Below are positions 1-64,000 of a DNA stretch of 64,000 nt, piece by piece; position 1 is the stretch's first letter; every line of letters starts with the position of its first letter. Below the pieces are notes generated by a model. That model was not told where the DNA came from. It saw only the letters and a program-made list of their open reading frames with translations, and did no database searches. Both the position numbers and the translations under genes were made by a program. The DNA comes from Bacillus sp. 491mf (GTDB taxonomy: Bacteria; Bacillota; Bacilli; Bacillales; Bacillaceae_G): NCBI RefSeq assembly GCF_900112415.1, contig NZ_FOLV01000009.1:62001-126000 (forward strand), written 5' to 3'.

Positions 1-716
1 CGATTATTGCGGTTAGTTTGATAAGAGATTCAGGATCAACGGTTTCTAGGGAATCAAAAAAGGAAAAGTTTAGTTTTTCAAAAATTATCCCTAGTCCGCG
101 AAAATATCCTGCATTTGCATATACTTGGTTAGCTAGATTTCTTGTCTTATTCGTTGGTGCTACAGGTTCCTTCGGGACATTGTTCCTGTCACAACGTTTT
201 CATTTTTCCGCAGCAGAGTTAGGAGGTAAAGTGGCGTTGTTAACGGCAATTGGTACAATCATCACTTTTTTATTTAGTATCATCGGAGGTTTCTTATCTG
301 ACTATTTGAAGCGTCAGAAACCATTTGTTATTGGTGCTGGTATTTTAATAGGATTGGCTTTGATTTTACAAGGATTTACTTCGAATTTTACAATCTATTT
401 AATTTTAGCGGTTATTTCAGCTATTGGCTCGGGTATCTTTTATGCAGTAGATATGGCTCTTCTTACACGTGTCCTTCCAAACCCGGAAGACGCTGCGAAG
501 GATCTGGGTATATTAAATATTGCAAACGCTTTACCACAAACAATTGTTCCGGCAATTATGCCATTTTTACTTGGACTTGGCGGGTATGAGTTAGCGTTTT
601 CAGTGATTGGCATTTTGAGTATCTTAGGAGCTATTGCGGTACTTAAAGTTCCAGAAATGTCATCCGAAAAAAAAGGATCGAGTGATTTAAACGATCAAAC
701 TCTTGAGTTTATTTAA
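1..716 (+). CDS. MFS transporter, C-terminal part (5' end outside window)
   Basis: The reading frame is open to the left edge of the window, so the gene starts upstream; the first in-frame TTG at 18 is not a convincing start. The 230 or so visible residues form six or so hydrophobic segments with a cytoplasmic loop containing a DYLKRQKP motif, typical of the second half of a major facilitator superfamily permease. A glycosidase gene follows after about 100 bp on the same strand, which suggests uptake of a glycoside or oligosaccharide, but the substrate is inference. Confidence 0.8.
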   Translation, partial: IIAVSLIRDSGSTVSRESKKEKFSFSKIIPSPRKYPAFAYTWLARFLVLFVGATGSFGTLFLSQRFHFSAAELGGKVALLTAIGTIITFLFSIIGGFLSDYLKRQKPFVIGAGILIGLALILQGFTSNFTIYLILAVISAIGSGIFYAVDMALLTRVLPNPEDAAKDLGILNIANALPQTIVPAIMPFLLGLGGYELAFSVIGILSILGAIAVLKVPEMSSEKKGSSDLNDQTLEFI

Positions 717-813
717 TATAAAGGTTAGTTATTTTATTCTTTTCATTTTGCCGCTTCATAAATCGGAGCGGGTCTATTTCATAGGATATTTACCTGAGAA
801 GGAGTGTAGAAAA

Positions 814-3339
814 ATGCTTGGGACTTGGAATACCGTAGTACAAACCCCATTTACGAATATGCAATTTGTTTTTGCAGTTGATAAAAAGGATACGTATACT
901 TCTACTGTTAAAGAGCCTGCTCAATTAAATATGCAAATTGAATCAGTAACTGTGGAAGGGGAACAGCTTCATGCGCAAGGGAAATGCGTACTTCTTTCAG
1001 AAGAACCTGTGGAGATCAATCTTACTTTTACCAAAGACACGTTTAATGGTTCGATAACTCTTCATCCCTTTGGGAATCTTCCAGTTGAGGGGCAAAAGGG
1101 AGAGGGAATCTCTTTAACACATGCACTAATGAACGAAGTTGAAAAATATAGAAAGCCTGAACTGGTTGTTGACAGAACAGAGCAAGAAATTCAAATCGAA
1201 GTGGACAAGATTGTAAGTAAAATGACGATTATAGAAAAAATTGGTCAAATGAGCCAGTGTTTGGCATCTAATTTTTCATTTGGAGGAGATGTTGAGTCTG
1301 AGCCTGCTGAGAAGATAGTAGCCGAGGGCAAAGCTGGGTCGATTTTAGGTGCATTTGATATTAATCGAGTTTTTGAATTACAAAAAATTGCTATTCAAAA
1401 ATCAAGATTAGGGATTCCATTACTTTTTAACGCTGATATAATCCATGGTCATCAAACCGTTTTTCCTGTCCCGCTTGCTTGGTCCTGTAGCTGGGATATG
1501 GAAGGAATAAAAAGGGCATGTGCGATTGCTGCAAAGGAAGCTTCCGCTTCAGGTATTACCTACAATCATGGACCAATGGTCGATGTGACAAGAGATGCTA
1601 GGTGGGGAAGGGTCGTTGAAGGTGCAGGCGAAGATCCATATTTAGCATCATTAATTGCAAAAGCCCAGGTAGAGGGATTTCAAGGGGATAACCTACTTAG
1701 CGAAGAGACCATCATGGCATGCTTAAAACATTTTATTGCCTATGGCGCTGCAGAAGGTGGTAGGGACTATAACACAGTAGACATTTCAGAGGGAACATTA
1801 AGAAATGTCTATCTCCCTCCTTTTAAAGCAGGACTGGAGGCGGGTGCCGGTTCAGTCATGAACTCTTTCAATGTATATCAGGGAATCCCAGTCGCGGGAA
1901 ATAAAGAGTTATTAAAAGATCTGTTAAGGGATGAACTTGGTTTTAATGGTATATTGATTTCGGACTATGGAGCTATTGATGAAATTATGATTCATGGAGT
2001 TTCAAAAGATCAAAAAAATGCCGCTAAAATGGCTGTGGACGCGTCGATGGATATTGAAATGGTTACGACTGCCTATTTAAATCATTTACCAGCACTCCTT
2101 AAGGAAGGAAGAATACGTGAGAGTCAATTAGATGAAGCTGTTAAAAGAATTCTTACCTATAAGTTTAAAATTGGAATCATGGACGACCCTTTCCGCTACA
2201 TTAGACCAGACAAAGAAGAAGAATATCATTTCTGTCAGGACCATCTGAAAGAGAGCAGGGAACTTGCTAAAAAATCTATTGTACTTCTAAAGAATAATGG
2301 TGTTCTTCCTTTAAATAAACAAAACGATAAGATTGCGGTTATCGGACCGTTTGCAAACAGCAAAGATTTATTGGGTCCTTGGCAATTTTCAAGATACGGT
2401 CAACAAACCGTTACGTTGATGGAAGGTATACAAGAAAAGGTTTATAATAAGGACAACATTTTGTATGCGGAAGGCTGCAAAGTTAATGATGAAATTGATG
2501 GTGGCTTTGAGGAAGCCCTTCACCAAGCAAAAAAAGCCAAGATGGTGATACTTGCTTTAGGTGAAAGCAGTGATATGTCAGGTGAGGCAGCTTCGAGAAT
2601 GGAGATTGAACTTCCTGAGGTTCAAAGAAGATTAGTAGAAGAAATCATCAAATTGGGCAAGCCCACTGTCCTTGTTTTAACAAATGGACGTCCTTTAGTT
2701 CTTGAGTGGTTTGAGAAGAATGTAGATGCTATCGTTGAAACATGGTTTTTAGGCTCTGAAGCCGGTCATGCCATTTCCGATGTACTATTTGGAGATTATA
2801 ACCCTTCTGGAAAGCTTACTATGAGTTTTCCATACAAAACTGGACAGGTCCCTGTTTATTACAACCACTTTAGAACCGGAAGACCATTAACGGACAAAAA
2901 CCAAACTGAGAAGTTTATATCAAAGTATCTTGATGGTCCGAACGAACCACTTTATCCATTCGGTTATGGTTTAAGCTATACTTCCTTTACGTATTCTGAA
3001 ATTGAACTGGATAAAAATCAAATGACCTTTGGTGATGAGATCCAGGCAAGCGTCATAGTAATGAATAATGGAAACATGTCCGGTGAGGAAATTGTTCAGC
3101 TTTATGTTCAGGATTTATACGGAAGTGTTGTCAGGCCCGTTAAAGAATTAAAAGGTTTTAAAAAGGTATACTTGAATTCTGGGGAGTCGACAAGAGTAAC
3201 CTTCACCATCACAGAAGAGGATTTGAAATATTATACTAGTCACTTAAACTATAAAGCAGAGGAAGGGGAGTTTAAACTTTATATTGGTACTAACGCGAAG
3301 GAATTGAAAGAGGTAGCCTTTGAACTATTGGAGATATAA
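814..3339 (+). CDS. Glycoside hydrolase family 3, beta-glucosidase type
   Basis: An 841-aa protein, probably cytoplasmic because no signal peptide is visible. After an N-terminal extension of about 110 residues comes the GH3 TIM-barrel; the SDYGAID segment carries the expected catalytic nucleophile Asp384 (family knowledge). The second GH3 domain follows, with a KNNGVLPL stretch, and then a C-terminal fibronectin type III-like domain (VYNHFRTGR to the end). This is the usual layout of bacterial beta-glucosidases and xylosidases; exact specificity cannot be read. The ATG at 814 is chosen because GAAGGAG lies about 9 bases upstream; the frame is open further upstream but without a ribosome site. 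It likely forms an operon with the preceding MFS gene. Confidence 0.9.
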   Translation: MLGTWNTVVQTPFTNMQFVFAVDKKDTYTSTVKEPAQLNMQIESVTVEGEQLHAQGKCVLLSEEPVEINLTFTKDTFNGSITLHPFGNLPVEGQKGEGISLTHALMNEVEKYRKPELVVDRTEQEIQIEVDKIVSKMTIIEKIGQMSQCLASNFSFGGDVESEPAEKIVAEGKAGSILGAFDINRVFELQKIAIQKSRLGIPLLFNADIIHGHQTVFPVPLAWSCSWDMEGIKRACAIAAKEASASGITYNHGPMVDVTRDARWGRVVEGAGEDPYLASLIAKAQVEGFQGDNLLSEETIMACLKHFIAYGAAEGGRDYNTVDISEGTLRNVYLPPFKAGLEAGAGSVMNSFNVYQGIPVAGNKELLKDLLRDELGFNGILISDYGAIDEIMIHGVSKDQKNAAKMAVDASMDIEMVTTAYLNHLPALLKEGRIRESQLDEAVKRILTYKFKIGIMDDPFRYIRPDKEEEYHFCQDHLKESRELAKKSIVLLKNNGVLPLNKQNDKIAVIGPFANSKDLLGPWQFSRYGQQTVTLMEGIQEKVYNKDNILYAEGCKVNDEIDGGFEEALHQAKKAKMVILALGESSDMSGEAASRMEIELPEVQRRLVEEIIKLGKPTVLVLTNGRPLVLEWFEKNVDAIVETWFLGSEAGHAISDVLFGDYNPSGKLTMSFPYKTGQVPVYYNHFRTGRPLTDKNQTEKFISKYLDGPNEPLYPFGYGLSYTSFTYSEIELDKNQMTFGDEIQASVIVMNNGNMSGEEIVQLYVQDLYGSVVRPVKELKGFKKVYLNSGESTRVTFTITEEDLKYYTSHLNYKAEEGEFKLYIGTNAKELKEVAFELLEI

Positions 3340-3366
3340 TAATGGGCTATCTGTTTAATTAAAAAA

Positions 3367-3580
3367 ATGTTTTAGACTATTAAAAGAAAGTATTAGACTG
3401 GAGGGAAGTGTTTTTACAGGTTCCCGTTGCAAGAATACAATTCCTAGTCTAATACTTCTTTTGTTTTTTATATAGCTAAAGGTGAGTATGACGGTACTCA
3501 ATCTAAAACTATTATTGTATAGATTACCGGCCTTTAGGCGATGCAAAGCTGTTGTAGTAATAGTGTTGAGTCTAATACAT
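3367..3580. repeat. Cluster of 12-bp half-sites arranged as nested inverted repeats
   Basis: Four near-identical 12-mers ending in TTAGACT occur upstream of the MMPL exporter gene. Two read forward (ATGTTTTAGACT at 3367-3378, AAGTATTAGACT at 3388-3399). Two read in reverse (AGTCTAATACTT at 3446-3457, AGTCTAATACAT at 3569-3580). A weaker reverse copy sits at 3500-3511. The inner and outer pairs form nested inverted repeats. This could be a multi-operator control region or a folded leader RNA; the region otherwise holds no gene. Confidence 0.6.
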
Positions 3581-3639
3581 TTTTTAAAACGAACAAAAAT
3601 TCTTCTTACATACACAAATCAATCACTAGGAGGTTTCTA

Positions 3640-6600
3640 ATGAGAAGGATATTAAAATGGCGTTGGGTAATATTTGCTATATGGATTGTCTCTGCCGTTT
3701 TACTTACCGTTTTTCAACCGGATGTGAATGAAATCCTTAGAAAAAGGGGACAAGGAAATTTAAGTGCTGACAATCCTTCCAAAATAGGGAGTTCTATCTT
3801 AAACAAGATGAGTACAGTTAAGGGGAATAGCGACCTGATTGTCTTCTACGACAAGGATAAATTGTCGGATGACGACATGAGTCAGATTCAAACAGGAATA
3901 ACAGCGATTCAAACGAGTAAGAAGGAGCTTGGAGTAGGTGATATCATTGATCCTTTTAGTATGCCGGATGCAAAAAGTTCCCTTATCTCAAAAGATGGAA
4001 CTACTTTATTAGTTTCTTTCAAACTTGATGTAAAGGGACGGAATATTGATGTCATTAAAAAAGAATTTAATAAAAAGTTAAAAGATGTAAAAGTCACTTA
4101 TTACCTCTCAGGAGAAGACTTTATCAATGATGATTATGCAAAATTATCAATCGCAGGGGTCGACAAAAGCGGCGCTTTAACTATTATATTCATCTTAGTG
4201 GTTCTAATCATCATGTTCCGTTCGATTGTTACACCATTGGTTTCATTGCTGGCAGTTGGTTTATCCTACCTATGTTCCATGGGGATTACTGGGCAGCTTA
4301 TTGAAAAGCTTCATTTTCCTGTTACAAGCCTTACACAACTGCTGCTTATTTTAATATTATTCGGTGTTGGCACCGATTATAATATCTTGCTTTTTAACAG
4401 ATTTAAGGAAGAAAGGAGCCATGGTCATTCTATAGATGATGCGATCGTTATTACCTACAAAACAGCGGGTAAAACGATATTTTACAGCATCCTTACAGTA
4501 TTTATCGCATTTGTGAGCCTCGGCTTCGCAAAATTTGATATATACCAATCAGGAACAGTTGTTGCAATTGGTATAACAATCTTCCTTCTACAAATTTTAA
4601 CGTTTACTCCTATTTTAATGAAAACGCTGGGCAATAAATTGTTTTGGCCATCAAAAAGTTCGTCAGGACACAAGGAGAACAAATTATGGGCTAAGGTGAC
4701 TTCGGTTTCTGTTAAGTATCCTGTACTTTCAACGTTAGTCATACTGGCATTTACGGTTCCTGCAATTTATTTTAATACACAAAAACTCACCTTTGACACG
4801 CTAAAGGAATTAGGGGATTCGTCTCCAGCTTCAAAGGGCTTTAATATTGTAGCGGAGCATTTCGACAAAGGACAGGCAATGCCAACAACAGTTGCAATTG
4901 AAAGCAACAAAGTAATGAATAATAATGAGTCCTTGTCGGTTATAGACAAACTTACGGAAGAAATAAATGACATTGAAGGCGTCAAAAAAGTTTCAAGTGT
5001 AACACAACCGGCTGCTGAGCAAATCAATGATTTTTATATCAGCAATCAAACAGAGGCTGTTACCAAAGGTATGGATGCAACAAAGGATGGCACAATCAAG
5101 ATTCGTGATGGTTTGAATAACATTAGCAGCAATTTAACATCACCTGACTTTTCTAGTGTCAATGATCTCATTAAAGGCACAGGTGATATAGAGGTTGGAC
5201 TAGGCAGTATCACAGGTGGTTTGAATCAAGTTGATATCGGAATGGAGCAGGGGGTAGAGGGTGCAGCAGGTATCAGTGATGGCATTGGAAAGATTAAGAC
5301 AGGACTTAGTACAATCAGCAGTAAAACTACCGAAGTCTCAAACGGCATGTCCGAGCTTCAAGGTGGATACTCACAACTAAGAGACGGTTATAAGAACATA
5401 GAGAAGCAGCTTCCAGTAATACAGCAGGGACTTGGAGGCATGAATCAGTTAATCGGAGCATTAGGCCAAAAGTATCCGGAACAATTAGCCTCCGATGAGC
5501 AATATCTGCAACTCAAACAAACAGGTTCCTCCCTTACATCTGGATTAGCCCAGTTAAGTGGTGGTATTGCGGAATTAGGTAAAAACTATGACATCTTGAA
5601 TGCAAACTTCCTAACAGCAAATGAAGGATTAAAACAGCTTGATGAAGCTCAAACGAAAATGATAAGTGGATTAGATGAGCTTCAGAAGGGTGCAGCAGCA
5701 CTTTCAGATGGTTTGAAGAAAGGAAGCGCTGGCCAGAAATCAATCATTACAAACATGGCACAAATGAAATCAGGAGTAGGAAAAATAAAGGATGGCCAGC
5801 AGCAGTTACATGACGGTTTGTCAAAGCTTTCTGGTGGAATGGACCAGCTAAAAGATGGGATCAATAAAAGTAGTAATGGACTTGATGATATAGCAGATGG
5901 TCTAGGAAAGACGAACACTTATCTGATGCAATTAACAGGTTCCCAAACTTTCTTTATTCCGAAAGACGCTTTAAACAACAGCGATTTTAAGAAAGCGATG
6001 GACAACTACATGTCTTCTGACAGAAAGCTTACTAAAATGACGGTTGTTTTAAAGGCCGATCCTTATTCCGAAGATGCTCTGAAAACAGTCAAGAAAATAA
6101 ATGATACAGTATCAAACGGACTAAAGGGAACTGCTCTTTCTGATGCTAAATTTGGCACCGCGGGTCCAAGCTCTAGTTCCAATGATATGAATAAGGTACT
6201 AGAGAATGATTTAAATCGAACGAAAATCATCATTCTTGTAAGTGTATTTCTCGTGCTTGTTCTCATCATCAGAAACATTTGGATTCCAATTTATATAGTT
6301 GGATCAATAATAGGAGCTTATAACATCGGAATGATTGCAACAAATTTTGTTGTGTATGATGTGCTGAAATTAGATGGAATTACTTCCTTTGCACCTTTCT
6401 TCTCCTTTATAATTATTGTCGCAATGGGAGTTGACTATAGTATCTTTCTAATGATGCGTTTTAAGGAACATCCTGATCTTTCTCCTAAGGAAGCAATTGT
6501 TCAAGCCTCCAAGCATATTGGCGGAGTAGTAATGTCTGCTGGAATCATACTTGCTGGTACCTTTGCTACACTAATACCATCAGGAATGTCTATTTTAATT

Positions 6601-6753
6601 GAAATGGCAACTGCAGTGATAGTAGGTATTGCGGCGTTGTGCATGGTGTTTCTGCCAATATTCGTACCTGCACTGATAGCACTTCCTGAGTTCATATCCA
6701 AACGTTTTACAAAAGAGAATAAAGAATCCTTACCAATTGGAAAGATCTTGTAA
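3640..6753 (+). CDS. MMPL/RND-family membrane exporter
   Basis: A 1037-aa inner-membrane protein with an RND duplication. Each half has a large extracytoplasmic domain followed by a block of membrane helices. The conserved Asp of the proton path is visible in GVGTDYNILLFNRF in the first half and AMGVDYSIFLMMRF in the second half. Between the halves lies a long, Gly/Ser/Asn-rich helical stretch of repeated heptad-like units (about residues 480-770) of the kind seen in YdgH-type Bacillus proteins. The ATG at 3640 follows AGGAGG by 6 bases. Members export lipids, peptides or drugs; the substrate here is unknown. A nested inverted-repeat region precedes it and may be its operator. Confidence 0.9.
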   Translation: MRRILKWRWVIFAIWIVSAVLLTVFQPDVNEILRKRGQGNLSADNPSKIGSSILNKMSTVKGNSDLIVFYDKDKLSDDDMSQIQTGITAIQTSKKELGVGDIIDPFSMPDAKSSLISKDGTTLLVSFKLDVKGRNIDVIKKEFNKKLKDVKVTYYLSGEDFINDDYAKLSIAGVDKSGALTIIFILVVLIIMFRSIVTPLVSLLAVGLSYLCSMGITGQLIEKLHFPVTSLTQLLLILILFGVGTDYNILLFNRFKEERSHGHSIDDAIVITYKTAGKTIFYSILTVFIAFVSLGFAKFDIYQSGTVVAIGITIFLLQILTFTPILMKTLGNKLFWPSKSSSGHKENKLWAKVTSVSVKYPVLSTLVILAFTVPAIYFNTQKLTFDTLKELGDSSPASKGFNIVAEHFDKGQAMPTTVAIESNKVMNNNESLSVIDKLTEEINDIEGVKKVSSVTQPAAEQINDFYISNQTEAVTKGMDATKDGTIKIRDGLNNISSNLTSPDFSSVNDLIKGTGDIEVGLGSITGGLNQVDIGMEQGVEGAAGISDGIGKIKTGLSTISSKTTEVSNGMSELQGGYSQLRDGYKNIEKQLPVIQQGLGGMNQLIGALGQKYPEQLASDEQYLQLKQTGSSLTSGLAQLSGGIAELGKNYDILNANFLTANEGLKQLDEAQTKMISGLDELQKGAAALSDGLKKGSAGQKSIITNMAQMKSGVGKIKDGQQQLHDGLSKLSGGMDQLKDGINKSSNGLDDIADGLGKTNTYLMQLTGSQTFFIPKDALNNSDFKKAMDNYMSSDRKLTKMTVVLKADPYSEDALKTVKKINDTVSNGLKGTALSDAKFGTAGPSSSSNDMNKVLENDLNRTKIIILVSVFLVLVLIIRNIWIPIYIVGSIIGAYNIGMIATNFVVYDVLKLDGITSFAPFFSFIIIVAMGVDYSIFLMMRFKEHPDLSPKEAIVQASKHIGGVVMSAGIILAGTFATLIPSGMSILIEMATAVIVGIAALCMVFLPIFVPALIALPEFISKRFTKENKESLPIGKIL

Positions 6754-6865
6754 CATATACACAGTAAAATGACGATAAGGTGGAAATAAAAGGAACAGAT
6801 GAAGTGCCAGTGCAGAAGCAGTTCTTCAAGTATGTTCATTTTCCAAAGTGACAAGAGTATCCATA

Positions 6866-6894
6866 GGGGGTAACTTTAAAAGTTGCCCTCTTTT
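6866..6894 (+). terminator. Probable intrinsic terminator after the MMPL gene
   Basis: GGGTAACT and AGTTGCCC arms (one G-U pair) around a short A-rich loop are followed by TCTTTTC. It lies about 110 bases downstream of the MMPL stop codon. Confidence 0.6.
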
Positions 6895-7130
6895 CAAAAA
6901 AAGAGTTTGAAAGTATTCAAGAAACAATGCAATTTTCCAATCGAATTACGGGTAACCTTTCCTATTTTTGTTAAAATTGATGTAAATGGTCAAAACGTAG
7001 ACCTTCTATTTATATTTCTTAGGGATTATATCAAAAAAGAAAATTGTACGTTAATGTGTTGTATAATAAAAGTATGGCTATTCTGATATTTATATAGTGT
7101 AAAAATAGGAAGGTGAAAGAGGAGATTAAA
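6895..7130. other. Intergenic region, no supported gene
   Basis: I see no ORF with a ribosome site here. A TATAAT hexamer near 7060 could be the -10 of the following small gene, but no good -35 lies at 17 bases. Confidence 0.4.
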
Positions 7131-7304
7131 GTGGCATTGATAGTTCCGAAATGCATCTACTGTAAGGAAGATATTAACAAGGATGAACAAGCATTAGTAA
7201 TCGTACCATATCCTAAGAAAAAAGGATTTACAGAAATTAAAGCCTATTTAAATTTAGAGGGGAAATTTATTTGCGAGAACTGTAAAAACAAACTTAATAT
7301 ATAA
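7131..7304 (+). CDS. Small CxxC-CxxC protein (putative zinc-binding)
   Basis: A 57-aa protein with two CxxC pairs, CIYC near residue 8 and CENC near residue 50, spaced as in a zinc ribbon or knuckle. The middle is basic and hydrophobic (YPKKKGF). The GTG at 7131 is chosen because AGAGGAG ends about 6 bases upstream; a GTG six codons earlier has no site. I do not recognise a function. Related short proteins in the B. cereus group are, as I recall, annotated only as hypothetical or under misleading names. A strong terminator follows directly. Confidence 0.7.
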   Translation: MALIVPKCIYCKEDINKDEQALVIVPYPKKKGFTEIKAYLNLEGKFICENCKNKLNI

Positions 7305-7380
7305 TCAGGGCTGTTTTTAATGATTTTCTTATTGAAACTATTAATCTTTTTTATAAAAAGTTCATGTATAAAAAATAACC

Positions 7381-7428
7381 ACTCTCTATTTTTTTCAATC
7401 TTTGCTCAAAAAATAGAGGGGTTTTTTA
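7381..7428 (+). terminator. Intrinsic terminator
   Basis: CTCTATTTTTT and AAAAAATAGAG arms are separated by about 12 bases and followed by GGGTTTTTT. Confidence 0.85.
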
Positions 7429-7654
7429 TGATGGAATCAATGTTATAAACTACTTTTTAATCAAACTTTATTCAAAACCAACAGCTTCGCAATCTTCATC
7501 ATTTGTTTTAATTACTAAAACTGGGGGGTCTTGATACATCGTTATAATCTCTTAAATGAATTTACAGATCCCTAAAGTATAACTTTCTTTTAAACGATAC
7601 GACTTTATTCCAAAGCTATACATATTAGTTTAAACAAATCTTATTATGTTTCGC
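7429..7654. other. Intergenic region, nothing clearly supported
   Basis: On the minus strand a 23-codon ORF at about 7468-7539 ends in an acidic tail (NDEDCEAVGFE) but lacks a ribosome site. It may be a remnant of a lost gene. No other structure is seen. Confidence 0.3.
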
Positions 7655-7975
7655 TCAGAACAATAATGGCAATACATGAATTATGGGTTCCTCATAAGGA
7701 TGAATACTATTGATAATACTTAACACTTCTTCAATTTTCTCATACAAACATCTAAATTCCATTTTATATTCCGTGCCAAAGCATATTTCACCTGTATTAC
7801 CACTAAAAGGTTTCGCTCCTTCTAGCGGCCTCCAAGATCCTTTAACAAGTGAGTAAGAAAGAACATGATCATACTTACCTACCGCTAAAATGCCCACTTC
7901 GTTTAGTTTATTTCTCAATGTTTCTATGTATCCTTCTGGTAATAACACCTCAATTTTTACAAATGTAATTTCCAT
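7655..7975 (-). CDS. YqfO/NIF3 C-terminal-domain-like protein (PII/CutA-like fold)
   Basis: A 106-aa soluble protein. The pattern EITFVKIEVLLPEG ... LNEVGILAVGKYDHVLSYSLV ... PFSGNTGE ... EYKMEFRC ... IHPYEEPIIHVLPL matches the stand-alone version of the insertion domain of NIF3/YqfO proteins, which has a CutA/PII-like trimeric fold; the HPYEEP motif is characteristic. Role unknown. The start at 7975 is fixed by AAGGAG 8 bases upstream; the longer frame to 8080 overlaps the upstream gene and has no ribosome site. It follows the DUF5391-like gene by 44 bp on the same strand and may be co-transcribed. Confidence 0.75.
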   Translation of the reverse strand: MEITFVKIEVLLPEGYIETLRNKLNEVGILAVGKYDHVLSYSLVKGSWRPLEGAKPFSGNTGEICFGTEYKMEFRCLYEKIEEVLSIINSIHPYEEPIIHVLPLLF

Positions 7976-8019
7976 TTTTTGCTCCTTAAGGTAGATATTA
8001 TCGTAAATAACTAGTGATA

Positions 8020-8430
8020 TTAGATAATGCGTTTTTGCTGATTTAGCTTTGAGGGGGAATGAAAAGCCATGAAATACCACAGAATATTAGCGATTAATGT
8101 AGCAATGCAAAGTACTAGTAAAATAGGGGATTTACCCATCGTTAAAATAACCACGAGTATTGTCAAGATTGTGAGAATCCCAAATCCACAAAAGACGGCC
8201 ATGACGATTTTCATTACATTTACTCCTACCATATACAAAATTAAAGGCAGAATATAAAATACAAGAATCATACCTATACTTGCCCACATACCGTAAGTAC
8301 CAAATTTATTGGCTTTAGGCCCAGAATCAGTAAGTGGAGAAAGTGAACCTGCGACTATTAAAGAGCAAAAGAGTAACGCGGAAACTAACGTCATGAAAAT
8401 AACACGAAATTTGTTTGTGTCTTTTGTCAT
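8020..8430 (-). CDS. DUF5391-like four-helix membrane protein
   Basis: A 136-aa integral membrane protein with four hydrophobic segments (roughly residues 8-28, 45-70, 74-98 and 102-122) and a basic C-terminus. It resembles small Bacillus membrane proteins of the DUF5391 group; function unknown. The start is uncertain: AAAGGA lies 12 bases before the ATG at 8430 and directly abuts an alternative ATG at 8442, while a TTG at 8451 is also in frame. It is the first gene of a likely two-gene minus-strand unit. Confidence 0.7.
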   Translation of the reverse strand: MTKDTNKFRVIFMTLVSALLFCSLIVAGSLSPLTDSGPKANKFGTYGMWASIGMILVFYILPLILYMVGVNVMKIVMAVFCGFGILTILTILVVILTMGKSPILLVLCIATLIANILWYFMAFHSPSKLNQQKRII

Positions 8431-8540
8431 AATCTGTTTCATTCCTTTCAAAGTAATTTATTCCCTATTCACATTATAACAAATATATGAACAAAAGGTT
8501 ATATTTGGAATTTTATAGAGTGACTTAACGTATACGAAGG

Positions 8541-8577
8541 TGAAAACAGAGTATGTAAAAACGTTACATACTCTGTT
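8541..8577 (-). terminator. Intrinsic terminator of the MFS gene
   Basis: The GAGTATGTAA / TTACATACTC stem overlaps the stop codon of the MFS gene. On the minus strand it is followed by a TTTTC run. Confidence 0.7.
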
Positions 8578-9751
8578 TTATATGCAATAGATTTTCATCC
8601 ATTTTAACAGCTCGATTTAAAAAATGAAGAAGTGAAAATCCAACAACGCCTAAAAGGCCAAAAATAATCCAAGGGAAACTCATATTTTGCCAATATTTCG
8701 TAAAGAAAGTTCCTGTATAGTTGCCAATCGTAAATCCAAGGGCAAGTGATAGTTGGAAAAAACCAAAATAGGTTGCTGTGTATTGTTCGTTGCTAAAGTT
8801 TGCAACAGCGATATCGGCATTCGGTAATACAAGTGTTTCTCCGATTGTAAATAAAACGACACACATTAGTAGCCAATTTGGATGAAAAGAAAACGGGATG
8901 AGAAGAAAAGAGATCCCCATTAGTAATACACCATACTTTACAAGAGAAAGAGCATGATATTTTTTGAAGAGATATTTAAATGTGATCATAAATAAAAAAC
9001 CTGTAATGGCGTTTATTGTAATGACGAGTCCTACTAATTTTTGATCGTGGCTTATATTATTCATATGAAGAGGTAATGCAACCGTAAGTTGTGTAAACAT
9101 CGAATAAAAAAACACCATGATCAGTGAAAAGGATAAAAAGGATTTGTTTTGTCCAGCTGCTTTTATTCCTGTTAAAAGTTGTGTTTCATGCACTGTAACA
9201 TGAAAGCGAGATCTAAGAAGAAAGAATAGGAATGCTAGAACTAACATGAGTGATCCGGTAAATATAAAAGGGTACATAGGATTCCACTTAAGCAATATAC
9301 TCCCTACGATCGGTCCAATAATTGCTCCGCCGTTTAGAAAGAGGTTTAAGTATGTAAAGGTATCTTTTCTAATATGGGCTGGTTGGGAACCAAAGACAGC
9401 GCGTGCAGAAGGTTCATAGAAAGCCGTTCCAAATCCAATGAATATTGTTGCAATCATAATGGGATGGAATCCAGAAAATATGCCTAAAGAAAGAAAACCG
9501 ATCCCTCTTAAAATCATTCCGATTATCATCATTGTAATATAGCCAATCCGATCTGCAAGTATTCCAGTACATAGTGGGAATATTCGAGAGGTAATCGTAA
9601 GGGCTGTTAAAATTGTACCAACTTGCATAGCGGAAAAATGTAAAGAATTAGATAAATAGATAGCAAGAAAAGCCATCACAGCAAAATGACCGAGCGTCAT
9701 GAAAAAAGAAGAAAATAATACAAAACGAATAGGTAATGAAAAAGATCTCAA
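8564..9751 (-). CDS. MFS drug-efflux-type transporter
   Basis: A 395-aa protein with about twelve membrane helices and the DHA1-type motif between helices 2 and 3 (CTGILADRIGYI). It is probably a proton-driven exporter. The TTG at 9751 is preferred because GGAG ends 8 bases upstream; the in-frame GTG at 9760 lies inside that ribosome site. The gene is divergent from a CGNR zinc-finger gene, and a perfect 8-bp inverted repeat lies between them. This arrangement suggests local regulation of efflux, which is inference. Confidence 0.88.
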   Translation of the reverse strand: MRSFSLPIRFVLFSSFFMTLGHFAVMAFLAIYLSNSLHFSAMQVGTILTALTITSRIFPLCTGILADRIGYITMMIIGMILRGIGFLSLGIFSGFHPIMIATIFIGFGTAFYEPSARAVFGSQPAHIRKDTFTYLNLFLNGGAIIGPIVGSILLKWNPMYPFIFTGSLMLVLAFLFFLLRSRFHVTVHETQLLTGIKAAGQNKSFLSFSLIMVFFYSMFTQLTVALPLHMNNISHDQKLVGLVITINAITGFLFMITFKYLFKKYHALSLVKYGVLLMGISFLLIPFSFHPNWLLMCVVLFTIGETLVLPNADIAVANFSNEQYTATYFGFFQLSLALGFTIGNYTGTFFTKYWQNMSFPWIIFGLLGVVGFSLLHFLNRAVKMDENLLHIKQSM

Positions 9752-9768
9752 AGTATTCACTCCTTTTT

Positions 9769-9798
9769 GTTAACCATCTATTATTTTTAATGGTTAAC
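9769..9798. promoter_or_regulatory. Candidate operator, perfect inverted repeat
   Basis: GTTAACCA at 9769-9776 and TGGTTAAC at 9791-9798 are exact reverse complements separated by 14 bases. They lie in the intergenic space between the divergent MFS and CGNR genes. The right arm overlaps a possible -35 of the CGNR gene, whose -10 TATACT lies about 17-18 bases downstream. This suits a repressor binding as a dimer. Confidence 0.65.
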
Positions 9799-9863
9799 TA
9801 TTTTATGTTATGATTATACTGAAAATAAGAGATAAAGTAAACTTTGGAAAGTTGGTGGTGATT

Positions 9864-10412
9864 TTGAGTAACAATCAAACTGCACCAGAGATGTTAGAAA
9901 GTATAAGGTCACTTTTAAATACATGGCGAATACCAAATGAGACGAGAGAACCAGTTGATTTTTTTGAATCAGAAGAAGATATACATCAGTTTATGATTGA
10001 ACAGTGGAATGAAAAACTCCCTTTTGGTTCAGTGAATGAAGTGAAAAATTTCCGGGATACGATTCGTGAGGCAGTGGAACAACAAAAGCCATTAAAGCCA
10101 TTGTTTGAAAAATATCCATTGCAAGTAATGACGATGGATGAAGCTGACATCATTACATATCGAGCAATTGGTGAGGAAAATTTATATACGTTTTCATTGC
10201 GAATTATAATCTCTGCGATTACAAACAAACAGTGGGAAAGATTGAAAGCTTGTCCAGATTGTAAATGGGTATTTTACGATCAATCTCGTAACGGTAGTAA
10301 ACGTTGGTGCGGTATGTATGCAGAAGGAGAAGGGGGACGAGCTTGCGGGACAATCGCAAAAGTAAAAAGGCACCGAGCGAAGAGAAAAGCAAGTTCAAGT
10401 TATATAAAATAG
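9864..10412 (+). CDS. ABATE/CGNR zinc-finger protein, probable transcription regulator
   Basis: A 182-aa protein. The N-terminal two thirds fit the ABATE domain. The C-terminus holds a zinc finger with CPDC, then KWVFYDQSRNGSKRWC and a final Cys, followed by a basic KVKRHRAKRK tail. In canonical members the last part reads CGNR; here it reads CGTI after a short insertion, so the diagnostic motif is degenerate. Family members are inferred DNA-binding regulators. The TTG at 9864 follows GGTGGTGA by about 4 bases; upstream in-frame codons lack a site. The divergent MFS pump and shared inverted repeat make it a candidate regulator of that pump. Confidence 0.8.
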   Translation: MSNNQTAPEMLESIRSLLNTWRIPNETREPVDFFESEEDIHQFMIEQWNEKLPFGSVNEVKNFRDTIREAVEQQKPLKPLFEKYPLQVMTMDEADIITYRAIGEENLYTFSLRIIISAITNKQWERLKACPDCKWVFYDQSRNGSKRWCGMYAEGEGGRACGTIAKVKRHRAKRKASSSYIK

Positions 10413-10450
10413 TAGAAGCCTTGCAGTTATGCAAGGCTTCTGTTATTTTC
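10413..10450. terminator. Terminator shared by convergent genes
   Basis: The AGAAGCCTTGCA / TGCAAGGCTTCT stem is followed by GTTATTTTC. It lies between the CGNR gene and the minus-strand 47-aa gene and could serve both. Confidence 0.8.
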
Positions 10451-10594
10451 TCAATTTTTGGACTGAACAATATGCTGCATAACATATTTATGTTGAATGC
10501 AACTTGCTGTTTTGGCTGTATAATACGGACGTTGTTGTTCTAATTTTACTCTTTGCTCCATTGTTTTCTTGTCATGGTCGGATATACGTAACAT
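10451..10594 (-). CDS. 47-aa protein downstream of a c-di-AMP riboswitch
   Basis: A small ORF starting ATG with AAGGAG 9 bases upstream and ending at a terminator. The protein begins MLRISDHDKKTMEQRVKLEQ. It is charged and probably helical in its first half, then YYTAKTASCIQHKYVMQHIV; no signal peptide or membrane helix is seen. I do not recognise a family. Its only visible control is the ydaO-type riboswitch 97 bases upstream on the same strand, with two weak hairpins in between. That would tie expression to c-di-AMP, which in Bacillus governs potassium and cell-wall homeostasis. The function is unknown. Confidence 0.65.
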   Translation of the reverse strand: MLRISDHDKKTMEQRVKLEQQRPYYTAKTASCIQHKYVMQHIVQSKN

Positions 10595-10690
10595 GAAAAT
10601 CATCTCCTTTTATCTAACAATATAATTGAATTACATAAAAAACATATTGTTAGAGTTAAGGAGGAATGCTTGGTAGCATAAGTAAAAAGC

Positions 10691-10828
10691 ACCTTCCTCT
10701 CTCAATGCGCTTACGAGGTTAGCTGTCGGACTCGGAATGTGAGAGTATCCCTACTAATAAGATTCGCCCCAAGTGGCATATGCCACAGAAGTGGTTTCCC
10801 CGCTCCGAAATTTGGATTCAGCAAAAGG
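10691..10828 (-). promoter_or_regulatory. ydaO/yuaA-type cyclic di-AMP riboswitch
   Basis: Read on the minus strand, the segment contains the conserved ydaO blocks in order: TTTTGCTGAATCC, GGGGAAACCACTT, TTGGGGCGAATC, AGTAGGGATACTC, TCCGACAGCTAACCTCGTAAGCG-type core (split here by my reading) and GAGAGGAAGG. These match the pattern of the class known to bind c-di-AMP and usually turn expression off. Between aptamer and gene are a GAGGAA/TTCCTC hairpin and a TAACAATAT/ATATTGTTA hairpin. Neither has a clean U-run directly after it, so the mode of control is unclear. The downstream gene is the 47-aa ORF. Confidence 0.93.
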
Positions 10829-10869
10829 TTATATAAATAAAATTAACATATTTATCCAAGTTAATCAAT

Positions 10870-11322
10870 CTATTTTAGCTTTGTTAATTGTACAAGAACG
10901 AGACCGTCTGGTAATGGAATTTCTTTTGTTTCTATAAAATTATACTTCTTATATAAAGAAATCGCAGGCGCGTTTTTCTTACCAGTTTGTACTATATAGT
11001 TTGTCGTTTCTTCATGTAGTTGAAATAGGTGTTGCAGTAGTGCGGTTGCGATTCCTCTATGAAAATACGTAGGAGAAACAACGAGGCGATGAATATCAAC
11101 GACATCATCCTCATTTAAAAATGAAATAAATCCAGCTAACGTATCATCAATGAAGTATCCGTAAAAGACTTCATTGCAATTTTGAATATCAGTAATTGTG
11201 TCATATAATCGTGGAATTGAATTGTTTTCAAGGTACTGTGCTTCAATTTTATATGCGGGAATTTGAACTTCTAAAATTTTAGTAGCTTCTTCAATAGAAG
11301 AAGGAGATAATTTTCGAATCAT
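10870..11322 (-). CDS. GNAT family N-acetyltransferase
   Basis: A 150-aa protein with the GNAT fold. The beta4 strand VVDIHRLVVSPTYFHRGIATALL carries the acetyl-CoA pyrophosphate loop (HRGIAT, a Q/RxxGxG/A variant), and KKNAPAISLYKKYNFIE is the conserved C-terminal motif. The substrate is unknown. The ATG at 11322 has AAGGAG 9 bases upstream. It lies downstream of dxr on the same strand but behind a terminator hairpin, so it probably has its own promoter or relies on readthrough. Confidence 0.85.
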   Translation of the reverse strand: MIRKLSPSSIEEATKILEVQIPAYKIEAQYLENNSIPRLYDTITDIQNCNEVFYGYFIDDTLAGFISFLNEDDVVDIHRLVVSPTYFHRGIATALLQHLFQLHEETTNYIVQTGKKNAPAISLYKKYNFIETKEIPLPDGLVLVQLTKLK

Positions 11323-11341
11323 ATAAAGGTCTCCTTTTATG

Positions 11342-11374
11342 AAAAGAGTGAGAATATAAGATTCTCACTCTTTC
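11342..11374 (-). terminator. Intrinsic terminator after dxr
   Basis: AAAGAGTGAGAAT / ATTCTCACTCTTT stem with a short loop, followed on the minus strand by TTTTC. Confidence 0.75.
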
Positions 11375-11386
11375 GTATCATTATTT

Positions 11387-12541
11387 TTACATCTTCACCA
11401 GTAATTCATTGGCATATCGGCGTGCCCATTGATCTGCTGCTAATACTTCTTCTAATGAAGGAGTCGCAATATTATGATGAGCTTCTAATGCAGAATAGAT
11501 CGTTTTTTCAATGTCAAAAAATGAAATTTTATCTTGTAAATATAAAGCATTCGCAATTTCATTTGCAGCATTTAATACAGCCGGAGTTGTCCCTCCAATT
11601 TTCCCGGATTCATAAGCATAGTGAAGGCAAGGGAATTTCTCTAAGTCAGGTTTTTCAAAATGCAAGCTGCCAACTTCTAATAAATTTAATTTTTTAAAAG
11701 AAGATGTTAAACGCGATGGATAGTGGAATGCATATTGAATCGGCATACGCATATCAGATGCCCCAAGCTGAGCCATAATAGAGCCATCTACAAACTCTAC
11801 AAGAGAGTGAATAATGCTCTCTTTATGAATCATAACATCGATTTTTTCATAGGGAACGTCAAATAGCCAATGTGCTTCCATTACTTCAAATCCTTTATTT
11901 AGTAATGTTGCACAGTCAATTGTTAATTTTGCTCCCATTAACCAGTTCGGATGTTTTAGCGCGTCTTTCGCTTTGAGAAGTTTCATTTCTTCTCGTGTTT
12001 TATCTCTAAATGCACCGCCAGACGCTGTTACAATTAACTTTTCAATTTCTTTATTATTTTCACCATTTAAGCATTGGAAAATGGCAGAATGTTCACTATC
12101 TACAGGAATAAGGCGACAATCATTTTTCTTTGCTAATTCTGTAACAATATGACCTGCTGCCACTAATGTTTCTTTATTCGCAATCGCAATGTCTTTTTTC
12201 GCTTTTAAGGCTTCGATTGTTGGAAGCAGTCCTGCTACACCAACGACGGAAGTTAAGACAAGATTACTATCGGAGTGCGTAGCAACTTCAATCAAGCCAT
12301 CTTCTCCGTATACAACTTTTGTTTGAGTAGAAATTCGTGAGCGCAGTGTATCTGCTAATTCTTTCGTACTCACGCTTACAATACGTGGTTGAAATGTTTG
12401 GATTTGTTGTTCCAACATTTCAATATTTTCATTTGCAGTTAAACCGATAATTTGAAAATGTTCTGGGTGAGCAGCGACTACATCTAGAGCAGATGTCCCA
12501 ATTGAACCAGTTGATCCTAGAATTGAAATGTATTTTACCAT
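11387..12541 (-). CDS. dxr: 1-deoxy-D-xylulose 5-phosphate reductoisomerase (probable paralogue)
   Basis: A 384-aa enzyme of the MEP isoprenoid pathway, converting DXP to MEP with NADPH. The N-terminal dinucleotide loop GSTGSIG (residues 9-15) is present. The metal-site residues appear as Asp148 and Glu150 in [10 protein letters not shown] and Glu219 in [11 protein letters not shown]. Length is normal. The ATG has GGAGG 8 bases upstream. The standard Bacillus dxr lies in an frr-uppS-cdsA-dxr-rseP cluster; none of those neighbours is here, so this is probably a second copy. Its divergent neighbour is a T-box-controlled trpS. Confidence 0.93.
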
Positions 12542-12654
12542 AATAAATCCTCCATAGTTGAATGAATCTTTTCCGTGAACTTATATGTAATTAGATAAAA
12601 AAAGGAAAATTCCTGCTTAATAAGACAGAAAGTTCCCTTTTATCTAAAAAACTG

Positions 12655-12663
12655 TGGTATAAT
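12655..12663 (+). promoter_or_regulatory. Extended -10 promoter of the trpS leader
   Basis: TGGTATAAT is an extended -10 (TGn directly before TATAAT). It lies just upstream of the T-box leader; no strong -35 is seen, as is usual for extended -10 promoters. Confidence 0.55.
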
Positions 12664-12679
12664 AAGGGGAAATTAAAGA

Positions 12680-12911
12680 AAAAGCGATGAAAGAGAAGAG
12701 TACATATTTGGAACTTCGCAGAGAACTGATGGTTGGTGGGAATCAGTAAGGGGAAAATATGGAATGGGCTCTGGAGCTGCAAGCCGAATTGAGTAGGATT
12801 TGACGGTTGTTTCGACGTTATTCGAATCATAAAGAGAACTATGAATTTGTAGTTAATAAAGGTGGTACCGCGGGAGTCCCTCGTCCTTTTTAGGATTGAG
12901 GGGCTTTTTTA
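12680..12911 (+). promoter_or_regulatory. T-box leader (tRNA-Trp type)
   Basis: The conserved T-box core AAAGGTGGTACCGCG lies at about 12858-12872 and is followed by a GAGTCCCTCGTCC / GGATTGAGGGGCT terminator with a T-run ending near 12911. The 5' part can form stem I, and a TGG triplet in GAATGGGCTCT at the expected place fits a Trp specifier. Uncharged tRNA-Trp should stabilise the antiterminator and raise trpS expression. Assignment of the specifier by eye is likely but not proven. Confidence 0.92.
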
Positions 12912-12932
12912 TATGTAAAAGGAGGGGTAGTT

Positions 12933-13919
12933 GTGAATAAAAAGGTTATGTTAACAGGAATTAAACCGACTGGACATCCGCATCTTGGAAATTATATTGG
13001 AGCAATTAAACCAGCATTACAGCTTTCTAAACAAAGAAAAGGGGAAGCGTTATATTTTATTGCCGATTATCATGCATTAAATGCTGTACAAGATCCAAGT
13101 AAGTTTCGTGAGTATACGAAGGAAGTAGCAGCGACATGGTTATCATTAGGTTTGGATGAGCATGTAATCTTTTATCGTCAATCAGATGTACCAGAAATCT
13201 TAGAATTATACTGGATTTTAGCTTGCCTTACTCCGAAAGGCTTAATGAACCGTGCTCATGCTTACAAAGCAAAAGTTGATCAAAATATAGAAGCAGGAGT
13301 AGATGTAGATACTGGTGTAAACATGGGATTATATACGTATCCTATTTTAATGGCAGCTGATATTTTATTATTTCAATCAAATTATGTTCCAGTTGGAAAA
13401 GATCAAATTCAGCATGTAGAAATTGCGCGAGATATTGCTTCATATTTTAACAACACATTTGGGGAAATCTTTACATTGCCCGAGTACATCATTCAAGAAG
13501 AAGGTGCAATTGTACCAGGCCTTGATGGACGAAAAATGAGTAAAAGCTATGGAAATGTCATTCCATTATTTGAAGAACAAGAAAAGCTGAAAAAACTGAT
13601 TTTCAAAATTAAAACAGATTCTTCCTTACCAAGTGAACCGAAGGAACTTGAAACATTATTTATGTTGTATAAAGAATTTGCGACAACTGAGGAAATCGCA
13701 AAAATGAAAGAAAAATACGCAACAGGCATCGGCTGGGGTGATGTAAAAAAAGAACTATTTCATGTCATCAATCGTGAGTTAGAAGAGCCGAGGAAGAAAT
13801 ATAAAATGTATATGGATAAACCGCACTTACTTCAAGAAGCAATGGAAAAAGGGGTAGAGCGGGCAAGGGAAATTGCTAAGGGGAATTTAGCGGAAATAAA
13901 AAAACGGATTGGGTGTTAA
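12933..13919 (+). CDS. trpS: Tryptophanyl-tRNA synthetase
   Basis: A 328-aa class I synthetase. The HIGH-type signature is HPHLGN (residues 15-20) and the second signature is KMSKS (201-205). The GTG start follows AAAGGAGG, and the gene lies directly behind a Trp T-box. The sequence differs strongly from the housekeeping Bacillus subtilis enzyme as I recall it (for example LTGIKPTGHPHLGNYIGAIK rather than FSGIQPSGSVTLGNYIGA). I therefore infer it is the second, inducible TrpRS type. A broken second copy of the same leader and gene follows about 1.26 kb downstream. Confidence 0.95.
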   Translation: MNKKVMLTGIKPTGHPHLGNYIGAIKPALQLSKQRKGEALYFIADYHALNAVQDPSKFREYTKEVAATWLSLGLDEHVIFYRQSDVPEILELYWILACLTPKGLMNRAHAYKAKVDQNIEAGVDVDTGVNMGLYTYPILMAADILLFQSNYVPVGKDQIQHVEIARDIASYFNNTFGEIFTLPEYIIQEEGAIVPGLDGRKMSKSYGNVIPLFEEQEKLKKLIFKIKTDSSLPSEPKELETLFMLYKEFATTEEIAKMKEKYATGIGWGDVKKELFHVINRELEEPRKKYKMYMDKPHLLQEAMEKGVERAREIAKGNLAEIKKRIGC

Positions 13920-14008
13920 GGTGAAAACCACCCAATGGATTTATTTCACTTAGGTGTGGAGGGCGTTTATGACCTGCACAAAAGTGAGCATTATAGGTTA
14001 AAACAAAA

Positions 14009-14180
14009 GGGAAAAATATGGAATGGACTCTGGAGCTGTAAGCTGAATTGAGTAGGCTTTGACGGTTGTTTCGACGTTATTCAGATCATAAAGAGAGCTA
14101 TGAAATTGTAGCTAATAAAGGTAGTACCACGGGAGTCCCTCGTCCTTTTTAGGATTGAGGGGCTTTTTTATATGTAAAAG
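14009..14180 (+). pseudogene. Degenerate second Trp T-box leader
   Basis: This stretch is a near-identical copy of the 3' part of the trpS leader, offset by 1259 bases with almost no indels. The 5' half of stem I is missing. The T-box core has changed from GGTGGTACCGCG to GGTAGTACCACG, which destroys the UGG that pairs with the tRNA acceptor end. The terminator hairpin is intact. It probably terminates constitutively or is inert. Confidence 0.85.
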
Positions 14181-14191
14181 GAGGAATAGTT

Positions 14192-14281
14192 GCGAATAAA
14201 AAAGTTATGTTACCAGGAATTGAACCAACTGGACATCCGCATCTTGGAAACTATATTGGAGCAATTAAAAAGGAAACATAA
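14192..14281 (+). pseudogene. 5' fragment of a second trpS copy
   Basis: Translated from 14192, the segment reads like TrpS residues 1-26 (motif PTGHPHLGNYIGAIK), but the start codon is GCG instead of GTG and the homology stops at 14269. A stop codon follows three codons later. The matching 3' fragment lies 4.5 kb downstream (18761-18879), so the copy has been split. Confidence 0.9.
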
Positions 14282-14308
14282 TTTTTTGTTGATTAACTCA
14301 GGAATGCT

Positions 14309-14341
14309 TAAAAAAGAAGTCCCGGGGTATACGGGACTTCT
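14309..14341 (-). terminator. Minus-strand terminator-like hairpin 1
   Basis: AGAAGTCCCG / CGGGACTTCT stem, followed on the minus strand by a T-run (A-run at 14310-14315). Confidence 0.7.
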
Positions 14342-14449
14342 ACGGGTAATGTGTCAAGTAATGGCGCACTCGACTAAGTAAAATTAACATGAATGTTCAA
14401 AAAAATAATATTGGTAAATGTGTCCAATTTAAAGATGCGTATTTGCGCT

Positions 14450-14480
14450 AAAAAAGAGGTCTCGTTAATATACGAGACCT
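14450..14480 (-). terminator. Minus-strand terminator-like hairpin 2
   Basis: AGGTCTCGT / ACGAGACCT stem with a T-run on the minus strand (A-run 14450-14455). Confidence 0.7.
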
Positions 14481-14572
14481 AAAATGTAATACTGACATGT
14501 AAAAACTTATGCTATGCAACTTTAACATGATTTTTCGAGAAATAACATTAGTAAATATAGCTAATTTGTTTT

Positions 14573-14605
14573 GAAAAAAGAGCAGATAGCCTTCGCTATC
14601 TGCTC
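14573..14605 (-). terminator. Minus-strand terminator hairpin 3
   Basis: GAGCAGATAGC / GCTATCTGCTC, 11 perfect pairs with a 4-base loop, then TTTTTT on the minus strand. It is the natural terminator of the small membrane-protein gene at 14708-14998. Confidence 0.85.
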
Positions 14606-14707
14606 AGCCTCAAGGGAAGTGGAGACTAAGGTATCTACAGTGTTAACGGAACATGGAGGTTTATTCAAATGAAACAGAATTAGTATATGTAAAAATTGTA
14701 AGATGAA

Positions 14708-14998
14708 TTAGATAAAAAATAACATAATTGTAGCATAGCAAGATAAAACTGAGATGATAGAAAACATGTTTTTGAGTTTTCGGCGCTCCTTTTCATCTTC
14801 GGTAGCAAAAGAAATATATTTTTTTATTCCAGATGTTAATATCAAAATACCAAATATTAATCCTAATACACCAACAAAAAGCTGAAGAATTGGGAATGTA
14901 GTGGCATCCGAGACAAGTGAAAATAAAGTTTTAATTGATAAATAACACAATGTTGTTAAAAGAGAAGCATATATGATAGCGATAATCCATTTATTCAT
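14708..14998 (-). CDS. Small membrane protein, three predicted helices
   Basis: A 96-aa protein with three hydrophobic segments (about residues 4-24, 36-58 and 79-96) and a charged loop TEDEKERRKLKN between helices 2 and 3. The ATG has AAGGAGG 7 bases upstream. No family is recognised. It lies inside the island that interrupts the second trpS copy, next to phage-derived scraps, and has its own terminator. Confidence 0.7.
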   Translation of the reverse strand: MNKWIIAIIYASLLTTLCYLSIKTLFSLVSDATTFPILQLFVGVLGLIFGILILTSGIKKYISFATEDEKERRKLKNMFSIISVLSCYATIMLFFI

Positions 14999-15124
14999 TT
15001 TCCGTCCTCCTTTTAGGGGATGGTAAATTTATGTAATTAAAAATATTATATCATGGTTTACCTTTGGTTGTATGCATGATTAAAAGTCAACAAAATAATC
15101 CTTTTATAGAATGGAGATTTAAGT

Positions 15125-15410
15125 ATGGGAAAGAGTCAACGAGATAAAGGTACAAGACGTGAACGTGAATTTGCTAGTTTGATAGGAGGGGCTCGTATGC
15201 TACTCTCTGGTGCACTAAATGGGTATTCTAATGACGTGAAGGATTAGAGATCTTAAATGGGAAGTAAAGGCGAGAAAAGACGGGTTCAAGACATTATACA
15301 ATTGGTCGGAAGATGAACGGGAGCAACCAGATGCATTAGCAATTAAGGCGGATAGAAAACCGTGGTTGGTGGTTTTGCCATTGGATACATTTTTGAAGCT
15401 GGTGAAGTAG
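15125..15410 (+). pseudogene. Phage-type PDDEXK endonuclease/resolvase, frameshifted
   Basis: Frame 1 begins MGKSQRDKGTRREREFASLI and continues to a stop after SNDVKD. A shifted frame then continues DLKWEVKARKDGFKTLYNW and later ADRKPWLVVLPLDTFLKLV. Joined, this fits a small phage nuclease of the Holliday-junction-resolvase type, with the ExK motif in WEVKAR. One frameshift near 15243 breaks it. The interval length is 3n+1, consistent with a single-base lesion. Confidence 0.7.
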
Positions 15411-15418
15411 GAATAGTT

Positions 15419-15769
15419 ATGTTAGATATTGACCTACCTGTTCTTAATAGAGAAGAAACGAAGAAGAATGTGCTTCAAGCTTTGAAAAAATATTGTTTGT
15501 TTTTATCAAATATAGATGAACAGATTATTGAGCGTGTTTATGAAGGAGAAACGGACGGAATAAGAGGAAAAATCATTAAACGAGTTTCTTATATTATGGA
15601 TATCCGAAAAGGTGCAAGTGCTGGAGATGCTGTTGTTGAGCAGATTAATAATGCTGGAGCATATGACGTACACTATCGCTATGGAAAGTGGATTTTTGTA
15701 AATGGTGGAGGATTAAAAGAAGGCGGTTGGATGTATTTTGCTGAATCTTATGTAAATTGGCTTAGATAA
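15419..15769 (+). CDS. Chimeric protein with ArpU-like N-terminus
   Basis: A 116-aa ORF. Residues 1-35 (DLPVLNREETKKNVLQALKKY) resemble the N-terminus of ArpU-type phage late regulators, which are usually about 140 aa. From about residue 45 the sequence departs from ArpU and reads ASAGDAVVEQINNAG then HYRYGKWIFVNGGG, which I cannot place. It may be a remnant fused to unrelated coding sequence. The start at 15419 has only a weak AGGA. It follows the broken phage nuclease by 8 bases, so both are probably prophage debris. Confidence 0.5.
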   Translation: MLDIDLPVLNREETKKNVLQALKKYCLFLSNIDEQIIERVYEGETDGIRGKIIKRVSYIMDIRKGASAGDAVVEQINNAGAYDVHYRYGKWIFVNGGGLKEGGWMYFAESYVNWLR

Positions 15770-15773
15770 TGAA

Positions 15774-15812
15774 GAGAACCGCTCGTTTTTAGATGGGCGG
15801 CTTGTTCTTTAT
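15774..15812. terminator. Possible bidirectional terminator
   Basis: An imperfect stem of AGAACCGCTC with GGGCGGCTTGTTCT lies between convergent genes and is followed by TTTATATATTTTA. Confidence 0.45.
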
Positions 15813-15817
15813 ATATT

Positions 15818-16030
15818 TTATTTTTCTTCTCTGTAGTTCAACGCAATCTCTACTATTTCTTTGGGTGTTAAGTTTCTAAAATTCAAAAAAATCAAGTCAC
15901 TTGGAGATGGGTGAGGCACACCACTATTATTAAATTGATATACATATTCATTAAGTTCTTCTTCGGGTAATTTAGGATTGCAAATCTTTGTTACAAGTTC
16001 AATAAGTTCCTCTTTCGTCATTTTGTTCAA
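15818..16030 (-). CDS. Colicin/pyocin-type (Im9-like) immunity protein
   Basis: A 70-aa protein with the helix-loop-helix pattern of nuclease-bacteriocin immunity proteins. EELIELVTKICN corresponds to Im9 helix I-II, and HPSPSDLIF corresponds to the EHPSGSDLIYYP motif that contacts the DNase domain. Such proteins bind HNH DNase domains tightly. It is the last gene downstream of a broken HNH toxin gene and a SUKH gene, so its partner is likely that HNH domain or a related one. The ORF is intact. Confidence 0.8.
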   Translation of the reverse strand: MNKMTKEELIELVTKICNPKLPEEELNEYVYQFNNSGVPHPSPSDLIFLNFRNLTPKEIVEIALNYREEK

Positions 16031-16044
16031 TTTAATGCGCCATA

Positions 16045-16497
16045 CTAAAGAAGGGTTATTTTTAATGCTTCCTCAAGCATTGTATTGCAATCATTATATG
16101 TATTCATTATTGTACCAGATGGTTTATCAAGCTCTAAATAAGTACCATCAGATAAGTTTTTACAAAACCATGCTATATTTGAATCTCCAAGGAAAAGATA
16201 CTCTTTTTGAAATTCATTTTCATACCAAATTTCATTCGTTTCTATAAGTCCGCAAATTTGTTCATCTCTTTCTGTTTCTAGTAAAGAAGAGTCGATCCCA
16301 TAAAATACCAGTCCGTCGAAATCTAAACCATTTACAGTTTTAAGAAACTCTTCGTATTCACTTGGTAGATCAACATTAAATTTCTCTTTCACATGTTCTC
16401 TTAATCTCAGAACTTCAGTATCTGTTGCAGGTGTATTCAGCTTATAATTAACGCTTTTTAGTATAGTTTCAATTTCTGAAATAAAGTTTTTCCACAT
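16045..16497 (-). CDS. SMI1/KNR4 (SUKH) family immunity protein
   Basis: A 150-aa soluble protein with the SUKH pattern: LREHVKEKFNVDLPSEYEEFLKTVNGLDFDGLVFYGID, then FLGDSNIAWFCKNLSDGTYLELD. SUKH proteins act as immunity factors in many contact-dependent and type VII polymorphic toxin loci. It sits 25 bases downstream of the HNH toxin frame and 14 bases upstream of the Im9-like gene, in one orientation. Intact. Confidence 0.85.
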   Translation of the reverse strand: MWKNFISEIETILKSVNYKLNTPATDTEVLRLREHVKEKFNVDLPSEYEEFLKTVNGLDFDGLVFYGIDSSLLETERDEQICGLIETNEIWYENEFQKEYLFLGDSNIAWFCKNLSDGTYLELDKPSGTIMNTYNDCNTMLEEALKITLL

Positions 16498-16522
16498 ATA
16501 AAAAACCTCTTTCTAAGTTTAT

Positions 16523-17782
16523 TTATTCCCCTTTAGGATAGATGTTGTGTTTTGGGATAGGCCAGCTTATGTCTACACTATCTCCAGGTTGTAAACCTTT
16601 AGTTAATGTACGTTGTGTATTAGTTATAGCTTTATGATATGGGTGGTTTTGTATTAAAGTCAAATTTTCAAAGTCGTTTGTTCCTCCATCGTCTAAAGGT
16701 AAATTATGATGTACTTGCCATCCTATTGGAGGCTTTCCTATTTTCATCAATTCTATATCTGCATCTGATATTCCAGCATTCTTGAGTTCAGCAAGCTTAA
16801 CAGGGTCATTTACTAAAGATTTAAGAAACTCTTTCCTTACACTGCTATCAAATTTTCTCCGAAGAACTTCAAATTCTTCTTTAGTCCTCTTAGAATAATT
16901 GATATCCTCAACTTTGACATCCTTAAGAGTTACATCTTTACCATATAATTTACCAATAAAAACATCTTCATCTACGGTACTTTTAGTATATTGGTAAGGT
17001 AGCTTCTTGATAAGCATTACCAAGGCTATATTCCAAGGAACCTCCACCTGCATAAGCTGTTTCTAAACGACTTCCTAACTGAAACTCAGACATGGATGAC
17101 AAATTCCCCCCCATCTCGCGCCATTACCTACAGCACCGGCACCCCTTGTGACAAGTCAAAAGAACGCTAAATTAGTTGCTCCGTATGCTACTGATTCTGT
17201 GATACTTTCTGCATCTACATATTCTATGTTCTTTATATACCAATCTGATAAAACATTTCGTATAGCGTACATCTCTTGGACTTCCTCGTCCCACTCATGT
17301 TTTAATGTTCCAATAGGATCATTCCACAGGTTTTTCACAAATTGGTATGTATCTTTAACTTCTTCTTTTGTGTCATCAACCAAGTGTCCGAAAAAGTCTG
17401 ATGTTTGGTTCCATGCTTTTTTAAGTGGATCAAAAATAGTGTCTTCTGCTGCTCTTGTACCTCCTCGCTGAAAGGCGTCCCACAGCTTACCCATCTGATT
17501 AAAATCACCAAACGCTTTCTCATCCGCTTCATGGAATGTTTTTGCAGCTTTCTTTAATTCAAGTTCAGTACGATGTAAATGTTTGACTAAATCGTCCATA
17601 CTCTTCTTTTTTGAGAAAAATTCATCAAAAAATCGTTTGTGTGCCATACCTTCCCAAGATATCTGTAATTCGAACGTGACTTGTAAAAGTTCTCGAATTA
17701 TTTTTTCCATAGTTTCTCTATTTCGCGATATAGAATCTGCAGCTTCTTCCAGTTTATCCGGATCAACTCGTACTTGCCCCAA
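16523..17782 (-). pseudogene. WXG100-HNH polymorphic toxin, inactivated
   Basis: Translated from a TTG at 17782 (AAGGTGGGG upstream), the N-terminus is a WXG100 domain with SWEG at residues 42-45, followed by a helical region. The C-terminal frame ends in an HNH nuclease with VHHNLPLDDGG and NLTLIQNHPYHK. Between them are three lesions. There is an in-frame TGA at 17153-17155. A G7 tract at 17106-17112 needs eight G to keep frame. A compensating shift lies near 17000-17030, where GSLEYSLGNAYQEATLPIY leaves frame and TKSTVDEDVF resumes. The intact product would have been a type VII-secreted nuclease toxin of about 420 aa. Confidence 0.85.
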
Positions 17783-17897
17783 TTGCTTTTCCCCACCTTT
17801 CTGTTTTATGTATAAAATTGTCAATAAAAGCATAGCGGATTTTATGAATAAATTAACCGTAATTTTACATAAAATAACAATAAAGGGGGTGGTTTTA

Positions 17898-18212
17898 GTG
17901 GAATTGACAGTAATCGATGAACAAAAGATAACATCGTATTTAGTACAAGTATCTCAGCTAAATAAAAATTTCTTGTTTCACATTCGGGAAATTGATAACA
18001 ACATAGATATTAATTTTATTGATGAAAATAATAATTCTTTAACACCTGTTCCTGTTGAACTATTTCTTAGTAAACTTCTGAGCGAGGAAGATAAAGTGAA
18101 TTTTAGAAAGGTATATAGAAACATGTCAGGATTGATATTATTAGAACCATTGACACGTGAGGAATCAATTTATGTAAAAGAAATGAAAAAAAGAAGAGGT
18201 TGCTGTATTTAG
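17898..18212 (+). CDS. Unknown 104-aa protein divergent from the toxin
   Basis: A soluble, acidic protein starting MELTVIDEQKITSYLVQVSQ and ending in a basic KKRRGCCI tail. The GTG at 17898 follows GGGGGTGG by 5 bases; a longer frame upstream overlaps the toxin start and lacks a site. No domain is recognised. It is divergent from the WXG100-HNH pseudogene and may belong to the same type VII locus, which is inference from position only. Confidence 0.6.
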   Translation: MELTVIDEQKITSYLVQVSQLNKNFLFHIREIDNNIDINFIDENNNSLTPVPVELFLSKLLSEEDKVNFRKVYRNMSGLILLEPLTREESIYVKEMKKRRGCCI

Positions 18213-18258
18213 GTACTTAGAAGATACTTTTTCACGAGATTTAATGAATAAAGTAAAA

Positions 18259-18285
18259 AGCCCTCTCATATGAGAAGAGCTTTTG
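18259..18285. terminator. Terminator between convergent genes
   Basis: AAAGCCCTCTCATA / TGAGAAGAGCTTT hairpin with small bulges lies between the 104-aa gene and the minus-strand membrane gene. Confidence 0.6.
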
Positions 18286-18329
18286 TGTATAAGATAAAAT
18301 ACATTTAACTCTACCTTTTTTGATGAATG

Positions 18330-18632
18330 TTAAATTGAAGTTTCTTCTTTACGAGCTGCGTCCATCATAATAAAGATAGCCGATAAAATGTGCATAATCA
18401 TCCCGACAAATGGAATCCAAGCAATACAAGATGTTACAATTCCTAAAATATTACCGTTAGCGTTCATACCACTCTGTTTAGCTAATACTAAAGTAATGAT
18501 ATGTAATGCTAACATGAAGAGAAGAGGTAGCCAAAATAAAGAAACAATAATTGCTCCACCTAGTACAGGTATTCCTAATAGGGCCTCCAAACCACCACTT
18601 ACCCATTTTAGTATTTTTACAGTGTCTTTCAA
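18330..18632 (-). CDS. Small membrane protein
   Basis: A 100-aa protein with three hydrophobic stretches (about residues 17-50, 62-73 and 76-90) and a polar, charged C-terminus. The TTG start at 18632 follows AAGGAGG by about 8 bases. It lies at the right end of the island inserted in the second trpS copy. No function is recognised. Confidence 0.7.
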   Translation of the reverse strand: MKDTVKILKWVSGGLEALLGIPVLGGAIIVSLFWLPLLFMLALHIITLVLAKQSGMNANGNILGIVTSCIAWIPFVGMIMHILSAIFIMMDAARKEETSI

Positions 18633-18760
18633 AATATGTCCTCCTTAACATGAATCTATTACGTTATTCAGTATAACAAATAAGCCATGGGGTTTTAAGG
18701 TGTTATTTTCTAATAATAGAAAGAAGTTTACTATATGGCAATTTATAATTAAAAGTATAG

Positions 18761-18879
18761 GCACATTCGGCGAAATTTTTATATTGCCAGAATATATCAT
18801 TCGAGAAGAAGGAGCAGAGCGGGTAAGGGGAATTGCTAAGGTGAATTTAGCGGAAATAAAAAAACGGATTGGGTGTTAA
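18761..18879 (+). pseudogene. 3' fragments of the second trpS copy
   Basis: The segment reads TFGEIFILPEYIIREEGA, matching TrpS residues of about 174-192. It then jumps in frame to ERVRGIAKVNLAEIKKRIGC and a stop, matching the last 20 residues. The middle of the gene is deleted. The 8-mer AATTAAAA occurs both at the left junction (14263-14270) and just before this fragment (18748-18755). Confidence 0.9.
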
Positions 18880-19060
18880 TGTGAAAAAGCTGACCCAAAA
18901 GGCACATAAGTGCCTTTTGAAGCCAGTCCTTTTCTCCGTTATCGACCGTTCTTTGCAATATATCGGCGCTTCGACACGATATAAAGATCTTTCAGTGATA
19001 TTCGACATAATAGTGGTTGATTCGCTGAGCTGAATCATACCGAAAAGTGAAAGAGGTTAA
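18880..19060. other. Intergenic region with hairpin, possible dispersed repeat
   Basis: CAAAAGGCAC / GTGCCTTTTG (18897-18922) forms a strong hairpin, followed by a structured stretch with several short inverted repeats. I have the impression that this sequence recurs in the B. cereus group, but no second copy lies in this window. No gene is supported. Confidence 0.35.
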
Positions 19061-19543
19061 CTAAAAAGTGGGATTTTTAGTCAGCTTCTTATCTATATTG
19101 TTCATTAAAAACGTATCTAAAACTAATTTATGCACTGATCCAATATTTGTAGGTAGATCATGAATAGGAAAGAATCGTAAATCTTTTGATTCAGCGTCAT
19201 CGATGCGTAATGTTCCTTCAAAATCACGACAAATGTATGTAATGAGAACACCGTGTACTTGATCTCCATTTGGATACACATTGAAAAATTCTTTCCCAGA
19301 AAAGTTTTGAAATGCTTCTAACTGTTTCACGATTAAACCTGTTTCTTCATAGACTTCACGTTTAGCGGCTTCTTCTAAAGTTTCACCACATTCAAGCGCA
19401 CCGCCAATAATGCCCCAGAAATTGTAATCACTGCGAAGTTGAAGAAGTACTTCATTATTTTTGTTTAAAATAATTACATGTGAACCTACTAAAATGAGTG
19501 GTCGATTTCCAACTAGGCTGCGCATTTCTTCGATATATCCCAT
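19061..19543 (-). CDS. Nudix hydrolase
   Basis: A 160-aa protein with a complete Nudix box: GGALECGETLEEAAKREVY followed directly by EETGL. Before it lie VIILNKNNEVLLQLRSDYNFW, a beta strand and substrate-side segment typical of the family. It hydrolyses a nucleoside diphosphate linked to another group; the substrate is unknown. The ATG has GGATAGGTG upstream. A bcr-type repeat separates it from the next minus-strand gene. Confidence 0.88.
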   Translation of the reverse strand: MGYIEEMRSLVGNRPLILVGSHVIILNKNNEVLLQLRSDYNFWGIIGGALECGETLEEAAKREVYEETGLIVKQLEAFQNFSGKEFFNVYPNGDQVHGVLITYICRDFEGTLRIDDAESKDLRFFPIHDLPTNIGSVHKLVLDTFLMNNIDKKLTKNPTF

Positions 19544-19612
19544 ATAACACCTATCCTTTATTTATAATACATACGTACCAATTGTAAGTATGTTTTTGTA
19601 TATAACTCTATT

Positions 19613-19770
19613 TTGATTTTTCGACATATAAGTCACTGCTATACGGAAGACAACATGATTAATACTTGCTTTCTCCCTTTGTATGTAAACCACGCATGTA
19701 GCAGAAAAAGGCCCTGACCGCTTCTGTGCACGGCCAGATGCTCTTGTCCTTCCAAAAAGAAAGAAGTTTT
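19613..19770 (-). repeat. bcr-type dispersed repeat, copy 1
   Basis: Read on the minus strand it contains GAGCATCTGGCCGTGC, AGAAGCGGTCAGGGCC, CTACATGCGTGG, GGGAGAAAGCAAG and TATAGCAGTGACTTATATG in the same order and spacing as the copies at 38, 44.5, 47.2 and 50.6 kb. It is intergenic. Confidence 0.85.
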
Positions 19771-19828
19771 TTTCGTTTTTTAAATTTGAATAAATGTAGT
19801 TGCGATATTTATGTTTTCCCACTATAAA

Positions 19829-20668
19829 TTAATAGAACGATGGTAGTTTATTTAACATCGCTTCTGCTTGTGATGCTAAATAACTAAACTGCATATTATG
19901 TATAGTTCTAAAGTATAAACTGCGTAGGAAGGTTTTAATATTTGTACATAAACTACAAAACTCATTGACTAGAAGTCTTGTTTTGTATTGCGGTAGCAAG
20001 TTTAGTTTGACATGAATAATCTCAAATAGCTGATTTTGCGGGAATCCTTTTGATATCATGGAAAGAAGAGGGGTAATAATACGCTCATCTTCATCAAAAT
20101 GATACACAATAGAATAAACGAATATTTTATTTAAAAGACAATGTGCTAGTTCTTCGTAACATTGTTGTAGCAGTTTTGAATTTTGAATAAGGGCATCGAA
20201 AGCATCTGCTGCATGAGCAACACTATGCGCCCAGCCGTGAGGATCTACATATCCCCTTAAATCAATTTCTTGGTTCATATAATCTACCAATTTTTCTTTT
20301 ACGATCATAACCGTTTCTTGTGTTAAAAAATTTGTTTTATTATCTGCACATAATATTAATGCAATTAATAACGTTGTGAAAGAACGTGTAAACACGCTAT
20401 CATCGATATTAGATATGATGCCGCAATATAAGTATTGTTCTTCTAAAGTTAGCGTAAGTAATTTTTCTAACTGAGCTGTATCGAAATAATCACCTGAAAT
20501 AAAGTAAGAAAAGGTAGAGTAAATCAATTGATCACGTAAATAGCTGTCTAACGTACCAATATGCTCTAGCATATGTAAACTCAATTGATTTAAATCGGTA
20601 TTTTGAGGCAATAAATATCCGTTTTTTTGAATCGTTTCTAATAATTGCTGCAGCATAATGGTATTCAA
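19829..20668 (-). CDS. DUF2785 family protein
   Basis: A 279-aa, mostly helical, soluble protein. The signature GYVDPHGWAHSVAHAADAFD in the middle is characteristic of DUF2785; function is unknown. Helical repeats flank it. The TTG start at 20668 follows GGAGG by 7 bases. It has its own upstream region divergent from a GNAT gene. Confidence 0.85.
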   Translation of the reverse strand: MNTIMLQQLLETIQKNGYLLPQNTDLNQLSLHMLEHIGTLDSYLRDQLIYSTFSYFISGDYFDTAQLEKLLTLTLEEQYLYCGIISNIDDSVFTRSFTTLLIALILCADNKTNFLTQETVMIVKEKLVDYMNQEIDLRGYVDPHGWAHSVAHAADAFDALIQNSKLLQQCYEELAHCLLNKIFVYSIVYHFDEDERIITPLLSMISKGFPQNQLFEIIHVKLNLLPQYKTRLLVNEFCSLCTNIKTFLRSLYFRTIHNMQFSYLASQAEAMLNKLPSFY

Positions 20669-20831
20669 TGATGTTCCTCCTCATTGTAATATTATCGATA
20701 CGATCCCTTTTCTTAACTGAAGATTGCTGTTATAAACATCAAATTTCTAGTATTCTACATTTTCATAAAAACTCCTGCTCATGAAATAAAAAACATGTTA
20801 TTTAAAAAAATATACAGAAAGAGGTTAAAGA

Positions 20832-21584
20832 ATGAATCAATTTGTTAATTTGGAACGAGATTTTAAGATATTAGTAGGAGAGCCACATTATATTACAATT
20901 GAAGAAAATAATACAGTTTCCTTTACAATGGAACAAGTGTTAGAGGTTGTGCAATATTGGATAGAAACAGCAACAGATAAAGGAGTTTTCCATTTACATT
21001 TTGTTGTTTCATCCAAAAGTCCAAATTATACACATTATGAAGAAGTGTTTCAGCGTTTACAATTTCAGTATCAGAAAAGTTGTGTTACGGTGCTGAAAGA
21101 TTTATCTGATGTTACAGATGTGGAAGTTCCGTTTACGCTGAAAACGATCGATGAAGTAGGAGAAGGCACGTTTAAAACAATTTGGCTGGAATCTATGCGG
21201 GATTCTATACATACGAAAGAAACATTATCTATAGACCAATTATTATATGCTTTTCAAACAGAAATTGGCGGCAGATGGAATGAACATTGTTTAGTTGCTG
21301 TTCAAGGAGAAGATCCAGTAGGTGTTATATTGCCGCATATAGAGCCAGGTACGGTAGAAGAAGGAAGATTGTTTTATCTTGGTGTTGTTCCGAATATGCG
21401 TGGTAAACGATACGGGGCAATGCTTCATGAGAAAGCATTGTACATCTTAAAAGAAATTGGTGCCTCATATTATATAGGGAGTACTGACGAAATGAACGAT
21501 GCTATGAAACAAGTTTTTTTTAACAATAACTGTATACAGTTAGGGGAAATAGAGAAATTCACAAGAGTGATTAGAAAAGGATAA
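20832..21584 (+). CDS. GNAT family N-acetyltransferase, two-part
   Basis: A 250-aa protein. Residues of about 1-110 form a variable N-terminal domain. The C-terminal half carries the GNAT fold with LFYLGVVPNMRGKRYGAMLHEKAL, whose RGKRYG loop binds acetyl-CoA, and a final segment IGSTDEMNDAMKQVFFNNNC. The substrate is unknown. It is followed after 49 bases by an unknown gene on the same strand, possibly one unit. Confidence 0.85.
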   Translation: MNQFVNLERDFKILVGEPHYITIEENNTVSFTMEQVLEVVQYWIETATDKGVFHLHFVVSSKSPNYTHYEEVFQRLQFQYQKSCVTVLKDLSDVTDVEVPFTLKTIDEVGEGTFKTIWLESMRDSIHTKETLSIDQLLYAFQTEIGGRWNEHCLVAVQGEDPVGVILPHIEPGTVEEGRLFYLGVVPNMRGKRYGAMLHEKALYILKEIGASYYIGSTDEMNDAMKQVFFNNNCIQLGEIEKFTRVIRKG

Positions 21585-21633
21585 ATGAAGATCTCTCTTG
21601 AAGTCTTGAAGAAATAAATGAAGGGGGAATTGG

Positions 21634-22479
21634 ATGTTAAAGCAATCATTTAAAAGAATCATTCCGTTATATCCAGAAACTTTATTTCCAGACTGGCATG
21701 TAGAACATATTTCGCAGCGGCAGGAGAGTGAAAAGTGGGAAACGCTTTGGTTTCAGGTGATTACTCCTACGGGAATATTTCGAGTGAAACAGTTTTTTCT
21801 AGACTTTATGGAACCAACTTTTCCAGACAGTTGTCTGTATCACGCGCAGGGGGAGTGTTTTCAATATAATACACTTATCTATTGGCGCGGTATCAATTAT
21901 AAAGGGTGCGATAGTTACGTCACTTCTAAGTGGAAAACACAAATCGAAATTTCTATTGATGATGGATTTATCAAGCAGCATGAGATACAAGAATTTTTAT
22001 ATGGATTGCAGCCGTTTGAATTAGAGAATGCAAAACAACAAATGAAATTACCATTTCATCAACTAAGTTTTCATGCTCAAATAGAAAAGGGTGGAGGCGA
22101 AATCAGTCGTTGCTCTATATGGTGTACTCCTGAAGAAAAGAAATTCGTATCATTACCGCTTTTAGTCCCTCATTCATGGGAATTAGAGTCTGTTGGTTTT
22201 GGTGATAATGAAACACAATATGTATATTGGGATGCAAGAGAGCAGTTATATACATTATGGGCATGCCGGCATATCAATTATAGCTATTATCCTGTATCTT
22301 CATGGATAAGAAATTATAGCTCCCCGCAAAAGATTGGAAATTGTGAATACTACGTGCATCCGCAAAGAGGTACAGTTGTATATCAAGATCTTGGGAATGA
22401 ACAAATTGCATATGTCTTTCGAGGAATCCCATGTACATCTTTTACAGATATAGAAAAAATGTTTTCTCCGTATTTATAA
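21634..22479 (+). CDS. Unknown 281-aa protein
   Basis: A soluble protein, rich in Trp, Tyr and Phe (for example TLIYWRGINYKG and QYVYWDAREQLYTLWACRHINYSYYP), with no signal peptide, membrane helix or motif I recognise. The pattern suggests an all-beta fold. The ATG has AAGGGGG upstream. It lies between a GNAT gene and a phosphatase gene on the same strand. Codon use looks like its neighbours. No function is proposed. Confidence 0.75.
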   Translation: MLKQSFKRIIPLYPETLFPDWHVEHISQRQESEKWETLWFQVITPTGIFRVKQFFLDFMEPTFPDSCLYHAQGECFQYNTLIYWRGINYKGCDSYVTSKWKTQIEISIDDGFIKQHEIQEFLYGLQPFELENAKQQMKLPFHQLSFHAQIEKGGGEISRCSIWCTPEEKKFVSLPLLVPHSWELESVGFGDNETQYVYWDAREQLYTLWACRHINYSYYPVSSWIRNYSSPQKIGNCEYYVHPQRGTVVYQDLGNEQIAYVFRGIPCTSFTDIEKMFSPYL

Positions 22480-22575
22480 ATTGATTACAAAATGTCATGA
22501 AATATGTAAGACGCGTTACAATATGTGGTATAGAATAGGGGGAGAGAAACAATAGAGAAAGTGATAGGTGAAAGA

Positions 22576-23604
22576 ATGGAAACGAACATGAAACAAACAG
22601 GTTTAGATGTAAAAGTAGAGCGAGAAAATAATAGCACTTTATCTATAAAATGGGGTAGTGTAGAAGAATCAGTGCATGTATATTGGAGTGCATCTCCTGA
22701 GGCTATTGAAGAAAATGGACAATTATTAACGATTGTAACAGACGCTTCTGCGGTTACAATTGAAGATCCAAATCCTGCAATGCGTGTCTATTTTCGATTG
22801 GTTACGAATAAAGGAGATCGTATTACAGTAGCAGAGCGCCGCCTATCACTGCAAGGTGCGTTTAACTTTCGTGATTTAGGCGGGTATGAAACAAAAGATG
22901 GACGTGTAGTCAAATGGGGGAAATTGTACCGTTCTGAAGAATTAGCAAGATTAACAGAAGAAGATATTTGTTATATACATAATTTGGGCTTAAAAACTAT
23001 CTGCGATTATCGTACAAATTTCGAAGTGCAACATAAACCAAACCCAAAGATACAAGATGTTTGTCAAGTTTCCTTGCCAGTTATGCAAGATTTAGCGAAA
23101 GATTTAAATATTAATGAATTCTTCCGTTTAGGAGATTTATCAATGCTTGGCAAGCCGGGAGAATATTTAGTGAAGATGAACCGAGATTTTGTAACTAGTA
23201 ATGGAGCATTTGTGACATTTTTAGAGCTGATCCAAGATGCTAACAACTTACCGCTTTTAAACCATTGTACAGCAGGAAAGGATCGAACCGGCTTTGCATC
23301 TGCTTTATTATTATTGTTATTAGGTGTACCAGAAGAGACAGTAATGCAGGATTATTTACTAAGTAATGGATTTCGTGAACAGTTGAATGAAAAAATGATG
23401 GCATTTTTAGGAGCGCAGCTTCAAGATGAAGCAAGCATAGAAATTTTAAGTGCAATGTTTGAAGCGAGGGCTGAATATTTACAAGCGGCATTTGATGAAA
23501 TTCATAATGTATATGGTTCATTGGATCAATATGCTGAAAAAGGAATTGGACTTACGAAAGAACAGTTAGATGCTTTGCGTAATTTATTGCTAGAAGAAAA
23601 ATAA
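22576..23604 (+). CDS. Tyrosine/dual-specificity protein phosphatase
   Basis: A 342-aa protein. Residues of about 1-95 look like a beta-sandwich domain (SIKWGSVEESVHVYWSASPE). The rest is a PTP domain of the bacterial LipA/MptpB-like type. FNFRDLGGYETKDGR is its N-terminal motif and HCTAGKDRTG is the CX5R phosphate loop, with catalytic Cys231 and Arg237. It dephosphorylates phosphotyrosine proteins or phosphoinositides (family knowledge). The ATG at 22576 has AGGTG 5 bases upstream; the in-frame GTG at 22561 has none. A strong terminator follows. Confidence 0.88.
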   Translation: METNMKQTGLDVKVERENNSTLSIKWGSVEESVHVYWSASPEAIEENGQLLTIVTDASAVTIEDPNPAMRVYFRLVTNKGDRITVAERRLSLQGAFNFRDLGGYETKDGRVVKWGKLYRSEELARLTEEDICYIHNLGLKTICDYRTNFEVQHKPNPKIQDVCQVSLPVMQDLAKDLNINEFFRLGDLSMLGKPGEYLVKMNRDFVTSNGAFVTFLELIQDANNLPLLNHCTAGKDRTGFASALLLLLLGVPEETVMQDYLLSNGFREQLNEKMMAFLGAQLQDEASIEILSAMFEARAEYLQAAFDEIHNVYGSLDQYAEKGIGLTKEQLDALRNLLLEEK

Positions 23605-23610
23605 GATAAT

Positions 23611-23661
23611 AGATAGAGGTTTTAAAAGTCATAAGGTTACTTTTAAAACCTCTATCTTTTT
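23611..23661 (+). terminator. Intrinsic terminator
   Basis: GATAGAGGTTTTAAAAGT and ACTTTTAAAACCTCTATC form an 18-bp stem followed by TTTTTT. Confidence 0.92.
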
Positions 23662-23773
23662 TATTTTCTTTATTTTACAATTAATTTGAAAATTGTTGAA
23701 ATAATTACAAAGATATCCACGTTATAAATAGTATAAATAACGTAAAATTTGAAATGAAGGGAGAGATGGGGAA

Positions 23774-23968
23774 ATGTTAGCATGGATATTAGGGGTATTC
23801 ATCATAGTAGCAGTGACAGTTATGTTGACGATTATGGTAGGGAAAAATGAAGAAGAGAATTATGGAACTTCAACGAAAGGAAATATTACAAGACTTTCAA
23901 TTATATATCTACTTTTAGGAGTTGTTTTAGCGGTTGGAGTAGCTTCTTATATATATTTTTATGGATAA
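23774..23968 (+). CDS. Small two-helix membrane protein
   Basis: A 64-aa protein with helices at about residues 3-23 and 41-62 and a polar loop GKNEEENYGTSTKGN between. The ATG follows GGGAGAGATGGGG. Function unknown. It precedes an ABC exporter operon by about 180 bases on the same strand. Confidence 0.7.
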   Translation: MLAWILGVFIIVAVTVMLTIMVGKNEEENYGTSTKGNITRLSIIYLLLGVVLAVGVASYIYFYG

Positions 23969-24150
23969 GGGCGAACATAGATAGTAGAAAAAAGGTGAGG
24001 CTTCCAGAAGTGGGGGTCTTGCTGTTCGTTTATTCGGGAAAAGATAAGGTGTGTGCTGTTTGATAATTCTAAAATATTCTAAAGCATAGAAACGTATTAT
24101 GTTATAATCAAAATGTAATTGTTGGAAAAAACGAGAAGGGCTGGATATGA

Positions 24151-24876
24151 ATGATTGAAATTGTTAATGTATCAAAGAGTTATAATGGTAGTAAATTTGC
24201 AGTGAAAGATTTGAACTTAACAGTGCCAAATGGAGAGATTTTTGGATTTTTAGGCCCAAATGGTGCAGGGAAATCAACGACAATTAAGATGATCACAGGT
24301 ATTCATTCTCTTGATAGTGGGACAATTTCGGTAAATGGAAAAGACATTGCGAAAGAGCCGCTTGAAGCGAAAAGGTTATTTGGTTATGTTCCTGACAGTC
24401 CTGATATGTTTTTACGCTTAAAGGGGATTGAATATTTAAATTTTATGGCGGATATGTATGATGTTCCGAAAGACGTGCGCCAAGAAAAAATCCGAACGCT
24501 AGCAGAACGTTTTAGTTTGTACGAGGCATTGTCTGATCAAATTCAAAGTTATTCACATGGAATGCGTCAAAAAATTATTATTATTGGAGTTCTTTTGCAT
24601 GATCCAGATGTCTGGATTTTAGACGAGCCAATGACTGGATTAGATCCAAAATCGGCATTTATATTAAAACAAATGATGCGTGAGCACGCAGATAAAGGGA
24701 AAACGGTGTTCTTTTCAACGCATGTGTTAGAAGTTGCTGAAAAATTATGTGATCAAGTTGCCATCATTAATAAAGGGACACTTCAATTTCAAGGGAATTT
24801 AGCAGAAATACGAGAGCACTTTGAATCTAATGAATCTCTAGAAAAAATGTTCTTGGAGATGACAGAAAATGAATAA
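24151..24876 (+). CDS. ABC transporter ATP-binding protein
   Basis: A 241-aa ATPase. Walker A is GPNGAGKST (residues 35-43). The signature is YSHGMRQK, a common variant of LSGGQ in exporters of this type. Walker B is VWILDEPMTGLD, and the switch His lies in FFSTHVLE. It couples to the membrane protein encoded directly downstream; the stop overlaps that start by 8 bases, implying translational coupling. It resembles the YthP/YthQ-type exporter pair of Bacillus; the substrate is unknown. Confidence 0.9.
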   Translation: MIEIVNVSKSYNGSKFAVKDLNLTVPNGEIFGFLGPNGAGKSTTIKMITGIHSLDSGTISVNGKDIAKEPLEAKRLFGYVPDSPDMFLRLKGIEYLNFMADMYDVPKDVRQEKIRTLAERFSLYEALSDQIQSYSHGMRQKIIIIGVLLHDPDVWILDEPMTGLDPKSAFILKQMMREHADKGKTVFFSTHVLEVAEKLCDQVAIINKGTLQFQGNLAEIREHFESNESLEKMFLEMTENE

Positions 24877-26524
24877 AATTTGGATGTTAACAAAAATATT
24901 ATTAAAAATGAACTATGCTGATATGTTAACTGATAAGAAGAAGCGTGTTGTATCTTTACTTTCATTATTGGGTCTTTTGTTTGTTGGATTTTTATTTATA
25001 GGTCCACTTGCAAATGGAATGTATGTTGTATTAAAACAATTTAATCAGGAAAATTTATTGCTTGGCATGGGATTAGCGGTTGGTAGTATCTGGGTGTTTT
25101 TGTTAAGTATTACGACGATTTTAACAGTTTTTTATTATAGCGATGACGTTGAAATGTTATTACCATTACCACTTAAGCCAGCGCACATTATTACGGCGAA
25201 GTTTATTACTGTTTTAATTACACAATATGTGATGACTTCGTTTGTTTTATTTCCAGTCTTTATTGTGTATGGATTACAAAGTGGTGCATTTATTACATAC
25301 TATGTTTATTTTTTAATCGTTTACTTATTTTTCCCAATTATTCCGTTAGTTCTTGCTTCGCTTCTTATGACACTCATTATGCGTTATACAAATATCGCAA
25401 AAGATAAAGATCGAAGTAATATGCTAATGGGGTTATTTACTTTATTACTAATTGTCGGTATTAATATATTTATACAATGGAAAAATAGAAATGCTGCTTC
25501 TGGGCAATCAGCAGCAGATTTTCTTACAAATAATCAGTCTTCATTTCTAGTAGAAATGACAAACTATTTTCCGACAACCTATTTTGGGGTAATGGCGTTA
25601 ACAGAAAGTGCTTCGTGGAAAGGAAGTCTATTTTTACTTCTTTTCGCTGCGATTTCGTTAGCATTTTATGGTTTGTTTTTCTATGTTGCAGGTCGTACAT
25701 ATTTAAAAGGGGTTATTGGCATTTCAAATAGCACTGCGAAAAAAGAAGTGATTTCTTCTGAGAATTTTAATAAAGCTACTGTGCAAAATTCACATTGGAA
25801 AGCATATGTGAAAAAAGAATTTCGTATTTTGTTTCGCACGCCACAATTTTTCCTTAATTGTATTGTGCAAACTTTTGTAATGCCAATTATGTTTTTCTTT
25901 ATTATTTTTGTACAAGACGGGAACTTAGCTTGGTTAAATAAATTTATAAAAGATAGTGAAACAACAGGTCTTGCGCTTGGTCTTGCTTTTTGTGCAGGTA
26001 TGTTTTTAATGGGATCCAATGTTATTGCGACAACCTCTTTCTCGAGGGAAGGTCGTACTTGGTTTATCAATCGTTATTTACCAGTTAAAGCAGAAGGTGT
26101 TTTCTTTGCAAAAGTATTTACTGCTTGGCTCATTAATACGACTATTTTAGCGGTCTTTGGTATTGTGCTGATTATTGTAGGCGGTGTGTCACCAATGTTT
26201 ACATTGCTTTGGTTCTTGCTTTGCGCAAATGGACTATGGTTAAACAATTTAATTGGCACACGGTGGGATGCACAAACAGCTGATATTCATTGGGATTCCG
26301 AACAAAAAATGTTTAAAGGTCGTTATACTACGCTTTGGAACTTTTTTGCGAATATACTGTTAGTCGGCATTACTGTAGGCGGAGTATGTGCGTTATATTT
26401 CTCATTAGGACTTGGAATGTGGGGGATGTTTTTAAGTATCCTCGTTGTTTTCACAATTGTAAATGTAATTGTGTCGCGTAGCTTGCAGCTTGGTGCTGAA
26501 CGTATTCTAGCAAATATTAAATAA
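24869..26524 (+). CDS. ABC transporter permease
   Basis: A 551-aa membrane protein with about a dozen hydrophobic segments in two groups, separated by a cytoplasmic stretch that includes KAYVKKEFRILFRTPQFFLN. DDVEMLLPLPLKP after the third helix is a cytoplasmic coupling-type segment. It forms an exporter with the upstream ATPase; the start codon overlaps the ATPase stop. A terminator follows. The substrate is not evident. Confidence 0.88.
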   Translation: MNKIWMLTKILLKMNYADMLTDKKKRVVSLLSLLGLLFVGFLFIGPLANGMYVVLKQFNQENLLLGMGLAVGSIWVFLLSITTILTVFYYSDDVEMLLPLPLKPAHIITAKFITVLITQYVMTSFVLFPVFIVYGLQSGAFITYYVYFLIVYLFFPIIPLVLASLLMTLIMRYTNIAKDKDRSNMLMGLFTLLLIVGINIFIQWKNRNAASGQSAADFLTNNQSSFLVEMTNYFPTTYFGVMALTESASWKGSLFLLLFAAISLAFYGLFFYVAGRTYLKGVIGISNSTAKKEVISSENFNKATVQNSHWKAYVKKEFRILFRTPQFFLNCIVQTFVMPIMFFFIIFVQDGNLAWLNKFIKDSETTGLALGLAFCAGMFLMGSNVIATTSFSREGRTWFINRYLPVKAEGVFFAKVFTAWLINTTILAVFGIVLIIVGGVSPMFTLLWFLLCANGLWLNNLIGTRWDAQTADIHWDSEQKMFKGRYTTLWNFFANILLVGITVGGVCALYFSLGLGMWGMFLSILVVFTIVNVIVSRSLQLGAERILANIK

Positions 26525-26527
26525 ATC

Positions 26528-26560
26528 GTAAATCCTCTGTGACAATACAGAGGATTTATT
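26528..26560 (+). terminator. Intrinsic terminator
   Basis: AAATCCTCTGT / ACAGAGGATTT stem with a 6-base loop, then ATTTTATA. Confidence 0.8.
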
Positions 26561-26746
26561 TTATATTGCTATAGGAAAATGGCAACAAGTATGGGATCGA
26601 AGCAGCGTGTCTGACGGGATAGGTTATTGATTCGACTGAAGGATTTTATTGAGAAAATTTTATTTGTTATAAATAATAAAAAGGGATTTTTGGGAGTATA
26701 TAGAAACTTATTTGGGAGGTGAAAATGTAATTTTAGGAGGCTTATT

Positions 26747-27343
26747 ATGAAATTGAAAAAAATATCTATTGCTTCATTTGCGATTGGAGCGATGCTCTCC
26801 ATTACAGCTTGCGGGACCTCAACAGAAAAAGATCAAGCAACTCAAACTAAAAAGGAACAAACAAACAATCAAGAAGAAGCGAAAACAACAAGTGCAGATC
26901 AAACAACTACGGGTAAAAACGAAGAAAAAGATTCAAAAACAACAAGTGCAGATGGGAAAGCTGAAACAAAATCAACGAATGCAGATCAAACAAAAAATGA
27001 GAAAACCGGAACAACTGAAACAAAACCAACAAACGGAAAGCAAAATGCTACTGTGAAGAGTGGGGTAAAGGAAGTTGTACAGTTAATAGACGAAGTGGAC
27101 AAGCAATTGAAAGCGAATCCAAAACAAGAAGCTGTAAATAAACTTGGCAAGCAACTTACTGATAAATGGGATGTAGTTGAGAAAGAAGTGGAAACAAAGC
27201 ATGCAACCGATTATAAAACAATTGAGCAAAATTTATATCCACTCATTGTTGAAATGGGAAAACAAAAACAAGACTTAAAGAAGCTAAAGTCATTAACGAC
27301 GAAAACTAAGCAAGATTTAAATCAATTTTTGAATAAGCTTTAA
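26747..27343 (+). CDS. Lipoprotein with low-complexity linker
   Basis: A 198-aa protein with a signal peptide and lipobox SITAC (Cys22), so it is probably anchored to the outer face of the membrane. Residues of about 25-105 are a low-complexity linker built from loose repeats such as KTTSADQT, KTTSADGK and KSTNADQT, rich in Thr, Lys, Gln and Glu. The C-terminal 90 residues are helical and charged. No known domain is recognised. The ATG follows AGGAGG by 7 bases. The repeats could expand or contract by slippage. Confidence 0.85.
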   Translation: MKLKKISIASFAIGAMLSITACGTSTEKDQATQTKKEQTNNQEEAKTTSADQTTTGKNEEKDSKTTSADGKAETKSTNADQTKNEKTGTTETKPTNGKQNATVKSGVKEVVQLIDEVDKQLKANPKQEAVNKLGKQLTDKWDVVEKEVETKHATDYKTIEQNLYPLIVEMGKQKQDLKKLKSLTTKTKQDLNQFLNKL

Positions 27344-27396
27344 TAAAAAATGAATGCAAAATTAAATCTTATCTTATATATAGCCTATGTAATAGA

Positions 27397-27434
27397 AGGA
27401 GAAACGTAGAAGCAGTATACGTTTCTCCTTTTAT
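27397..27434. terminator. Terminator between convergent genes
   Basis: AGGAGAAACGTA / TACGTTTCTCCT stem followed by TTTTATA lies between the lipoprotein gene and hisS. Confidence 0.85.
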
Positions 27435-27454
27435 AATTAGTTAGATCGATTCAA

Positions 27455-28753
27455 TTAACGACGTATATATTGTTTGAAAGTTCCATTTTCAATAGAAGCA
27501 AGAGGAATCGTTTGTTCTGTTCCTTCCTTCATATTTCGTAAAACAGCTACATCGTTATTTATCTCTTCTTCACCGATAATAAGTACATACGGAATGTTTT
27601 CTTTATTTGCATAGTTAAGGGCTCGCTTTAGTTTACGATTTGCCAGTTCAAGTTCTATCTTTAAACTTTCGTTTGTTCGCAATGTGTGAGCAATTTTTAG
27701 ACAATTTTCCTGTGTTCCAAGCGGAATAATAAAGATATCGATAGAAGGGGAGACTCGTTCTTTTTGGACAAGAGCGGTATAGATGACATCTAAACCGAAC
27801 GAGATTCCAACTGTTGGATAAGATTTATTATCATTTCGAAGTGCACCGATAATGTAATCATAGCGCCCCCCACTACCTATGCTAGAAGTAATACTGCCAT
27901 CTGCTAAAAAAATTTCATAAATCGTTCCAGTATACATTGTGAGTCCTCTTGCAAGAAAAGGAGAGAACGTTGTATTACGTTGAATGCCAAGTGCCACCAA
28001 GTATTGCCTAAGTTCTTGAAGTTCAGTAACTCCTTCTTTAACAAGAGAATTTGGGAACATTTTATCAAATTCAGAAAGTGGCATAGACATACATGTTTCT
28101 AACGTCTTACATAACATATCAATCGTTTCACTTTGTATTTCTCGATTCATTAAATCATTTCTTACACCGTCAATACCGATTTTCTCAAGTTTATCTACAG
28201 ATAAAATAACATCTTGTAACTGTGATTCAGGGATTTGAATTGCTTGTAACAACCCTGTTAATAGTTTTCGATTATTATATTGAATGGTTACGTCTAAGTT
28301 TAATTTGTTAAAAATGTCAAGAGCCATTACCATTAATTCTGCTTCTGCTAAGATAGATTCAGCGCCAACAATATCGACATCACACTGTACAAACTCTCGA
28401 ACTCTTCCTGGTTTAATTGGGCCATTACGAAATACTTTCCCAATTTCATAACGTTTAAAAGGGAGACGAATTTCTGGATTCATTGCGACGACTTTTGCAA
28501 AGGGAATGGTTAAATCATAACGCAATGCAAGTTCACGATTCCCTTGATCTTGAAGCGTGTACATCTCCTTTAAAATTTCAGATCCTCCCCCGTATTTATA
28601 AGCCATCAAATCATACATGTTCAAAATAGGTGTTTCTAGCGGTTTGCAGCCATAGGCCTCAAATATTTCTTCACAAGTCCGTTTAATTGTATTGCGCAGC
28701 ATTTGTTCTTCTGGTAAATAGTCTTTTGTCCCTTTTACATTTTGCAAGTTCAT
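27455..28753 (-). CDS. hisS: Histidyl-tRNA synthetase (probable paralogue)
   Basis: A 432-aa class II synthetase. Motif 1 region starts at KGTKDYLPEEQ, motif 2 contains FRNGPIKPGRVREFVQCDVD, and the His-specific LARGLTMYTGTIYEI and motif 3 region GSGGRYDYIIGAL are present, followed by the C-terminal anticodon domain. The housekeeping hisS of Bacillus lies beside aspS; no aspS is here, so this is probably a second, regulated copy. The ATG at 28753 has AAGGAG 8 bases upstream. The leader carries a His-codon peptide and a terminator, which indicates attenuation. Confidence 0.92.
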   Translation of the reverse strand: MNLQNVKGTKDYLPEEQMLRNTIKRTCEEIFEAYGCKPLETPILNMYDLMAYKYGGGSEILKEMYTLQDQGNRELALRYDLTIPFAKVVAMNPEIRLPFKRYEIGKVFRNGPIKPGRVREFVQCDVDIVGAESILAEAELMVMALDIFNKLNLDVTIQYNNRKLLTGLLQAIQIPESQLQDVILSVDKLEKIGIDGVRNDLMNREIQSETIDMLCKTLETCMSMPLSEFDKMFPNSLVKEGVTELQELRQYLVALGIQRNTTFSPFLARGLTMYTGTIYEIFLADGSITSSIGSGGRYDYIIGALRNDNKSYPTVGISFGLDVIYTALVQKERVSPSIDIFIIPLGTQENCLKIAHTLRTNESLKIELELANRKLKRALNYANKENIPYVLIIGEEEINNDVAVLRNMKEGTEQTIPLASIENGTFKQYIRR

Positions 28754-28775
28754 ATTTATCACTCCTTTTTAAAAT

Positions 28776-28884
28776 AAAAAAAGCTATGCAGGTATGAAAA
28801 TACCCACATAGCTTTATAATCGCTTCGTGGGTAAACAGGAATAGCCCTGTACCCACGAAGAAAAAATTTCTTCGGATACAAGGC
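28776..28884 (-). promoter_or_regulatory. hisS attenuator: alternative hairpins and terminator
   Basis: The terminator is AAAGCTATG / CATAGCTTT (28780-28815) with an inner GGTAT/ATACC stem and a T7 run. Upstream on the transcript is a strong hairpin, CTTCGTGGGTA / TACCCACGAAG (28823-28860). Its 5' arm can instead pair with a preceding CGAAGAAA (TTTCTTCG at 28867-28874 on plus). Its 3' arm can pair with the terminator arm (GTGGGTA 28827-28833 with TACCCAC 28801-28807). The folds exclude each other. Confidence 0.75.
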
Positions 28885-28885
28885 T

Positions 28886-28930
28886 TTATGTATGATGATG
28901 AAGTTGGAAAGAACAATCTATTCTAAACAT
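28886..28930 (-). CDS. His leader peptide of hisS
   Basis: A 14-codon ORF, MFRIDCSFQLHHHT, with a good ribosome site (AGGAGAG, 7 bases before ATG). It has three consecutive CAT His codons just before the stop. It begins about 20 bases after the inferred transcription start and ends just upstream of the alternative hairpins. This is the classic layout of a ribosome-stalling attenuator that senses charged tRNA-His. Confidence 0.85.
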   Translation of the reverse strand: MFRIDCSFQLHHHT

Positions 28931-28958
28931 AAGCAATCTCTCCTATAGATTTTTAAGT

Positions 28959-28987
28959 AGTATACTACGAATTATTGGAATTATCAA
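28959..28987 (-). promoter_or_regulatory. Sigma-A promoter of the hisS leader
   Basis: TTGATA (plus 28982-28987) and TATACT (plus 28959-28964) on the minus strand are separated by exactly 17 bases. Transcription would start near 28952, just ahead of the leader peptide. Confidence 0.85.
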
Positions 28988-29217
28988 TTTTTATTCCATG
29001 CCTTATTAGTTTAGGGGGAAATGAATTAATTCCGATCTTATTAAAGGAATTTGCAAAAACGGAAGCACCAAAAGGATTTATATTTTCAATAATCCCTCCA
29101 TTTCTTATTGTTATTTCTGTTTCTATTAGTATAATTATTGCGATTTTTTCCGGACTAAGGCCGGCAATAAAAGCAACGAATATTAATGTGTTATCAGCAA
29201 TTCGCCGAGAAATGTAA
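28975..29217 (+). pseudogene. C-terminal remnant of an FtsX-type ABC permease
   Basis: An open frame of 80 codons with no ribosome site. The end, IFSGLRPAIKATNINVLSAIRREM, is the typical C-terminus of MacB/FtsX-type permeases, where the last helix is followed by RPAxxAxxxxxxxAIR. Everything N-terminal is missing and no ATPase gene is near. The hisS promoter overlaps its left edge on the other strand. Confidence 0.75.
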
Positions 29218-29218
29218 A

Positions 29219-29252
29219 CAAAACCTGTCTCATCTATTGAGACAGGTTTTGT
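29219..29252. terminator. Intrinsic terminator
   Basis: AAAACCTGTCTCA / TGAGACAGGTTTT stem with a short loop; A- and T-rich flanks allow function in both directions. Confidence 0.88.
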
Positions 29253-29725
29253 TATGAAGTAATGGAAGTAGGTGTTGCGTTACTAATTTTGATTAGGTCG
29301 GCGCCGTTCATAAAAATTTGTAATCCTCTTTTTCCAGCACTAATGCTAATTGGGTCTAAATTTGCAGCAGATTCGTCAATAAAGAGTGGATAAATTTTTT
29401 TCATGCCAAGTGGTGAAACACCGCCGCGTATGTATCCTGTTAATCCAAGTATTTCTTTCATTGCAACCATTTCAACTTTTTTATTTTTACTTGCAGATGC
29501 TAACGCTTTTAAATTAAGCTCTTTATGCGAAGGGATACAAGCCATAATTACCCCGGTTTTATCGCCGCGAAGGACGAGTGTTTTAAAGACCTGTTCTAAT
29601 TGCAAATGAACTTGCTCAGCGACATGTTTTGCATCTAAGTTTTCTTCATCCCATTCATATTCGTGAACTGTATATGCAATTTTGTGCTTATCTAAAAAAC
29701 GACAAGCATTTGTTTTACTACTCAT
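29252..29725 (-). CDS. YbaK/EbsC-type aminoacyl-tRNA deacylase
   Basis: A 157-aa protein with the YbaK fold: NACRFLDKHKIAYTVHEYEWDEE at the start, then VFKTLVLRGDKTGVIMACIPSHKELNLKALA with the conserved Lys, and GYIRGGVSPLGMKKIYPLFID. Such proteins hydrolyse mischarged Cys-tRNA-Pro (family knowledge). The ATG at 29725 has AAGGAAG 9 bases upstream; the longer frame to 29908 overlaps the divergent gene and has no site. It is divergent from the RraA-like gene. Confidence 0.88.
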   Translation of the reverse strand: MSSKTNACRFLDKHKIAYTVHEYEWDEENLDAKHVAEQVHLQLEQVFKTLVLRGDKTGVIMACIPSHKELNLKALASASKNKKVEMVAMKEILGLTGYIRGGVSPLGMKKIYPLFIDESAANLDPISISAGKRGLQIFMNGADLIKISNATPTSITS

Positions 29726-29844
29726 GTTACACACTTCCTTTTTTATTTCTTCTTTATTAGTATACAAAATTTCGCCAATTAAGACAGGGAAAAGAAGAAA
29801 GGACAAGAATATGTAACATAAATCGTGAAAAGGAAAGAGGGAAC

Positions 29845-30327
29845 ATGATGTGGAGAACAACTGATCTTTATGATGCGAATGAAACAGAAGTACAAGTATG
29901 TAAGCCATTACTTCAATCGTATGGAAAGAAGAAGCAGTTTCATGGGAAAATCGAGACAGTAAAGGTTAAAGATGATAACGTACTCGTAAAAATGGCGCTA
30001 GAGATGGTACCAGAGGGAACGGTATTAGTTGTAGATGGAGAAGGTTCAACAAATTGTGCATTACTTGGTGATAACTTAGCAAACATAGCAAGGCAGCGGA
30101 ATTTAGCAGGCATAATTATTTATGGATGCGTTCGTGATTGTGCGGAGCTTCGGAATATCGAACTTGGCATTTTAGCGATTGCAACGATGCCAAAGCGAAG
30201 TGTGAAAGAAGGGAAGGGAGAAACAAATATTCCAGTGTCTTTTGGCGGAGTTTCATGGATTCCAGGAAATTATGTTTATGTTGACGAAGATGGTGTAATT
30301 GTATGTAAAACAGAAATTCATCAGTAG
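29845..30327 (+). CDS. RraA-like family protein
   Basis: A 160-aa protein of the RraA/HMG-aldolase fold. [67 protein letters not shown] and [24 protein letters not shown] are all typical. The G..D-N-x20-R-D set includes the residues that bind substrate and Mg in HMG/CHA aldolases. It could be a 4-hydroxy-4-methyl-2-oxoglutarate aldolase or an RNase E-inhibitor relative; in a Bacillus the former or an unknown role is more likely. Confidence 0.85.
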
Positions 30328-30487
30328 GAAATAATATAAGAAAGCAACAGAAGTGCTAAATGTGTTTATGCGGCACCCAATGCAGTTTTTATGCGAAATT
30401 TCACTTACGTATATAGTGAATAAAGTTTTCTTGTAAGGCATAAATATATACAGTAGGATCGCGACTTACATATTCGTTTGCCTTTTG

Positions 30488-30526
30488 AGACACCTCTTAT
30501 TTTTATTATAAGAAGTGTCTTTTTTA
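30488..30526 (+). terminator. Intrinsic terminator
   Basis: AGACACCTCTTAT / ATAAGAAGTGTCT stem with one mismatch, followed by TTTTTTA. Between this and the RraA-like stop codon (30328-30487) I see nothing else supported. Confidence 0.85.
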
Positions 30527-30598
30527 TTTATATAAATTCATTTTGAGGTGTAGAATTTGAAAATATGGAGGTATAAGGTTTATCATATCTGGCGAGAA

Positions 30599-30653
30599 GC
30601 CCCCCACCTCAAGCGCGCAAAGTGCAGAAGTGCACGGTAGGTGGAGGGAGTTC
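30599..30653 (-). terminator. Large hairpin after the 63-aa gene
   Basis: CCCCCCACCT and AGGTGGAGGG arms enclose an inner GTGCA/TGCAC stem. It lies at the stop codon of the minus-strand gene; no U-run follows, so it may be an RNA-stabilising structure or a piece of a dispersed repeat. Confidence 0.5.
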
Positions 30654-30843
30654 AATCTTGAGATAAAACTTCAGCTGTACTATCACATTGAAGCAGTGCA
30701 TGTTGAACAGCTTGTAAAGATTGTTCAATGCGTTGACGATTATCTGATTTCTCAACTGTTTGTAAGGCATTTTGTAAACAATTCTTTGCTTCGTGTAATG
30801 CTTGACAAGAATCTTGAACGTGACCACGTGCATTTTTTTGCAT
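30652..30843 (-). CDS. Small helical protein, unknown
   Basis: A 63-aa, Gln/Ala/Leu-rich, probably all-helical cytoplasmic protein (CQALHEAKNCLQNALQTVEK and RIEQSLQAVQHALLQCD). It has the two-helix hairpin look of small Bacillus DUF proteins. The ATG has AAAGGAGG 8 bases upstream. It is divergent from the SAM-riboswitch leader. No function is recognised. Confidence 0.72.
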   Translation of the reverse strand: MQKNARGHVQDSCQALHEAKNCLQNALQTVEKSDNRQRIEQSLQAVQHALLQCDSTAEVLSQD

Positions 30844-30942
30844 GACTGTGCCTCCTTTGGTCTTTTACATTTTTAGTATGAACAAAATGGAATAAAATAT
30901 CAGCGCACTTCAAAAAACAAATCCTGATTATTATGATGAGAA

Positions 30943-30971
30943 TTGCCTTTTTTGGCTGTGTTCATTATAGT
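30943..30971 (+). promoter_or_regulatory. Sigma-A promoter of the SAM leader
   Basis: TTGCCT (30943-30948) and TATAGT (30966-30971) are separated by 17 bases; the riboswitch begins about 15 bases after the expected start. Confidence 0.75.
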
Positions 30972-30992
30972 AAAAGATAAAGTGAATATTTT

Positions 30993-31132
30993 CTTATCCA
31001 GAGAGGTGGAGGGACTGGCCCAATGAAACCCAGCAACCGCGATGCAGGTGCTAATTCCAGCAGAACAGTTTTGTTCTGAAAGATAAGAAGGAAGAGATAT
31101 AATCCGCTTCTTCTTATCGAAGAGGTTTTTTT
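30993..31132 (+). promoter_or_regulatory. SAM-I (S-box) riboswitch with terminator
   Basis: The P1 arms CTTATC (30993-) and GATAAG (31082-31087) bracket the S-box core: AGAGAGGTGGAGGGACTGG, CCCAATGAAACC, CAGCAACC and GGTGCTAATTCCAGCAG. A 7-bp CTTCTTC / GAAGAGG hairpin with a T7 run at 31107-31132 is the expression platform. SAM binding should terminate transcription. The controlled gene is a small unknown ORF. Confidence 0.95.
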
Positions 31133-31189
31133 ATTGCAAAAAAACCGATAATGAAAGATGGACAACGAGAAGAAAGGAGCAAGCATACG

Positions 31190-31441
31190 ATGACACTTGA
31201 GAAATATATTACACTACGTAATGCGATTTATAAATATATGGAAGAAAAGGAAAAGCCGATTACATTATTGGATATTCAACAACATATTGCTACTGAACAT
31301 AAAGGGGAATTTGCAAAGAAGATGTTGCAGCAATTTTACATACTGCGACTGCTAGATGAGTTAAAGTTGGATGGGAAAATTACTTTAGCAGAGCAACATG
31401 AATGTATAGATGATAAGGGGATTTACTACATGGTAAAATAA
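31190..31441 (+). CDS. 83-aa protein under a SAM riboswitch
   Basis: A small soluble protein: MTLEKYITLRNAIYKYMEEK, then PITLLDIQQHIATEH, LRLLDELKLDGKITLAEQ and a C-terminal DDKGIYYMVK. The helix-rich pattern with a possible recognition-helix segment suggests a winged-helix-like fold, but this is not firm. The ATG at 31190 has AAAGGAG 11 bases upstream; the in-frame ATG at 31151 lacks a site. It is the only gene between the S-box and a terminator, so it should be expressed when SAM or methionine is low. S-box genes usually serve sulfur or methionine metabolism. Confidence 0.75.
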   Translation: MTLEKYITLRNAIYKYMEEKEKPITLLDIQQHIATEHKGEFAKKMLQQFYILRLLDELKLDGKITLAEQHECIDDKGIYYMVK

Positions 31442-31442
31442 C

Positions 31443-31471
31443 ATAGAGGGAGTTATTCTCCCTTTTTTATA
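31443..31471 (+). terminator. Intrinsic terminator
   Basis: AGAGGGAG / TTCTCCCT stem followed by TTTTTTA, directly after the 83-aa gene. Confidence 0.85.
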
Positions 31472-31749
31472 GTAATATTTGCTTGGAAATTCATTTTTTG
31501 AAAAGAGTTATGTAGATAAAAAGACTGTGTTATGCAGTCTTTTTACAAGGAAATGGTGCTGAGTGTGTAGTGTCAAAAAATTAAATGTGCCCCCGAAAGA
31601 TGGGCGTTTTCGGCTAACAAATAAAAAAGACACCATCGCCGAATAGGTGTCAGTTATTTTGTCAAAGAGGCTTGCCCTTTGACATGTATTAGAATAGCAT
31701 GTGAGTATAGAAAAAGTCAAAAGGGAATTAAAGGAAGGTGTCGTTTGCA
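31472..31749. other. Gene-free stretch with several hairpins
   Basis: Three stems are visible: AAAAGACTG/CAGTCTTTT (31518-31547), GACACC/GGTGTC (about 31632-31650) and TGTCAAAG/CTTTGACA (about 31661-31684). No ORF with a ribosome site is present until 31750. Confidence 0.5.
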
Positions 31750-31887
31750 ATGAACATATTAATTGTATATGCACATCCAAATCCATATAGCTTCAGCGGT
31801 GCACTTTTGAAACAAGTGAAAAATTATAAACAAGAAAAAAGAGAGAAATGGCTACAAAAGGAATATGAAAAGGTAACAAGATTATGA
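31750..31887 (+). pseudogene. Flavodoxin-like NAD(P)H dehydrogenase remnant
   Basis: The 45-codon ORF begins MNILIVYAHPNPYSFSGALL, the exact style of the N-terminus of YwrO/MdaB-type quinone oxidoreductases (about 180 aa), and ends in REKWLQKEYEKVTRL, which fits their extreme C-terminus. The flavin-binding middle is gone, apparently by an in-frame deletion. The ribosome site AAAGGAAGG remains. Its stop overlaps the next ATG as ATGA. Confidence 0.75.
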
Positions 31888-32252
31888 AAAATAGGGAACT
31901 GATCTGCAAAATTGCGAATGTATGTAAAAGAGAAGATGATTTGTTTTGCTCTTATCTTGATTGTTTATTTTGTATAAGGGAGAAAAGTAAGCAATATTCT
32001 AAAGTTAAACAAGAAGTGCGAGAAGGGTATCTTATAAGAGGTGTTTGTCAGAGAGAAGTAGACATTTTAGTAGAACAAAGTGAACAAGTTGCAGATTTGT
32101 ATATACCTAAGGTGCTCCGATGGGAATTTTTACAGGGAAATGTCCATTATATAGAAGAGATTTGTTCTATGGTATTTCAGTTAAAACCGTTATGTTTTTC
32201 AGAAGAACAATGGGAATATGTAATTACAATTATAGAAAAGGAGCTGTCATAA
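31884..32252 (+). CDS. Unknown 122-aa protein
   Basis: A soluble protein with several Cys in its N-terminal part (MKNRELICKIANVCKREDD, FCSYLDCLFCIRE) and a helical C-terminus. The ATG at 31884 overlaps the stop of the flavodoxin remnant, which suggests translational coupling to that short frame. No known family is recognised. A terminator overlaps its last codons. Confidence 0.65.
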   Translation: MKNRELICKIANVCKREDDLFCSYLDCLFCIREKSKQYSKVKQEVREGYLIRGVCQREVDILVEQSEQVADLYIPKVLRWEFLQGNVHYIEEICSMVFQLKPLCFSEEQWEYVITIIEKELS

Positions 32253-32268
32253 GGCAACTCCTTTTCGT
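32235..32268. terminator. Terminator between convergent genes
   Basis: GAAAAGGAGCTGTC and GGCAACTCCTTTTC form a stem with small mismatches that overlaps the end of the 122-aa gene. Confidence 0.7.
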
Positions 32269-32292
32269 AACGAAAACTTCGAAAGTATAAAC

Positions 32293-33555
32293 TTAATTAG
32301 AGAGCTTATTCTGTAAATATTCAGCGATTTGTAAATACATATCACTATATGCAAATTGTATTTCTCCAGTATGATTGGCATTAGAAGAAAAATGAACGAT
32401 AACCATATGTGCAGTTGGATCGATATATAACCTTTGTCCATAACTGCCAAGTACTTCAAATGCATTTTGTTCGTTATGGGAGATCCACCACTGATCATGA
32501 TAAGAATATTCCTCACCATCCCCAACTGGGAGTTCGTATTGGTTAATTTGTTTAATTTCTTCAATTATAGAGTGAGAAATAATTTGTTTTCCGTCATAGA
32601 CACCATCGCCCGCAATCATCTCCCCGAATCTTGCCATGTCTCGTGCGGTGGCATTTAATCCTGCACTCGCTTGTTCCACTCCGGTTTCATCAACAACGTA
32701 ATAAGCATTTTCTTCTGCGCCAATTGGTGACCAAATACGTTCACTTACTAGATCTGTGAGCGATTTTCCTGTGACAGTACGAAGGACCCATGCAAGTGTT
32801 TCAGCAGAACCGTTATTATACGAAAATGTTTCTCCTGGAGCAGCTGTTTCATTTGCTTCTAGTAACATGTCATAAATTGTTGTCGGTCCATTATAGTTTT
32901 TGTTGCGAGGAAGAAGGTTACTTGCTAAATATAATTGTGCATCTTGATTATCTAATCCAGCTTGTTTAAAGCCGTGAGTTGGATATTCTACTGAAACTTG
33001 CATATCTAAAAGTTGTTGAATTGTTGCGATCCCAAATGGTGTTCCTTTTAATTTTTTTACATAAGTTTCTGCAGTTGCATTGGGGTCTAGCTTTCCTTCT
33101 TCAATAAGGGTATTAACGAGCAGTCCTGTAAATACTTTTGCTACTGATGCCATACCGTGCGGTTCGTTTTCTTTATATCCATGAAAGTATCGTTCATAAA
33201 CAAGCTTTCCATCCTGTAAAACAATAAAGGCATCTGTTTTATGTTTTTCTAATAATTTCCGAACCGTTGTATTATTTTCATTTTCATCTGTAATATGTAG
33301 GTTATCTAAATCTCGCGAATTAGTTGGAATCGAGGATATATAATTTTGATTTTTAGCAACAACTTTTGTTGAAGCAAATTCGCGCATATGTGAATAAGAC
33401 CAACGGAGACAAGGATCTTGTAACCAGTTTTTTTTCGTTACTGTTTGTCTGGAAGAAAAATTTTTATTTGGATTGAATAACGTAAATCCCATACCAGTCA
33501 ATATACATACAAAAATCAAAATGATTAAAATGAGCGGGGATTTTTTTAGTCTCAT
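32293..33555 (-). CDS. Beta-lactamase-fold serine hydrolase
   Basis: A 420-aa protein with an N-terminal hydrophobic anchor (residues 7-25), so the enzyme domain is outside the cell. The SxxK motif is S137-VAK140 and the Tyr motif is FSYNNGS. The C-terminal part GSYGQRLYIDPTAHMVIVHFSSN resembles the third motif region of class C-type and 6-aminohexanoate-dimer hydrolase-like proteins. The substrate is unknown; a peptide or ester hydrolase is more likely than a resistance enzyme. The ATG has GAAGGAGG 8 bases upstream. Confidence 0.85.
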   Translation of the reverse strand: MRLKKSPLILIILIFVCILTGMGFTLFNPNKNFSSRQTVTKKNWLQDPCLRWSYSHMREFASTKVVAKNQNYISSIPTNSRDLDNLHITDENENNTTVRKLLEKHKTDAFIVLQDGKLVYERYFHGYKENEPHGMASVAKVFTGLLVNTLIEEGKLDPNATAETYVKKLKGTPFGIATIQQLLDMQVSVEYPTHGFKQAGLDNQDAQLYLASNLLPRNKNYNGPTTIYDMLLEANETAAPGETFSYNNGSAETLAWVLRTVTGKSLTDLVSERIWSPIGAEENAYYVVDETGVEQASAGLNATARDMARFGEMIAGDGVYDGKQIISHSIIEEIKQINQYELPVGDGEEYSYHDQWWISHNEQNAFEVLGSYGQRLYIDPTAHMVIVHFSSNANHTGEIQFAYSDMYLQIAEYLQNKLSN

Positions 33556-33606
33556 AAAATTAGCCTCCTTCTAGTTTTATTATAAGAGATAAGCCTATTG
33601 AGAAGC

Positions 33607-33640
33607 AAAAAAAGGAGAGTAAACGTAGAAGTTTACTCTC
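33607..33640 (-). terminator. Intrinsic terminator of the marR-MFS operon
   Basis: GAGAGTAAAC / GTTTACTCTC stem, then a T6 run on the minus strand. Confidence 0.88.
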
Positions 33641-33650
33641 TCTTATAGGA

Positions 33651-34850
33651 TTAGGCAGATAATTTTTCTTGTGTTGTTTGTTTTTTGGACTTTTGTTTAC
33701 GCCCATGAAGAAAATAGTAAATCAGTAATGTAAATGCAACAATAATCGAAGAAATAAAATACATATGCTGATAACTGGAATGTGCTGCGATAATTCCTAG
33801 TACGAAAGAACCGATACCAATCCCTGTATCAAAGAATGAGAAATAAGTAGCTGTTGCAGATCCACGCCTTTGATCTGGTGCCACACTAACTGCAATTGTT
33901 TGGAAGCTTGGAATTAGAGTTCCATACCCAAAGCCGATAAGTACACCAGAAGCTAGTAACCAAAACGGCGTATGTGATTGGCTTAAAACGAACATACCAA
34001 TCATAAAGATAATAATTGATGGATAAATGAGGACATTTTCCCCAAACCGATCGAAGATTTTTCCTGAAAATGGCCTAGAAATAACAACTACAATTGCGTA
34101 TACAACAAAGAAATAACTAGCAATATCACTCATACCAAGCTCTTTTGCATAAACGGGAATAAATGAAAGAATACCGCTATAGGAAAAGGAAAGTACACAA
34201 CCAGTAAGAGCGATTGGAATTGTTGAAGGCTCAATTAAATCTTTCCATTGCATTCGTTTCTTTTCTTTATTGACAGCTGTTTTTTCATTTGGAATATTTA
34301 CTAAAAGTCCGCAGAGAAAAGCAAGTATAGAAAATATAGAACAAAGGACAAATAACCCTGTAAATGAGAATTTAGAAATAATCGTTAAACCTAAAAAAGG
34401 ACCGATAACCATCGGTAAGCTCATAAATACTCCGTAATAACCAAGTGCCTCACCGCGTCTATGGGGGGGTGCTACATCTGTTATGATTGTACCGGTAGCT
34501 GTTGTCGCCATTCCGAAGCCGATACCATGTAAGAAGCGAAGAGCAAGTAGTAAAAATAAGCTTTGCGCACCGAAGTACATTACTGTTGCGGCTAAAAATA
34601 ACGAAAGGGAGATAAATAAAATCTTCTTTCGTCCTAAATCATCAAGCCATTTCCCTGTAAATGGTCGGCAGATTACTGAAGAAATAAGAAATACTGTTGC
34701 AGCAAGCCCCATTTCTTCAGGTTTTCCTTTTAATCCCTCGATTACATATACAGGTAAGGTTGTGATCAACATATAAAATGTTAAAAAGAGAAATAGACTA
34801 CTCAAACATGTTCCAATGAAGTCTTTCGTCCAAAGCCTTTGACTTTCCAT
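33651..34850 (-). CDS. MFS multidrug-type exporter
   Basis: A 399-aa protein with about twelve membrane helices. The motif between helices 2 and 3 is FTGKWLDDLGRKK, and the equivalent in the second half is FSGKIFDRFGEN, as in DHA1 drug-proton antiporters. The ATG at 34850 is preferred over the one two codons upstream because GGAGGG would otherwise touch the start. It lies 17 bases after a marR-type regulator gene in one operon with a shared terminator. Confidence 0.88.
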   Translation of the reverse strand: MESQRLWTKDFIGTCLSSLFLFLTFYMLITTLPVYVIEGLKGKPEEMGLAATVFLISSVICRPFTGKWLDDLGRKKILFISLSLFLAATVMYFGAQSLFLLLALRFLHGIGFGMATTATGTIITDVAPPHRRGEALGYYGVFMSLPMVIGPFLGLTIISKFSFTGLFVLCSIFSILAFLCGLLVNIPNEKTAVNKEKKRMQWKDLIEPSTIPIALTGCVLSFSYSGILSFIPVYAKELGMSDIASYFFVVYAIVVVISRPFSGKIFDRFGENVLIYPSIIIFMIGMFVLSQSHTPFWLLASGVLIGFGYGTLIPSFQTIAVSVAPDQRRGSATATYFSFFDTGIGIGSFVLGIIAAHSSYQHMYFISSIIVAFTLLIYYFLHGRKQKSKKQTTQEKLSA

Positions 34851-34867
34851 AGTCATCCCTCCAATTT

Positions 34868-35284
34868 TTAATCAAGATTTCGAATTACTTTTTGTAGTAC
34901 ATGAAACGCAAGACGAAGCTCTTCCTCGCTAATATCTTGTAATGTCTTTTTCTCAAATGCGTTTACTTCTTGCTGCCAACTCGGTATCATTGCGATTGCT
35001 GTTTCTGACAAAGAAATAAGCTTTTCACGTCGATCTGTTCCCTCTGTTCGAGTAATCCATCCCATTAATTCCATACGTTTTAAAGTACGGGTCATTGTTG
35101 GAGATTCGACATTTAAATATTGACACAATTCTGTTTGCGTGCAAGATCCAGTTTGATCTAGTCTGAAAATTACAGCCCATTGTGCACTGTATAAACCAGT
35201 TGGGGAAACACGTTCATTGAATCTCTTAGAAAATTTCCGAGCGGTTTGGCTGACAGTGTGAAAAAAGTGTTGTTTTTCGTCCAT
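34868..35284 (-). CDS. MarR family transcriptional regulator
   Basis: A 138-aa protein with a winged helix-turn-helix: QTELCQYLNVESPTMTRTLKRMELMGWITRTEGTDRREK includes the recognition helix and the wing with its D-R-R-x-K motif. N- and C-terminal helices would form the dimer interface. It is the first gene of an operon with an MFS exporter and probably represses both. A palindrome upstream of its start fits autoregulation. The ATG at 35284 has AAAGG upstream; a TTG at 35302 is also in frame. Confidence 0.88.
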   Translation of the reverse strand: MDEKQHFFHTVSQTARKFSKRFNERVSPTGLYSAQWAVIFRLDQTGSCTQTELCQYLNVESPTMTRTLKRMELMGWITRTEGTDRREKLISLSETAIAMIPSWQQEVNAFEKKTLQDISEEELRLAFHVLQKVIRNLD

Positions 35285-35303
35285 ATTTTTTGCCCTTTCC
35301 AAT

Positions 35304-35319
35304 TAGTTGCCTAGCTAAC
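35304..35319. promoter_or_regulatory. Candidate MarR operator
   Basis: AGTTGCCTAGCTAACT is an imperfect palindrome centred on CTAG, with AGTT/AACT arms, about 20 bases before the marR start. The size and AT-rich arms fit MarR-family sites. Confidence 0.55.
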
Positions 35320-35481
35320 TATATCTGTTTTTTTCTAGATTGTCTAGTAATCTATCGGTTTGCTTTTGTAAAAATAAGTTGAATTTCAGATTGAGAACAT
35401 ATATTCTATGTGATATTATTAAATTAGAATTTTCTGTTTTTTAACGTGTGTTGTTGATATTATTGAGGGGGAAAGCGAATA

Positions 35482-36375
35482 ATGAAACCTACCATTATGA
35501 AATCAGTGGCATTATCAAATGGAGAAACAATTGCTTATCAAGAAGCGGGGAATGGAACAGAGATAGTAGTGCTTATTCACGGGAATATGACATCTTCACA
35601 GCATTGGGATTTAGTTATAGAACAACTGCAAGATTCTTATCATATTTATGCTCTTGATTTACGTGGTTTTGGCTTTTCAACTTATCATCATCCGATTAAT
35701 TCATTGAATGATTTTGCAGAAGATGTGAAGTTGTTTGTAGATGAATTACAATTGAAAAATTTTTCATTGGTCGGATGGTCAATGGGTGGAGGAGTTGCGA
35801 TGCAGTTTACAGCAGCTTATCCGGTGTATGTAAATAAACTTATACTGGTAGAATCAGTAGGACTGAAAGGATATCCCATTTTTAAGAAGGATATAAATGG
35901 TCAACCAATTGTGTCTCATCTTTTAAAAACAAAAGAAGAAATAGCGAAAGATGCTGTTCAAATTGCACCTGTTGTTGAAGCTATAAAACAAAAGGATAAG
36001 CAGTATTATCGAAATGTCTGGAATTTACTTATTTATACGCATCATCAACCTAGTCCAGATCGCTATGAGAAATATCTTGATGATATGTTAACGCAGCGCA
36101 ATTTTGTTGATGTAAATTATGGACTTGTAACATTTAATATATCAGATGAGCATAACGGAGTTGTAGCTGGGAACGGGGATATGAATCGCATTCAAGTGCC
36201 AACATTAGTTCTCCAAGGTGATCGTGATTATGTGGTGCCAAAAGTAGTTGGTGATGAGTTGGCAAAGCATTTGCCAAATGCAAAATTGGTCATGTTAGAA
36301 GATTGTGGCCATTCTCCATTTGTTGATTGTTTAAACGTGTTTATTAATGAAGTAAATACATTTTTGAAAGAGTAG
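35482..36375 (+). CDS. Alpha/beta hydrolase
   Basis: A 297-aa soluble enzyme. The oxyanion region is LIHGNMTSS, the nucleophile elbow is GWSMGGG with Ser100, the acid is in QGDRDYVVP and the His is in EDCGHSPF. The triad is complete. Specificity is unknown; esterase, lactonase or haloperoxidase-type activity is possible. The ATG follows GAGGGGGAAAG. It has its own terminator. Confidence 0.88.
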   Translation: MKPTIMKSVALSNGETIAYQEAGNGTEIVVLIHGNMTSSQHWDLVIEQLQDSYHIYALDLRGFGFSTYHHPINSLNDFAEDVKLFVDELQLKNFSLVGWSMGGGVAMQFTAAYPVYVNKLILVESVGLKGYPIFKKDINGQPIVSHLLKTKEEIAKDAVQIAPVVEAIKQKDKQYYRNVWNLLIYTHHQPSPDRYEKYLDDMLTQRNFVDVNYGLVTFNISDEHNGVVAGNGDMNRIQVPTLVLQGDRDYVVPKVVGDELAKHLPNAKLVMLEDCGHSPFVDCLNVFINEVNTFLKE

Positions 36376-36486
36376 CTGCATTGTTTCATAATGCAAATAA
36401 GAAACGTATCCTATAATAGGGTTGTATATGTATATATTTGAAAATTAGAATTTAAAACCTTTCTTCCAGTAGATGGAAAGGATGTA

Positions 36487-36520
36487 AGCTAGAAGTCTGG
36501 ACTTCTAGCTTTATTTTTGT
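36487..36520 (+). terminator. Intrinsic terminator
   Basis: AGCTAGAAGTC / GACTTCTAGCT stem followed by TTATTTTT. Confidence 0.85.
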
Positions 36521-36596
36521 GGAAATTGAAAGTATACGATTTATGGATTAACCAGCTATAATAAAGGATGTGAGTTTAGACAAGGAGCGTAATGAA

Positions 36597-37772
36597 ATGG
36601 GGAGAAGGTATACGTTTTGGATTATGGTTGGAATTGTTGCGATTTCTGGGCTTTCACAAGGTATGTTGTTACCGGCAATTGCAATGATTTTTGAGAAGGA
36701 GGGAATTAGTTCAAGCTTTAACGGCATTCATGCAACGGCATTATATATAGGGATTCTTGTTATTTCACCTTGGCTTGAGAAACCGATGCAAAAGTTTGGA
36801 ATGAAACCCCTTATTGTAATTGGAGGTTTTATTGTTGTTGGAGCATTATTTGTATTTACGCAAACATTTTCTTTTTGGGTATGGTTTGTTCTGCGTTTTT
36901 TCGTTGGGGTAGGGGATCATATGCTTCATGTTGGAACGCAAACGTGGATTACGACGACTGCTAGTCCGCACAAGGTAGGAAAACAAGTTTCTATATACGG
37001 AGCATTTTTCAGTATCGGTTTTGCGATGGGGCCTTATTTAGCGAGTACGGTACAATACGGGATTGCAACACCGTTTATTGTATCAACTGTCCTTTGTTTA
37101 ATAGGATGGTTATTATTGATCCCAACGCAAAATGCATTTCCTGATCAAGGAGAAGCAAATCAAGAAAGTGAAACATCTTTGCAGCGCTATAAGCAAGTTT
37201 GGATAGTAGGGTGGATTGCGTTACTTGCACCGTTAGCATATGGAGTGTTAGAAGGGATGCTTAATAGCAATTTACCTGTTTATGCGATGAGGAAAGGCTG
37301 GTCAGTTGAACAAATTTCATTTTTATTACCAGCATTTTCGATTGGTGGAATTGTTACGCAAATACCACTTGGTATACTTAGTGATCGTCTTGGAAGAGAA
37401 CGGATTTTAACATGGACATTTAGCGTCAGTACAGTGATTTTTCTATTAGCGGCTATATTCGATGGTTATTATTGGCTTGTATTTATATGTATGTTACTTG
37501 CTGGTATGGTTATTGGATCATGCTTTTCACTCGGACTCGGCTATATGACTGATTTATTATCAAAACATTTATTACCGGCAGGAAATATTTTGTGCGGAAT
37601 TGCTTTTAGTATCGGAAGCATTACTGGGCCTGTATTAGGTGGGCTATTTATAGAGAACATACAGTATACAAGCTTTTTCTTTTCCATTATGATCATAATG
37701 GCAGTAATATCTATTGTTTATGTGACACATATGAAAAATCAAGCAATGATAAGGAAAGTAGAAAGTAGGTAA
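36597..37772 (+). CDS. MFS transporter
   Basis: A 391-aa protein with about twelve membrane helices; [14 protein letters not shown] after helix 8 is the MFS loop motif. It resembles YfmO/YcxA-type Bacillus permeases, so export of a small molecule is likely but unproven. The ATG at 36597 follows AAGGAG by 9 bases; the earlier in-frame GTG at 36570 has no site. The NETI-protein gene begins 4 bases after its stop, so they share a transcript. Confidence 0.85.
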
Positions 37773-37776
37773 AATA

Positions 37777-37983
37777 ATGACAAAGCAATTAAAAAAGAAG
37801 AAATTTGAAGTATTGTCAGATGAAACAATTGCACAGTGCCTCGAAAGAATGGATAAGGAAGGATATACACCGTCTCGCCGCATGGAAGAGCCTATTTTCC
37901 ATGAGGTGAAAAGAGATGGGAAAACGGTTGTAGAGCCATGCGGACGGAAAATAATATTTGAAGGAAAATTAAAAACGGTATAA
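37777..37983 (+). CDS. NETI-motif small protein
   Basis: A 68-aa basic protein: [20 protein letters not shown] followed by [16 protein letters not shown] and [11 protein letters not shown]. This matches the NETI family of small Bacillus proteins, where the motif is usually N-E-T-I and here is D-E-T-I. Function unknown. It is translated right after the MFS gene. Confidence 0.8.
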
Positions 37984-38016
37984 AGTGCAACGCTATGTAA
38001 ATACAAATTAAAAAAT

Positions 38017-38170
38017 CGACATAAAAACCCTTTTTCTATTTAAGCGGGCGAGAGTATCTGGCCATGCATAGAAGCGGTCATGGCCTTTTTCTGCCACATG
38101 CAAGGTTTAAAACAGAGGGAGAAAGCATGTTGTATTCTGCATAGCAGCGACTTATATGTATAAAAATTAA
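38017..38170 (+). repeat. bcr-type dispersed repeat, copy 2
   Basis: Contains GAGAGTATCTGGCCATGC, AGAAGCGGTCATGGCC, GCCACATGCAAGG, GGGAGAAAGCATG and GCATAGCAGCGACTTATATG. In this copy GGCCATG and CATGGCC form a stem. It lies between the NETI gene and the DUF378 gene; the rest of that gap (to 38351) shows no gene. Confidence 0.88.
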
Positions 38171-38351
38171 AATCTATATAGTTTGCGTGGATTTTATATT
38201 GGAAAGCTGGCAAGAACGCATCGCTATTAAGCTAAAATTTAAATTATATTTTTAAAAACGAAAAAATAAAAATAATGGGCAAATTCAAGAACTCCATGCA
38301 TATAATATAGCGAAAGGCCTTTCACCATTTTTCACCAAGGGGGCAATCACA

Positions 38352-38543
38352 ATGAAATTTTTGTCTTACCTTACAGCAATTCTGGTGATTATTGGCGGTT
38401 TAAACTGGTTATTTGTTGCGTTAGATTTTAATCTGGTGGAAAAAATTTTTGGTTCTGTACCAGCGCTTGTTGATACCGTCTATTGGCTTATTGGTATTTC
38501 TGCACTTTATCAAATTTATGACCGTTTTTTTGCAAATAATTAG
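38352..38543 (+). CDS. DUF378 family membrane protein
   Basis: A 63-aa protein with two membrane helices: LTAILVIIGGLNWLFVAL carries the IGGLNW signature of DUF378, and the second helix is near SVPALVDTVYWLIGISALY. Function unknown. The ATG has AAGGGGG upstream. A terminator follows closely. Confidence 0.88.
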   Translation: MKFLSYLTAILVIIGGLNWLFVALDFNLVEKIFGSVPALVDTVYWLIGISALYQIYDRFFANN

Positions 38544-38565
38544 CAATTATACAATTATTATTCAA

Positions 38566-38597
38566 AATGTTAAGCAGACGTGCTTAACATTTTTTTG
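38566..38597 (+). terminator. Intrinsic terminator
   Basis: AATGTTAAGCA / TGCTTAACATT stem followed by TTTTTTG. Confidence 0.88.
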
Positions 38598-38681
38598 TTT
38601 CAATACGAAGTAAAGAGATTCAGGAAAAATTACTCATGAGAACGGTTTCGATACTTCTTAGAATAAAATAGGAAAAACAAT

Positions 38682-38710
38682 TTGACCGGGTATTTTATAT
38701 GAGTTATAAT
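38682..38710 (+). promoter_or_regulatory. Sigma-A promoter of the serC operon
   Basis: TTGACC (38682-38687) and TATAAT (38705-38710) with a 17-base spacer, 45 bases before serC. Confidence 0.88.
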
Positions 38711-38755
38711 TCAGAAAGTTTTAAAATTTATAAAAAAACGAAAGAGGGGAATAAG

Positions 38756-39838
38756 ATGCATCGAGTATACAATTTTTCAGCGGGACCATCTACACTTCCT
38801 ATTCCTGTTTTAGAGCAAGTACAAAAGGAATTATTGAACTATCAGGAAAAGGGTATGTCAATAATGGAAATGAGTCACAGATCAGCGGCTTTTCAGGAAA
38901 TAATAGATGAAACGAAAAGTTTATTGTGTGAGTTAATGAATATCCCTGAAAATTATGAAGTCCTTTTTATACAAGGAGGCGCATCTTTACAATTCTCCAT
39001 GATTCCACTAAATTTAATGAACCACTATAAACAAGCGGCATATGTGCATACGGGCTCCTGGTCAAAAAAAGCAATCGAAGAAGCAGAAAAAATGGGAACG
39101 ATTTCGGTTGTTACATCTCCTGAAAATGACCGATTTACATCCATTCCAGAATTCAATCGAACACTTCTTTCTCAAGAAATAGATTATATTCATATTACAA
39201 CGAATAATACAATTGAAGGTACGCGTTATGTAAACATTCCTGAGACAAAAGAAATCCCACTCGTTGCGGATATGTCTTCCAATATTTTATCTGAAGAGTA
39301 TGATGTTACAAAATTCGGGCTTATTTATGCTGGAGCACAGAAAAATTTAGGACCGGCAGGGTTAACAGTTGTTATCGTTCGTAAGGACTTAATTGGTGCT
39401 GCTAATTCTTCTTGCCCGGCCATGTTAAACTATAAAACTTACAGTAAACATAATTCACTTTATAATACGCCGCCAACTTTCAGTATTTATGTAACAAAAC
39501 TAGTTTTGCAATGGCTGAAAGCGCAGGGAGGCGTACAGGAGATTGAAAAAAGAAATTACAAAAAAGCAGCAATTCTATACAACTTTTTAGATGAATCAAG
39601 CATGTTCACTTCACCAGTACATACTACATATCGCTCTTTAATGAATATTCCATTTACAACGTCTTCAAACGAACGGAATGCATTATTTATTCAAGAAGCC
39701 AAAAAGCATGGTTTTGAAGAATTAAAAGGGCATCGCTCAGTTGGCGGCATGCGTGCTAGTATTTATAACGCTATGCCAGCGGAAGGTGTACAATCACTTG
39801 TTAATTTCATGTCTGTATTTGAAAAGAAGTACAAATAA
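38756..39838 (+). CDS. serC: Phosphoserine aminotransferase
   Basis: A 360-aa PLP enzyme that converts 3-phosphohydroxypyruvate and glutamate to phosphoserine in serine synthesis. FSAGPSTLP at the start, HRSAAFQEI, and the PLP lysine Lys196 in YAGAQKNLGPAG are present. The length is normal. The ATG at 38756 follows GAGGGG; the in-frame ATG at 38699 lies inside the promoter and is excluded. First gene of a serC-serA-DUF1015 unit. Confidence 0.95.
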   Translation: MHRVYNFSAGPSTLPIPVLEQVQKELLNYQEKGMSIMEMSHRSAAFQEIIDETKSLLCELMNIPENYEVLFIQGGASLQFSMIPLNLMNHYKQAAYVHTGSWSKKAIEEAEKMGTISVVTSPENDRFTSIPEFNRTLLSQEIDYIHITTNNTIEGTRYVNIPETKEIPLVADMSSNILSEEYDVTKFGLIYAGAQKNLGPAGLTVVIVRKDLIGAANSSCPAMLNYKTYSKHNSLYNTPPTFSIYVTKLVLQWLKAQGGVQEIEKRNYKKAAILYNFLDESSMFTSPVHTTYRSLMNIPFTTSSNERNALFIQEAKKHGFEELKGHRSVGGMRASIYNAMPAEGVQSLVNFMSVFEKKYK

Positions 39839-39850
39839 GGGGATGAGAAA

Positions 39851-41023
39851 ATGTTTCATATTCAAACGTTGAATCAAATTGCTGAAAAAGGAATTGCTAC
39901 GTTTTCAAAAGAGAGTTATAAAATAGGAGAAACAGTTGAGAATCCTGATGGTATTTTATTGCGAAGCTACTCATTGCATCATGAGGAGTTTGCAAGTGAT
40001 TTAAAGGCAATTGCCAGAGCGGGAGCAGGTGTAAATAATATACCAGTAGAACGGTGTACAGAGAAAGGGATTGTTGTTTTTAATACACCTGGGGCGAATG
40101 CAAATGCTGTAAAAGAACTTGTACTTGCAAGTTTAATTATATCATCACGTAATGTTGTAGACGGTATCGTATGGACAAAAGAGCTGCATGGTGAAGAAGT
40201 ACCGCAACTTGTTGAGAAAGGGAAAAAGCAATATGTTGGTTCAGAAATTGCCTCGAAACGTCTTGGCATTATTGGACTAGGTGCAATTGGTGCTCTCGTT
40301 GCCAATGATGCCTTATCATTAGGGATGGACGTTGTAGGTTATGATCCATATGTTTCTGTTGAAACAGCTTGGCGACTATCGAGACAAGTGCAGCGAGCGT
40401 TTAGTTTAGAAGAAGTTTTTGCGACATGCGATTATATTACCTTGCATATTCCATTGGTGGAACAAACGCGAGGTATCATAAATGAACATGCATTTCAAGT
40501 AATGAAAAAAGGAGTTCGTATATTAAATTTTTCTCGCGGAGAGCTTGTTGACGAAGATGCGCTGGAACGAGCGCTTCATACGGGGATTGTGAATCAGTAT
40601 ATAACAGATTTTCCAAACGAGCGTGTACTGCAAATGAAAAATGTTATTGCAACGCCGCATCTTGGGGCATCTACATACGAATCAGAAGAAAATTGTGCGG
40701 TTATGGCAGTGCGGCAATTGCGAAGCTTTTTAGAAACGGGTAATATCCGCAATTCAGTTAATTATCCGAATGTAGAACTACCGTATATCGGAAAGAATCG
40801 AATTACAATTTCTCATCAAAATATTCCAAATATGGTTGGGCAAATTACGACACGCTTAGCCGAGCAGCATATAAATATTGCAGATATGATTAACCGTAGT
40901 AAGGGCTCTTTTGCATATACAATAATTGATATTGATAATGGCATTGATGATATTATTAAAGAAGATATTGTGGCAAATATAAGGGCTATTACAGGAGTCG
41001 TAGCGGTACGAATGATTGTATAA
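39851..41023 (+). CDS. serA: D-3-phosphoglycerate dehydrogenase with ACT domain
   Basis: A 390-aa NAD-dependent enzyme for the first step of serine synthesis. The Rossmann loop is GIIGLGAIGA, the catalytic Arg region is NFSRGELVDE, and the catalytic His is in ATPHLGASTYESEENC. The C-terminal about 70 residues (NMVGQITTRLAEQHINIADMIN) form an ACT domain that likely senses serine. It is of the short type. It starts 12 bases after serC, so they are co-transcribed. Confidence 0.93.
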   Translation: MFHIQTLNQIAEKGIATFSKESYKIGETVENPDGILLRSYSLHHEEFASDLKAIARAGAGVNNIPVERCTEKGIVVFNTPGANANAVKELVLASLIISSRNVVDGIVWTKELHGEEVPQLVEKGKKQYVGSEIASKRLGIIGLGAIGALVANDALSLGMDVVGYDPYVSVETAWRLSRQVQRAFSLEEVFATCDYITLHIPLVEQTRGIINEHAFQVMKKGVRILNFSRGELVDEDALERALHTGIVNQYITDFPNERVLQMKNVIATPHLGASTYESEENCAVMAVRQLRSFLETGNIRNSVNYPNVELPYIGKNRITISHQNIPNMVGQITTRLAEQHINIADMINRSKGSFAYTIIDIDNGIDDIIKEDIVANIRAITGVVAVRMIV

Positions 41024-41092
41024 TGCGAAGTTCCTATTAGTAGGGGCTTTTCGAACTTACTACATGTTAATGCGGAAAAGGAGGAGATTTTG

Positions 41093-42340
41093 GTGGCAAC
41101 AATTAAACCATTTCGGGCAATTCGTCCTACACAAGAGCGCGCAAAAGAAGTAGCTGCTCTTCCATATGATGTACTCAATAGTAAAGAAGCAAGAGAAACT
41201 GCAAAAGGTAATCCGTATTCGTTTTTGCGTGTTGATAAGGCAGAAATTGACTTAGATCCATCTATTTCTCCATACGTTAACGCGGTGTATGAGAAAGCGA
41301 GGGGGAATTTACAACATTTGATTGAACAAGGTGTGCTTATTCAAGAAGAACGACCATGTTTTTACATTTATGAACTTACAATGAATGGTCGGTCTCAAAC
41401 TGGATTGGTTGTTTGTACATCGATTGATGAATATATAAGCGATACAATTAAGAAGCATGAGCGGACAAGAGCTGAAAAAGAAATAGATCGTATTCGTCAT
41501 GTTGATGTCTGTAATGCACATACAGGACCTATTTTTGTAACATATCGCGGGAAAAGTGAAATTGAAAATATAATTGCGAATTGGAAAATAACGCATAATC
41601 ATGTTTATGACTTTACGGCAGATGATACAATTCGGCATAAAGTGTGGATTATTCATGAAGAAAGAGTGATTGCTACATTAATTAAACTGTTTGAGGGGAT
41701 ACCGTCATTATATATTGCTGATGGTCATCATCGCTCTGCATCGGCTGTAAAAGTAGGAATAATGCGACGTGAAGAGAATGCAAATTATACAGGTGAAGAA
41801 GAATTTAATTATTTTTTATCTGTACTTTTTCCGAAAGATGAATTAGCAATTTGGGATTACAATCGCATTGTAAAAGATATAAATGGATTATCAGAAGAAC
41901 AATTTTTACAAGCGATATCTCAAGATTTTTATGTAGATAAAGCGGAAGAAGCCCCCTATAAACCAACAGAGCGTCATACGTTTGGAATGTATTTGAATAA
42001 GGTATGGTATAAATTGACCGTAAAAGAAAACAGAGTTGATGAAAATAATGTTGTAACTAGACTAGATGCATCGATTTTACAAGATCAACTATTGCATCGC
42101 ATTTTACAAATTGATGATCCTCGCACAAATGATAGAATTGATTTTGTTGGAGGAATACGAGGACTGACGGCGTTAGAGAAAATGATTGATGAGGGAGGAT
42201 GGGCGGTTGCTTTTTCAATGTATCCAACTGGAATAGAAGATTTACTAGCTATTGCAGATGCAGGGGAAGTAATGCCACCAAAATCAACATGGTTTGAACC
42301 AAAACTTCGCAGTGGTTTATTTATTCATTCGTTAGAATAG
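41093..42340 (+). CDS. DUF1015 family protein
   Basis: A 415-aa protein starting MATIKPFRAIRPTQERAKEVAALPYDVL, the family signature, with FIYEL, the HERT segment KHERTRAEKEIDRI, and the conserved IADGHHRSASA. Members have no proven biochemical role that I can name. The GTG at 41093 lies 8 bases after AGGAGG; a TTG just before is possible. It is the third gene of the serC-serA operon, a neighbourhood that suggests a role linked to serine synthesis. Confidence 0.9.
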   Translation: MATIKPFRAIRPTQERAKEVAALPYDVLNSKEARETAKGNPYSFLRVDKAEIDLDPSISPYVNAVYEKARGNLQHLIEQGVLIQEERPCFYIYELTMNGRSQTGLVVCTSIDEYISDTIKKHERTRAEKEIDRIRHVDVCNAHTGPIFVTYRGKSEIENIIANWKITHNHVYDFTADDTIRHKVWIIHEERVIATLIKLFEGIPSLYIADGHHRSASAVKVGIMRREENANYTGEEEFNYFLSVLFPKDELAIWDYNRIVKDINGLSEEQFLQAISQDFYVDKAEEAPYKPTERHTFGMYLNKVWYKLTVKENRVDENNVVTRLDASILQDQLLHRILQIDDPRTNDRIDFVGGIRGLTALEKMIDEGGWAVAFSMYPTGIEDLLAIADAGEVMPPKSTWFEPKLRSGLFIHSLE

Positions 42341-42371
42341 AAGAGAGAGCAATTTGCTTTCTCTTTTTTTC
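42341..42371 (+). terminator. Intrinsic terminator of the serine operon
   Basis: AGAGAGCAA / TTTGCTTTCTCT-type stem followed by TTTTTTTC. Confidence 0.8.
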
Positions 42372-42436
42372 TTGCATATTTTGTACCTATCTTATAATGT
42401 AAAGTCGTACTGACTGATGGAAAGGGTTTGATATAT

Positions 42437-43108
42437 ATGATACATATTTTGTTGACAGATGATGATTTACATATAAGAGAACTTCTTCGTTATCACCTTC
42501 AAAAAGAGGGGTATACAGTGTGGGAGGCTGAAGATGGAAAAGCTGCACAGTCTATATTAGAGAAAGAAACAATTCATTTAGCGATTGTTGACATTATGAT
42601 GCCGCATATAGATGGATACACACTTTGTGAAGAAATTAGAAAGTATTATGATATACCAGTTATTATGTTAACCGCAAAAGATCAGTTAGTAGATAAGGAG
42701 AAGGGCTTTTCTGTTGGGACGGATGACTATATTGTAAAACCATTTGAACCTGCTGAAGTACTATTCCGAATGAAAGCATTATTACGCCGTTATCAAATGC
42801 TAAGTGCAGATATTATTCAATTACATGGAACAACAATCGATCGAAAAAGCTATGAAGTACGTTGTCATGAACAAACTATTTTGTTACCGTTAAAAGAATT
42901 TGAGTTGTTATCACAGATTGCGAGTTATCCAGGGCGGATTTTTTCTCGTGAAGAATTGATTGAACTTGTTTGGGGAGTGGATTTTGCAGGTGATGAACGC
43001 ACTGTAGATGTCCATATTAAGCGATTGCGTGATCGTTTTTCGAAACGGACAGATGATTTTCAAATTAAGACGGTACGTGGTCTTGGATATAAATTGGAGT
43101 TGAAATAA
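42437..43108 (+). CDS. OmpR-family response regulator
   Basis: A 223-aa protein with a receiver domain: acidic DDD near residue 8, phospho-acceptor Asp52 in IVDIMMPHIDG, and Lys in DDYIVKPFEP. A C-terminal winged helix follows (LPLKEFELLSQIASYPGRIFSREELIELVWG and RTVDVHIKRLRDRF). It is paired with the histidine kinase one base downstream. The ATG at 42437 is chosen with AAAGGG 10 bases upstream; a TTG at 42428 is also in frame. Target genes are unknown. Confidence 0.92.
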   Translation: MIHILLTDDDLHIRELLRYHLQKEGYTVWEAEDGKAAQSILEKETIHLAIVDIMMPHIDGYTLCEEIRKYYDIPVIMLTAKDQLVDKEKGFSVGTDDYIVKPFEPAEVLFRMKALLRRYQMLSADIIQLHGTTIDRKSYEVRCHEQTILLPLKEFELLSQIASYPGRIFSREELIELVWGVDFAGDERTVDVHIKRLRDRFSKRTDDFQIKTVRGLGYKLELK

Positions 43109-43109
43109 A

Positions 43110-44495
43110 ATGCGATCATTATATTCACGATTTGTAATAATATCGATTGTCATTATGTTAGTTAGCAGTATGATTGGTTTTTTATTATCGAATGTGTATT
43201 ATCATCTTTATTTGAAACCATATAACAGTGAAAAAATTTTAAAATACGCACAAGAAGTAAAACATTTATATGAGCAATCCGATGAACAAAATCGAGAAGA
43301 ATATTTGAAATCTATTTCTAATCTCGGTTTTGAAATTTATGTAGTAAATGATCAAAAACAAGGAAAACGATATGGAAATGCATTTCGAAAAATTAACGTG
43401 AGTGACGAAACGATAGAAAGTGTATTAAAGGGGCATACATATAACGGGATTTCGACTTATCCAACAAGGTTATTTATAACAGGTTTTTTTGATAATGAAC
43501 TTTTAAATAGTATTGGGATTCCAATTCAACATGATGATAAGCAATACGCTCTCTTTATTCGTCCAGATATACAACAGCAATTGGGTGAAATGCGTATTTT
43601 CTTTGCTGTATTATTATGTTTAATGGTTGGATTAAGTATTATTCTTATTGCAATTGCAGCTCGGTTTATTGTGCGTCCTATTCAGCTTTTTACAAGTGCA
43701 ACTAAAAAAATTGCAAACGGAGAGTATGAAGTAGCTCTGCCAGAATATCGAAAAGATGAAATTGGAACACTGGCTGTTAGTTTTCGTAAAATGGCAAAAA
43801 GCTTAAAGGATTTAGATCGGATGCGGCAAGAGTTTGTTTCAAACGTTTCCCATGAATTTCAATCTCCACTTGCATCGATTCAAGGATTTTCGAAGACATT
43901 ACAAACAAATGAGATGAGTGAATCTGAGCGTAAACATTATTTAGAAATTATTGAATCAGAAAGTAGACGTATGTCTAGTTTGTGTAAACAATTATTAACG
44001 CTTGCCTCTCTTGATAAAGAAGAGAGAGTTTTAGATAAGAAAACATTTGATGTCGGAAAGCAAATAAGAGATGTTATTTTTATGCTAGAGTGGCAATGGC
44101 GTGAAAAAGATGTCGCAATTGAATTGGATGTTCCGAGTATACAAGTGTATGGAGATGAAAACTTGCTCCACCAAGTGTGGACAAATTTATTGACGAATAG
44201 TATTAAATTCACAGAGAGTGGCGGGACCATTTCATTTGATGGAGAAGAGAAAGACACGGAATTGTGTCTTACGATTTCTGACACAGGGATTGGTATGAGC
44301 GAAGATGAGATTGACAAGATTTTTGATCGATTCTACAAAGTAGATGAGGCGCGAAATAGAACAATTGAAGGTAGTGGATTAGGGCTTTCGATTGTGAAAA
44401 AAATTATTGATCTTCATGAAGGAAGTATTACTGTACACAGTGTAAAAGGCGAGGGGACTACGTTTACAATTTACCTTCCGAAAAGAACTATATAA
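43110..44495 (+). CDS. Sensor histidine kinase
   Basis: A 461-aa membrane kinase. TM1 is at about residues 8-28 and TM2 at about 167-190, enclosing an extracellular sensor domain of about 135 residues. A HAMP domain, the H-box with His248 in VSNVSHEFQSPLASIQG, and an ATPase domain with the N-box (NLLTNSIKFTESGG), DTGIGMSEDE and GSGLGLSI follow. It phosphorylates the response regulator encoded just upstream. The signal is unknown. Confidence 0.92.
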   Translation: MRSLYSRFVIISIVIMLVSSMIGFLLSNVYYHLYLKPYNSEKILKYAQEVKHLYEQSDEQNREEYLKSISNLGFEIYVVNDQKQGKRYGNAFRKINVSDETIESVLKGHTYNGISTYPTRLFITGFFDNELLNSIGIPIQHDDKQYALFIRPDIQQQLGEMRIFFAVLLCLMVGLSIILIAIAARFIVRPIQLFTSATKKIANGEYEVALPEYRKDEIGTLAVSFRKMAKSLKDLDRMRQEFVSNVSHEFQSPLASIQGFSKTLQTNEMSESERKHYLEIIESESRRMSSLCKQLLTLASLDKEERVLDKKTFDVGKQIRDVIFMLEWQWREKDVAIELDVPSIQVYGDENLLHQVWTNLLTNSIKFTESGGTISFDGEEKDTELCLTISDTGIGMSEDEIDKIFDRFYKVDEARNRTIEGSGLGLSIVKKIIDLHEGSITVHSVKGEGTTFTIYLPKRTI

Positions 44496-44509
44496 ATACA
44501 AATAAAAAA

Positions 44510-44668
44510 ACGAAATAAAACCCCTTTTCTTTTTAGAGGGGAGACGAGAGTATCTGGCCGTGCGTAGAAACGGTCAGGGCCCGTTCCTACCACATGCAAT
44601 GTTGAAAACAAAAGGAGAAAGCAAGTGCAAATCATGTTGGATTCTGCATAGCAGCGATTTAAATATCG
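44510..44668 (+). repeat. bcr-type dispersed repeat, copy 3
   Basis: Contains GAGAGTATCTGGCCGTGC, AGAAACGGTCAGGGCC, ACCACATGCAATG, AGGAGAAAGCAAG and GCATAGCAGCGATTTAAAT. It begins about 15 bases after the kinase stop codon. Confidence 0.88.
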
Positions 44669-44776
44669 AAAAATTTATAGTTATGTTTAAAAACGAGGAA
44701 AGAATGCTAGATGAGTAACTGCGTGCTGATATTACGTAATAGAAAGCTTGTACAAAAAGGATTGATAAAACGAAAG

Positions 44777-44806
44777 ACCGCAGTAAAATTTTGCTGCGGT
44801 TTTTTA
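44777..44806 (+). terminator. Intrinsic terminator-like hairpin
   Basis: ACCGCAG / CTGCGGT stem followed by TTTTTT, downstream of the repeat. No supported gene ends just before it; the stretch 44669-44925 otherwise holds nothing I can support. Confidence 0.75.
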
Positions 44807-44925
44807 ATGTTCTATTTCAAAACACTTCATCTATTCTCCATCAGGAAGTTTTTCACGTTTAGGCAAGCTATAGATTTGTGGTATAGTGAGAAAGTATGTT
44901 TGCAGTAGAGGAAGGAGACTTAAAC

Positions 44926-47208
44926 ATGATTACATCTGCGCAAACTCCTTCATTAACAGAAACAATGAAAGAGTGGCATGAAGCGTTAGCATTTGAAATT
45001 AAACATTGGAAGACAGTTGGTGGAAGTAAATTATCCATTATAAATGGACGTTTTTTATATACAGATTATGAAAGTAGTGTTTATGTATTTCAACTCATTT
45101 CTGAAGTAAGTTTACCAGACGGAACACCGATTCGAATTGAATTTGACGGTGAGGAAGCAACTGGGGAAGTACTATCTGTTCAAGGCTTAGACATTGAAGT
45201 CAAACTCAATTGTTATATGCAGCAACATATACAGGAAGCGGCGTTGTACAGTGAGCCGTGGCAGCTTTTAGAACAGTTGCAAGAACGTTTAAAAGAAGTA
45301 AGAAAAGATAAACAAAGGCGTCAGCGCGTGAAACGGTTACTACAAGGAACGAGTGAACCAAAACATATTGCGAAAATGAAAACAGTGAAAAATGAACTTG
45401 CATACCGTGCTTTTTATAATGCAACAACGTACGTTTGGGGACCACCAGGAACCGGAAAATCATACAATTTATCACGCATTATTGCAACGCATTATCAAAG
45501 TGGAAAATCTGTTCTTGTATTAGCTCATAGTAACGCAGCGGTTGATGTATTAATGGGCGAAGTAACAAGGCAAATTGAGAAAAAAGAAAAGTGGGTACCG
45601 GGAGATGTGATTCGGTATGGTTTTAGTCAAAATGACCAAATTCGTAATCATGAAACGTTACTAACTACGCGATTAGTGGAATCAACAAATGAAGAATGGG
45701 AAGAAGAAAGGCTTTATTTAGAAGAATTAAGACAAGAATTAAGACAAAAAATTCTTTCTTATAAAGCGACTTCTGCTGAAAAGAGAAAAATGCAGGAAAT
45801 AGAAGGAGATCTTCGCAAGCAAAAAGCAAAAGTGAAAGAGGTTGAAAAAGAGTATATTGAAAATGCAAAAGTCATTGGGGCAACATTATCGAAATGTGCA
45901 ATCGATTCACTTGTTTATGAAAGAACGTTTGACCTTGTAGTCGTAGATGAAGTAAGTATGGCATATGTTCCGCAAATTGCATTAGCAGCTTCTTTAGGAA
46001 AACGTATTGTAGTGTGCGGAGACTTTTTACAATTACCACCAATTGCCTTATCAAACCATGAACTTGTGAATAAGTGGCTAAAAGAAGATATGTTTTACCA
46101 TGCGGGTATAGTAGAAGCGGTAAATGAACGTAAAAAGCATCCGAACTTATACATGTTGCAAGAGCAGCGTCGTATGCATCCGCATATTTCAAGCTTTACA
46201 AACGAATTTATTTATAAAAATGAAGTGTTCAATCATCCTTCTGTTACAGAGCGAGATAAAATAGCGACTTTACAGCCTTTCATGAAAGAAGCAGCAGTTT
46301 TACTAGATACAAGTAATATGGGCGCTTATTCATTAAAAGACGTAGCATCAAGTTCACGTTATAATATTTTTTCTGGACTAATAGCAATGCAGCTTACGCT
46401 AATTGGTTTAATGGATGGAATACCGTCAATTGGTATTGTAACTCCATATCGTGCACAGTCGCGTTTTTTATCAACATGCATTAGGGAATTGCTTCAGAAA
46501 ACAAAGTTCAAAAATGCGCCTGTACTAGCAGCAACCGTTCATAAATTTCAAGGATCTGAGCGAGATATGATTTTATTCGATACAGTTGATAGTTATCCGC
46601 AAGAACGGCCGGGTGTGCTATTCTTTGATCAAAAAAATCACCGCCTCGTTAATGTTGCAGTAACGAGAGCGAGGGGGAAATTTATTCAGCTATCAGATTG
46701 TCAGTATATGAGGCAAAATCTTTCGCGAAAACAAGCTTTATCTCATTTAACCTCTCATTTACAAAGGCAAGGAGATGTGTATGATCGTACAACATCAAGA
46801 TCAATTCTAGAGCGGAAGATTACGAAAAGATTGCGGTGGTTTGTACAAACAAGCAAAGAAGAAACGAAAGTATTATTAAAAGATATAATTTTAGCGAAAA
46901 AGAAAATTATTATATCCATTCCTAATTCAAGTCGCATGGATAAGAGGGTATGGCAAGCATTAGCACGTGCAGAAGCATCCGTAATGATCTATACAGAAGC
47001 TCAAGTTCCGATAAAAAACGTACAAGTGCATCGTCAAAATAAAGTAATGCCATTTGTTATCATCGATGATGAAATCATGTGGATAGGTGCCCCGTTAACA
47101 TCTCAGATGATCTTTGATGGTAGTCCGGAATTTCCGTATATAACAGCGAGACTACAAGCACCGCAAACAATTGGAGTATTAAAAGGGTTTTTAGATATAA
47201 AGACATAA
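44926..47208 (+). CDS. SF1 (Upf1-like) helicase with PLD-like C-terminus
   Basis: A 760-aa protein. Walker A is GPPGTGKS (residues 172-179), motif II is VVVDEVSMAY, motif III is CGDFLQLPP, and the C-terminal RecA motifs are LQEQRRMHP, TPYRAQSRF and NVAVTRARGKF, all typical of SF1B helicases. A coiled-coil 1B insertion lies at about 260-320. The last 130 residues (from RSILERKITKRL) resemble a phospholipase D-like domain with a degenerate HxK/D motif (HRQNKVMPFVIIDDEIMWIG). Role in repair, RNA handling or defence is open. The ATG has AAGGAG 8 bases upstream. Confidence 0.85.
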   Translation: MITSAQTPSLTETMKEWHEALAFEIKHWKTVGGSKLSIINGRFLYTDYESSVYVFQLISEVSLPDGTPIRIEFDGEEATGEVLSVQGLDIEVKLNCYMQQHIQEAALYSEPWQLLEQLQERLKEVRKDKQRRQRVKRLLQGTSEPKHIAKMKTVKNELAYRAFYNATTYVWGPPGTGKSYNLSRIIATHYQSGKSVLVLAHSNAAVDVLMGEVTRQIEKKEKWVPGDVIRYGFSQNDQIRNHETLLTTRLVESTNEEWEEERLYLEELRQELRQKILSYKATSAEKRKMQEIEGDLRKQKAKVKEVEKEYIENAKVIGATLSKCAIDSLVYERTFDLVVVDEVSMAYVPQIALAASLGKRIVVCGDFLQLPPIALSNHELVNKWLKEDMFYHAGIVEAVNERKKHPNLYMLQEQRRMHPHISSFTNEFIYKNEVFNHPSVTERDKIATLQPFMKEAAVLLDTSNMGAYSLKDVASSSRYNIFSGLIAMQLTLIGLMDGIPSIGIVTPYRAQSRFLSTCIRELLQKTKFKNAPVLAATVHKFQGSERDMILFDTVDSYPQERPGVLFFDQKNHRLVNVAVTRARGKFIQLSDCQYMRQNLSRKQALSHLTSHLQRQGDVYDRTTSRSILERKITKRLRWFVQTSKEETKVLLKDIILAKKKIIISIPNSSRMDKRVWQALARAEASVMIYTEAQVPIKNVQVHRQNKVMPFVIIDDEIMWIGAPLTSQMIFDGSPEFPYITARLQAPQTIGVLKGFLDIKT

Positions 47209-47355
47209 AACCATTTTTCTAGACGGTCGAGAGTATCTGACCATGCATAGAAGCGGTCAGGGCCTTTTTTTGCCACATGCGAAGTTCAAACAAAAGGAGA
47301 AAGCAAGTGTAGGATTCTTTTTTTCTGCATAGCAGCAATCTATATGACGGAAAAT
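47206..47355 (+). repeat. bcr-type dispersed repeat, copy 4
   Basis: Contains GAGAGTATCTGACCATGC, AGAAGCGGTCAGGGCC, GCCACATGCGAAG, AGGAGAAAGCAAG and GCATAGCAGCAATCTATATG. It starts at the stop codon of the helicase gene. Confidence 0.88.
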
Positions 47356-47390
47356 TAAAATGGATTCATATAGTTTAGGAAATAAATCAA

Positions 47391-47425
47391 AAATAACCTC
47401 AGACAAAAAGTTCCTGGGGTTATTT
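47391..47425 (+). terminator. Intrinsic terminator-like hairpin
   Basis: AAATAACCTCAG / CTGGGGTTATTT stem between the repeat and the next GNAT gene; U-run is short. Confidence 0.65.
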
Positions 47426-47478
47426 GGTGTAAAGGAATGATGTCGAATTTGTCGAATAAATGTTATGAGGTGAAAGAA

Positions 47479-48291
47479 ATGGAATTGTTAACAGCAATAG
47501 ATGAAAATTGTAAAGAAGAAATACGATGTTGTTTATATAGGGAAGAGATGTTTCAGACATTAGCGATTCAAGGTTTAGAAAATGAACAACTTGGAGAATG
47601 GTATGTGGAGAGGGCTGACAATAAAGTAACGAGTATTTTGTATATAAAGGATGAAGGGAATGCATCTTTTACTACATTTTGGGTAAAAGACAAAACCAAG
47701 CTTGAAGTTATCGCACAACAGATTAAGTGTTTGAAAAGAAATTCTATACTTCTTGCTGGGAAGAGTGAATATGTAGAAAGTATTTTTAAGTATTTAGGGA
47801 TAAAGAAAGAAATTAGTAGAGATATTCATTATGTATATAGTCAAAAATTGATTCATGATACAGATATTTCAATAGTTAGAAAAGCAATTCATAATGAATA
47901 TGACATATCATACATTCATAAATTTTTTATTCATTTTTTTCAGCCGAGTAGTGAGGAGCAGCTGCAGCGTTTAATCAATAAAGAAAAAATAAGCAATGAT
48001 ATTGAGAAAGGGATTTTTTTTGTTATGCATGACAATGTTCCAATCGGAGTGGGGAGATATGGAAGTTATACAAAGAATTACATTGAATTCACAACATTTT
48101 ATGTTGAAGAACAATTTCGTGGACAAAAATATGGGGGGATATTATTGTCTTATATGATTTCAGATTGCTTGAAGCGTGGTAAAACCCCTATTTTACAAAC
48201 ATCTTCTAATAATATCTCGGCTAGAAGTTTATACAAAAAACTTGGTTTTAAAGAAGTAACAGACTATAGTTTTACATTTATCATGCATTAA
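47479..48291 (+). CDS. GNAT family N-acetyltransferase
   Basis: A 270-aa protein with a divergent N-terminal half and a C-terminal GNAT domain: IEFTTFYVEEQFRGQKYGGILLSYMI contains the acetyl-CoA loop, and NNISARSLYKKLGFKEV the final motif. The substrate is unknown. The ATG at 47479 has GAGGTG 6 bases upstream; the in-frame ATG at 47437 overlaps its would-be site. Confidence 0.85.
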   Translation: MELLTAIDENCKEEIRCCLYREEMFQTLAIQGLENEQLGEWYVERADNKVTSILYIKDEGNASFTTFWVKDKTKLEVIAQQIKCLKRNSILLAGKSEYVESIFKYLGIKKEISRDIHYVYSQKLIHDTDISIVRKAIHNEYDISYIHKFFIHFFQPSSEEQLQRLINKEKISNDIEKGIFFVMHDNVPIGVGRYGSYTKNYIEFTTFYVEEQFRGQKYGGILLSYMISDCLKRGKTPILQTSSNNISARSLYKKLGFKEVTDYSFTFIMH

Positions 48292-48304
48292 CGGACAATA
48301 AGAT

Positions 48305-48352
48305 TCTCCCACCTCAAGACATAGACAAAAGCAAAGAAGAGAGGTGGGGATA
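48305..48352. terminator. Hairpin between convergent genes
   Basis: CTCCCACCTC and GAGGTGGGGA arms around a 20-base loop; resembles the hairpin at 30.6 kb. Weak as a terminator because no U-run follows on either strand. Confidence 0.45.
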
Positions 48353-48357
48353 GTTAA

Positions 48358-49189
48358 TTAAGAACAAGACCAATTTTTTCTTATTTCCTCTGCTACAACC
48401 TCTGGATTATCGCAATGTAGCATATGAGTTGTATTAGGAATGCATTTTACGGTTCCTCTTATTTTCTGCTCAAAAATATTTGCTGTCTTATCTCGGTATT
48501 CGTTCCAGCTGCTCGGCAATGTAGCTCTTAGTAATATGATATTGGATGGCAAGTTTTCATAAATATCTGCTGTTTCGTGTTTATGCATAGCTTTAATAAT
48601 ATTTCCAGCTGTTATGCCTCTTGCGTGCCAATATATTTTATTGTTTTTTTCGAAGCCAAGATCCTTTACTGACATTTCTATGAGTGGAGACCACCTTGTA
48701 TATACTTTTTTTTCACTATTGAAGAACCCTTTCCAATCATCAAACACATATTCTTCAAAATCTTTTTCATAGTACGCTACTTCTTCTTCCATAGTTTGGT
48801 TCTTAAGTCTTTTCGTTTGATAACCGCCATCAATGAGAATGGAACCTTTTACTCTTTTTGGATATTCCGCTAAATAAAATAATGATACAAAACTTCCCTA
48901 AGAATGTGATAAGAAATAAAATTGGCCAATATCAAGATGATCCAATAAGTCATTTAGCCACGTCGCCAAACGAGGCATTTCGTATTCTTCAGCTTGTTCA
49001 AATGGAGCTGTTTTACCGTGTCCAGGCGCATCAATTGCAATTACCCTATACTCCTCTTTAAGTTGCTCAGCAATTTCGATAAAGCTAAGACTCGTGCCGC
49101 CTAATCCGTGTAAACAAAAGATTACAGGGGTATTTTTTCTTCCCCATTCTGTAATATGTACATCTATTTTTAATAAAATAACGTTTCAA
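48358..49189 (-). pseudogene. Alpha/beta hydrolase, two inactivating lesions
   Basis: From a TTG at 49189 with AGGAGG upstream, the frame needs one A removed from the A5 tract at 49167-49171 to continue as DVHITEWGRKNTPVIFCLHG. It then runs to FLSHS, where the codon after the nucleophile Ser is TAG (48898-48900) instead of the expected TGG. The remaining frame continues to 48358 with DGGYQ and THMLHCDNPE, the His region. The interval is 3n+1 long, consistent with one inserted base. The downstream 144-codon ORF is the C-terminal part. Confidence 0.88.
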
Positions 49190-49288
49190 AATATATTTCC
49201 TCCTAAAGTTTTTTTGGTCCAAAGTTTTGAAAATTTATACAATTAATATTATTATATAATTGAAATGAAAAATAAAGGGGACTGTCCA

Positions 49289-49867
49289 GTGGAAATTGTA
49301 CATAATCGAGCAAAATTGCAGTTACTATCTATAAATGATGTAAGACCATTGTATGCCATCATTGAAAAATACCCAGATATTTGGACATATTTAATCGCGA
49401 AAATGGATTGCATGGAAGATATGGAAAGATTAGTTGAAGAATCAATAGAAAAGTATAAAAAGAGAATTGACCTTCCGTTTACTGTAATTGATCAAACAAC
49501 AAATGAGATTGTGGGAACGACGCGGCTATACAACGTATCAATTGATTGTAAAACAGCCGAACTTGGGCATACTTGGTACAGTCCAATTGTACAACGAACA
49601 AGTGTAAATACAGAGTGCAAATATATGATGCTTCGCTATGCATTTGAAGAGCTAGGCATGTTACGTGTCCAAATTAAAACCGATGCTCGTAATGAAAAGT
49701 CACAACGAGCAATTGAAAGGTTAGGGGCAGTTAAAGAAGGAGTAACGCGAAATGAACGCCAACTTCCAAATGGATACGTGAGGGATGCGGTTGTTTATAG
49801 TATTATTTCAGCAGATTGGCCAAGTATAAAAGAACAGTTAGAAAATAAATTAATGTGTTATAGGTAG
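49289..49867 (+). CDS. GNAT (RimJ/RimL-like) acetyltransferase
   Basis: A 192-aa protein. TTRLYNVSIDCKTAELGHTWYSPIVQRTSVNTECKYMMLRYAFE and KTDARNEKSQRAIERLGAVKEG are typical of the RimL-type GNAT subgroup that acetylates N-termini or small amines. The GTG at 49289 has GGGG upstream with 9-base spacing; the in-frame ATG at 49265 lies at the site itself. It overlaps no gene and is followed after 12 bases by another GNAT gene. Confidence 0.85.
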   Translation: MEIVHNRAKLQLLSINDVRPLYAIIEKYPDIWTYLIAKMDCMEDMERLVEESIEKYKKRIDLPFTVIDQTTNEIVGTTRLYNVSIDCKTAELGHTWYSPIVQRTSVNTECKYMMLRYAFEELGMLRVQIKTDARNEKSQRAIERLGAVKEGVTRNERQLPNGYVRDAVVYSIISADWPSIKEQLENKLMCYR

Positions 49868-49879
49868 AGGGGGATAAAG

Positions 49880-50377
49880 TTGCCGTATATAGAAACAGAA
49901 CGTTTAAAAATGATTACTTTCACATTAGAATTAGTAGAGGCTACAATAAAAGGGAATGAGGAGCTTTCAAAAGTAATTCCTTATAAAGTTTCGAATCAAT
50001 GGCCAATGCTTGATTATGCGGAAATTTTACCTTGGAAAGCAGAGAGGCTACAGGAAAATCCAGAGAGTAGTAGGTGGAGTGGTCTTATTATTCATAAAGA
50101 TGATGATACAATAATTGGTGATATGGGCTGTAAAGGCGGTCCAGATGTAAATGGAATTGTTGAAATAGGCTATAGTATTGTCCCAGATTACCAAGGAAAA
50201 GGATATGCTACAGAAATGGTAAAAGGCCTTGTGGAGTGGTTATTAAATCAGGAGAATATAACGACAATTAAGGCGGAATGTTTAACAAGTAATACTGCTT
50301 CTGCAAGAGTATTGGAGAAATCTGGTTTTTGTTGTGTGCTACAGGAAGATGATATGAAATATTGGATTTTGAAATAA
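49880..50377 (+). CDS. GNAT (RimL-like) acetyltransferase
   Basis: A 165-aa protein starting MPYIETERLKMITFTLELVEA. The fold is clear from GIVEIGYSIVPDYQGKGYATEMVKGLVEW (acetyl-CoA loop QGKGYA) and NTASARVLEKSGF. The TTG start follows GAGGGGG by 6 bases. It probably shares a transcript with the GNAT gene upstream. Confidence 0.88.
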   Translation: MPYIETERLKMITFTLELVEATIKGNEELSKVIPYKVSNQWPMLDYAEILPWKAERLQENPESSRWSGLIIHKDDDTIIGDMGCKGGPDVNGIVEIGYSIVPDYQGKGYATEMVKGLVEWLLNQENITTIKAECLTSNTASARVLEKSGFCCVLQEDDMKYWILK

Positions 50378-50388
50378 CAGTCAAAGAG

Positions 50389-50423
50389 AAATGCCTCCTA
50401 GTATGCTAGGGGCATTTTTTTCT
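50389..50423 (+). terminator. Intrinsic terminator
   Basis: AAATGCCTCCTAG / CTAGGGGCATTTT stem followed by TTTTC. Confidence 0.88.
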
Positions 50424-50559
50424 TACAAAATGATTACGTATTTTATATACTTTTTTTTCATGATTCCATTCTGCGGAAAAATTCGCTACAATATAGAAGT
50501 TGAGAGTTTGAGAGAAATATAAGTTGTTATTGTAAATAGACCATTTTTATATAATTTAA

Positions 50560-50710
50560 AAACATTTTCTTTTTTGGGGGGACGAGAGCATCTGGCCGCG
50601 CATAGAAGCGGTCAAGGCCTTTTCCTACCACATGCAAAGTTTGAAACAAAAGGAGCAAGCATGTAGCGATTATGTTGAATCTTGCATAGCGGTGACTTAG
50701 ATGGTGAAAA
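50560..50710 (+). repeat. bcr-type dispersed repeat, copy 5
   Basis: Contains GAGAGCATCTGGCCGCGC, AGAAGCGGTCAAGGCC, ACCACATGCAAAG, AGGAGCAAGCATG and GCATAGCGGTGACTTAGATG. The rest of the gap to 50889 shows no other supported feature. Confidence 0.88.
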
Positions 50711-50889
50711 AATGGAACGGATATATCTTAATGTGAAATATAAAAGTCTCTTTTTATTACAATCTCTATTATAGAACTGCTTTTAAAGAAGATACCTTCT
50801 TTCAGATGAATTCAAATAACAAGTTGACCGATTATTCGATTAAACGAATTTTGTATAAAGTATGTATGAGTTACGGGGGCTATAAGTTT

Positions 50890-51519
50890 ATGAAGAAAAA
50901 AAGAAGTATAAAATTAAGGGTGGTACAGGCACTCTTATTCATACTTGGTTCCATTATTGTATTTGTCGGGTATGCGGCGTATGATATTTGGCATTATCGT
51001 TCTAAGACAGATCAAGTTAATACAGATGCGGCAGTTGTGCTAGGGGCTGCTTCTTGGAATGGAAAACCGTCACCGGTGCTTCGCGAGAGAATTAATCATG
51101 CCATTTCTCTCTATCAAAATGGAGATGTTAAAAAAATTATTTTTACAGGTGGTACGAAATTTGAAGCGGAACTAGAAGAAGCACGTACGTCAAAAATATA
51201 TGCATTAAAGCATGGTGTGAAGGATGAAGATATTTTAATTGAAACGGAGTCGCGTTTTACTGAAGAGAATTTAAAAAATGCTCTGCAGATTGGAAAAGAT
51301 AATGGCATACAAACGTATACAATTGTAAGTGATCCACTTCATATGAAACGAGCGATGCGAATTGCTAAGCATCTCGGTATGGATGCATATTCTTCACCAA
51401 CACCAACGTCTGCGTACCGCAGCCTAGACACAGAGTTACCGTTCTTTTTTAAAGAGTTATGTTCTTATATTGGTTATGTTGCATCCTTACCTGTTCGGTT
51501 TTTCAAGGGTGATGGGTAA
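50890..51519 (+). CDS. YdcF/SanA-like DUF218 protein
   Basis: A 209-aa protein with one N-terminal membrane helix (about residues 10-30) and a DUF218 domain: DAAVVLGAASWNGKPSPVLRERI, IIFTGGTKFEAELEEARTSKIYALKHGV, and TIVSDPLHMKRAMRIAKHLG. Such proteins are implicated in envelope and vancomycin-related functions; the enzymatic role is unclear. The start at 50890 is preferred because the helix then begins right after a basic MKKKRSIK; 28 more codons upstream are open. Confidence 0.85.
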   Translation: MKKKRSIKLRVVQALLFILGSIIVFVGYAAYDIWHYRSKTDQVNTDAAVVLGAASWNGKPSPVLRERINHAISLYQNGDVKKIIFTGGTKFEAELEEARTSKIYALKHGVKDEDILIETESRFTEENLKNALQIGKDNGIQTYTIVSDPLHMKRAMRIAKHLGMDAYSSPTPTSAYRSLDTELPFFFKELCSYIGYVASLPVRFFKGDG

Positions 51520-51522
51520 GGG

Positions 51523-51555
51523 AGATTTCCTAATGTATTAGGAAATCTTTTTTTG
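51523..51555 (+). terminator. Intrinsic terminator
   Basis: AGATTTCCTAAT / ATTAGGAAATCT stem followed by TTTTTTTG. Confidence 0.9.
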
Positions 51556-51726
51556 TTTAAAACATTGTTTTTATATCGGAATAGTGAGACAATTGAAGTG
51601 TAGATTAATATGTTTAAGGAAAAGAATGTGTAAAGTGAAGTATCCATGAACGAAATTTTTGTCGTGTAATAACTAAAGAGAATTGTATGCATATAATTTT
51701 AGGATGACGATGAAAGGATTGATGAA

Positions 51727-52881
51727 ATGGATTTTGTAAGAACGAAAGAGCAACAAGAGCGGCTTAGTAAATTACAACCATATATCACTCTATTTTCAAA
51801 GAGAGAACAGCAGTTAGATAAATTGTATTCATTTCCTTTTGAAAATGTAGTAGATTTAAAGGGAATTGGGTATACATCATGGACAGTTCCAAAGGACGAA
51901 GGTGGGATAGGCATATCCTTATATGATCTTTTACTTTTTCAAGAATACATTGCACAAGGCGATGGTGCAACGGCACTATGTATGGGATGGCATCTTGGGA
52001 TTATGCATGAACTTTCAGAAAATCGTTCATGGGATAAGAGAATGTTTTCTTGGCTTTGCAAAAAGGTGAAAAACGGAGCGCTTATAAACCGTGCTGCAAC
52101 GGAACGAAACACGGGGAGTCCGACAAGAGGAGGAAGGCTAGAGACAACAGCATTACGAAAAGGAGATAAGTGGATTATTTCAGGACAAAAAACATTTACA
52201 ACAATGGCACCGGTATTAGATTATTTCTTTGTTTCCGCATCTATAGAAGGAACGGAAGAAGTAGGTGAATTTCTTGTTCCGCGTCATACAGAGGGTGTTT
52301 CAATTGAAGAAACGTGGGATAGTGTAGCTATGCGCGGTACAGCAAGTCATGATTTAATTTTAGAACAAGTAGCAGTTCCGTATAAATATTTTGTTGAGAA
52401 AATTTCTCCTCGTAATATAGAAAAGAGAAGAGGATGGCTTCTTCACATTCCGGCTTGTTATCTCGGAATTGCCCAAGCAGCGCGGCAGTATGCTTTGCAA
52501 TTTGCTGCAACGTATCAACCGAATAGTTTGAAAGAGCCGATTGCAATGGTGCCAAATGTGCAAAGATTAATAGGAGAAATAGAATTAGAGTTGCTGCAAT
52601 CCCGTTCGTTTTTATATAGTGTTGCAAAGCGGTATGAAGAAGAAAATAAACAGTGTATGCAAGCCGAGATGGCTGCGGTGAAGTATACGGTGACAAATGC
52701 AGTGATTTCTATAGTTGATAAGGCGATGCGTATCGTCGGAGCAAGGAGTTTATCTGAAAAAAATCCATTACACCGTTATTATTTACATGTGCGAGCTGGC
52801 CTTCATAATCCTCCAATGGATGATATGACAATTTCATTATTAGCACAGAATGCTTTGCAAGATTTTGGTGTTAAAAAATAG
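51727..52881 (+). CDS. Acyl-CoA dehydrogenase-fold flavoprotein
   Basis: A 384-aa protein of the acyl-CoA dehydrogenase superfamily, FAD-binding. ITS-like flavin motifs are present as NRAATERNTGSP and KWIISGQKTFTTMA. The C-terminal region reads RYYLHVRAGLHNPPMDDMTISLLAQ. Classical members have a catalytic Glu in a YEGTxxI context here; it is missing, and the HNPPMDD pattern is closer to DszC/HpaH-type flavin monooxygenases. I therefore call it a possible monooxygenase. The nearest neighbours (DUF218 and cutC) give no pathway. Confidence 0.82.
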   Translation: MDFVRTKEQQERLSKLQPYITLFSKREQQLDKLYSFPFENVVDLKGIGYTSWTVPKDEGGIGISLYDLLLFQEYIAQGDGATALCMGWHLGIMHELSENRSWDKRMFSWLCKKVKNGALINRAATERNTGSPTRGGRLETTALRKGDKWIISGQKTFTTMAPVLDYFFVSASIEGTEEVGEFLVPRHTEGVSIEETWDSVAMRGTASHDLILEQVAVPYKYFVEKISPRNIEKRRGWLLHIPACYLGIAQAARQYALQFAATYQPNSLKEPIAMVPNVQRLIGEIELELLQSRSFLYSVAKRYEEENKQCMQAEMAAVKYTVTNAVISIVDKAMRIVGARSLSEKNPLHRYYLHVRAGLHNPPMDDMTISLLAQNALQDFGVKK

Positions 52882-52940
52882 GTACTACTATCCTTTTTCG
52901 TATATAATAAAATGGACAATGTACAAAAAGGAGTTTAAGA

Positions 52941-53621
52941 ATGCTAGAAGTCATCGCAACATGTTTAGAAGATGCCAAACGGATTGAGCGTGGCGGTGGG
53001 AAACGGATCGAATTAATTACAGCTTTTACAGAAGGTGGTCTTACACCAAGCTTTGCGTTAATAAAAAACGTGATACGCGCTGTTTCTATTCCGGTGCATG
53101 TAATGATTCGTCCGCATGCTAAGTCTTTCGTATATTTTAATGAAGAAATAGAATTAATGAGAGAAGATATTCGAGTGGCAAAAGAGCTTGGTGCAGCTGG
53201 TGTTGTATTAGGTGTTTTAAATGAAAAGAATGAAATTGATGAAGAAAAGTTAGCAAAATTATTAGAAGTAGTAGAGGGAATGAACGTGACGTTTCACCGT
53301 GCAATTGATGAGATGGCAGATTTAGTAGTAGCTGTCAAAACATTGCGGAAGTTTAAGGAAGTCACACATATTTTAACATCTGGTGGACAAGGGAAAATAG
53401 AAGATAACATTTCGCTCTTGCGCCAAATGCACGAGGCAAGTGAAGGGCAAATAGAAATGATTGTTGGTAGTGGTATCACGAAAGAGAATGTACAACGATT
53501 ACTACATGAAACAGAGATTACACAAGCTCACGTAGGTACAGCGGTAAGAGAAGAAAAATCGTGCTTTGGTGAAGTTGTTGTTCAAAATGTACAAGAAATC
53601 GCAAAAATGACTAGTTGTTAA
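52941..53621 (+). CDS. cutC: CutC family protein
   Basis: A 226-aa TIM-barrel protein. MLEVIATCLEDAKRIERGGGKRIEL at the start, VMIRPHAKSFVY, GVVLGVLN, TFHRAIDE and HILTSGGQG are the conserved CutC strands. Members were linked to copper homeostasis; the biochemical role is still unclear. The ATG has AAAGGAG upstream. The signal peptidase gene follows after 16 bases, probably on the same transcript. Confidence 0.92.
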   Translation: MLEVIATCLEDAKRIERGGGKRIELITAFTEGGLTPSFALIKNVIRAVSIPVHVMIRPHAKSFVYFNEEIELMREDIRVAKELGAAGVVLGVLNEKNEIDEEKLAKLLEVVEGMNVTFHRAIDEMADLVVAVKTLRKFKEVTHILTSGGQGKIEDNISLLRQMHEASEGQIEMIVGSGITKENVQRLLHETEITQAHVGTAVREEKSCFGEVVVQNVQEIAKMTSC

Positions 53622-53637
53622 AGGAGATAGGGAATAG

Positions 53638-54180
53638 ATGAAAAAGAGTGAAGTTATGTCATGGGTTAAAAGTATTGCTTTCGCTTTAATTATTGCATTT
53701 GTTTGCCGGGCGTTTTTATTTACACCATCGCTTGTGCAAGGAGAATCTATGATGCCAACGCTAGAAAACAATGAGAGAATGGTTGTAAATAAAATTGGCT
53801 ATAGTGTACAAGGATTAGATCGTTTTGAAATTATCGTCTTTCATGGGAATGAAGGTCATGATTTAGTGAAACGAGTAATTGGATTACCGGGAGACACAAT
53901 TGAATATAAACACGATATTTTATACGTAAATGGTAAACCAGTTGCTGAACCGTATTTAGATGAATATAAAAAGCAGGTATCAGGTGATGTGTTAACTCCT
54001 GATTTTACGTTAGAAGGAATAACTGGACAAAAAACTGTTCCAAAAGATTCTGTATTTGTACTAGGAGATAATCGTCAAGTATCTAAAGATAGCCGACGAT
54101 TTGGATTTGTTTCTGAAAAGCAAATTGTTGGAAAAGGTTCAGCAGTATTTTGGCCACTGGAAAATGTTAGAGCGTTATAA
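53638..54180 (+). CDS. Type I signal peptidase
   Basis: A 180-aa membrane-anchored protease that removes signal peptides from secreted proteins. One N-terminal helix is at about residues 10-28. The catalytic Ser37 is in QGESMMPTL and Lys78 in DLVKRVIGLPGD; box E is LGDNRQVSKDSRRFG. The single anchor and length fit the Bacillus SipS type; which paralogue it is cannot be told. A terminator follows. Confidence 0.93.
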   Translation: MKKSEVMSWVKSIAFALIIAFVCRAFLFTPSLVQGESMMPTLENNERMVVNKIGYSVQGLDRFEIIVFHGNEGHDLVKRVIGLPGDTIEYKHDILYVNGKPVAEPYLDEYKKQVSGDVLTPDFTLEGITGQKTVPKDSVFVLGDNRQVSKDSRRFGFVSEKQIVGKGSAVFWPLENVRAL

Positions 54181-54190
54181 TTGTTTTTGG

Positions 54191-54230
54191 AAGGAATCAA
54201 AACTTATTTGGAGTTTTGATTCCTTCTTTT
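54191..54230 (+). terminator. Intrinsic terminator
   Basis: AAGGAATCAAAACT / AGTTTTGATTCCTT stem followed by CTTTTATTTTT. Confidence 0.9.
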
Positions 54231-54234
54231 ATTT

Positions 54235-54430
54235 TTATCCCGCTATTCGCGGGCAGTAATACTCCCGCCTCAAAATTCAGCAAAAGCATTGTCCAGTTCC
54301 AGTGGCTAGAATGTTCGGTGGCTACGCTTCTTCCTGCGAGGCAAAAAACATTTCTACGTCAGAAGCTCCATCCCCCCCTCACATTCTGGACGAGCTACTT
54401 CCGCTTTTCTTAAGAAGTTAGGCGGGATAA
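54235..54430. repeat. 196-bp MITE-like repeat with terminal inverted repeats
   Basis: It begins TTATCCCGC (54235-54243) and ends GCGGGATAA (54422-54430), which are exact reverse complements. An internal CCCGCTATTCGCGGG hairpin follows the left end. It holds no gene. The sequence (CAGTAATACTCCCGCCTCAAA and onward) is familiar to me as a dispersed B. cereus group element, but only this copy is in the window. Confidence 0.7.
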
Positions 54431-54507
54431 CTTATAAAGGAAATATTTCCAAGTTATTGCGAATGCCTGTTATAATGAAAAAAGAATGATACATAGAGGT
54501 GAATGTT

Positions 54508-55248
54508 GTGCAGCAATATGGAGAAGTGCGTTCTATCATTAACAACGCTAAGAAAATTACAGTGTTAACTGGAGCAGGTGCAAGTACAGAAAGTGGGATT
54601 CCAGACTTTCGTTCAGCAAATGGTTTATATGCAGATGCAAATGTGGAAATGTATTTATCAAGAGGATATTATAATCGAAATCCGAAAGAATTTTGGAAAC
54701 ATTACAAAGCAATTTTTCAAATTGATACATTCCATCAATATAAACCGAATGATGGACATGCGTTTCTTGCACAGTTAGAGCAGACGGGAAAAGATATTGT
54801 AGTGTTAACACAAAATATTGACGGCCTTCATCAATTGAGCGGGAGTACACGTATCATTGATTTACATGGTACGCTTCAATCTGCTCATTGTCCGAAGTGT
54901 CGTGCAAAATACAACTTACAATATATGATTGAACATGAAGTACCGCGCTGTGAAAAGTGTAATTTCATTTTGAATCCAGATGTTGTGTTATATGGAGATA
55001 CATTACCGCAATTTCAAAAGGCTGTTGAAAGGGTATATGAAACGGATATATTGCTTGTGATGGGAACGTCATTGAAAGTGCAGCCTGTCGCATCCTTTCC
55101 GCAAATAGCAAAACGAGAAATAGGAGCAACAACAATACTTGTTAATAATGAACAAACAGGAAAAGAACAATATTTTGATTATGTATTTCATGAAACAATT
55201 GGGGAATTTGTGAAGGAAATTGCCGCAGATCAAGATAAGCCAGAGTAA
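54508..55248 (+). CDS. Sir2-type NAD-dependent protein deacylase
   Basis: A 246-aa sirtuin. TGAGASTESGIPDFRS is the NAD-binding motif, TQNIDGLHQ with the following LHGTL holds the catalytic His, and zinc is held by CPKC and CEKC. VMGTSLKVQPVASFP closes the Rossmann domain. It deacylates lysines on proteins using NAD. The GTG at 54508 follows AGAGGTG by 6 bases; the earlier in-frame GTG at 54499 is inside that site. Confidence 0.93.
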   Translation: MQQYGEVRSIINNAKKITVLTGAGASTESGIPDFRSANGLYADANVEMYLSRGYYNRNPKEFWKHYKAIFQIDTFHQYKPNDGHAFLAQLEQTGKDIVVLTQNIDGLHQLSGSTRIIDLHGTLQSAHCPKCRAKYNLQYMIEHEVPRCEKCNFILNPDVVLYGDTLPQFQKAVERVYETDILLVMGTSLKVQPVASFPQIAKREIGATTILVNNEQTGKEQYFDYVFHETIGEFVKEIAADQDKPE

Positions 55249-55317
55249 TTATATTATATTTGTTAAAATCTCATCATAGTTACGAAAAAAGAGAGCTGTT
55301 GCAAAGGGGAGAGTAGT

Positions 55318-55911
55318 TTGGGGGAGAACGAAAGAACATTGCTGAAAATAATTGGAAATGCCAGCGTAGGAAATAGGTTTATTTTAGGGGTAGATGGATT
55401 AAGCCGTTCTGGCAAAACAACAATTGTGGAAAAACTTAGTCAAAATATGAAAGAAAAGAAGATCCCGTTTCATGTTTTTCATATTGACGATTATATTGCT
55501 GAGCGTGAAAAACGTTACAATACGGGGAATGAAGAATGGTATGAGTATTATAAATTACAATGGGATACGGACTGGTTAAGTCGTAATTTTTTCGGTAATC
55601 TAAAATCCACTAACCATCTGATTCTTCCTATTTATGATAATGAATCTGATACACATAGTCGGCAGGAAGTTCAACTTACTAACGCTTCAGTTATCATCGT
55701 AGAAGGTGTTTTTCTGCAGCGTAAAGAGTGGAGAAACTTCTATGATTATGTCGTATATCTAGATTGTCCAAGAAGTAAGAGGTTTCTTCGTGAAAGTGAG
55801 GATACTCAAAAGAACATTGCCAAATTTGAGAATAGATATTGGAAAGCTGAAGAATTTTATGTCAATACGGAAGCTCCTGATAAACATGCTGATTTGGTTC
55901 TAAAAGGATAG
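55318..55911 (+). CDS. P-loop kinase, uridine-kinase-like
   Basis: A 197-aa protein. Walker A is GLSRSGKTT (about residues 26-34), the acceptor-side motif is HIDDYIAEREKRYNTG, and VIIVEGVFLQRKEW is the Walker B region, as in uridine/pantothenate/phosphoribulokinase-type enzymes. The substrate is unknown. The TTG start follows AAAGGGGA by about 7 bases. It ends at a strong bidirectional terminator. Confidence 0.85.
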   Translation: MGENERTLLKIIGNASVGNRFILGVDGLSRSGKTTIVEKLSQNMKEKKIPFHVFHIDDYIAEREKRYNTGNEEWYEYYKLQWDTDWLSRNFFGNLKSTNHLILPIYDNESDTHSRQEVQLTNASVIIVEGVFLQRKEWRNFYDYVVYLDCPRSKRFLRESEDTQKNIAKFENRYWKAEEFYVNTEAPDKHADLVLKG

Positions 55912-55914
55912 AAT

Positions 55915-55962
55915 AAAACAAACAACGCATTGTGTTTTTCGATGCGTTGTTTGTTTTATTTT
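55915..55962. terminator. Bidirectional terminator
   Basis: AAAACAAACAACGCAT / ATGCGTTGTTTGTTTT, a 16-bp stem with A- and T-rich flanks, lies between convergent genes. Confidence 0.92.
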
Positions 55963-55970
55963 AAAAAGCA

Positions 55971-56267
55971 TTATTTTTTTAGCGATAAACCATAAACAAT
56001 CGTTTCACTTGGTGTTGTAATTTTAAATCCTGTATTGTAGTCTAGCGTCATTGTATTTCCGATATAATCTTTTGTAAAATCGTCCATTTGAATAACGAGC
56101 TGATCATCTTCAAATACAACATCATTTGCATTGTATTTATCAACTATTAAATCTATGTTTACATAGACAGTACAAGTGTTTCCGATACTTCCTTTTATTC
56201 TAACAATGATTTTATTTTTGTTTTGTAGCAATTGTTCTTTTGTTGTATTTGTAACACGAATATTCAT
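55971..56267 (-). CDS. HesB/IscA-like fold small protein (tentative)
   Basis: A 98-aa, mostly beta protein: MNIRVTNTTKEQLLQNKNKIIVRIKG at the start and YIGNTMTLDYNTGFKITTP near the end fit the Fe-S_biosyn (HesB/YqkB) domain pattern. The cysteine ligands of true Fe-S scaffolds are not present; only one Cys (NTCTVY) is seen, so it is not a functional IscA. The ATG has AAAGGAA upstream. Function unknown. Confidence 0.6.
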   Translation of the reverse strand: MNIRVTNTTKEQLLQNKNKIIVRIKGSIGNTCTVYVNIDLIVDKYNANDVVFEDDQLVIQMDDFTKDYIGNTMTLDYNTGFKITTPSETIVYGLSLKK

Positions 56268-56330
56268 ATGATCACGTTCCTTTCCTAAACACCTATTTTA
56301 ACAAAGAAACAATAATATATAAATCTAATT

Positions 56331-56480
56331 TTGATTTTTCAATATATTAGTTAATGGCATGTAAAACAAGAAGTGACCGCTACTTACTTTTTCCCTTTGT
56401 TGTAGACATTGCATGTGGAAGGAGAAGTCCTTGAGTGTTTCTATACACGCTAGATGCCCTCGTTTGCCTAAAAATATATA
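56331..56480 (-). repeat. bcr-type dispersed repeat, copy 6 (degenerate)
   Basis: On the minus strand: GAGGGCATCTAGCGTG, AGAAACACTCAAGGAC, TCCACATGCAATG, GGGAAAAAGTAAG and TATTGAAAAATC follow the same order as the other copies, with more changes. It lies between the HesB-like gene and the lysine permease gene. Confidence 0.75.
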
Positions 56481-56492
56481 TACAGTAACACA

Positions 56493-56526
56493 AGAAAACC
56501 TACCAACAGAAGTTGATAGGTTTTGG
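56493..56526 (-). terminator. Intrinsic terminator of the lysine permease
   Basis: AAAACCTA-CAAC / GTTG-TAGGTTTT stem (one base bulge) a few bases after the stop codon; T-run on the minus strand. Confidence 0.8.
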
Positions 56527-56529
56527 TTG

Positions 56530-57999
56530 TTAAAGCTCACATTTATCTAATGGAATAACCTTTGTTTTCTTTGTAAATTTATAGCCTAACCAAAGTATTA
56601 AGAAAAGAGGTAAGCCAATATATGAAACGAGTACACCGTTCCAATCGATAGACTCGCCCATAAATGCACCGTAGTTTTGACCAAGAATAACGATTAAGCA
56701 TAATGCAAATGCAAAGATAGGGCCGAATGGGAACCATTTTGCTTTATATGGTAAGTCATTTAAGTCTTTTCCTTGTGCAATATATGCTTTTCGGAAACGA
56801 TAGTGACTAATTGCAATTCCGATCCAAGCGATGAAACCTGACATACCAGAGGCATTTAATAGCCATACATATACAACACCATCACCGAATAAAGAAGCTA
56901 AGAAAGCAGCACATCCAACTAATGATGTTGCAATCAATGCATTTACTGGTACGCCGCGACTATTTAATTTCCCTAAAAATTTAGGTGCTTTACCTTGGTT
57001 TGCTAAATCCCAGAGCATACGTGCTGATGCATACATACCAGAGTTACCTGCAGATAAAACAGCTGTTAAAATAACCGCGTTCATTACTGATGCTGCAAAA
57101 GCAATCCCCGCTTTTTCAAATACAAGTGTAAATGGACTTACTGTTATATCACTTGCTGCAAGGTTTTCGTTTGTATAAGGGATTAATAAACCGATTACGA
57201 GAATCGCAAAAATATAGAATAATAGAATTCGCCAAAAGATGCTGCGAATTGCTTTTGGGATGTTACGCTGTGGATCTTCAGTTTCGCCAGCTGCAACTCC
57301 TAATAATTCTGTTCCTTGGAATGAGAATCCAGCTGCCATAAATACACCGATAATTGCCATGAAGCCGCCGTTAAACGGTGCATCTGCAACTGTGAAGTTT
57401 TTAAAACCAACAGGTTCTCCGCCCATAATACCGAAAATCATAAGAAATCCGACAATTAAAAAGGCGATAACAGTTACAACTTTTATAAGTGCAAACCAAT
57501 ATTCCGCTTCGCCAAATCCTTTAACCGATAAATAATTTAAAAGAAACATAATAGCTAAACAAATTGCACTCCAAAGTAAGGAAGGCGTATTAGGAAACCA
57601 AAATTTCATAATTAATGTAACTGCAGAGAGTTCAGCAGCAATTGTGATAGCCCAGTTATACCAGTAGTTCCAACCTAATGCGAATCCAAGTGATGGATCA
57701 ACAAACCTTGTTGCATAGGTGCTAAATGATCCTGCTACAGGCATGTAGGATGCTAATTCTGCTAAGCTTGTCATTAAAAAATATACCATAATACCAATTG
57801 CAGCATAGGCGACGAGAGCACCACCAGGACCAGCTGTATGGACAACACCACCGCTTGCTAGGAATAAACCTGTTCCAATTGTACCACCAAGTGAAATCAT
57901 TGTAAGATGGCGAGATTTCAATCCGCGTCGTAGTTCATTAGATGTTTGTGCAGATTGTTTTGAAGTTGTAGAGGTAACGTTAGTAGTTGCGCCGTTCAT
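56530..57999 (-). CDS. lysP: Lysine-type amino acid permease (LysP-like)
   Basis: A 489-aa APC-superfamily transporter with twelve helices. The AAT-type N-terminus GLKSRHLTMISLGGTIGTGLFLASG contains the substrate-binding IGTG loop, and FQGTELLGVAAGETEDPQRNIPKAI is the conserved helix 6 to 7 region. Lysine as substrate is inferred from the lysine riboswitch directly upstream. The ATG at 57999 has AAGGAG 8 bases upstream. The longer frame to 58059 runs into the riboswitch terminator and is excluded. Confidence 0.9.
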   Translation of the reverse strand: MNGATTNVTSTTSKQSAQTSNELRRGLKSRHLTMISLGGTIGTGLFLASGGVVHTAGPGGALVAYAAIGIMVYFLMTSLAELASYMPVAGSFSTYATRFVDPSLGFALGWNYWYNWAITIAAELSAVTLIMKFWFPNTPSLLWSAICLAIMFLLNYLSVKGFGEAEYWFALIKVVTVIAFLIVGFLMIFGIMGGEPVGFKNFTVADAPFNGGFMAIIGVFMAAGFSFQGTELLGVAAGETEDPQRNIPKAIRSIFWRILLFYIFAILVIGLLIPYTNENLAASDITVSPFTLVFEKAGIAFAASVMNAVILTAVLSAGNSGMYASARMLWDLANQGKAPKFLGKLNSRGVPVNALIATSLVGCAAFLASLFGDGVVYVWLLNASGMSGFIAWIGIAISHYRFRKAYIAQGKDLNDLPYKAKWFPFGPIFAFALCLIVILGQNYGAFMGESIDWNGVLVSYIGLPLFLILWLGYKFTKKTKVIPLDKCEL

Positions 58000-58044
58000 G
58001 TTCAACACTCCTTTTCTTGTAAGATAGGAAGGAGCGGGGGGAAT

Positions 58045-58076
58045 AAAAAAAACCGCCAAAGGACTTTAGCGGAGCA
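58045..58076 (-). terminator. Riboswitch terminator of lysP
   Basis: CCGCTAAAG / CTTTGGCGG stem followed on the minus strand by T8. It is the expression platform of the lysine riboswitch. Confidence 0.9.
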
Positions 58077-58107
58077 TTTCAAAAATAGCCACCCCATCAT
58101 ACCTTCC

Positions 58108-58302
58108 GTTAAGATAGCGCCCCACGTTTACACGGTAATTTTGTAAACGTGACAGTTCTGTTCCTATTCGAAAACAGCCCCAGCATATACTTCCAGAGAA
58201 GAAGTATAAACTTCGGCAGCTTTTCCTGTTATCTAGAGTTATTGACGTTCTCTGTGTCTCGTCTAGATTACTAATAAAAGCCGCAACCTCTACCTCATCG
58301 GA
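58108..58302 (-). promoter_or_regulatory. Lysine riboswitch (L-box)
   Basis: On the minus strand: GATGAGGTAGAGGTTGCGGC, ATTAGTAATCTAGA, GGAAAAGCTGCCGAAG, TATGCTGGGGCTGTTTTCG, CAGAACTGTC and GTGGGGCGCTATCTT are present in L-box order. Lysine binding should favour the terminator at 58045-58076 and turn off the permease. Confidence 0.95.
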
Positions 58303-58345
58303 TTGATGAGGATTTTTCTATTACTATGATTTTTAATATATGGCA

Positions 58346-58374
58346 ATTGTAATGATTTTCTGAAAATAGTGCAA
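58346..58374 (-). promoter_or_regulatory. Sigma-A promoter of the lysine riboswitch
   Basis: TTGCAC (plus 58369-58374) and TACAAT (plus 58346-58351) on the minus strand with a 17-base spacer, ending about 45 bases before the aptamer. Confidence 0.8.
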
Positions 58375-58743
58375 GGATTTTTTTATAGAAATAAATGGCT
58401 ATTTTAGAAAAGCGCTTTCAAAATTCATCCCGTCCTAAAAAAAGTATGTATGAAATAACCTCCTAATAAAAAAGGTTATACAATGGTTTCGTAAAATGTT
58501 TCGAAAAATCCTTCAAAATTAATAGAAAATTCAGACAAATATTTTTCGACAAATCTATTGAGATGAAATTTTTATTACTAAGAAGAATATAGAATGCTCT
58601 TTCTAGAAAAAATCCTTTATTCTTCCAATTAGCATAATTTTTTCATTATAATAAACATAAGTTGACAGAGTCTTTGTAATTTTAAGTCACAAGAAAGAAT
58701 TGAAGTGTAATGTACAAAAAGGACAAAAGTATGGGGTGAGGAG
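58375..58743. other. AT-rich intergenic region
   Basis: No ORF with a ribosome site. A TTGACA near 58660 might be the -35 of the following VOC gene, but no good -10 is placed at 17 bases. Nothing else is supported. Confidence 0.45.
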
Positions 58744-59562
58744 ATGTTACAGTTTGATCATCTTGTTCATGTAGTTAGATGCTCTCCAGCTGAGGCGATA
58801 GACCAAATGAAACTACATGGATTTCATGTAGTTCTAGGAGGGGAGCATACGAATTGGGGAACCCACAATAGTTTATGTTATTTTGATTTAGCATATATTG
58901 AGTTTTTAGCAGTGCAAAATCAAAAGGTTGCAAACCGAGCGGAGAATCCTCTTATTCAACAAGTTGTTCATAAGTTGCAAACAGGAGAAGGAATGCTTCA
59001 AATTGCGCTGCGCACAGAACATATGGAAGAGCTTGCTAAAAGGCTGGTGGAAAAGGGTTTTCGAATAAACGGTCCATTGGAAGGTAAACGTATGAGGGAT
59101 GACGGAACTCTCTTAAGGTGGAAGATGTTATTTATTGAACAAGAAGAAGGCGGTCCTAGATTTCCGTTTTTTATTGAGTGGAGTGAATCGGATGAAAAAA
59201 GAAGGGATGATTTACAGAGAAAAGGAGTAATTTCACCTCATAACAATAACATAATTGAAATGAAAACAGTTTTCTATACTATTACTAATGTAAATGAAAC
59301 AAGCAAACACTGGGAAGAGTTACTGCAAATAGAAATGAGTCCTCCAACAATAAATAAGGAGTGGAATGCGGTAGTTCAAGGTTTTTCTCTCGGGAAAATA
59401 ACCATTCAATTTTGTGAACCGATAGGGAATGGTATCGTTCGGGATCAATTAAAAAATCACGGTGAATTCCCATTTGCTGTAGAATTTGAAGGGAAGGAAG
59501 ACAATATGAGTATATGTCATATACGGAATGGTATGTACTTATTCACAAAGGAATTATGTTAA
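58744..59562 (+). CDS. VOC/glyoxalase-like protein
   Basis: A 272-aa protein of the Glyoxalase_3-type VOC group: FDHLVHVVRCSPAEAIDQMKLHGFHVVLGGEH and NSLCYFDLAYIEFLAVQN are the first paired module, and a second module follows from about residue 165. His and Glu residues that could hold a metal (HLVH, YIEF) are in place. The substrate is unknown. The ATG follows GGTGAGGAG closely. Confidence 0.82.
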   Translation: MLQFDHLVHVVRCSPAEAIDQMKLHGFHVVLGGEHTNWGTHNSLCYFDLAYIEFLAVQNQKVANRAENPLIQQVVHKLQTGEGMLQIALRTEHMEELAKRLVEKGFRINGPLEGKRMRDDGTLLRWKMLFIEQEEGGPRFPFFIEWSESDEKRRDDLQRKGVISPHNNNIIEMKTVFYTITNVNETSKHWEELLQIEMSPPTINKEWNAVVQGFSLGKITIQFCEPIGNGIVRDQLKNHGEFPFAVEFEGKEDNMSICHIRNGMYLFTKELC

Positions 59563-59599
59563 TTGGAGAAAGTTAGAGTTATTAGAGGGTGGGAGAAAG

Positions 59600-60528
59600 A
59601 TGGAACAACATTCGCTCGTTTTATGCGGGAAAAAGCATCTTGAATGGAAAAAAGAAGAGATTGGTAGATTGAAAGAAGACGAATTGTTAATTAAAACAAT
59701 AGCAGGCGCTATAAGTATTGGAGCAGAATTACCTCAATATAATGAGAATGATAAAACAGAAACGAGGGCCACTTACCCTAAAGAAACCGGTTATGAGAGT
59801 TATGGTGAAGTTATAAGTGTTGGTAATTGTGTCGAGTCATTTAAAATTGGTGATCGGGTAGTTGCTTTTTACGGACATAAAACCCTTGGGATTGTGAAAG
59901 AGAATAAAGCGATCCCAATTCCAAGAGACGTCCCATATTCATTCGCTTTGTTGACAATACTATCGTGTGATGCTGCGAAAGGAGTACGGAAATTAAATCC
60001 CAAAGTGAATAGTAAGGTACTTGTAACTGGAGTAGGAACAGTGGGTTACTTTCCGTTTATTACCTTAAACATGCACTAAATCTTTCTCAAATAGACATAA
60101 TTGAACCAAATGAAGCTAGAAGGGAAATAGCGAAAACATTTGGTGCTACTAATCTGTATAGTCCGAATGAAATAAAGGAGAATTATTACGATTATGGGAT
60201 TGAATGTTCAGCTACAAATTCAGCGTTTACATGCCTTCAAAAAGGTGTTAAAGAGAATGGAGAGATATGTATTTTATCAGATGGTAATAAAGAAGATTTT
60301 TATTTAACACCAGAGTTTTATGAAAAGGAACTACGTATAGTAGGTTCTAGTGATGGATTAGATTATAAAAGGCATGCAAGTTGGTTCTTACATTATGTCA
60401 AACATACTCCATTTGTAGGCCAGTTATTTGAACATGAAATAACACATCAAGAGCTCATTCTGTGTTTTCAAGAGTTGAGTGATGAAAAAATAAAACCAAT
60501 AAAGGTATTGGTTAAATATATTAATTAA
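59600..60528 (+). pseudogene. MDR-type alcohol dehydrogenase, frameshifted
   Basis: From the ATG at 59600 (GGTGGGAG upstream) the first frame gives the GroES-like domain (GYESYGEVISVGNCVESFKIGDRVVAFY) up to VTGVGTVGYF. There a single missing T near 60045 shifts frame. The rest, LKHALNLSQIDIIEPNEARRE to the stop at 60526-60528, is the cofactor-binding and C-terminal domain. The interval is 3n+2, consistent with a one-base deletion. The usual catalytic Cys of zinc enzymes is not seen in AISIGAELP. Confidence 0.85.
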
Positions 60529-60670
60529 AGGTTTTAATTTGTTTGTGACAAAAGTATAGAATATGGATTTGTTGAGCCTTGTATTTTGTATTAAATCAAA
60601 GAAAATATTTCGGGGGAATTATTAATATAAGATTTTTAGATAATAACAAAAAATGAAAGGATGGTGTGAA

Positions 60671-61558
60671 TTGAATAAGTTGCCAGCATTGGTTCAGCGA
60701 TTTATCAAAGATAATTATGGAGAGCCGAAAATGATAGTTGAGCTAAGTGGTGTGAATAAAGAAAGAGGCGCATCTTGCTTACGCCTTTTGTTTGAAAAGC
60801 GCTCTGTTATAGTTGAAAAAACTATATATAAGAGAGAATATGATGTTTATAATCATTTAACGTCGTTTTTTCATAGTAAAAAGATTTATATTCCTAATAC
60901 ATATTACACGTATGAAGAAGAAAAAGGTTATTGGTTTGTAATTGAAGATATACCACTGCCATTTCCTAATACTAGATGGAAAGGTGATACAGAGCAAATA
61001 AAGTATTTATTTACTTTGCATTTCAATACCTGGAATCAAAACTTAAACATAAATGAACCATTCATCTTTCAATGGAGGAAGAATTTAGATAACAAAGCAT
61101 TAAAATTACTACCATTGAATTTAAAAGCAGTAATTGAGGGTTTACGTATTGTATCTAAAGATATATTCGCTAAATTATGTTGTATATCCGGTGATCCTAA
61201 TCCTACAAATTGGGGAATAAGAAATAATAATCAATTAGTTTTATTCGATTGGGAACGTATAGGATATGGGTCCCCTGCTATTGATCTTGCTATTATAATC
61301 CCTGGCTTAGGAACAGTTGATAAATCATTAGAAACTAGTATTGCCAACACATACATTAACTTTTGGAAAGCTACTTCAGTATCTTTTCCATATTCAGTTT
61401 CAGAATTAACACAGCAAATTACAATAGCTAAAATATGGAGTGCATTAGATTTTATAGTTAATAATGCAGATACATTAGAAAAACAAACACTTGAGCTTAT
61501 AGTCAAACAGTTAAGTGATAAATTAGAATACGAACATGCGACTTTGCAGAAGATGTAA
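60671..61558 (+). CDS. Aminoglycoside/choline phosphotransferase-like kinase
   Basis: A 295-aa protein with the APH fold. The catalytic loop reads CISGDPNPTNWGI, where the usual His-Gly-Asp is Ser-Gly-Asp but the Asp and Asn are retained. It is followed by LVLFDWERIGYGSPAIDLA, with the metal-binding Asp. The N-terminal lobe Lys is likely in SVIVEKTIYKREYDVY. The substrate is unknown; drug resistance cannot be claimed. The TTG at 60671 follows AGGATGGTG; the ATG at 60653 has no site. Confidence 0.82.
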   Translation: MNKLPALVQRFIKDNYGEPKMIVELSGVNKERGASCLRLLFEKRSVIVEKTIYKREYDVYNHLTSFFHSKKIYIPNTYYTYEEEKGYWFVIEDIPLPFPNTRWKGDTEQIKYLFTLHFNTWNQNLNINEPFIFQWRKNLDNKALKLLPLNLKAVIEGLRIVSKDIFAKLCCISGDPNPTNWGIRNNNQLVLFDWERIGYGSPAIDLAIIIPGLGTVDKSLETSIANTYINFWKATSVSFPYSVSELTQQITIAKIWSALDFIVNNADTLEKQTLELIVKQLSDKLEYEHATLQKM

Positions 61559-61643
61559 CAAATTTAAGTAACGGATTTTATGTAAATAAAAATTAAACTT
61601 CTTTTTTGGGGAATAAAAGGGTGATCATTCTAAGAAAAAGTAA

Positions 61644-62096
61644 TTATTTTTGTTTGCATAATAAAATCGCTTGCCTCACAGCCCATTGTTGATGATCATG
61701 AACAAGCAACTGCTGTGCTTCAGAAGAAGATACCCAATGCAGGATATAGTCATCTTCTTGAGGGGTATGCTTTTCTTGTGTTTTGTTACATATGTAAAAA
61801 TACCCATCATTTAAATAGTAAACGCCTTCTTTTTCAGCATAAAAGTAACGCTCAGCATTTCCAACATACTGCTGCACTTCAATTGCCCAGCCTAATTCTT
61901 CTAATAGTTCACGATGTAAGCAGCTTTCTTTTGTTTCACCATTTTCTATTCCACCGCCAGGTAAAAAGTAACGTATTCCTTTTTGGATAACGGCTATTTT
62001 AGTAGTATTTTCATTAAAAATAATTGCATAAGAACTTGGGCGTAAGATGTATTCTATATGCTGCTTCTTCTCGCCAAAAGAAGGTTTTATTTGCAT
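61644..62096 (-). CDS. Nudix hydrolase
   Basis: A 150-aa protein with the Nudix box GGGIENGETKESCLHRELL then EELGW, and before it IAVIQKGIRYFLP, as in small Nudix proteins of the MutT type. The substrate is unknown. The ATG at 62096 has AGGTG 6 bases upstream; the GTG at 62105 lies inside that site. Confidence 0.88.
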   Translation of the reverse strand: MQIKPSFGEKKQHIEYILRPSSYAIIFNENTTKIAVIQKGIRYFLPGGGIENGETKESCLHRELLEELGWAIEVQQYVGNAERYFYAEKEGVYYLNDGYFYICNKTQEKHTPQEDDYILHWVSSSEAQQLLVHDHQQWAVRQAILLCKQK

Positions 62097-62241
62097 ATTT
62101 TTCACCTAATTTCATTTGTTTTAATTGAATTATCTCATATGATGATAGGAATCTGCAAAAATGAATTTTTAAGTTAAAAAGGAAAATGCATCTCAATATC
62201 TAATAACATAAATATCAATGGAAAAAGAGAGGGTATGACAA

Positions 62242-62712
62242 ATGCACGTTAGGAAAATTAGACCTGAGGATTATACTACAATTCATTCTGTTATAAATGA
62301 CTGGTGGGGCGGGAGACCGATGGCAGATATGCTGCCAAAGCTCTTTTTTGTTCATTTTCAAGAAACTAGCTTTATTGTTGAAATAGACAATGAAATCGCT
62401 GGCTTTTTATGTGGCTTTTTCTCGCAAACTTTTAAAGATGAAGCGTATGTTCATTTTATCGGTGTGAATCCGAAATTTAGAAGACAAGGGATTGCATCAG
62501 CACTGTATTCTTCTTTTTTTGATGCAGTTCGTTCCAATGGTCGTCACGTTGTAAAAGCAATAACATCTCCGGTTAACAAAAAATCTATTCAATTTCATCG
62601 TGAGATCGGATTTGAGATTGAAGGGGGAGATGATGAAATAGATGGAGTGTCTGTACATACAAACTATGATGGAAAAGGCGGAAGTCGAGTGTTATTTATA
62701 AAGTATATGTGA
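62242..62712 (+). CDS. GNAT family N-acetyltransferase
   Basis: A 156-aa protein: VHFIGVNPKFRRQGIASALYSSFF contains the acetyl-CoA loop RRQGIAS, and SIQFHREIGFEIE the final motif. The C-terminus VHTNYDGKGGSRVLFIKYM is typical of a subgroup close to YkkB-type proteins. The substrate is unknown. Confidence 0.88.
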   Translation: MHVRKIRPEDYTTIHSVINDWWGGRPMADMLPKLFFVHFQETSFIVEIDNEIAGFLCGFFSQTFKDEAYVHFIGVNPKFRRQGIASALYSSFFDAVRSNGRHVVKAITSPVNKKSIQFHREIGFEIEGGDDEIDGVSVHTNYDGKGGSRVLFIKYM

Positions 62713-62810
62713 ATTACGATAAATTAAGGGTAATTTCCATAGTTTTAGTAAATGGAGGTTTTTAAAAGAATTAAGTAATATCAGAAGATTTAATAAAATA
62801 CTAGAAGATT

Positions 62811-62850
62811 AGCCACAAATTTCTTAAAATGAAATTTGTGGCTTTTGATT
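62811..62850 (+). terminator. Intrinsic terminator
   Basis: AGCCACAAATTT / AAATTTGTGGCT stem followed by TTTGATTT. Confidence 0.85.
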
Positions 62851-62876
62851 TGTAAGTTAAGTATGGGGGGATAGAG

Positions 62877-63341
62877 ATGGATATTGTTTTTACAGAAAAC
62901 GGAAAGCGATTCAATTATCGCGTAGCAGCCGTTTGTATTGAAAATGGTCAGGTTCTTCTTCATCGCGGGAAGGGAGATAATTTTTGGTGTTTACCTGGCG
63001 GACGAGTTCAGATGCTTGAAAGTAGTGAGTCTGCTCTGAAAAGGGAGCTTCAAGAAGAATTAGAAGCGAATGCAAATGTAAAACGATTAATATGGGTTGT
63101 GGAGAAGTTTTTTACTTATGATAATCATGAGTTTCATGAAATTGGCTTTTACTATGAAACGCATTTAAAAGATGGTTCCATTCCAAAAACAGGTTCTTTT
63201 ATAAGAGAAGATGCTGGGAGACAATTTGAATTTCAGTGGGCATCAATAGAAGAATTACATCTGTTTAATACACAACCGGCCTTTTTAAAAACAAAGCTCA
63301 AACATTTACCTGAGTGTGTAGAACATATTGTGACAACGTAA
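62877..63341 (+). CDS. Nudix hydrolase
   Basis: A 154-aa protein with a Nudix box, GGRVQMLESSESALKRELQ then EELEA, and upstream VLLHRGKGDNFWCLP, the usual strand and turn. The last part (ETHLKDGSIPKTGSF) suggests an ADP-sugar or nucleotide-type substrate, but this is not firm. The ATG follows GGGGGGATAGAG. A terminator separates it from the convergent MFS gene. Confidence 0.88.
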   Translation: MDIVFTENGKRFNYRVAAVCIENGQVLLHRGKGDNFWCLPGGRVQMLESSESALKRELQEELEANANVKRLIWVVEKFFTYDNHEFHEIGFYYETHLKDGSIPKTGSFIREDAGRQFEFQWASIEELHLFNTQPAFLKTKLKHLPECVEHIVTT

Positions 63342-63362
63342 AGAAATAGGGAAATGTATGAT

Positions 63363-63395
63363 AAAAAAGAGGATATAAAGGTATCCTCTTTTTTA
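63363..63395. terminator. Terminator between convergent genes
   Basis: AAAAGAGGATA / TATCCTCTTTT stem followed by TT on plus and by A/T-rich sequence on minus. Confidence 0.85.
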
Positions 63396-63440
63396 CGTGA
63401 TGGAGTGAATCAGTACATATTAAAAGTAGCGGAAATCTCC

Positions 63441-64000
63441 TTATTTCACTTCAACTATTGGTGAATTTTCATGCTTAACGAGACAAGCTGCAAGTAAGCC
63501 TAGACCGAGTATGGCTGCAAGTAGAATAAACGTCGTAGTGAAACTGAAAGCTTTCATAAATGTAAAAGAGATAATTGGACCAAAACTTGTTCCAGCAAAT
63601 AAAATGACTGTGTACATTGATATTGCAATACTACGAGCTTTACCTCCTAATTGACCAATAAGAGAAACTAAAGAAGGTACGGAGAGTGCAATACCACTTA
63701 CAAAGACAATACTCATTACTGTTAAAAAGAATATGTTTGTAAGAAAGCCCATCGAAGCTAGGGCGAAAATGGAGAGAAGTAGCGCCCACCGAAGTACAAA
63801 CAGAACGCTAAAACGTTTTGCTAATTTACCTGCTAGTGGAGACAATATCATTCCTAGGACCCCGAATGAACGAATATAAAGAAGTTCGTGATTGTTCATT
63901 TGGAAAGGTAGATTAGTTAAATACTGTCCTAAGGTGGTGTACATACTAACAAAAGACATGAGTAGAACAAACGCTATTACGTAACTAAATATTAGATTTT
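63441..64000 (-). CDS. MFS transporter, C-terminal part (5' end outside window)
   Basis: The minus-strand frame is open to the right edge, so the ATG at 63959 is internal. About 185 residues are visible with six hydrophobic segments; YIRSFGVLGMILSPLAGKLAKRFSVLFV is the MFS loop between two helices. It is probably an exporter of the DHA1 type. The short soluble tail KHENSPIVEVK is the C-terminus. Confidence 0.82.
   Translation of the reverse strand, partial: NLIFSYVIAFVLLMSFVSMYTTLGQYLTNLPFQMNNHELLYIRSFGVLGMILSPLAGKLAKRFSVLFVLRWALLLSIFALASMGFLTNIFFLTVMSIVFVSGIALSVPSLVSLIGQLGGKARSIAISMYTVILFAGTSFGPIISFTFMKAFSFTTTFILLAAILGLGLLAACLVKHENSPIVEVK

What the first reader, a model, noticed from the sequence alone, without database searches (positions are those of the whole stretch)
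28776..28990. His-codon leader peptide attenuator before a Bacillus hisS paralogue
Between a 17-bp-spaced promoter and hisS lies MFRIDCSFQLHHHT with a good ribosome site and three consecutive His codons. Three mutually exclusive hairpins and a T7 terminator follow. Firmicute synthetase genes are usually controlled by T-boxes; no T-box core is present here. A ribosome finishing at the stop codon would cover CGAAGAAA, let the 28823-28860 hairpin form and leave the terminator free. A ribosome stalled at His would leave CGAAGAAA free to disrupt that hairpin, allowing TACCCAC:GTGGGTA to block the terminator. The polarity is inference; the 7-bp antiterminator is weak.
Basis: partly seen in the sequence, partly recalled or inferred. 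Interest (0 to 1): 0.82.

Follow-up and report, generated by a model that had tools for sequence, protein, structure and literature searches.

The report
Histidine-sensing leader switch before hisS
A tiny peptide gene with three histidine codons in a row probably lets the ribosome sense a shortage of charged histidine tRNA and decide whether the histidine-tRNA ligase gene behind it is transcribed; such switches were already predicted for this gene, but the same layout also turns up in an RNA class now listed as an unsolved riboswitch candidate.

Summary
Confirmed. On the minus strand, a second hisS gene (NF009085 type) is preceded by a short ORF, MFRIDCSFQLHHHT, with a good ribosome site, then five pairing segments ending in a terminator. 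A His-rich leader ORF was found at 96 of 98 hisS2 loci examined, window included. In 35 of these (type I, the window's kind) segments pair as 1:2 plus 3:4, or 2:3 plus 4:5. Stalling at the His codons should allow 1:2 and 3:4 (read-through); finishing at the stop should give 2:3 and the terminator. The other 61 (type II) keep peptide, first hairpin and terminator, but no antiterminator was found; this is unexplained.

A His leader peptide before this gene in bacilli was predicted in 2010 (PMC2965389), so the core is not new. What I did not find in print: the orphan riboswitch candidate RF04312 ('trpB motif') has the same layout. 39 of 39 RF04312-like loci have a short ORF with a ribosome site just upstream, 35 with His, Trp, Tyr or Phe runs or WQ (controls 495 and 62 of 2802), and 38 of 39 have a segment 1. 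The window itself scores below that family's threshold. No experiment was done.

The parts
28959..28987 (-). promoter-like TTGATA-17-TATACT
   Evidence: consensus match only
28938..28944 (-). ribosome site AGGAGAG of the leader ORF, 7 nt before ATG
   Evidence: sequence
28886..28930 (-). leader ORF MFRIDCSFQLHHHT*
   Evidence: counterpart in 95 of 97 other hisS2 loci
28892..28900 (-). CAT CAT CAT, the sensing His codons
   Evidence: synonymous CAC in other loci
28867..28885 (-). segment 1, its first part covered by a ribosome at the stop codon
28843..28863 (-). segment 2, pairs with 1 (19 pairs) or with 3
28823..28860 (-). hairpin 2:3 (anti-antiterminator)
   Evidence: over 22 distinct type I rows 8 of 16 pairs have double changes
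28822..28833 (-). segment 3, pairs with 2 or with 4
28801..28812 (-). segment 4; 3:4 is the antiterminator (11 pairs, duplex -17 kcal/mol)
28776..28815 (-). terminator hairpin 4:5 (28815-28780), its last pairs overlapping the T7 run (28782-28776)
28762..28767 (-). ribosome site AAGGAG of hisS
   Evidence: sequence
27455..28753 (-). hisS2, histidine--tRNA ligase of NF009085/PRK12420 type; ATG at 28753 preferred (the ORF list starts at GTG 28762)
   Evidence: start by inspection

Best explanation
A ribosome-mediated transcription attenuator that senses charged tRNA-His. Shown by sequence and comparison: a leader ORF with tandem His codons and five segments that can form 1:2 plus 3:4, or 2:3 plus 4:5. 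Inferred: when tRNA-His is uncharged the ribosome stalls at the first His codon, segment 1 lies just beyond its edge, 1:2 traps segment 2, 3 stays free and pairs with 4, and hisS2 is transcribed. When His is plentiful the ribosome reaches the stop and covers the first part of segment 1, 2:3 forms before 4 is made, the terminator 4:5 forms, and transcription stops. Because 1:2 also forms when no ribosome is present, the switch should be ON without translation, unlike E. coli trp/his leaders (recalled).
For: Leader ORF ending in a His run at 96 of 98 loci. HHH ORF with ribosome site in 67 of 71 hisS2 upstream stretches, against 0 of 71 on their reverse strand, 0 of 9 canonical hisS and 0 of 19 hisZ upstreams. 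Antiterminator duplex beyond shuffles (fraction at most 0.05) in 27 of 35 type I leaders, mean -21 kcal/mol. Segments 2, 3, 4 and 5 vary in concert, 24 distinct rows among 35, L004 and L012 fitting poorly. Before segment 4 is made, segment 3 of the window is 0.41 paired with a ribosome at His1 and 0.82 with one at the stop. Probability that the terminator's 5' arm is held upstream falls from a mean of 0.70 (His1) to 0.40 (stop+13) and 0.34 (stop+16) over 35 type I leaders. Canonical hisS in the same genomes uses a T-box (13 of 18 loci); 20 hisS2 loci match no Rfam family at gathering score.
Against: In the window the equilibrium switch needs a ribosome footprint beyond the usual edge (0.54 at His1, 0.54 at stop+13, 0.07 at stop+16), so the polarity leans on folding order. 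Segment 3 is freer in the stalled state in 26 of 35 type I leaders (stop+13) or 25 of 35 (stop+16), not all. In L008, L012, L086, L162 and L172 the fold of the first segments did not return a long 1:2 helix. 8 of 35 type I antiterminators do not beat shuffles, and 61 of 96 leaders have none. In complete leader RNA the terminator dominates at equilibrium in every state for the window (0.95). B. subtilis RNA polymerase is said to outrun ribosomes (PMC9226507 passage), which would need a pause here. No close relatives and no expression data.
Confidence: 0.85

Rival explanations
1. A ligand-binding riboswitch: the tandem hairpins bind histidine or another small molecule and the short ORF is incidental. 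RF04312, which has the same tandem hairpins, is filed as a strong riboswitch candidate.
For: PMC11109978 (passages) lists RF04312 as a strong riboswitch candidate; the window matches that model end to end at 29 bits, E 0.021-0.038.
Against: The score is below the gathering score of 59. Short ORFs with His/Trp/Tyr/Phe runs or WQ stand upstream of 35 of 39 RF04312-like loci against 62 of 2802 control places. Helix sequences drift and I noticed no conserved pocket.
Confidence: 0.04
2. A tRNA-binding T-box or a degenerate descendant of one.
For: Canonical hisS in these genomes uses T-boxes (13 of 18 loci).
Against: No T-box match in the window leader or in 20 hisS2 loci.
Confidence: 0.02
3. The stalled ribosome acts after transcription, by protecting the 5' end of the mRNA or by changing translation, and the terminator is constitutive.
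For: Type II leaders (61 of 96) keep peptide, hairpin 1:2 and terminator but no antiterminator, so something other than alternative pairing may act there.
Against: In the window and most other type I leaders an antiterminator that competes with the terminator is present and varies in concert.
Confidence: 0.06

Closest known systems
His leader peptide predicted before hisS* and hisZ of bacilli (Naville and Gautheret 2010, PMC2965389, section 10 read whole, passages elsewhere)
   Same: Same gene paralogue, short ORF with a stretch of His codons, attenuator with terminator.
   Different: Section 10 gives no alternative-helix model and describes it for bacilli; here it is also in Brevibacillus, Paenibacillus, Clostridia and a Sporomusaceae record, and in two architectures. 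Its figure and supplements were not seen.
his-operon attenuators of the B. cereus group, Peptostreptococcaceae and Erysipelotrichales (Ashniev 2022, PMC9413887, section 8 read whole, passages elsewhere)
   Same: His leader peptide with terminator and antiterminator hairpins.
   Different: Different gene (his operon); 'hisS' does not occur in the main text. Its Additional file 6 was not seen.
Rfam RF04312 'trpB motif' (PMC11109978, passages)
   Same: Hairpin 2:3 plus terminator, segment 3 pairing with the terminator's 5' arm (often through TGG), codon-run ORF and segment 1 just upstream.
   Different: The window scores 29 bits against a gathering score of 59; RF04312 is filed as a riboswitch candidate and its model, as matched here, omits the leader ORF and segment 1.
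vmlR leader of B. subtilis (PMC9226507, passages)
   Same: Stalling in a short ORF favours an antiterminator over an anti-antiterminator.
   Different: Responds to antibiotics, not to a codon run; the stall prevents the first hairpin, whereas here it permits it.
Enterobacterial his leader RF00514 (mechanism recalled)
   Same: Tandem His codons, chain of alternative hairpins.
   Different: No Rfam match; parity differs: the untranslated RNA should terminate there and read through here.

Membership tests
leader-peptide (ribosome-mediated) transcription attenuator | short ORF with ribosome site and tandem codons for the cognate amino acid | tested here: met
   96 of 98 loci, three of them with only two His codons; reverse-strand control 0 of 71
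leader-peptide (ribosome-mediated) transcription attenuator | intrinsic terminator before the structural gene | tested here: met
   window; 69 of 69 leaders of the first set gave a terminator-like hairpin before a T-run
leader-peptide (ribosome-mediated) transcription attenuator | mutually exclusive antiterminator | tested here: met
   met by the window and by 27 of 35 type I leaders beyond shuffles; type II 0 of 61
leader-peptide (ribosome-mediated) transcription attenuator | expression depends on leader translation and on charging of tRNA-His | not testable with these tools
   needs an experiment
T-box (RF00230) | match to the covariance model | tested here: not met
His leader RF00514 | match to the covariance model | tested here: not met
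   E up to 5: not listed
RF04312 trpB motif | score at or above gathering (59 bits) | tested here: not met
   29 bits
RF04312 trpB motif | layout found here for its loci: tandem hairpins, segment 3 pairing with the terminator arm, segment 1 and a codon-run ORF upstream | tested here: met
   window; RF04312-like loci. Layout alone is not membership

The most novel reading that the evidence does not exclude
The window's leader is one of a large, modular Bacillota class of five-segment leader-peptide attenuators that are on by default: one scaffold, with the codon run exchanged to suit the gene (His for hisS2, hisS and hisZ; Trp-Gln-x-Trp for the TrpX transporter; Tyr runs for sodium symporters; Phe/Tyr/Trp-rich ORFs for other carriers). 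The orphan riboswitch candidate RF04312 'trpB motif', with more than 900 representatives, is the 3' part of these attenuators and not a riboswitch. A second form before hisS2 (type II) has lost the antiterminator and must sense the stall in another way.
Probability: 0.7. Interest if true: 0.72.

Novelty: new member of a known kind. Interest (0 to 1): 0.55.

Why it matters
Bacillota are thought to rely largely on T-boxes and riboswitches for amino-acid genes (general knowledge), and B. subtilis is described as transcribing ahead of its ribosomes (PMC9226507 passage). A widely conserved ribosome-read switch there raises the question of how RNA polymerase waits for the ribosome, and gives many natural leaders with which to test it. 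If RF04312 is indeed a leader-peptide attenuator, an orphan riboswitch candidate is resolved and need not be screened for ligands. Type II leaders, with sensor and terminator but no antiterminator found, mark a gap in the standard model.

Tried and rejected
T-box: rejected. Rfam His leader RF00514: not listed. A short 1:2 helix limited to CGAAGAAA: replaced by the 19-pair helix. Equilibrium folding of the full leader with blocked ribosome positions did not separate the states well (means over 69 leaders for the first 10 nt of the terminator arm: 0.31 no ribosome, 0.41 His, 0.43 stop); folding of nascent stretches did so in part. A fixed start of segment 1: by eye it begins about 12-18 nt after the first base of the His run (15 in the window), but a script that counts any outer pair gives 9-16 in 35 type I and 9-15 in 61 type II leaders, so I claim only a rough distance.

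Type II antiterminator: searched as pairing of the terminator's 5' or 3' arm with the leader ORF or the post-stop region. 5' arm with post-stop region 0 of 61, 5' arm with ORF region 0 of 61, 3' arm with post-stop region 10 of 61 (mean z -0.6; A-run with U-run by eye, not convincing), 3' arm with ORF region 2 of 61. A mini-ORF inside the type II terminator arm was considered by eye and dropped as not conserved.

His leader before hisZ in hisS2 genomes: 0 of 19 (the HHH ORF of L212 has no good ribosome site). Close relatives of the window: none; genome contigs shows no B. cereus-group title among the 80 loci kept of 83, plasmids gave four records at about 56% protein identity, and viral contigs gave nothing. 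RF04312 in the order of G001: 3 of 249 genomes, all below cut-off; the three loci look like plain terminators by eye.

Full report
What is there. The window carries, on the minus strand, a histidine--tRNA ligase gene (27455-28753) that scores 726 bits with NCBIfam NF009085 and 360 with TIGR00442, both over their cut-offs, and 157 with hisZ, below its cut-off. It is a distant paralogue of canonical HisS: 25 to 36% identical in the nine canonical loci that gave a tblastn hit, of 18 tried. Upstream lie a promoter-like pair of hexamers, a ribosome site, the 14-codon ORF MFRIDCSFQLHHHT and a structured stretch that ends in a 16-pair terminator with T7. The leader folds at z -6.0 against shuffles.

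Conservation of the leader ORF. I examined 98 hisS2 loci: the window, 8 of the 80 loci, two plasmid loci, 60 of the 61 matches (the repeat of L003 left out; further DNA), and 27 of the 29 matches (repeats of L001 and L005 left out). A short ORF with a His run near its end was found by script in 69 of the first 71, by eye in one more (L086, whose leader lies about 500 nt further upstream than usual), and in 26 of the 27: 96 of 98. Three of the 96 have only two His codons (L086, L101, L142). The misses are L016, where hisS seems to follow directly on another gene (by eye), and L166, which keeps a terminator but shows no peptide. Some rows are not independent: L150 has the same leader as L002, and L141 and L143 come from one genome. 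A scan of all 80 loci, mostly archaea and other phyla, gave 8 with an HHH ORF: seven Bacillota hisS2 loci and L022, whose ORF has a poor ribosome site and looks like chance. With HHH and a ribosome site required, 67 of 71 upstream stretches pass, against 0 of 71 on their reverse strands, 0 of 9 canonical hisS and 0 of 19 hisZ. His codons vary synonymously (223 CAT, 62 CAC, 3 other codons from the two-His leaders), and the stop lies 12 or 15 nt after the first His codon in 86 of 96.

Two architectures. In 35 leaders (type I, the window among them) five segments follow. Segment 1 begins 15 nt after the first base of the His run in the window, and by eye about 12-18 nt after it elsewhere; counting any outer pair a script gives 9-16. 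A ribosome with that codon in its A site ends near 13 nt (general knowledge), so segment 1 is free or nearly so. In several Clostridia, segment 1 lies inside the ORF (by eye). The antiterminator 3:4 beats shuffles (fraction at most 0.05) in 27 of 35, with a mean of -21 kcal/mol. Segments 2, 3, 4 and 5 change together: the core of segment 3 reads TACCCAC in the window, TACCTGC in L008, TACCTAC in L162 and TGTCTAC in L167, with matching changes in its partners; L004 and L012 do not fit this table well. On an alignment of 30 of the 35 (L004, L005, L012, L169 and L150 dropped; 22 distinct rows), helix 2:3 has 95% standard pairs and 8 of 16 pairs with double changes. In L008, L012, L086, L162 and L172 a fold of the first segments did not return a long 1:2 helix. 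The other 61 leaders (type II) have the same peptide ending and a conserved post-stop hairpin 1:2 (10 pairs, 99.3% standard, 5 with double changes over 60 distinct rows), then the terminator directly. No antiterminator partner was found (0 of 61; other partners). If anything, pairing of the terminator arm rises when the ribosome is at the stop (mean 0.12 to 0.30), the wrong direction. I cannot explain type II.

Polarity. In the window, with the ribosome at His1, the best nascent fold is 1:2 plus 3:4. With the ribosome at the stop, hairpin 2:3 is the best fold before segment 4 exists, and the residues of segment 3 are 0.82 paired against 0.41. The equilibrium value once segment 4 exists depends on the footprint (0.54 at stop+13, 0.07 at stop+16). 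Over type I the mean probability that the terminator arm is held upstream is 0.70 at His1, 0.40 at stop+13 and 0.34 at stop+16, but by the segment 3 measure 26 of 35 (stop+13) or 25 of 35 (stop+16) agree. So the polarity is likely, not shown. With no ribosome the window's nascent RNA folds as 1:2 plus 3:4, so lack of translation should give read-through. This differs from the enterobacterial leaders as I recall them.

Division of labour. In 20 hisS2 genomes chosen for a check, the hisS model TIGR00442 rings in all 20, mostly three times (hisS2, canonical hisS and, below cut-off, hisZ). Of the 18 canonical hisS loci returned, 13 carry a T-box; 20 hisS2 loci match no Rfam family at gathering score. 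The plasmid copies in Planococcus and Lysinibacillus also carry the leader.

Link to RF04312. The window's 2:3 hairpin and terminator match the Rfam 'trpB motif' end to end, at 29 bits against a gathering score of 59; five other hisS2 loci gave no match at E up to 0.05. Its authors call it a strong riboswitch candidate with more than 900 representatives, note an apparent antiterminator in its first stem and an amino-acid-type ABC transporter as commonest gene, and say that a classic attenuator cannot be ruled out (PMC11109978, passages). I searched for it in 249 genomes of the order of G001 (3 with weak hits), 148 of the order of G003 (21 with hits, all below cut-off) and 398 of the class of G001 (12 with hits, 10 over the cut-off). 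The last two give 39 loci, some of them near-identical (the L230 group). All 39 have an ORF of 8-45 codons with a ribosome site ending within -60 to +12 of the motif, against 495 of 2802 control places. 35 of 39 carry a run of His, Trp, Tyr or Phe codons or WQ, against 62 of 2802. All 11 loci over the cut-off do, 10 of them as WQxW. The stretch between ORF and motif is complementary to segment 2 beyond shuffles in 38 of 39, and the antiterminator beats shuffles in 25 of the 38 that could be tested. Downstream genes of nine loci were tested: WQxW before TrpX, a tryptophan transporter protein (NF041285, over its cut-off); His runs before a hisS over cut-off, a hisS just below it and a hisZ-like gene below it (the proteins given were incomplete); Tyr runs before two sodium symporters over cut-off and an NhaC-like gene below it; aromatic-rich ORFs before a branched-chain carrier and a permease. 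The match of codon to substrate for the last groups is not proven. 'trpB motif' occurs in one paper of the library. That RF04312 is a leader-peptide attenuator is therefore, as far as searches 79, 90 and 91 reach, not in print.

What is known already. Naville and Gautheret (2010, PMC2965389, section 10 read whole) predicted a His leader peptide before hisS* and hisZ in bacilli. Ashniev and others (2022, PMC9413887, section 8 read whole) predicted His attenuators before his operons in the B. cereus group and other lineages. Korolev and others (PMC4833913, passage) mention tRNA-His-dependent regulation upstream of hisZ in the B. cereus group and C. difficile. S. aureus ilvD has a Leu leader (PMC5794164, passages). 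B. subtilis vmlR shows ribosome stalling with antitermination (PMC9226507, passages). The window's element is thus a member of a kind already predicted. Not seen by me in print are the five-segment anatomy of the hisS2 leader, its spread beyond bacilli, the second architecture and the RF04312 link; figures and supplements of those papers were not seen.

Limits. No relative closer than 61% in HisS2 could be compared; genomes are mostly unnamed; thresholds (E 1e-125; 1e-110) leave out more distant hisS2; all mechanism is inference from sequence and folding.

Noticed in passing
RF04312-like loci L227-L265: The Rfam 'trpB motif' (riboswitch candidate) is preceded by short ORFs, mostly with Trp, His, Tyr or Phe runs, and a segment 1; it looks like a leader-peptide attenuator.
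   Followed up: yes
61 type II hisS2 leaders, e.g. L003, L103, L119: Leader peptide, post-stop hairpin and terminator are conserved but no antiterminator was found; mechanism unexplained.
   Followed up: partly
L084 (Planococcus versutus plasmid pPS15-1), L085 (Lysinibacillus fusiformis plasmid pMGMM7): hisS2 with its type II leader on plasmids. A neighbourhood like that of L085 is in two records labelled Stenotrophomonas rhizophila (CP031730, CP065518), with the gene unannotated; perhaps mislabelled (L223).
   Followed up: partly
L141 and L143 (genome G393): Two hisS2 copies in one genome, each with its own leader.
   Followed up: no
L166: hisS2 that keeps a terminator but shows no leader peptide.
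   Followed up: no
window 12678-12891 +: T-box before an ORF that looks like a tryptophan--tRNA ligase (by eye).
   Followed up: no
window 30991-31089 +, 58107-58300 -, 10692-10833 -: SAM, lysine and c-di-AMP riboswitches.
   Followed up: no
window 29252-29725 -: YbaK/EbsC Cys-tRNA(Pro) deacylase near hisS2.
   Followed up: no
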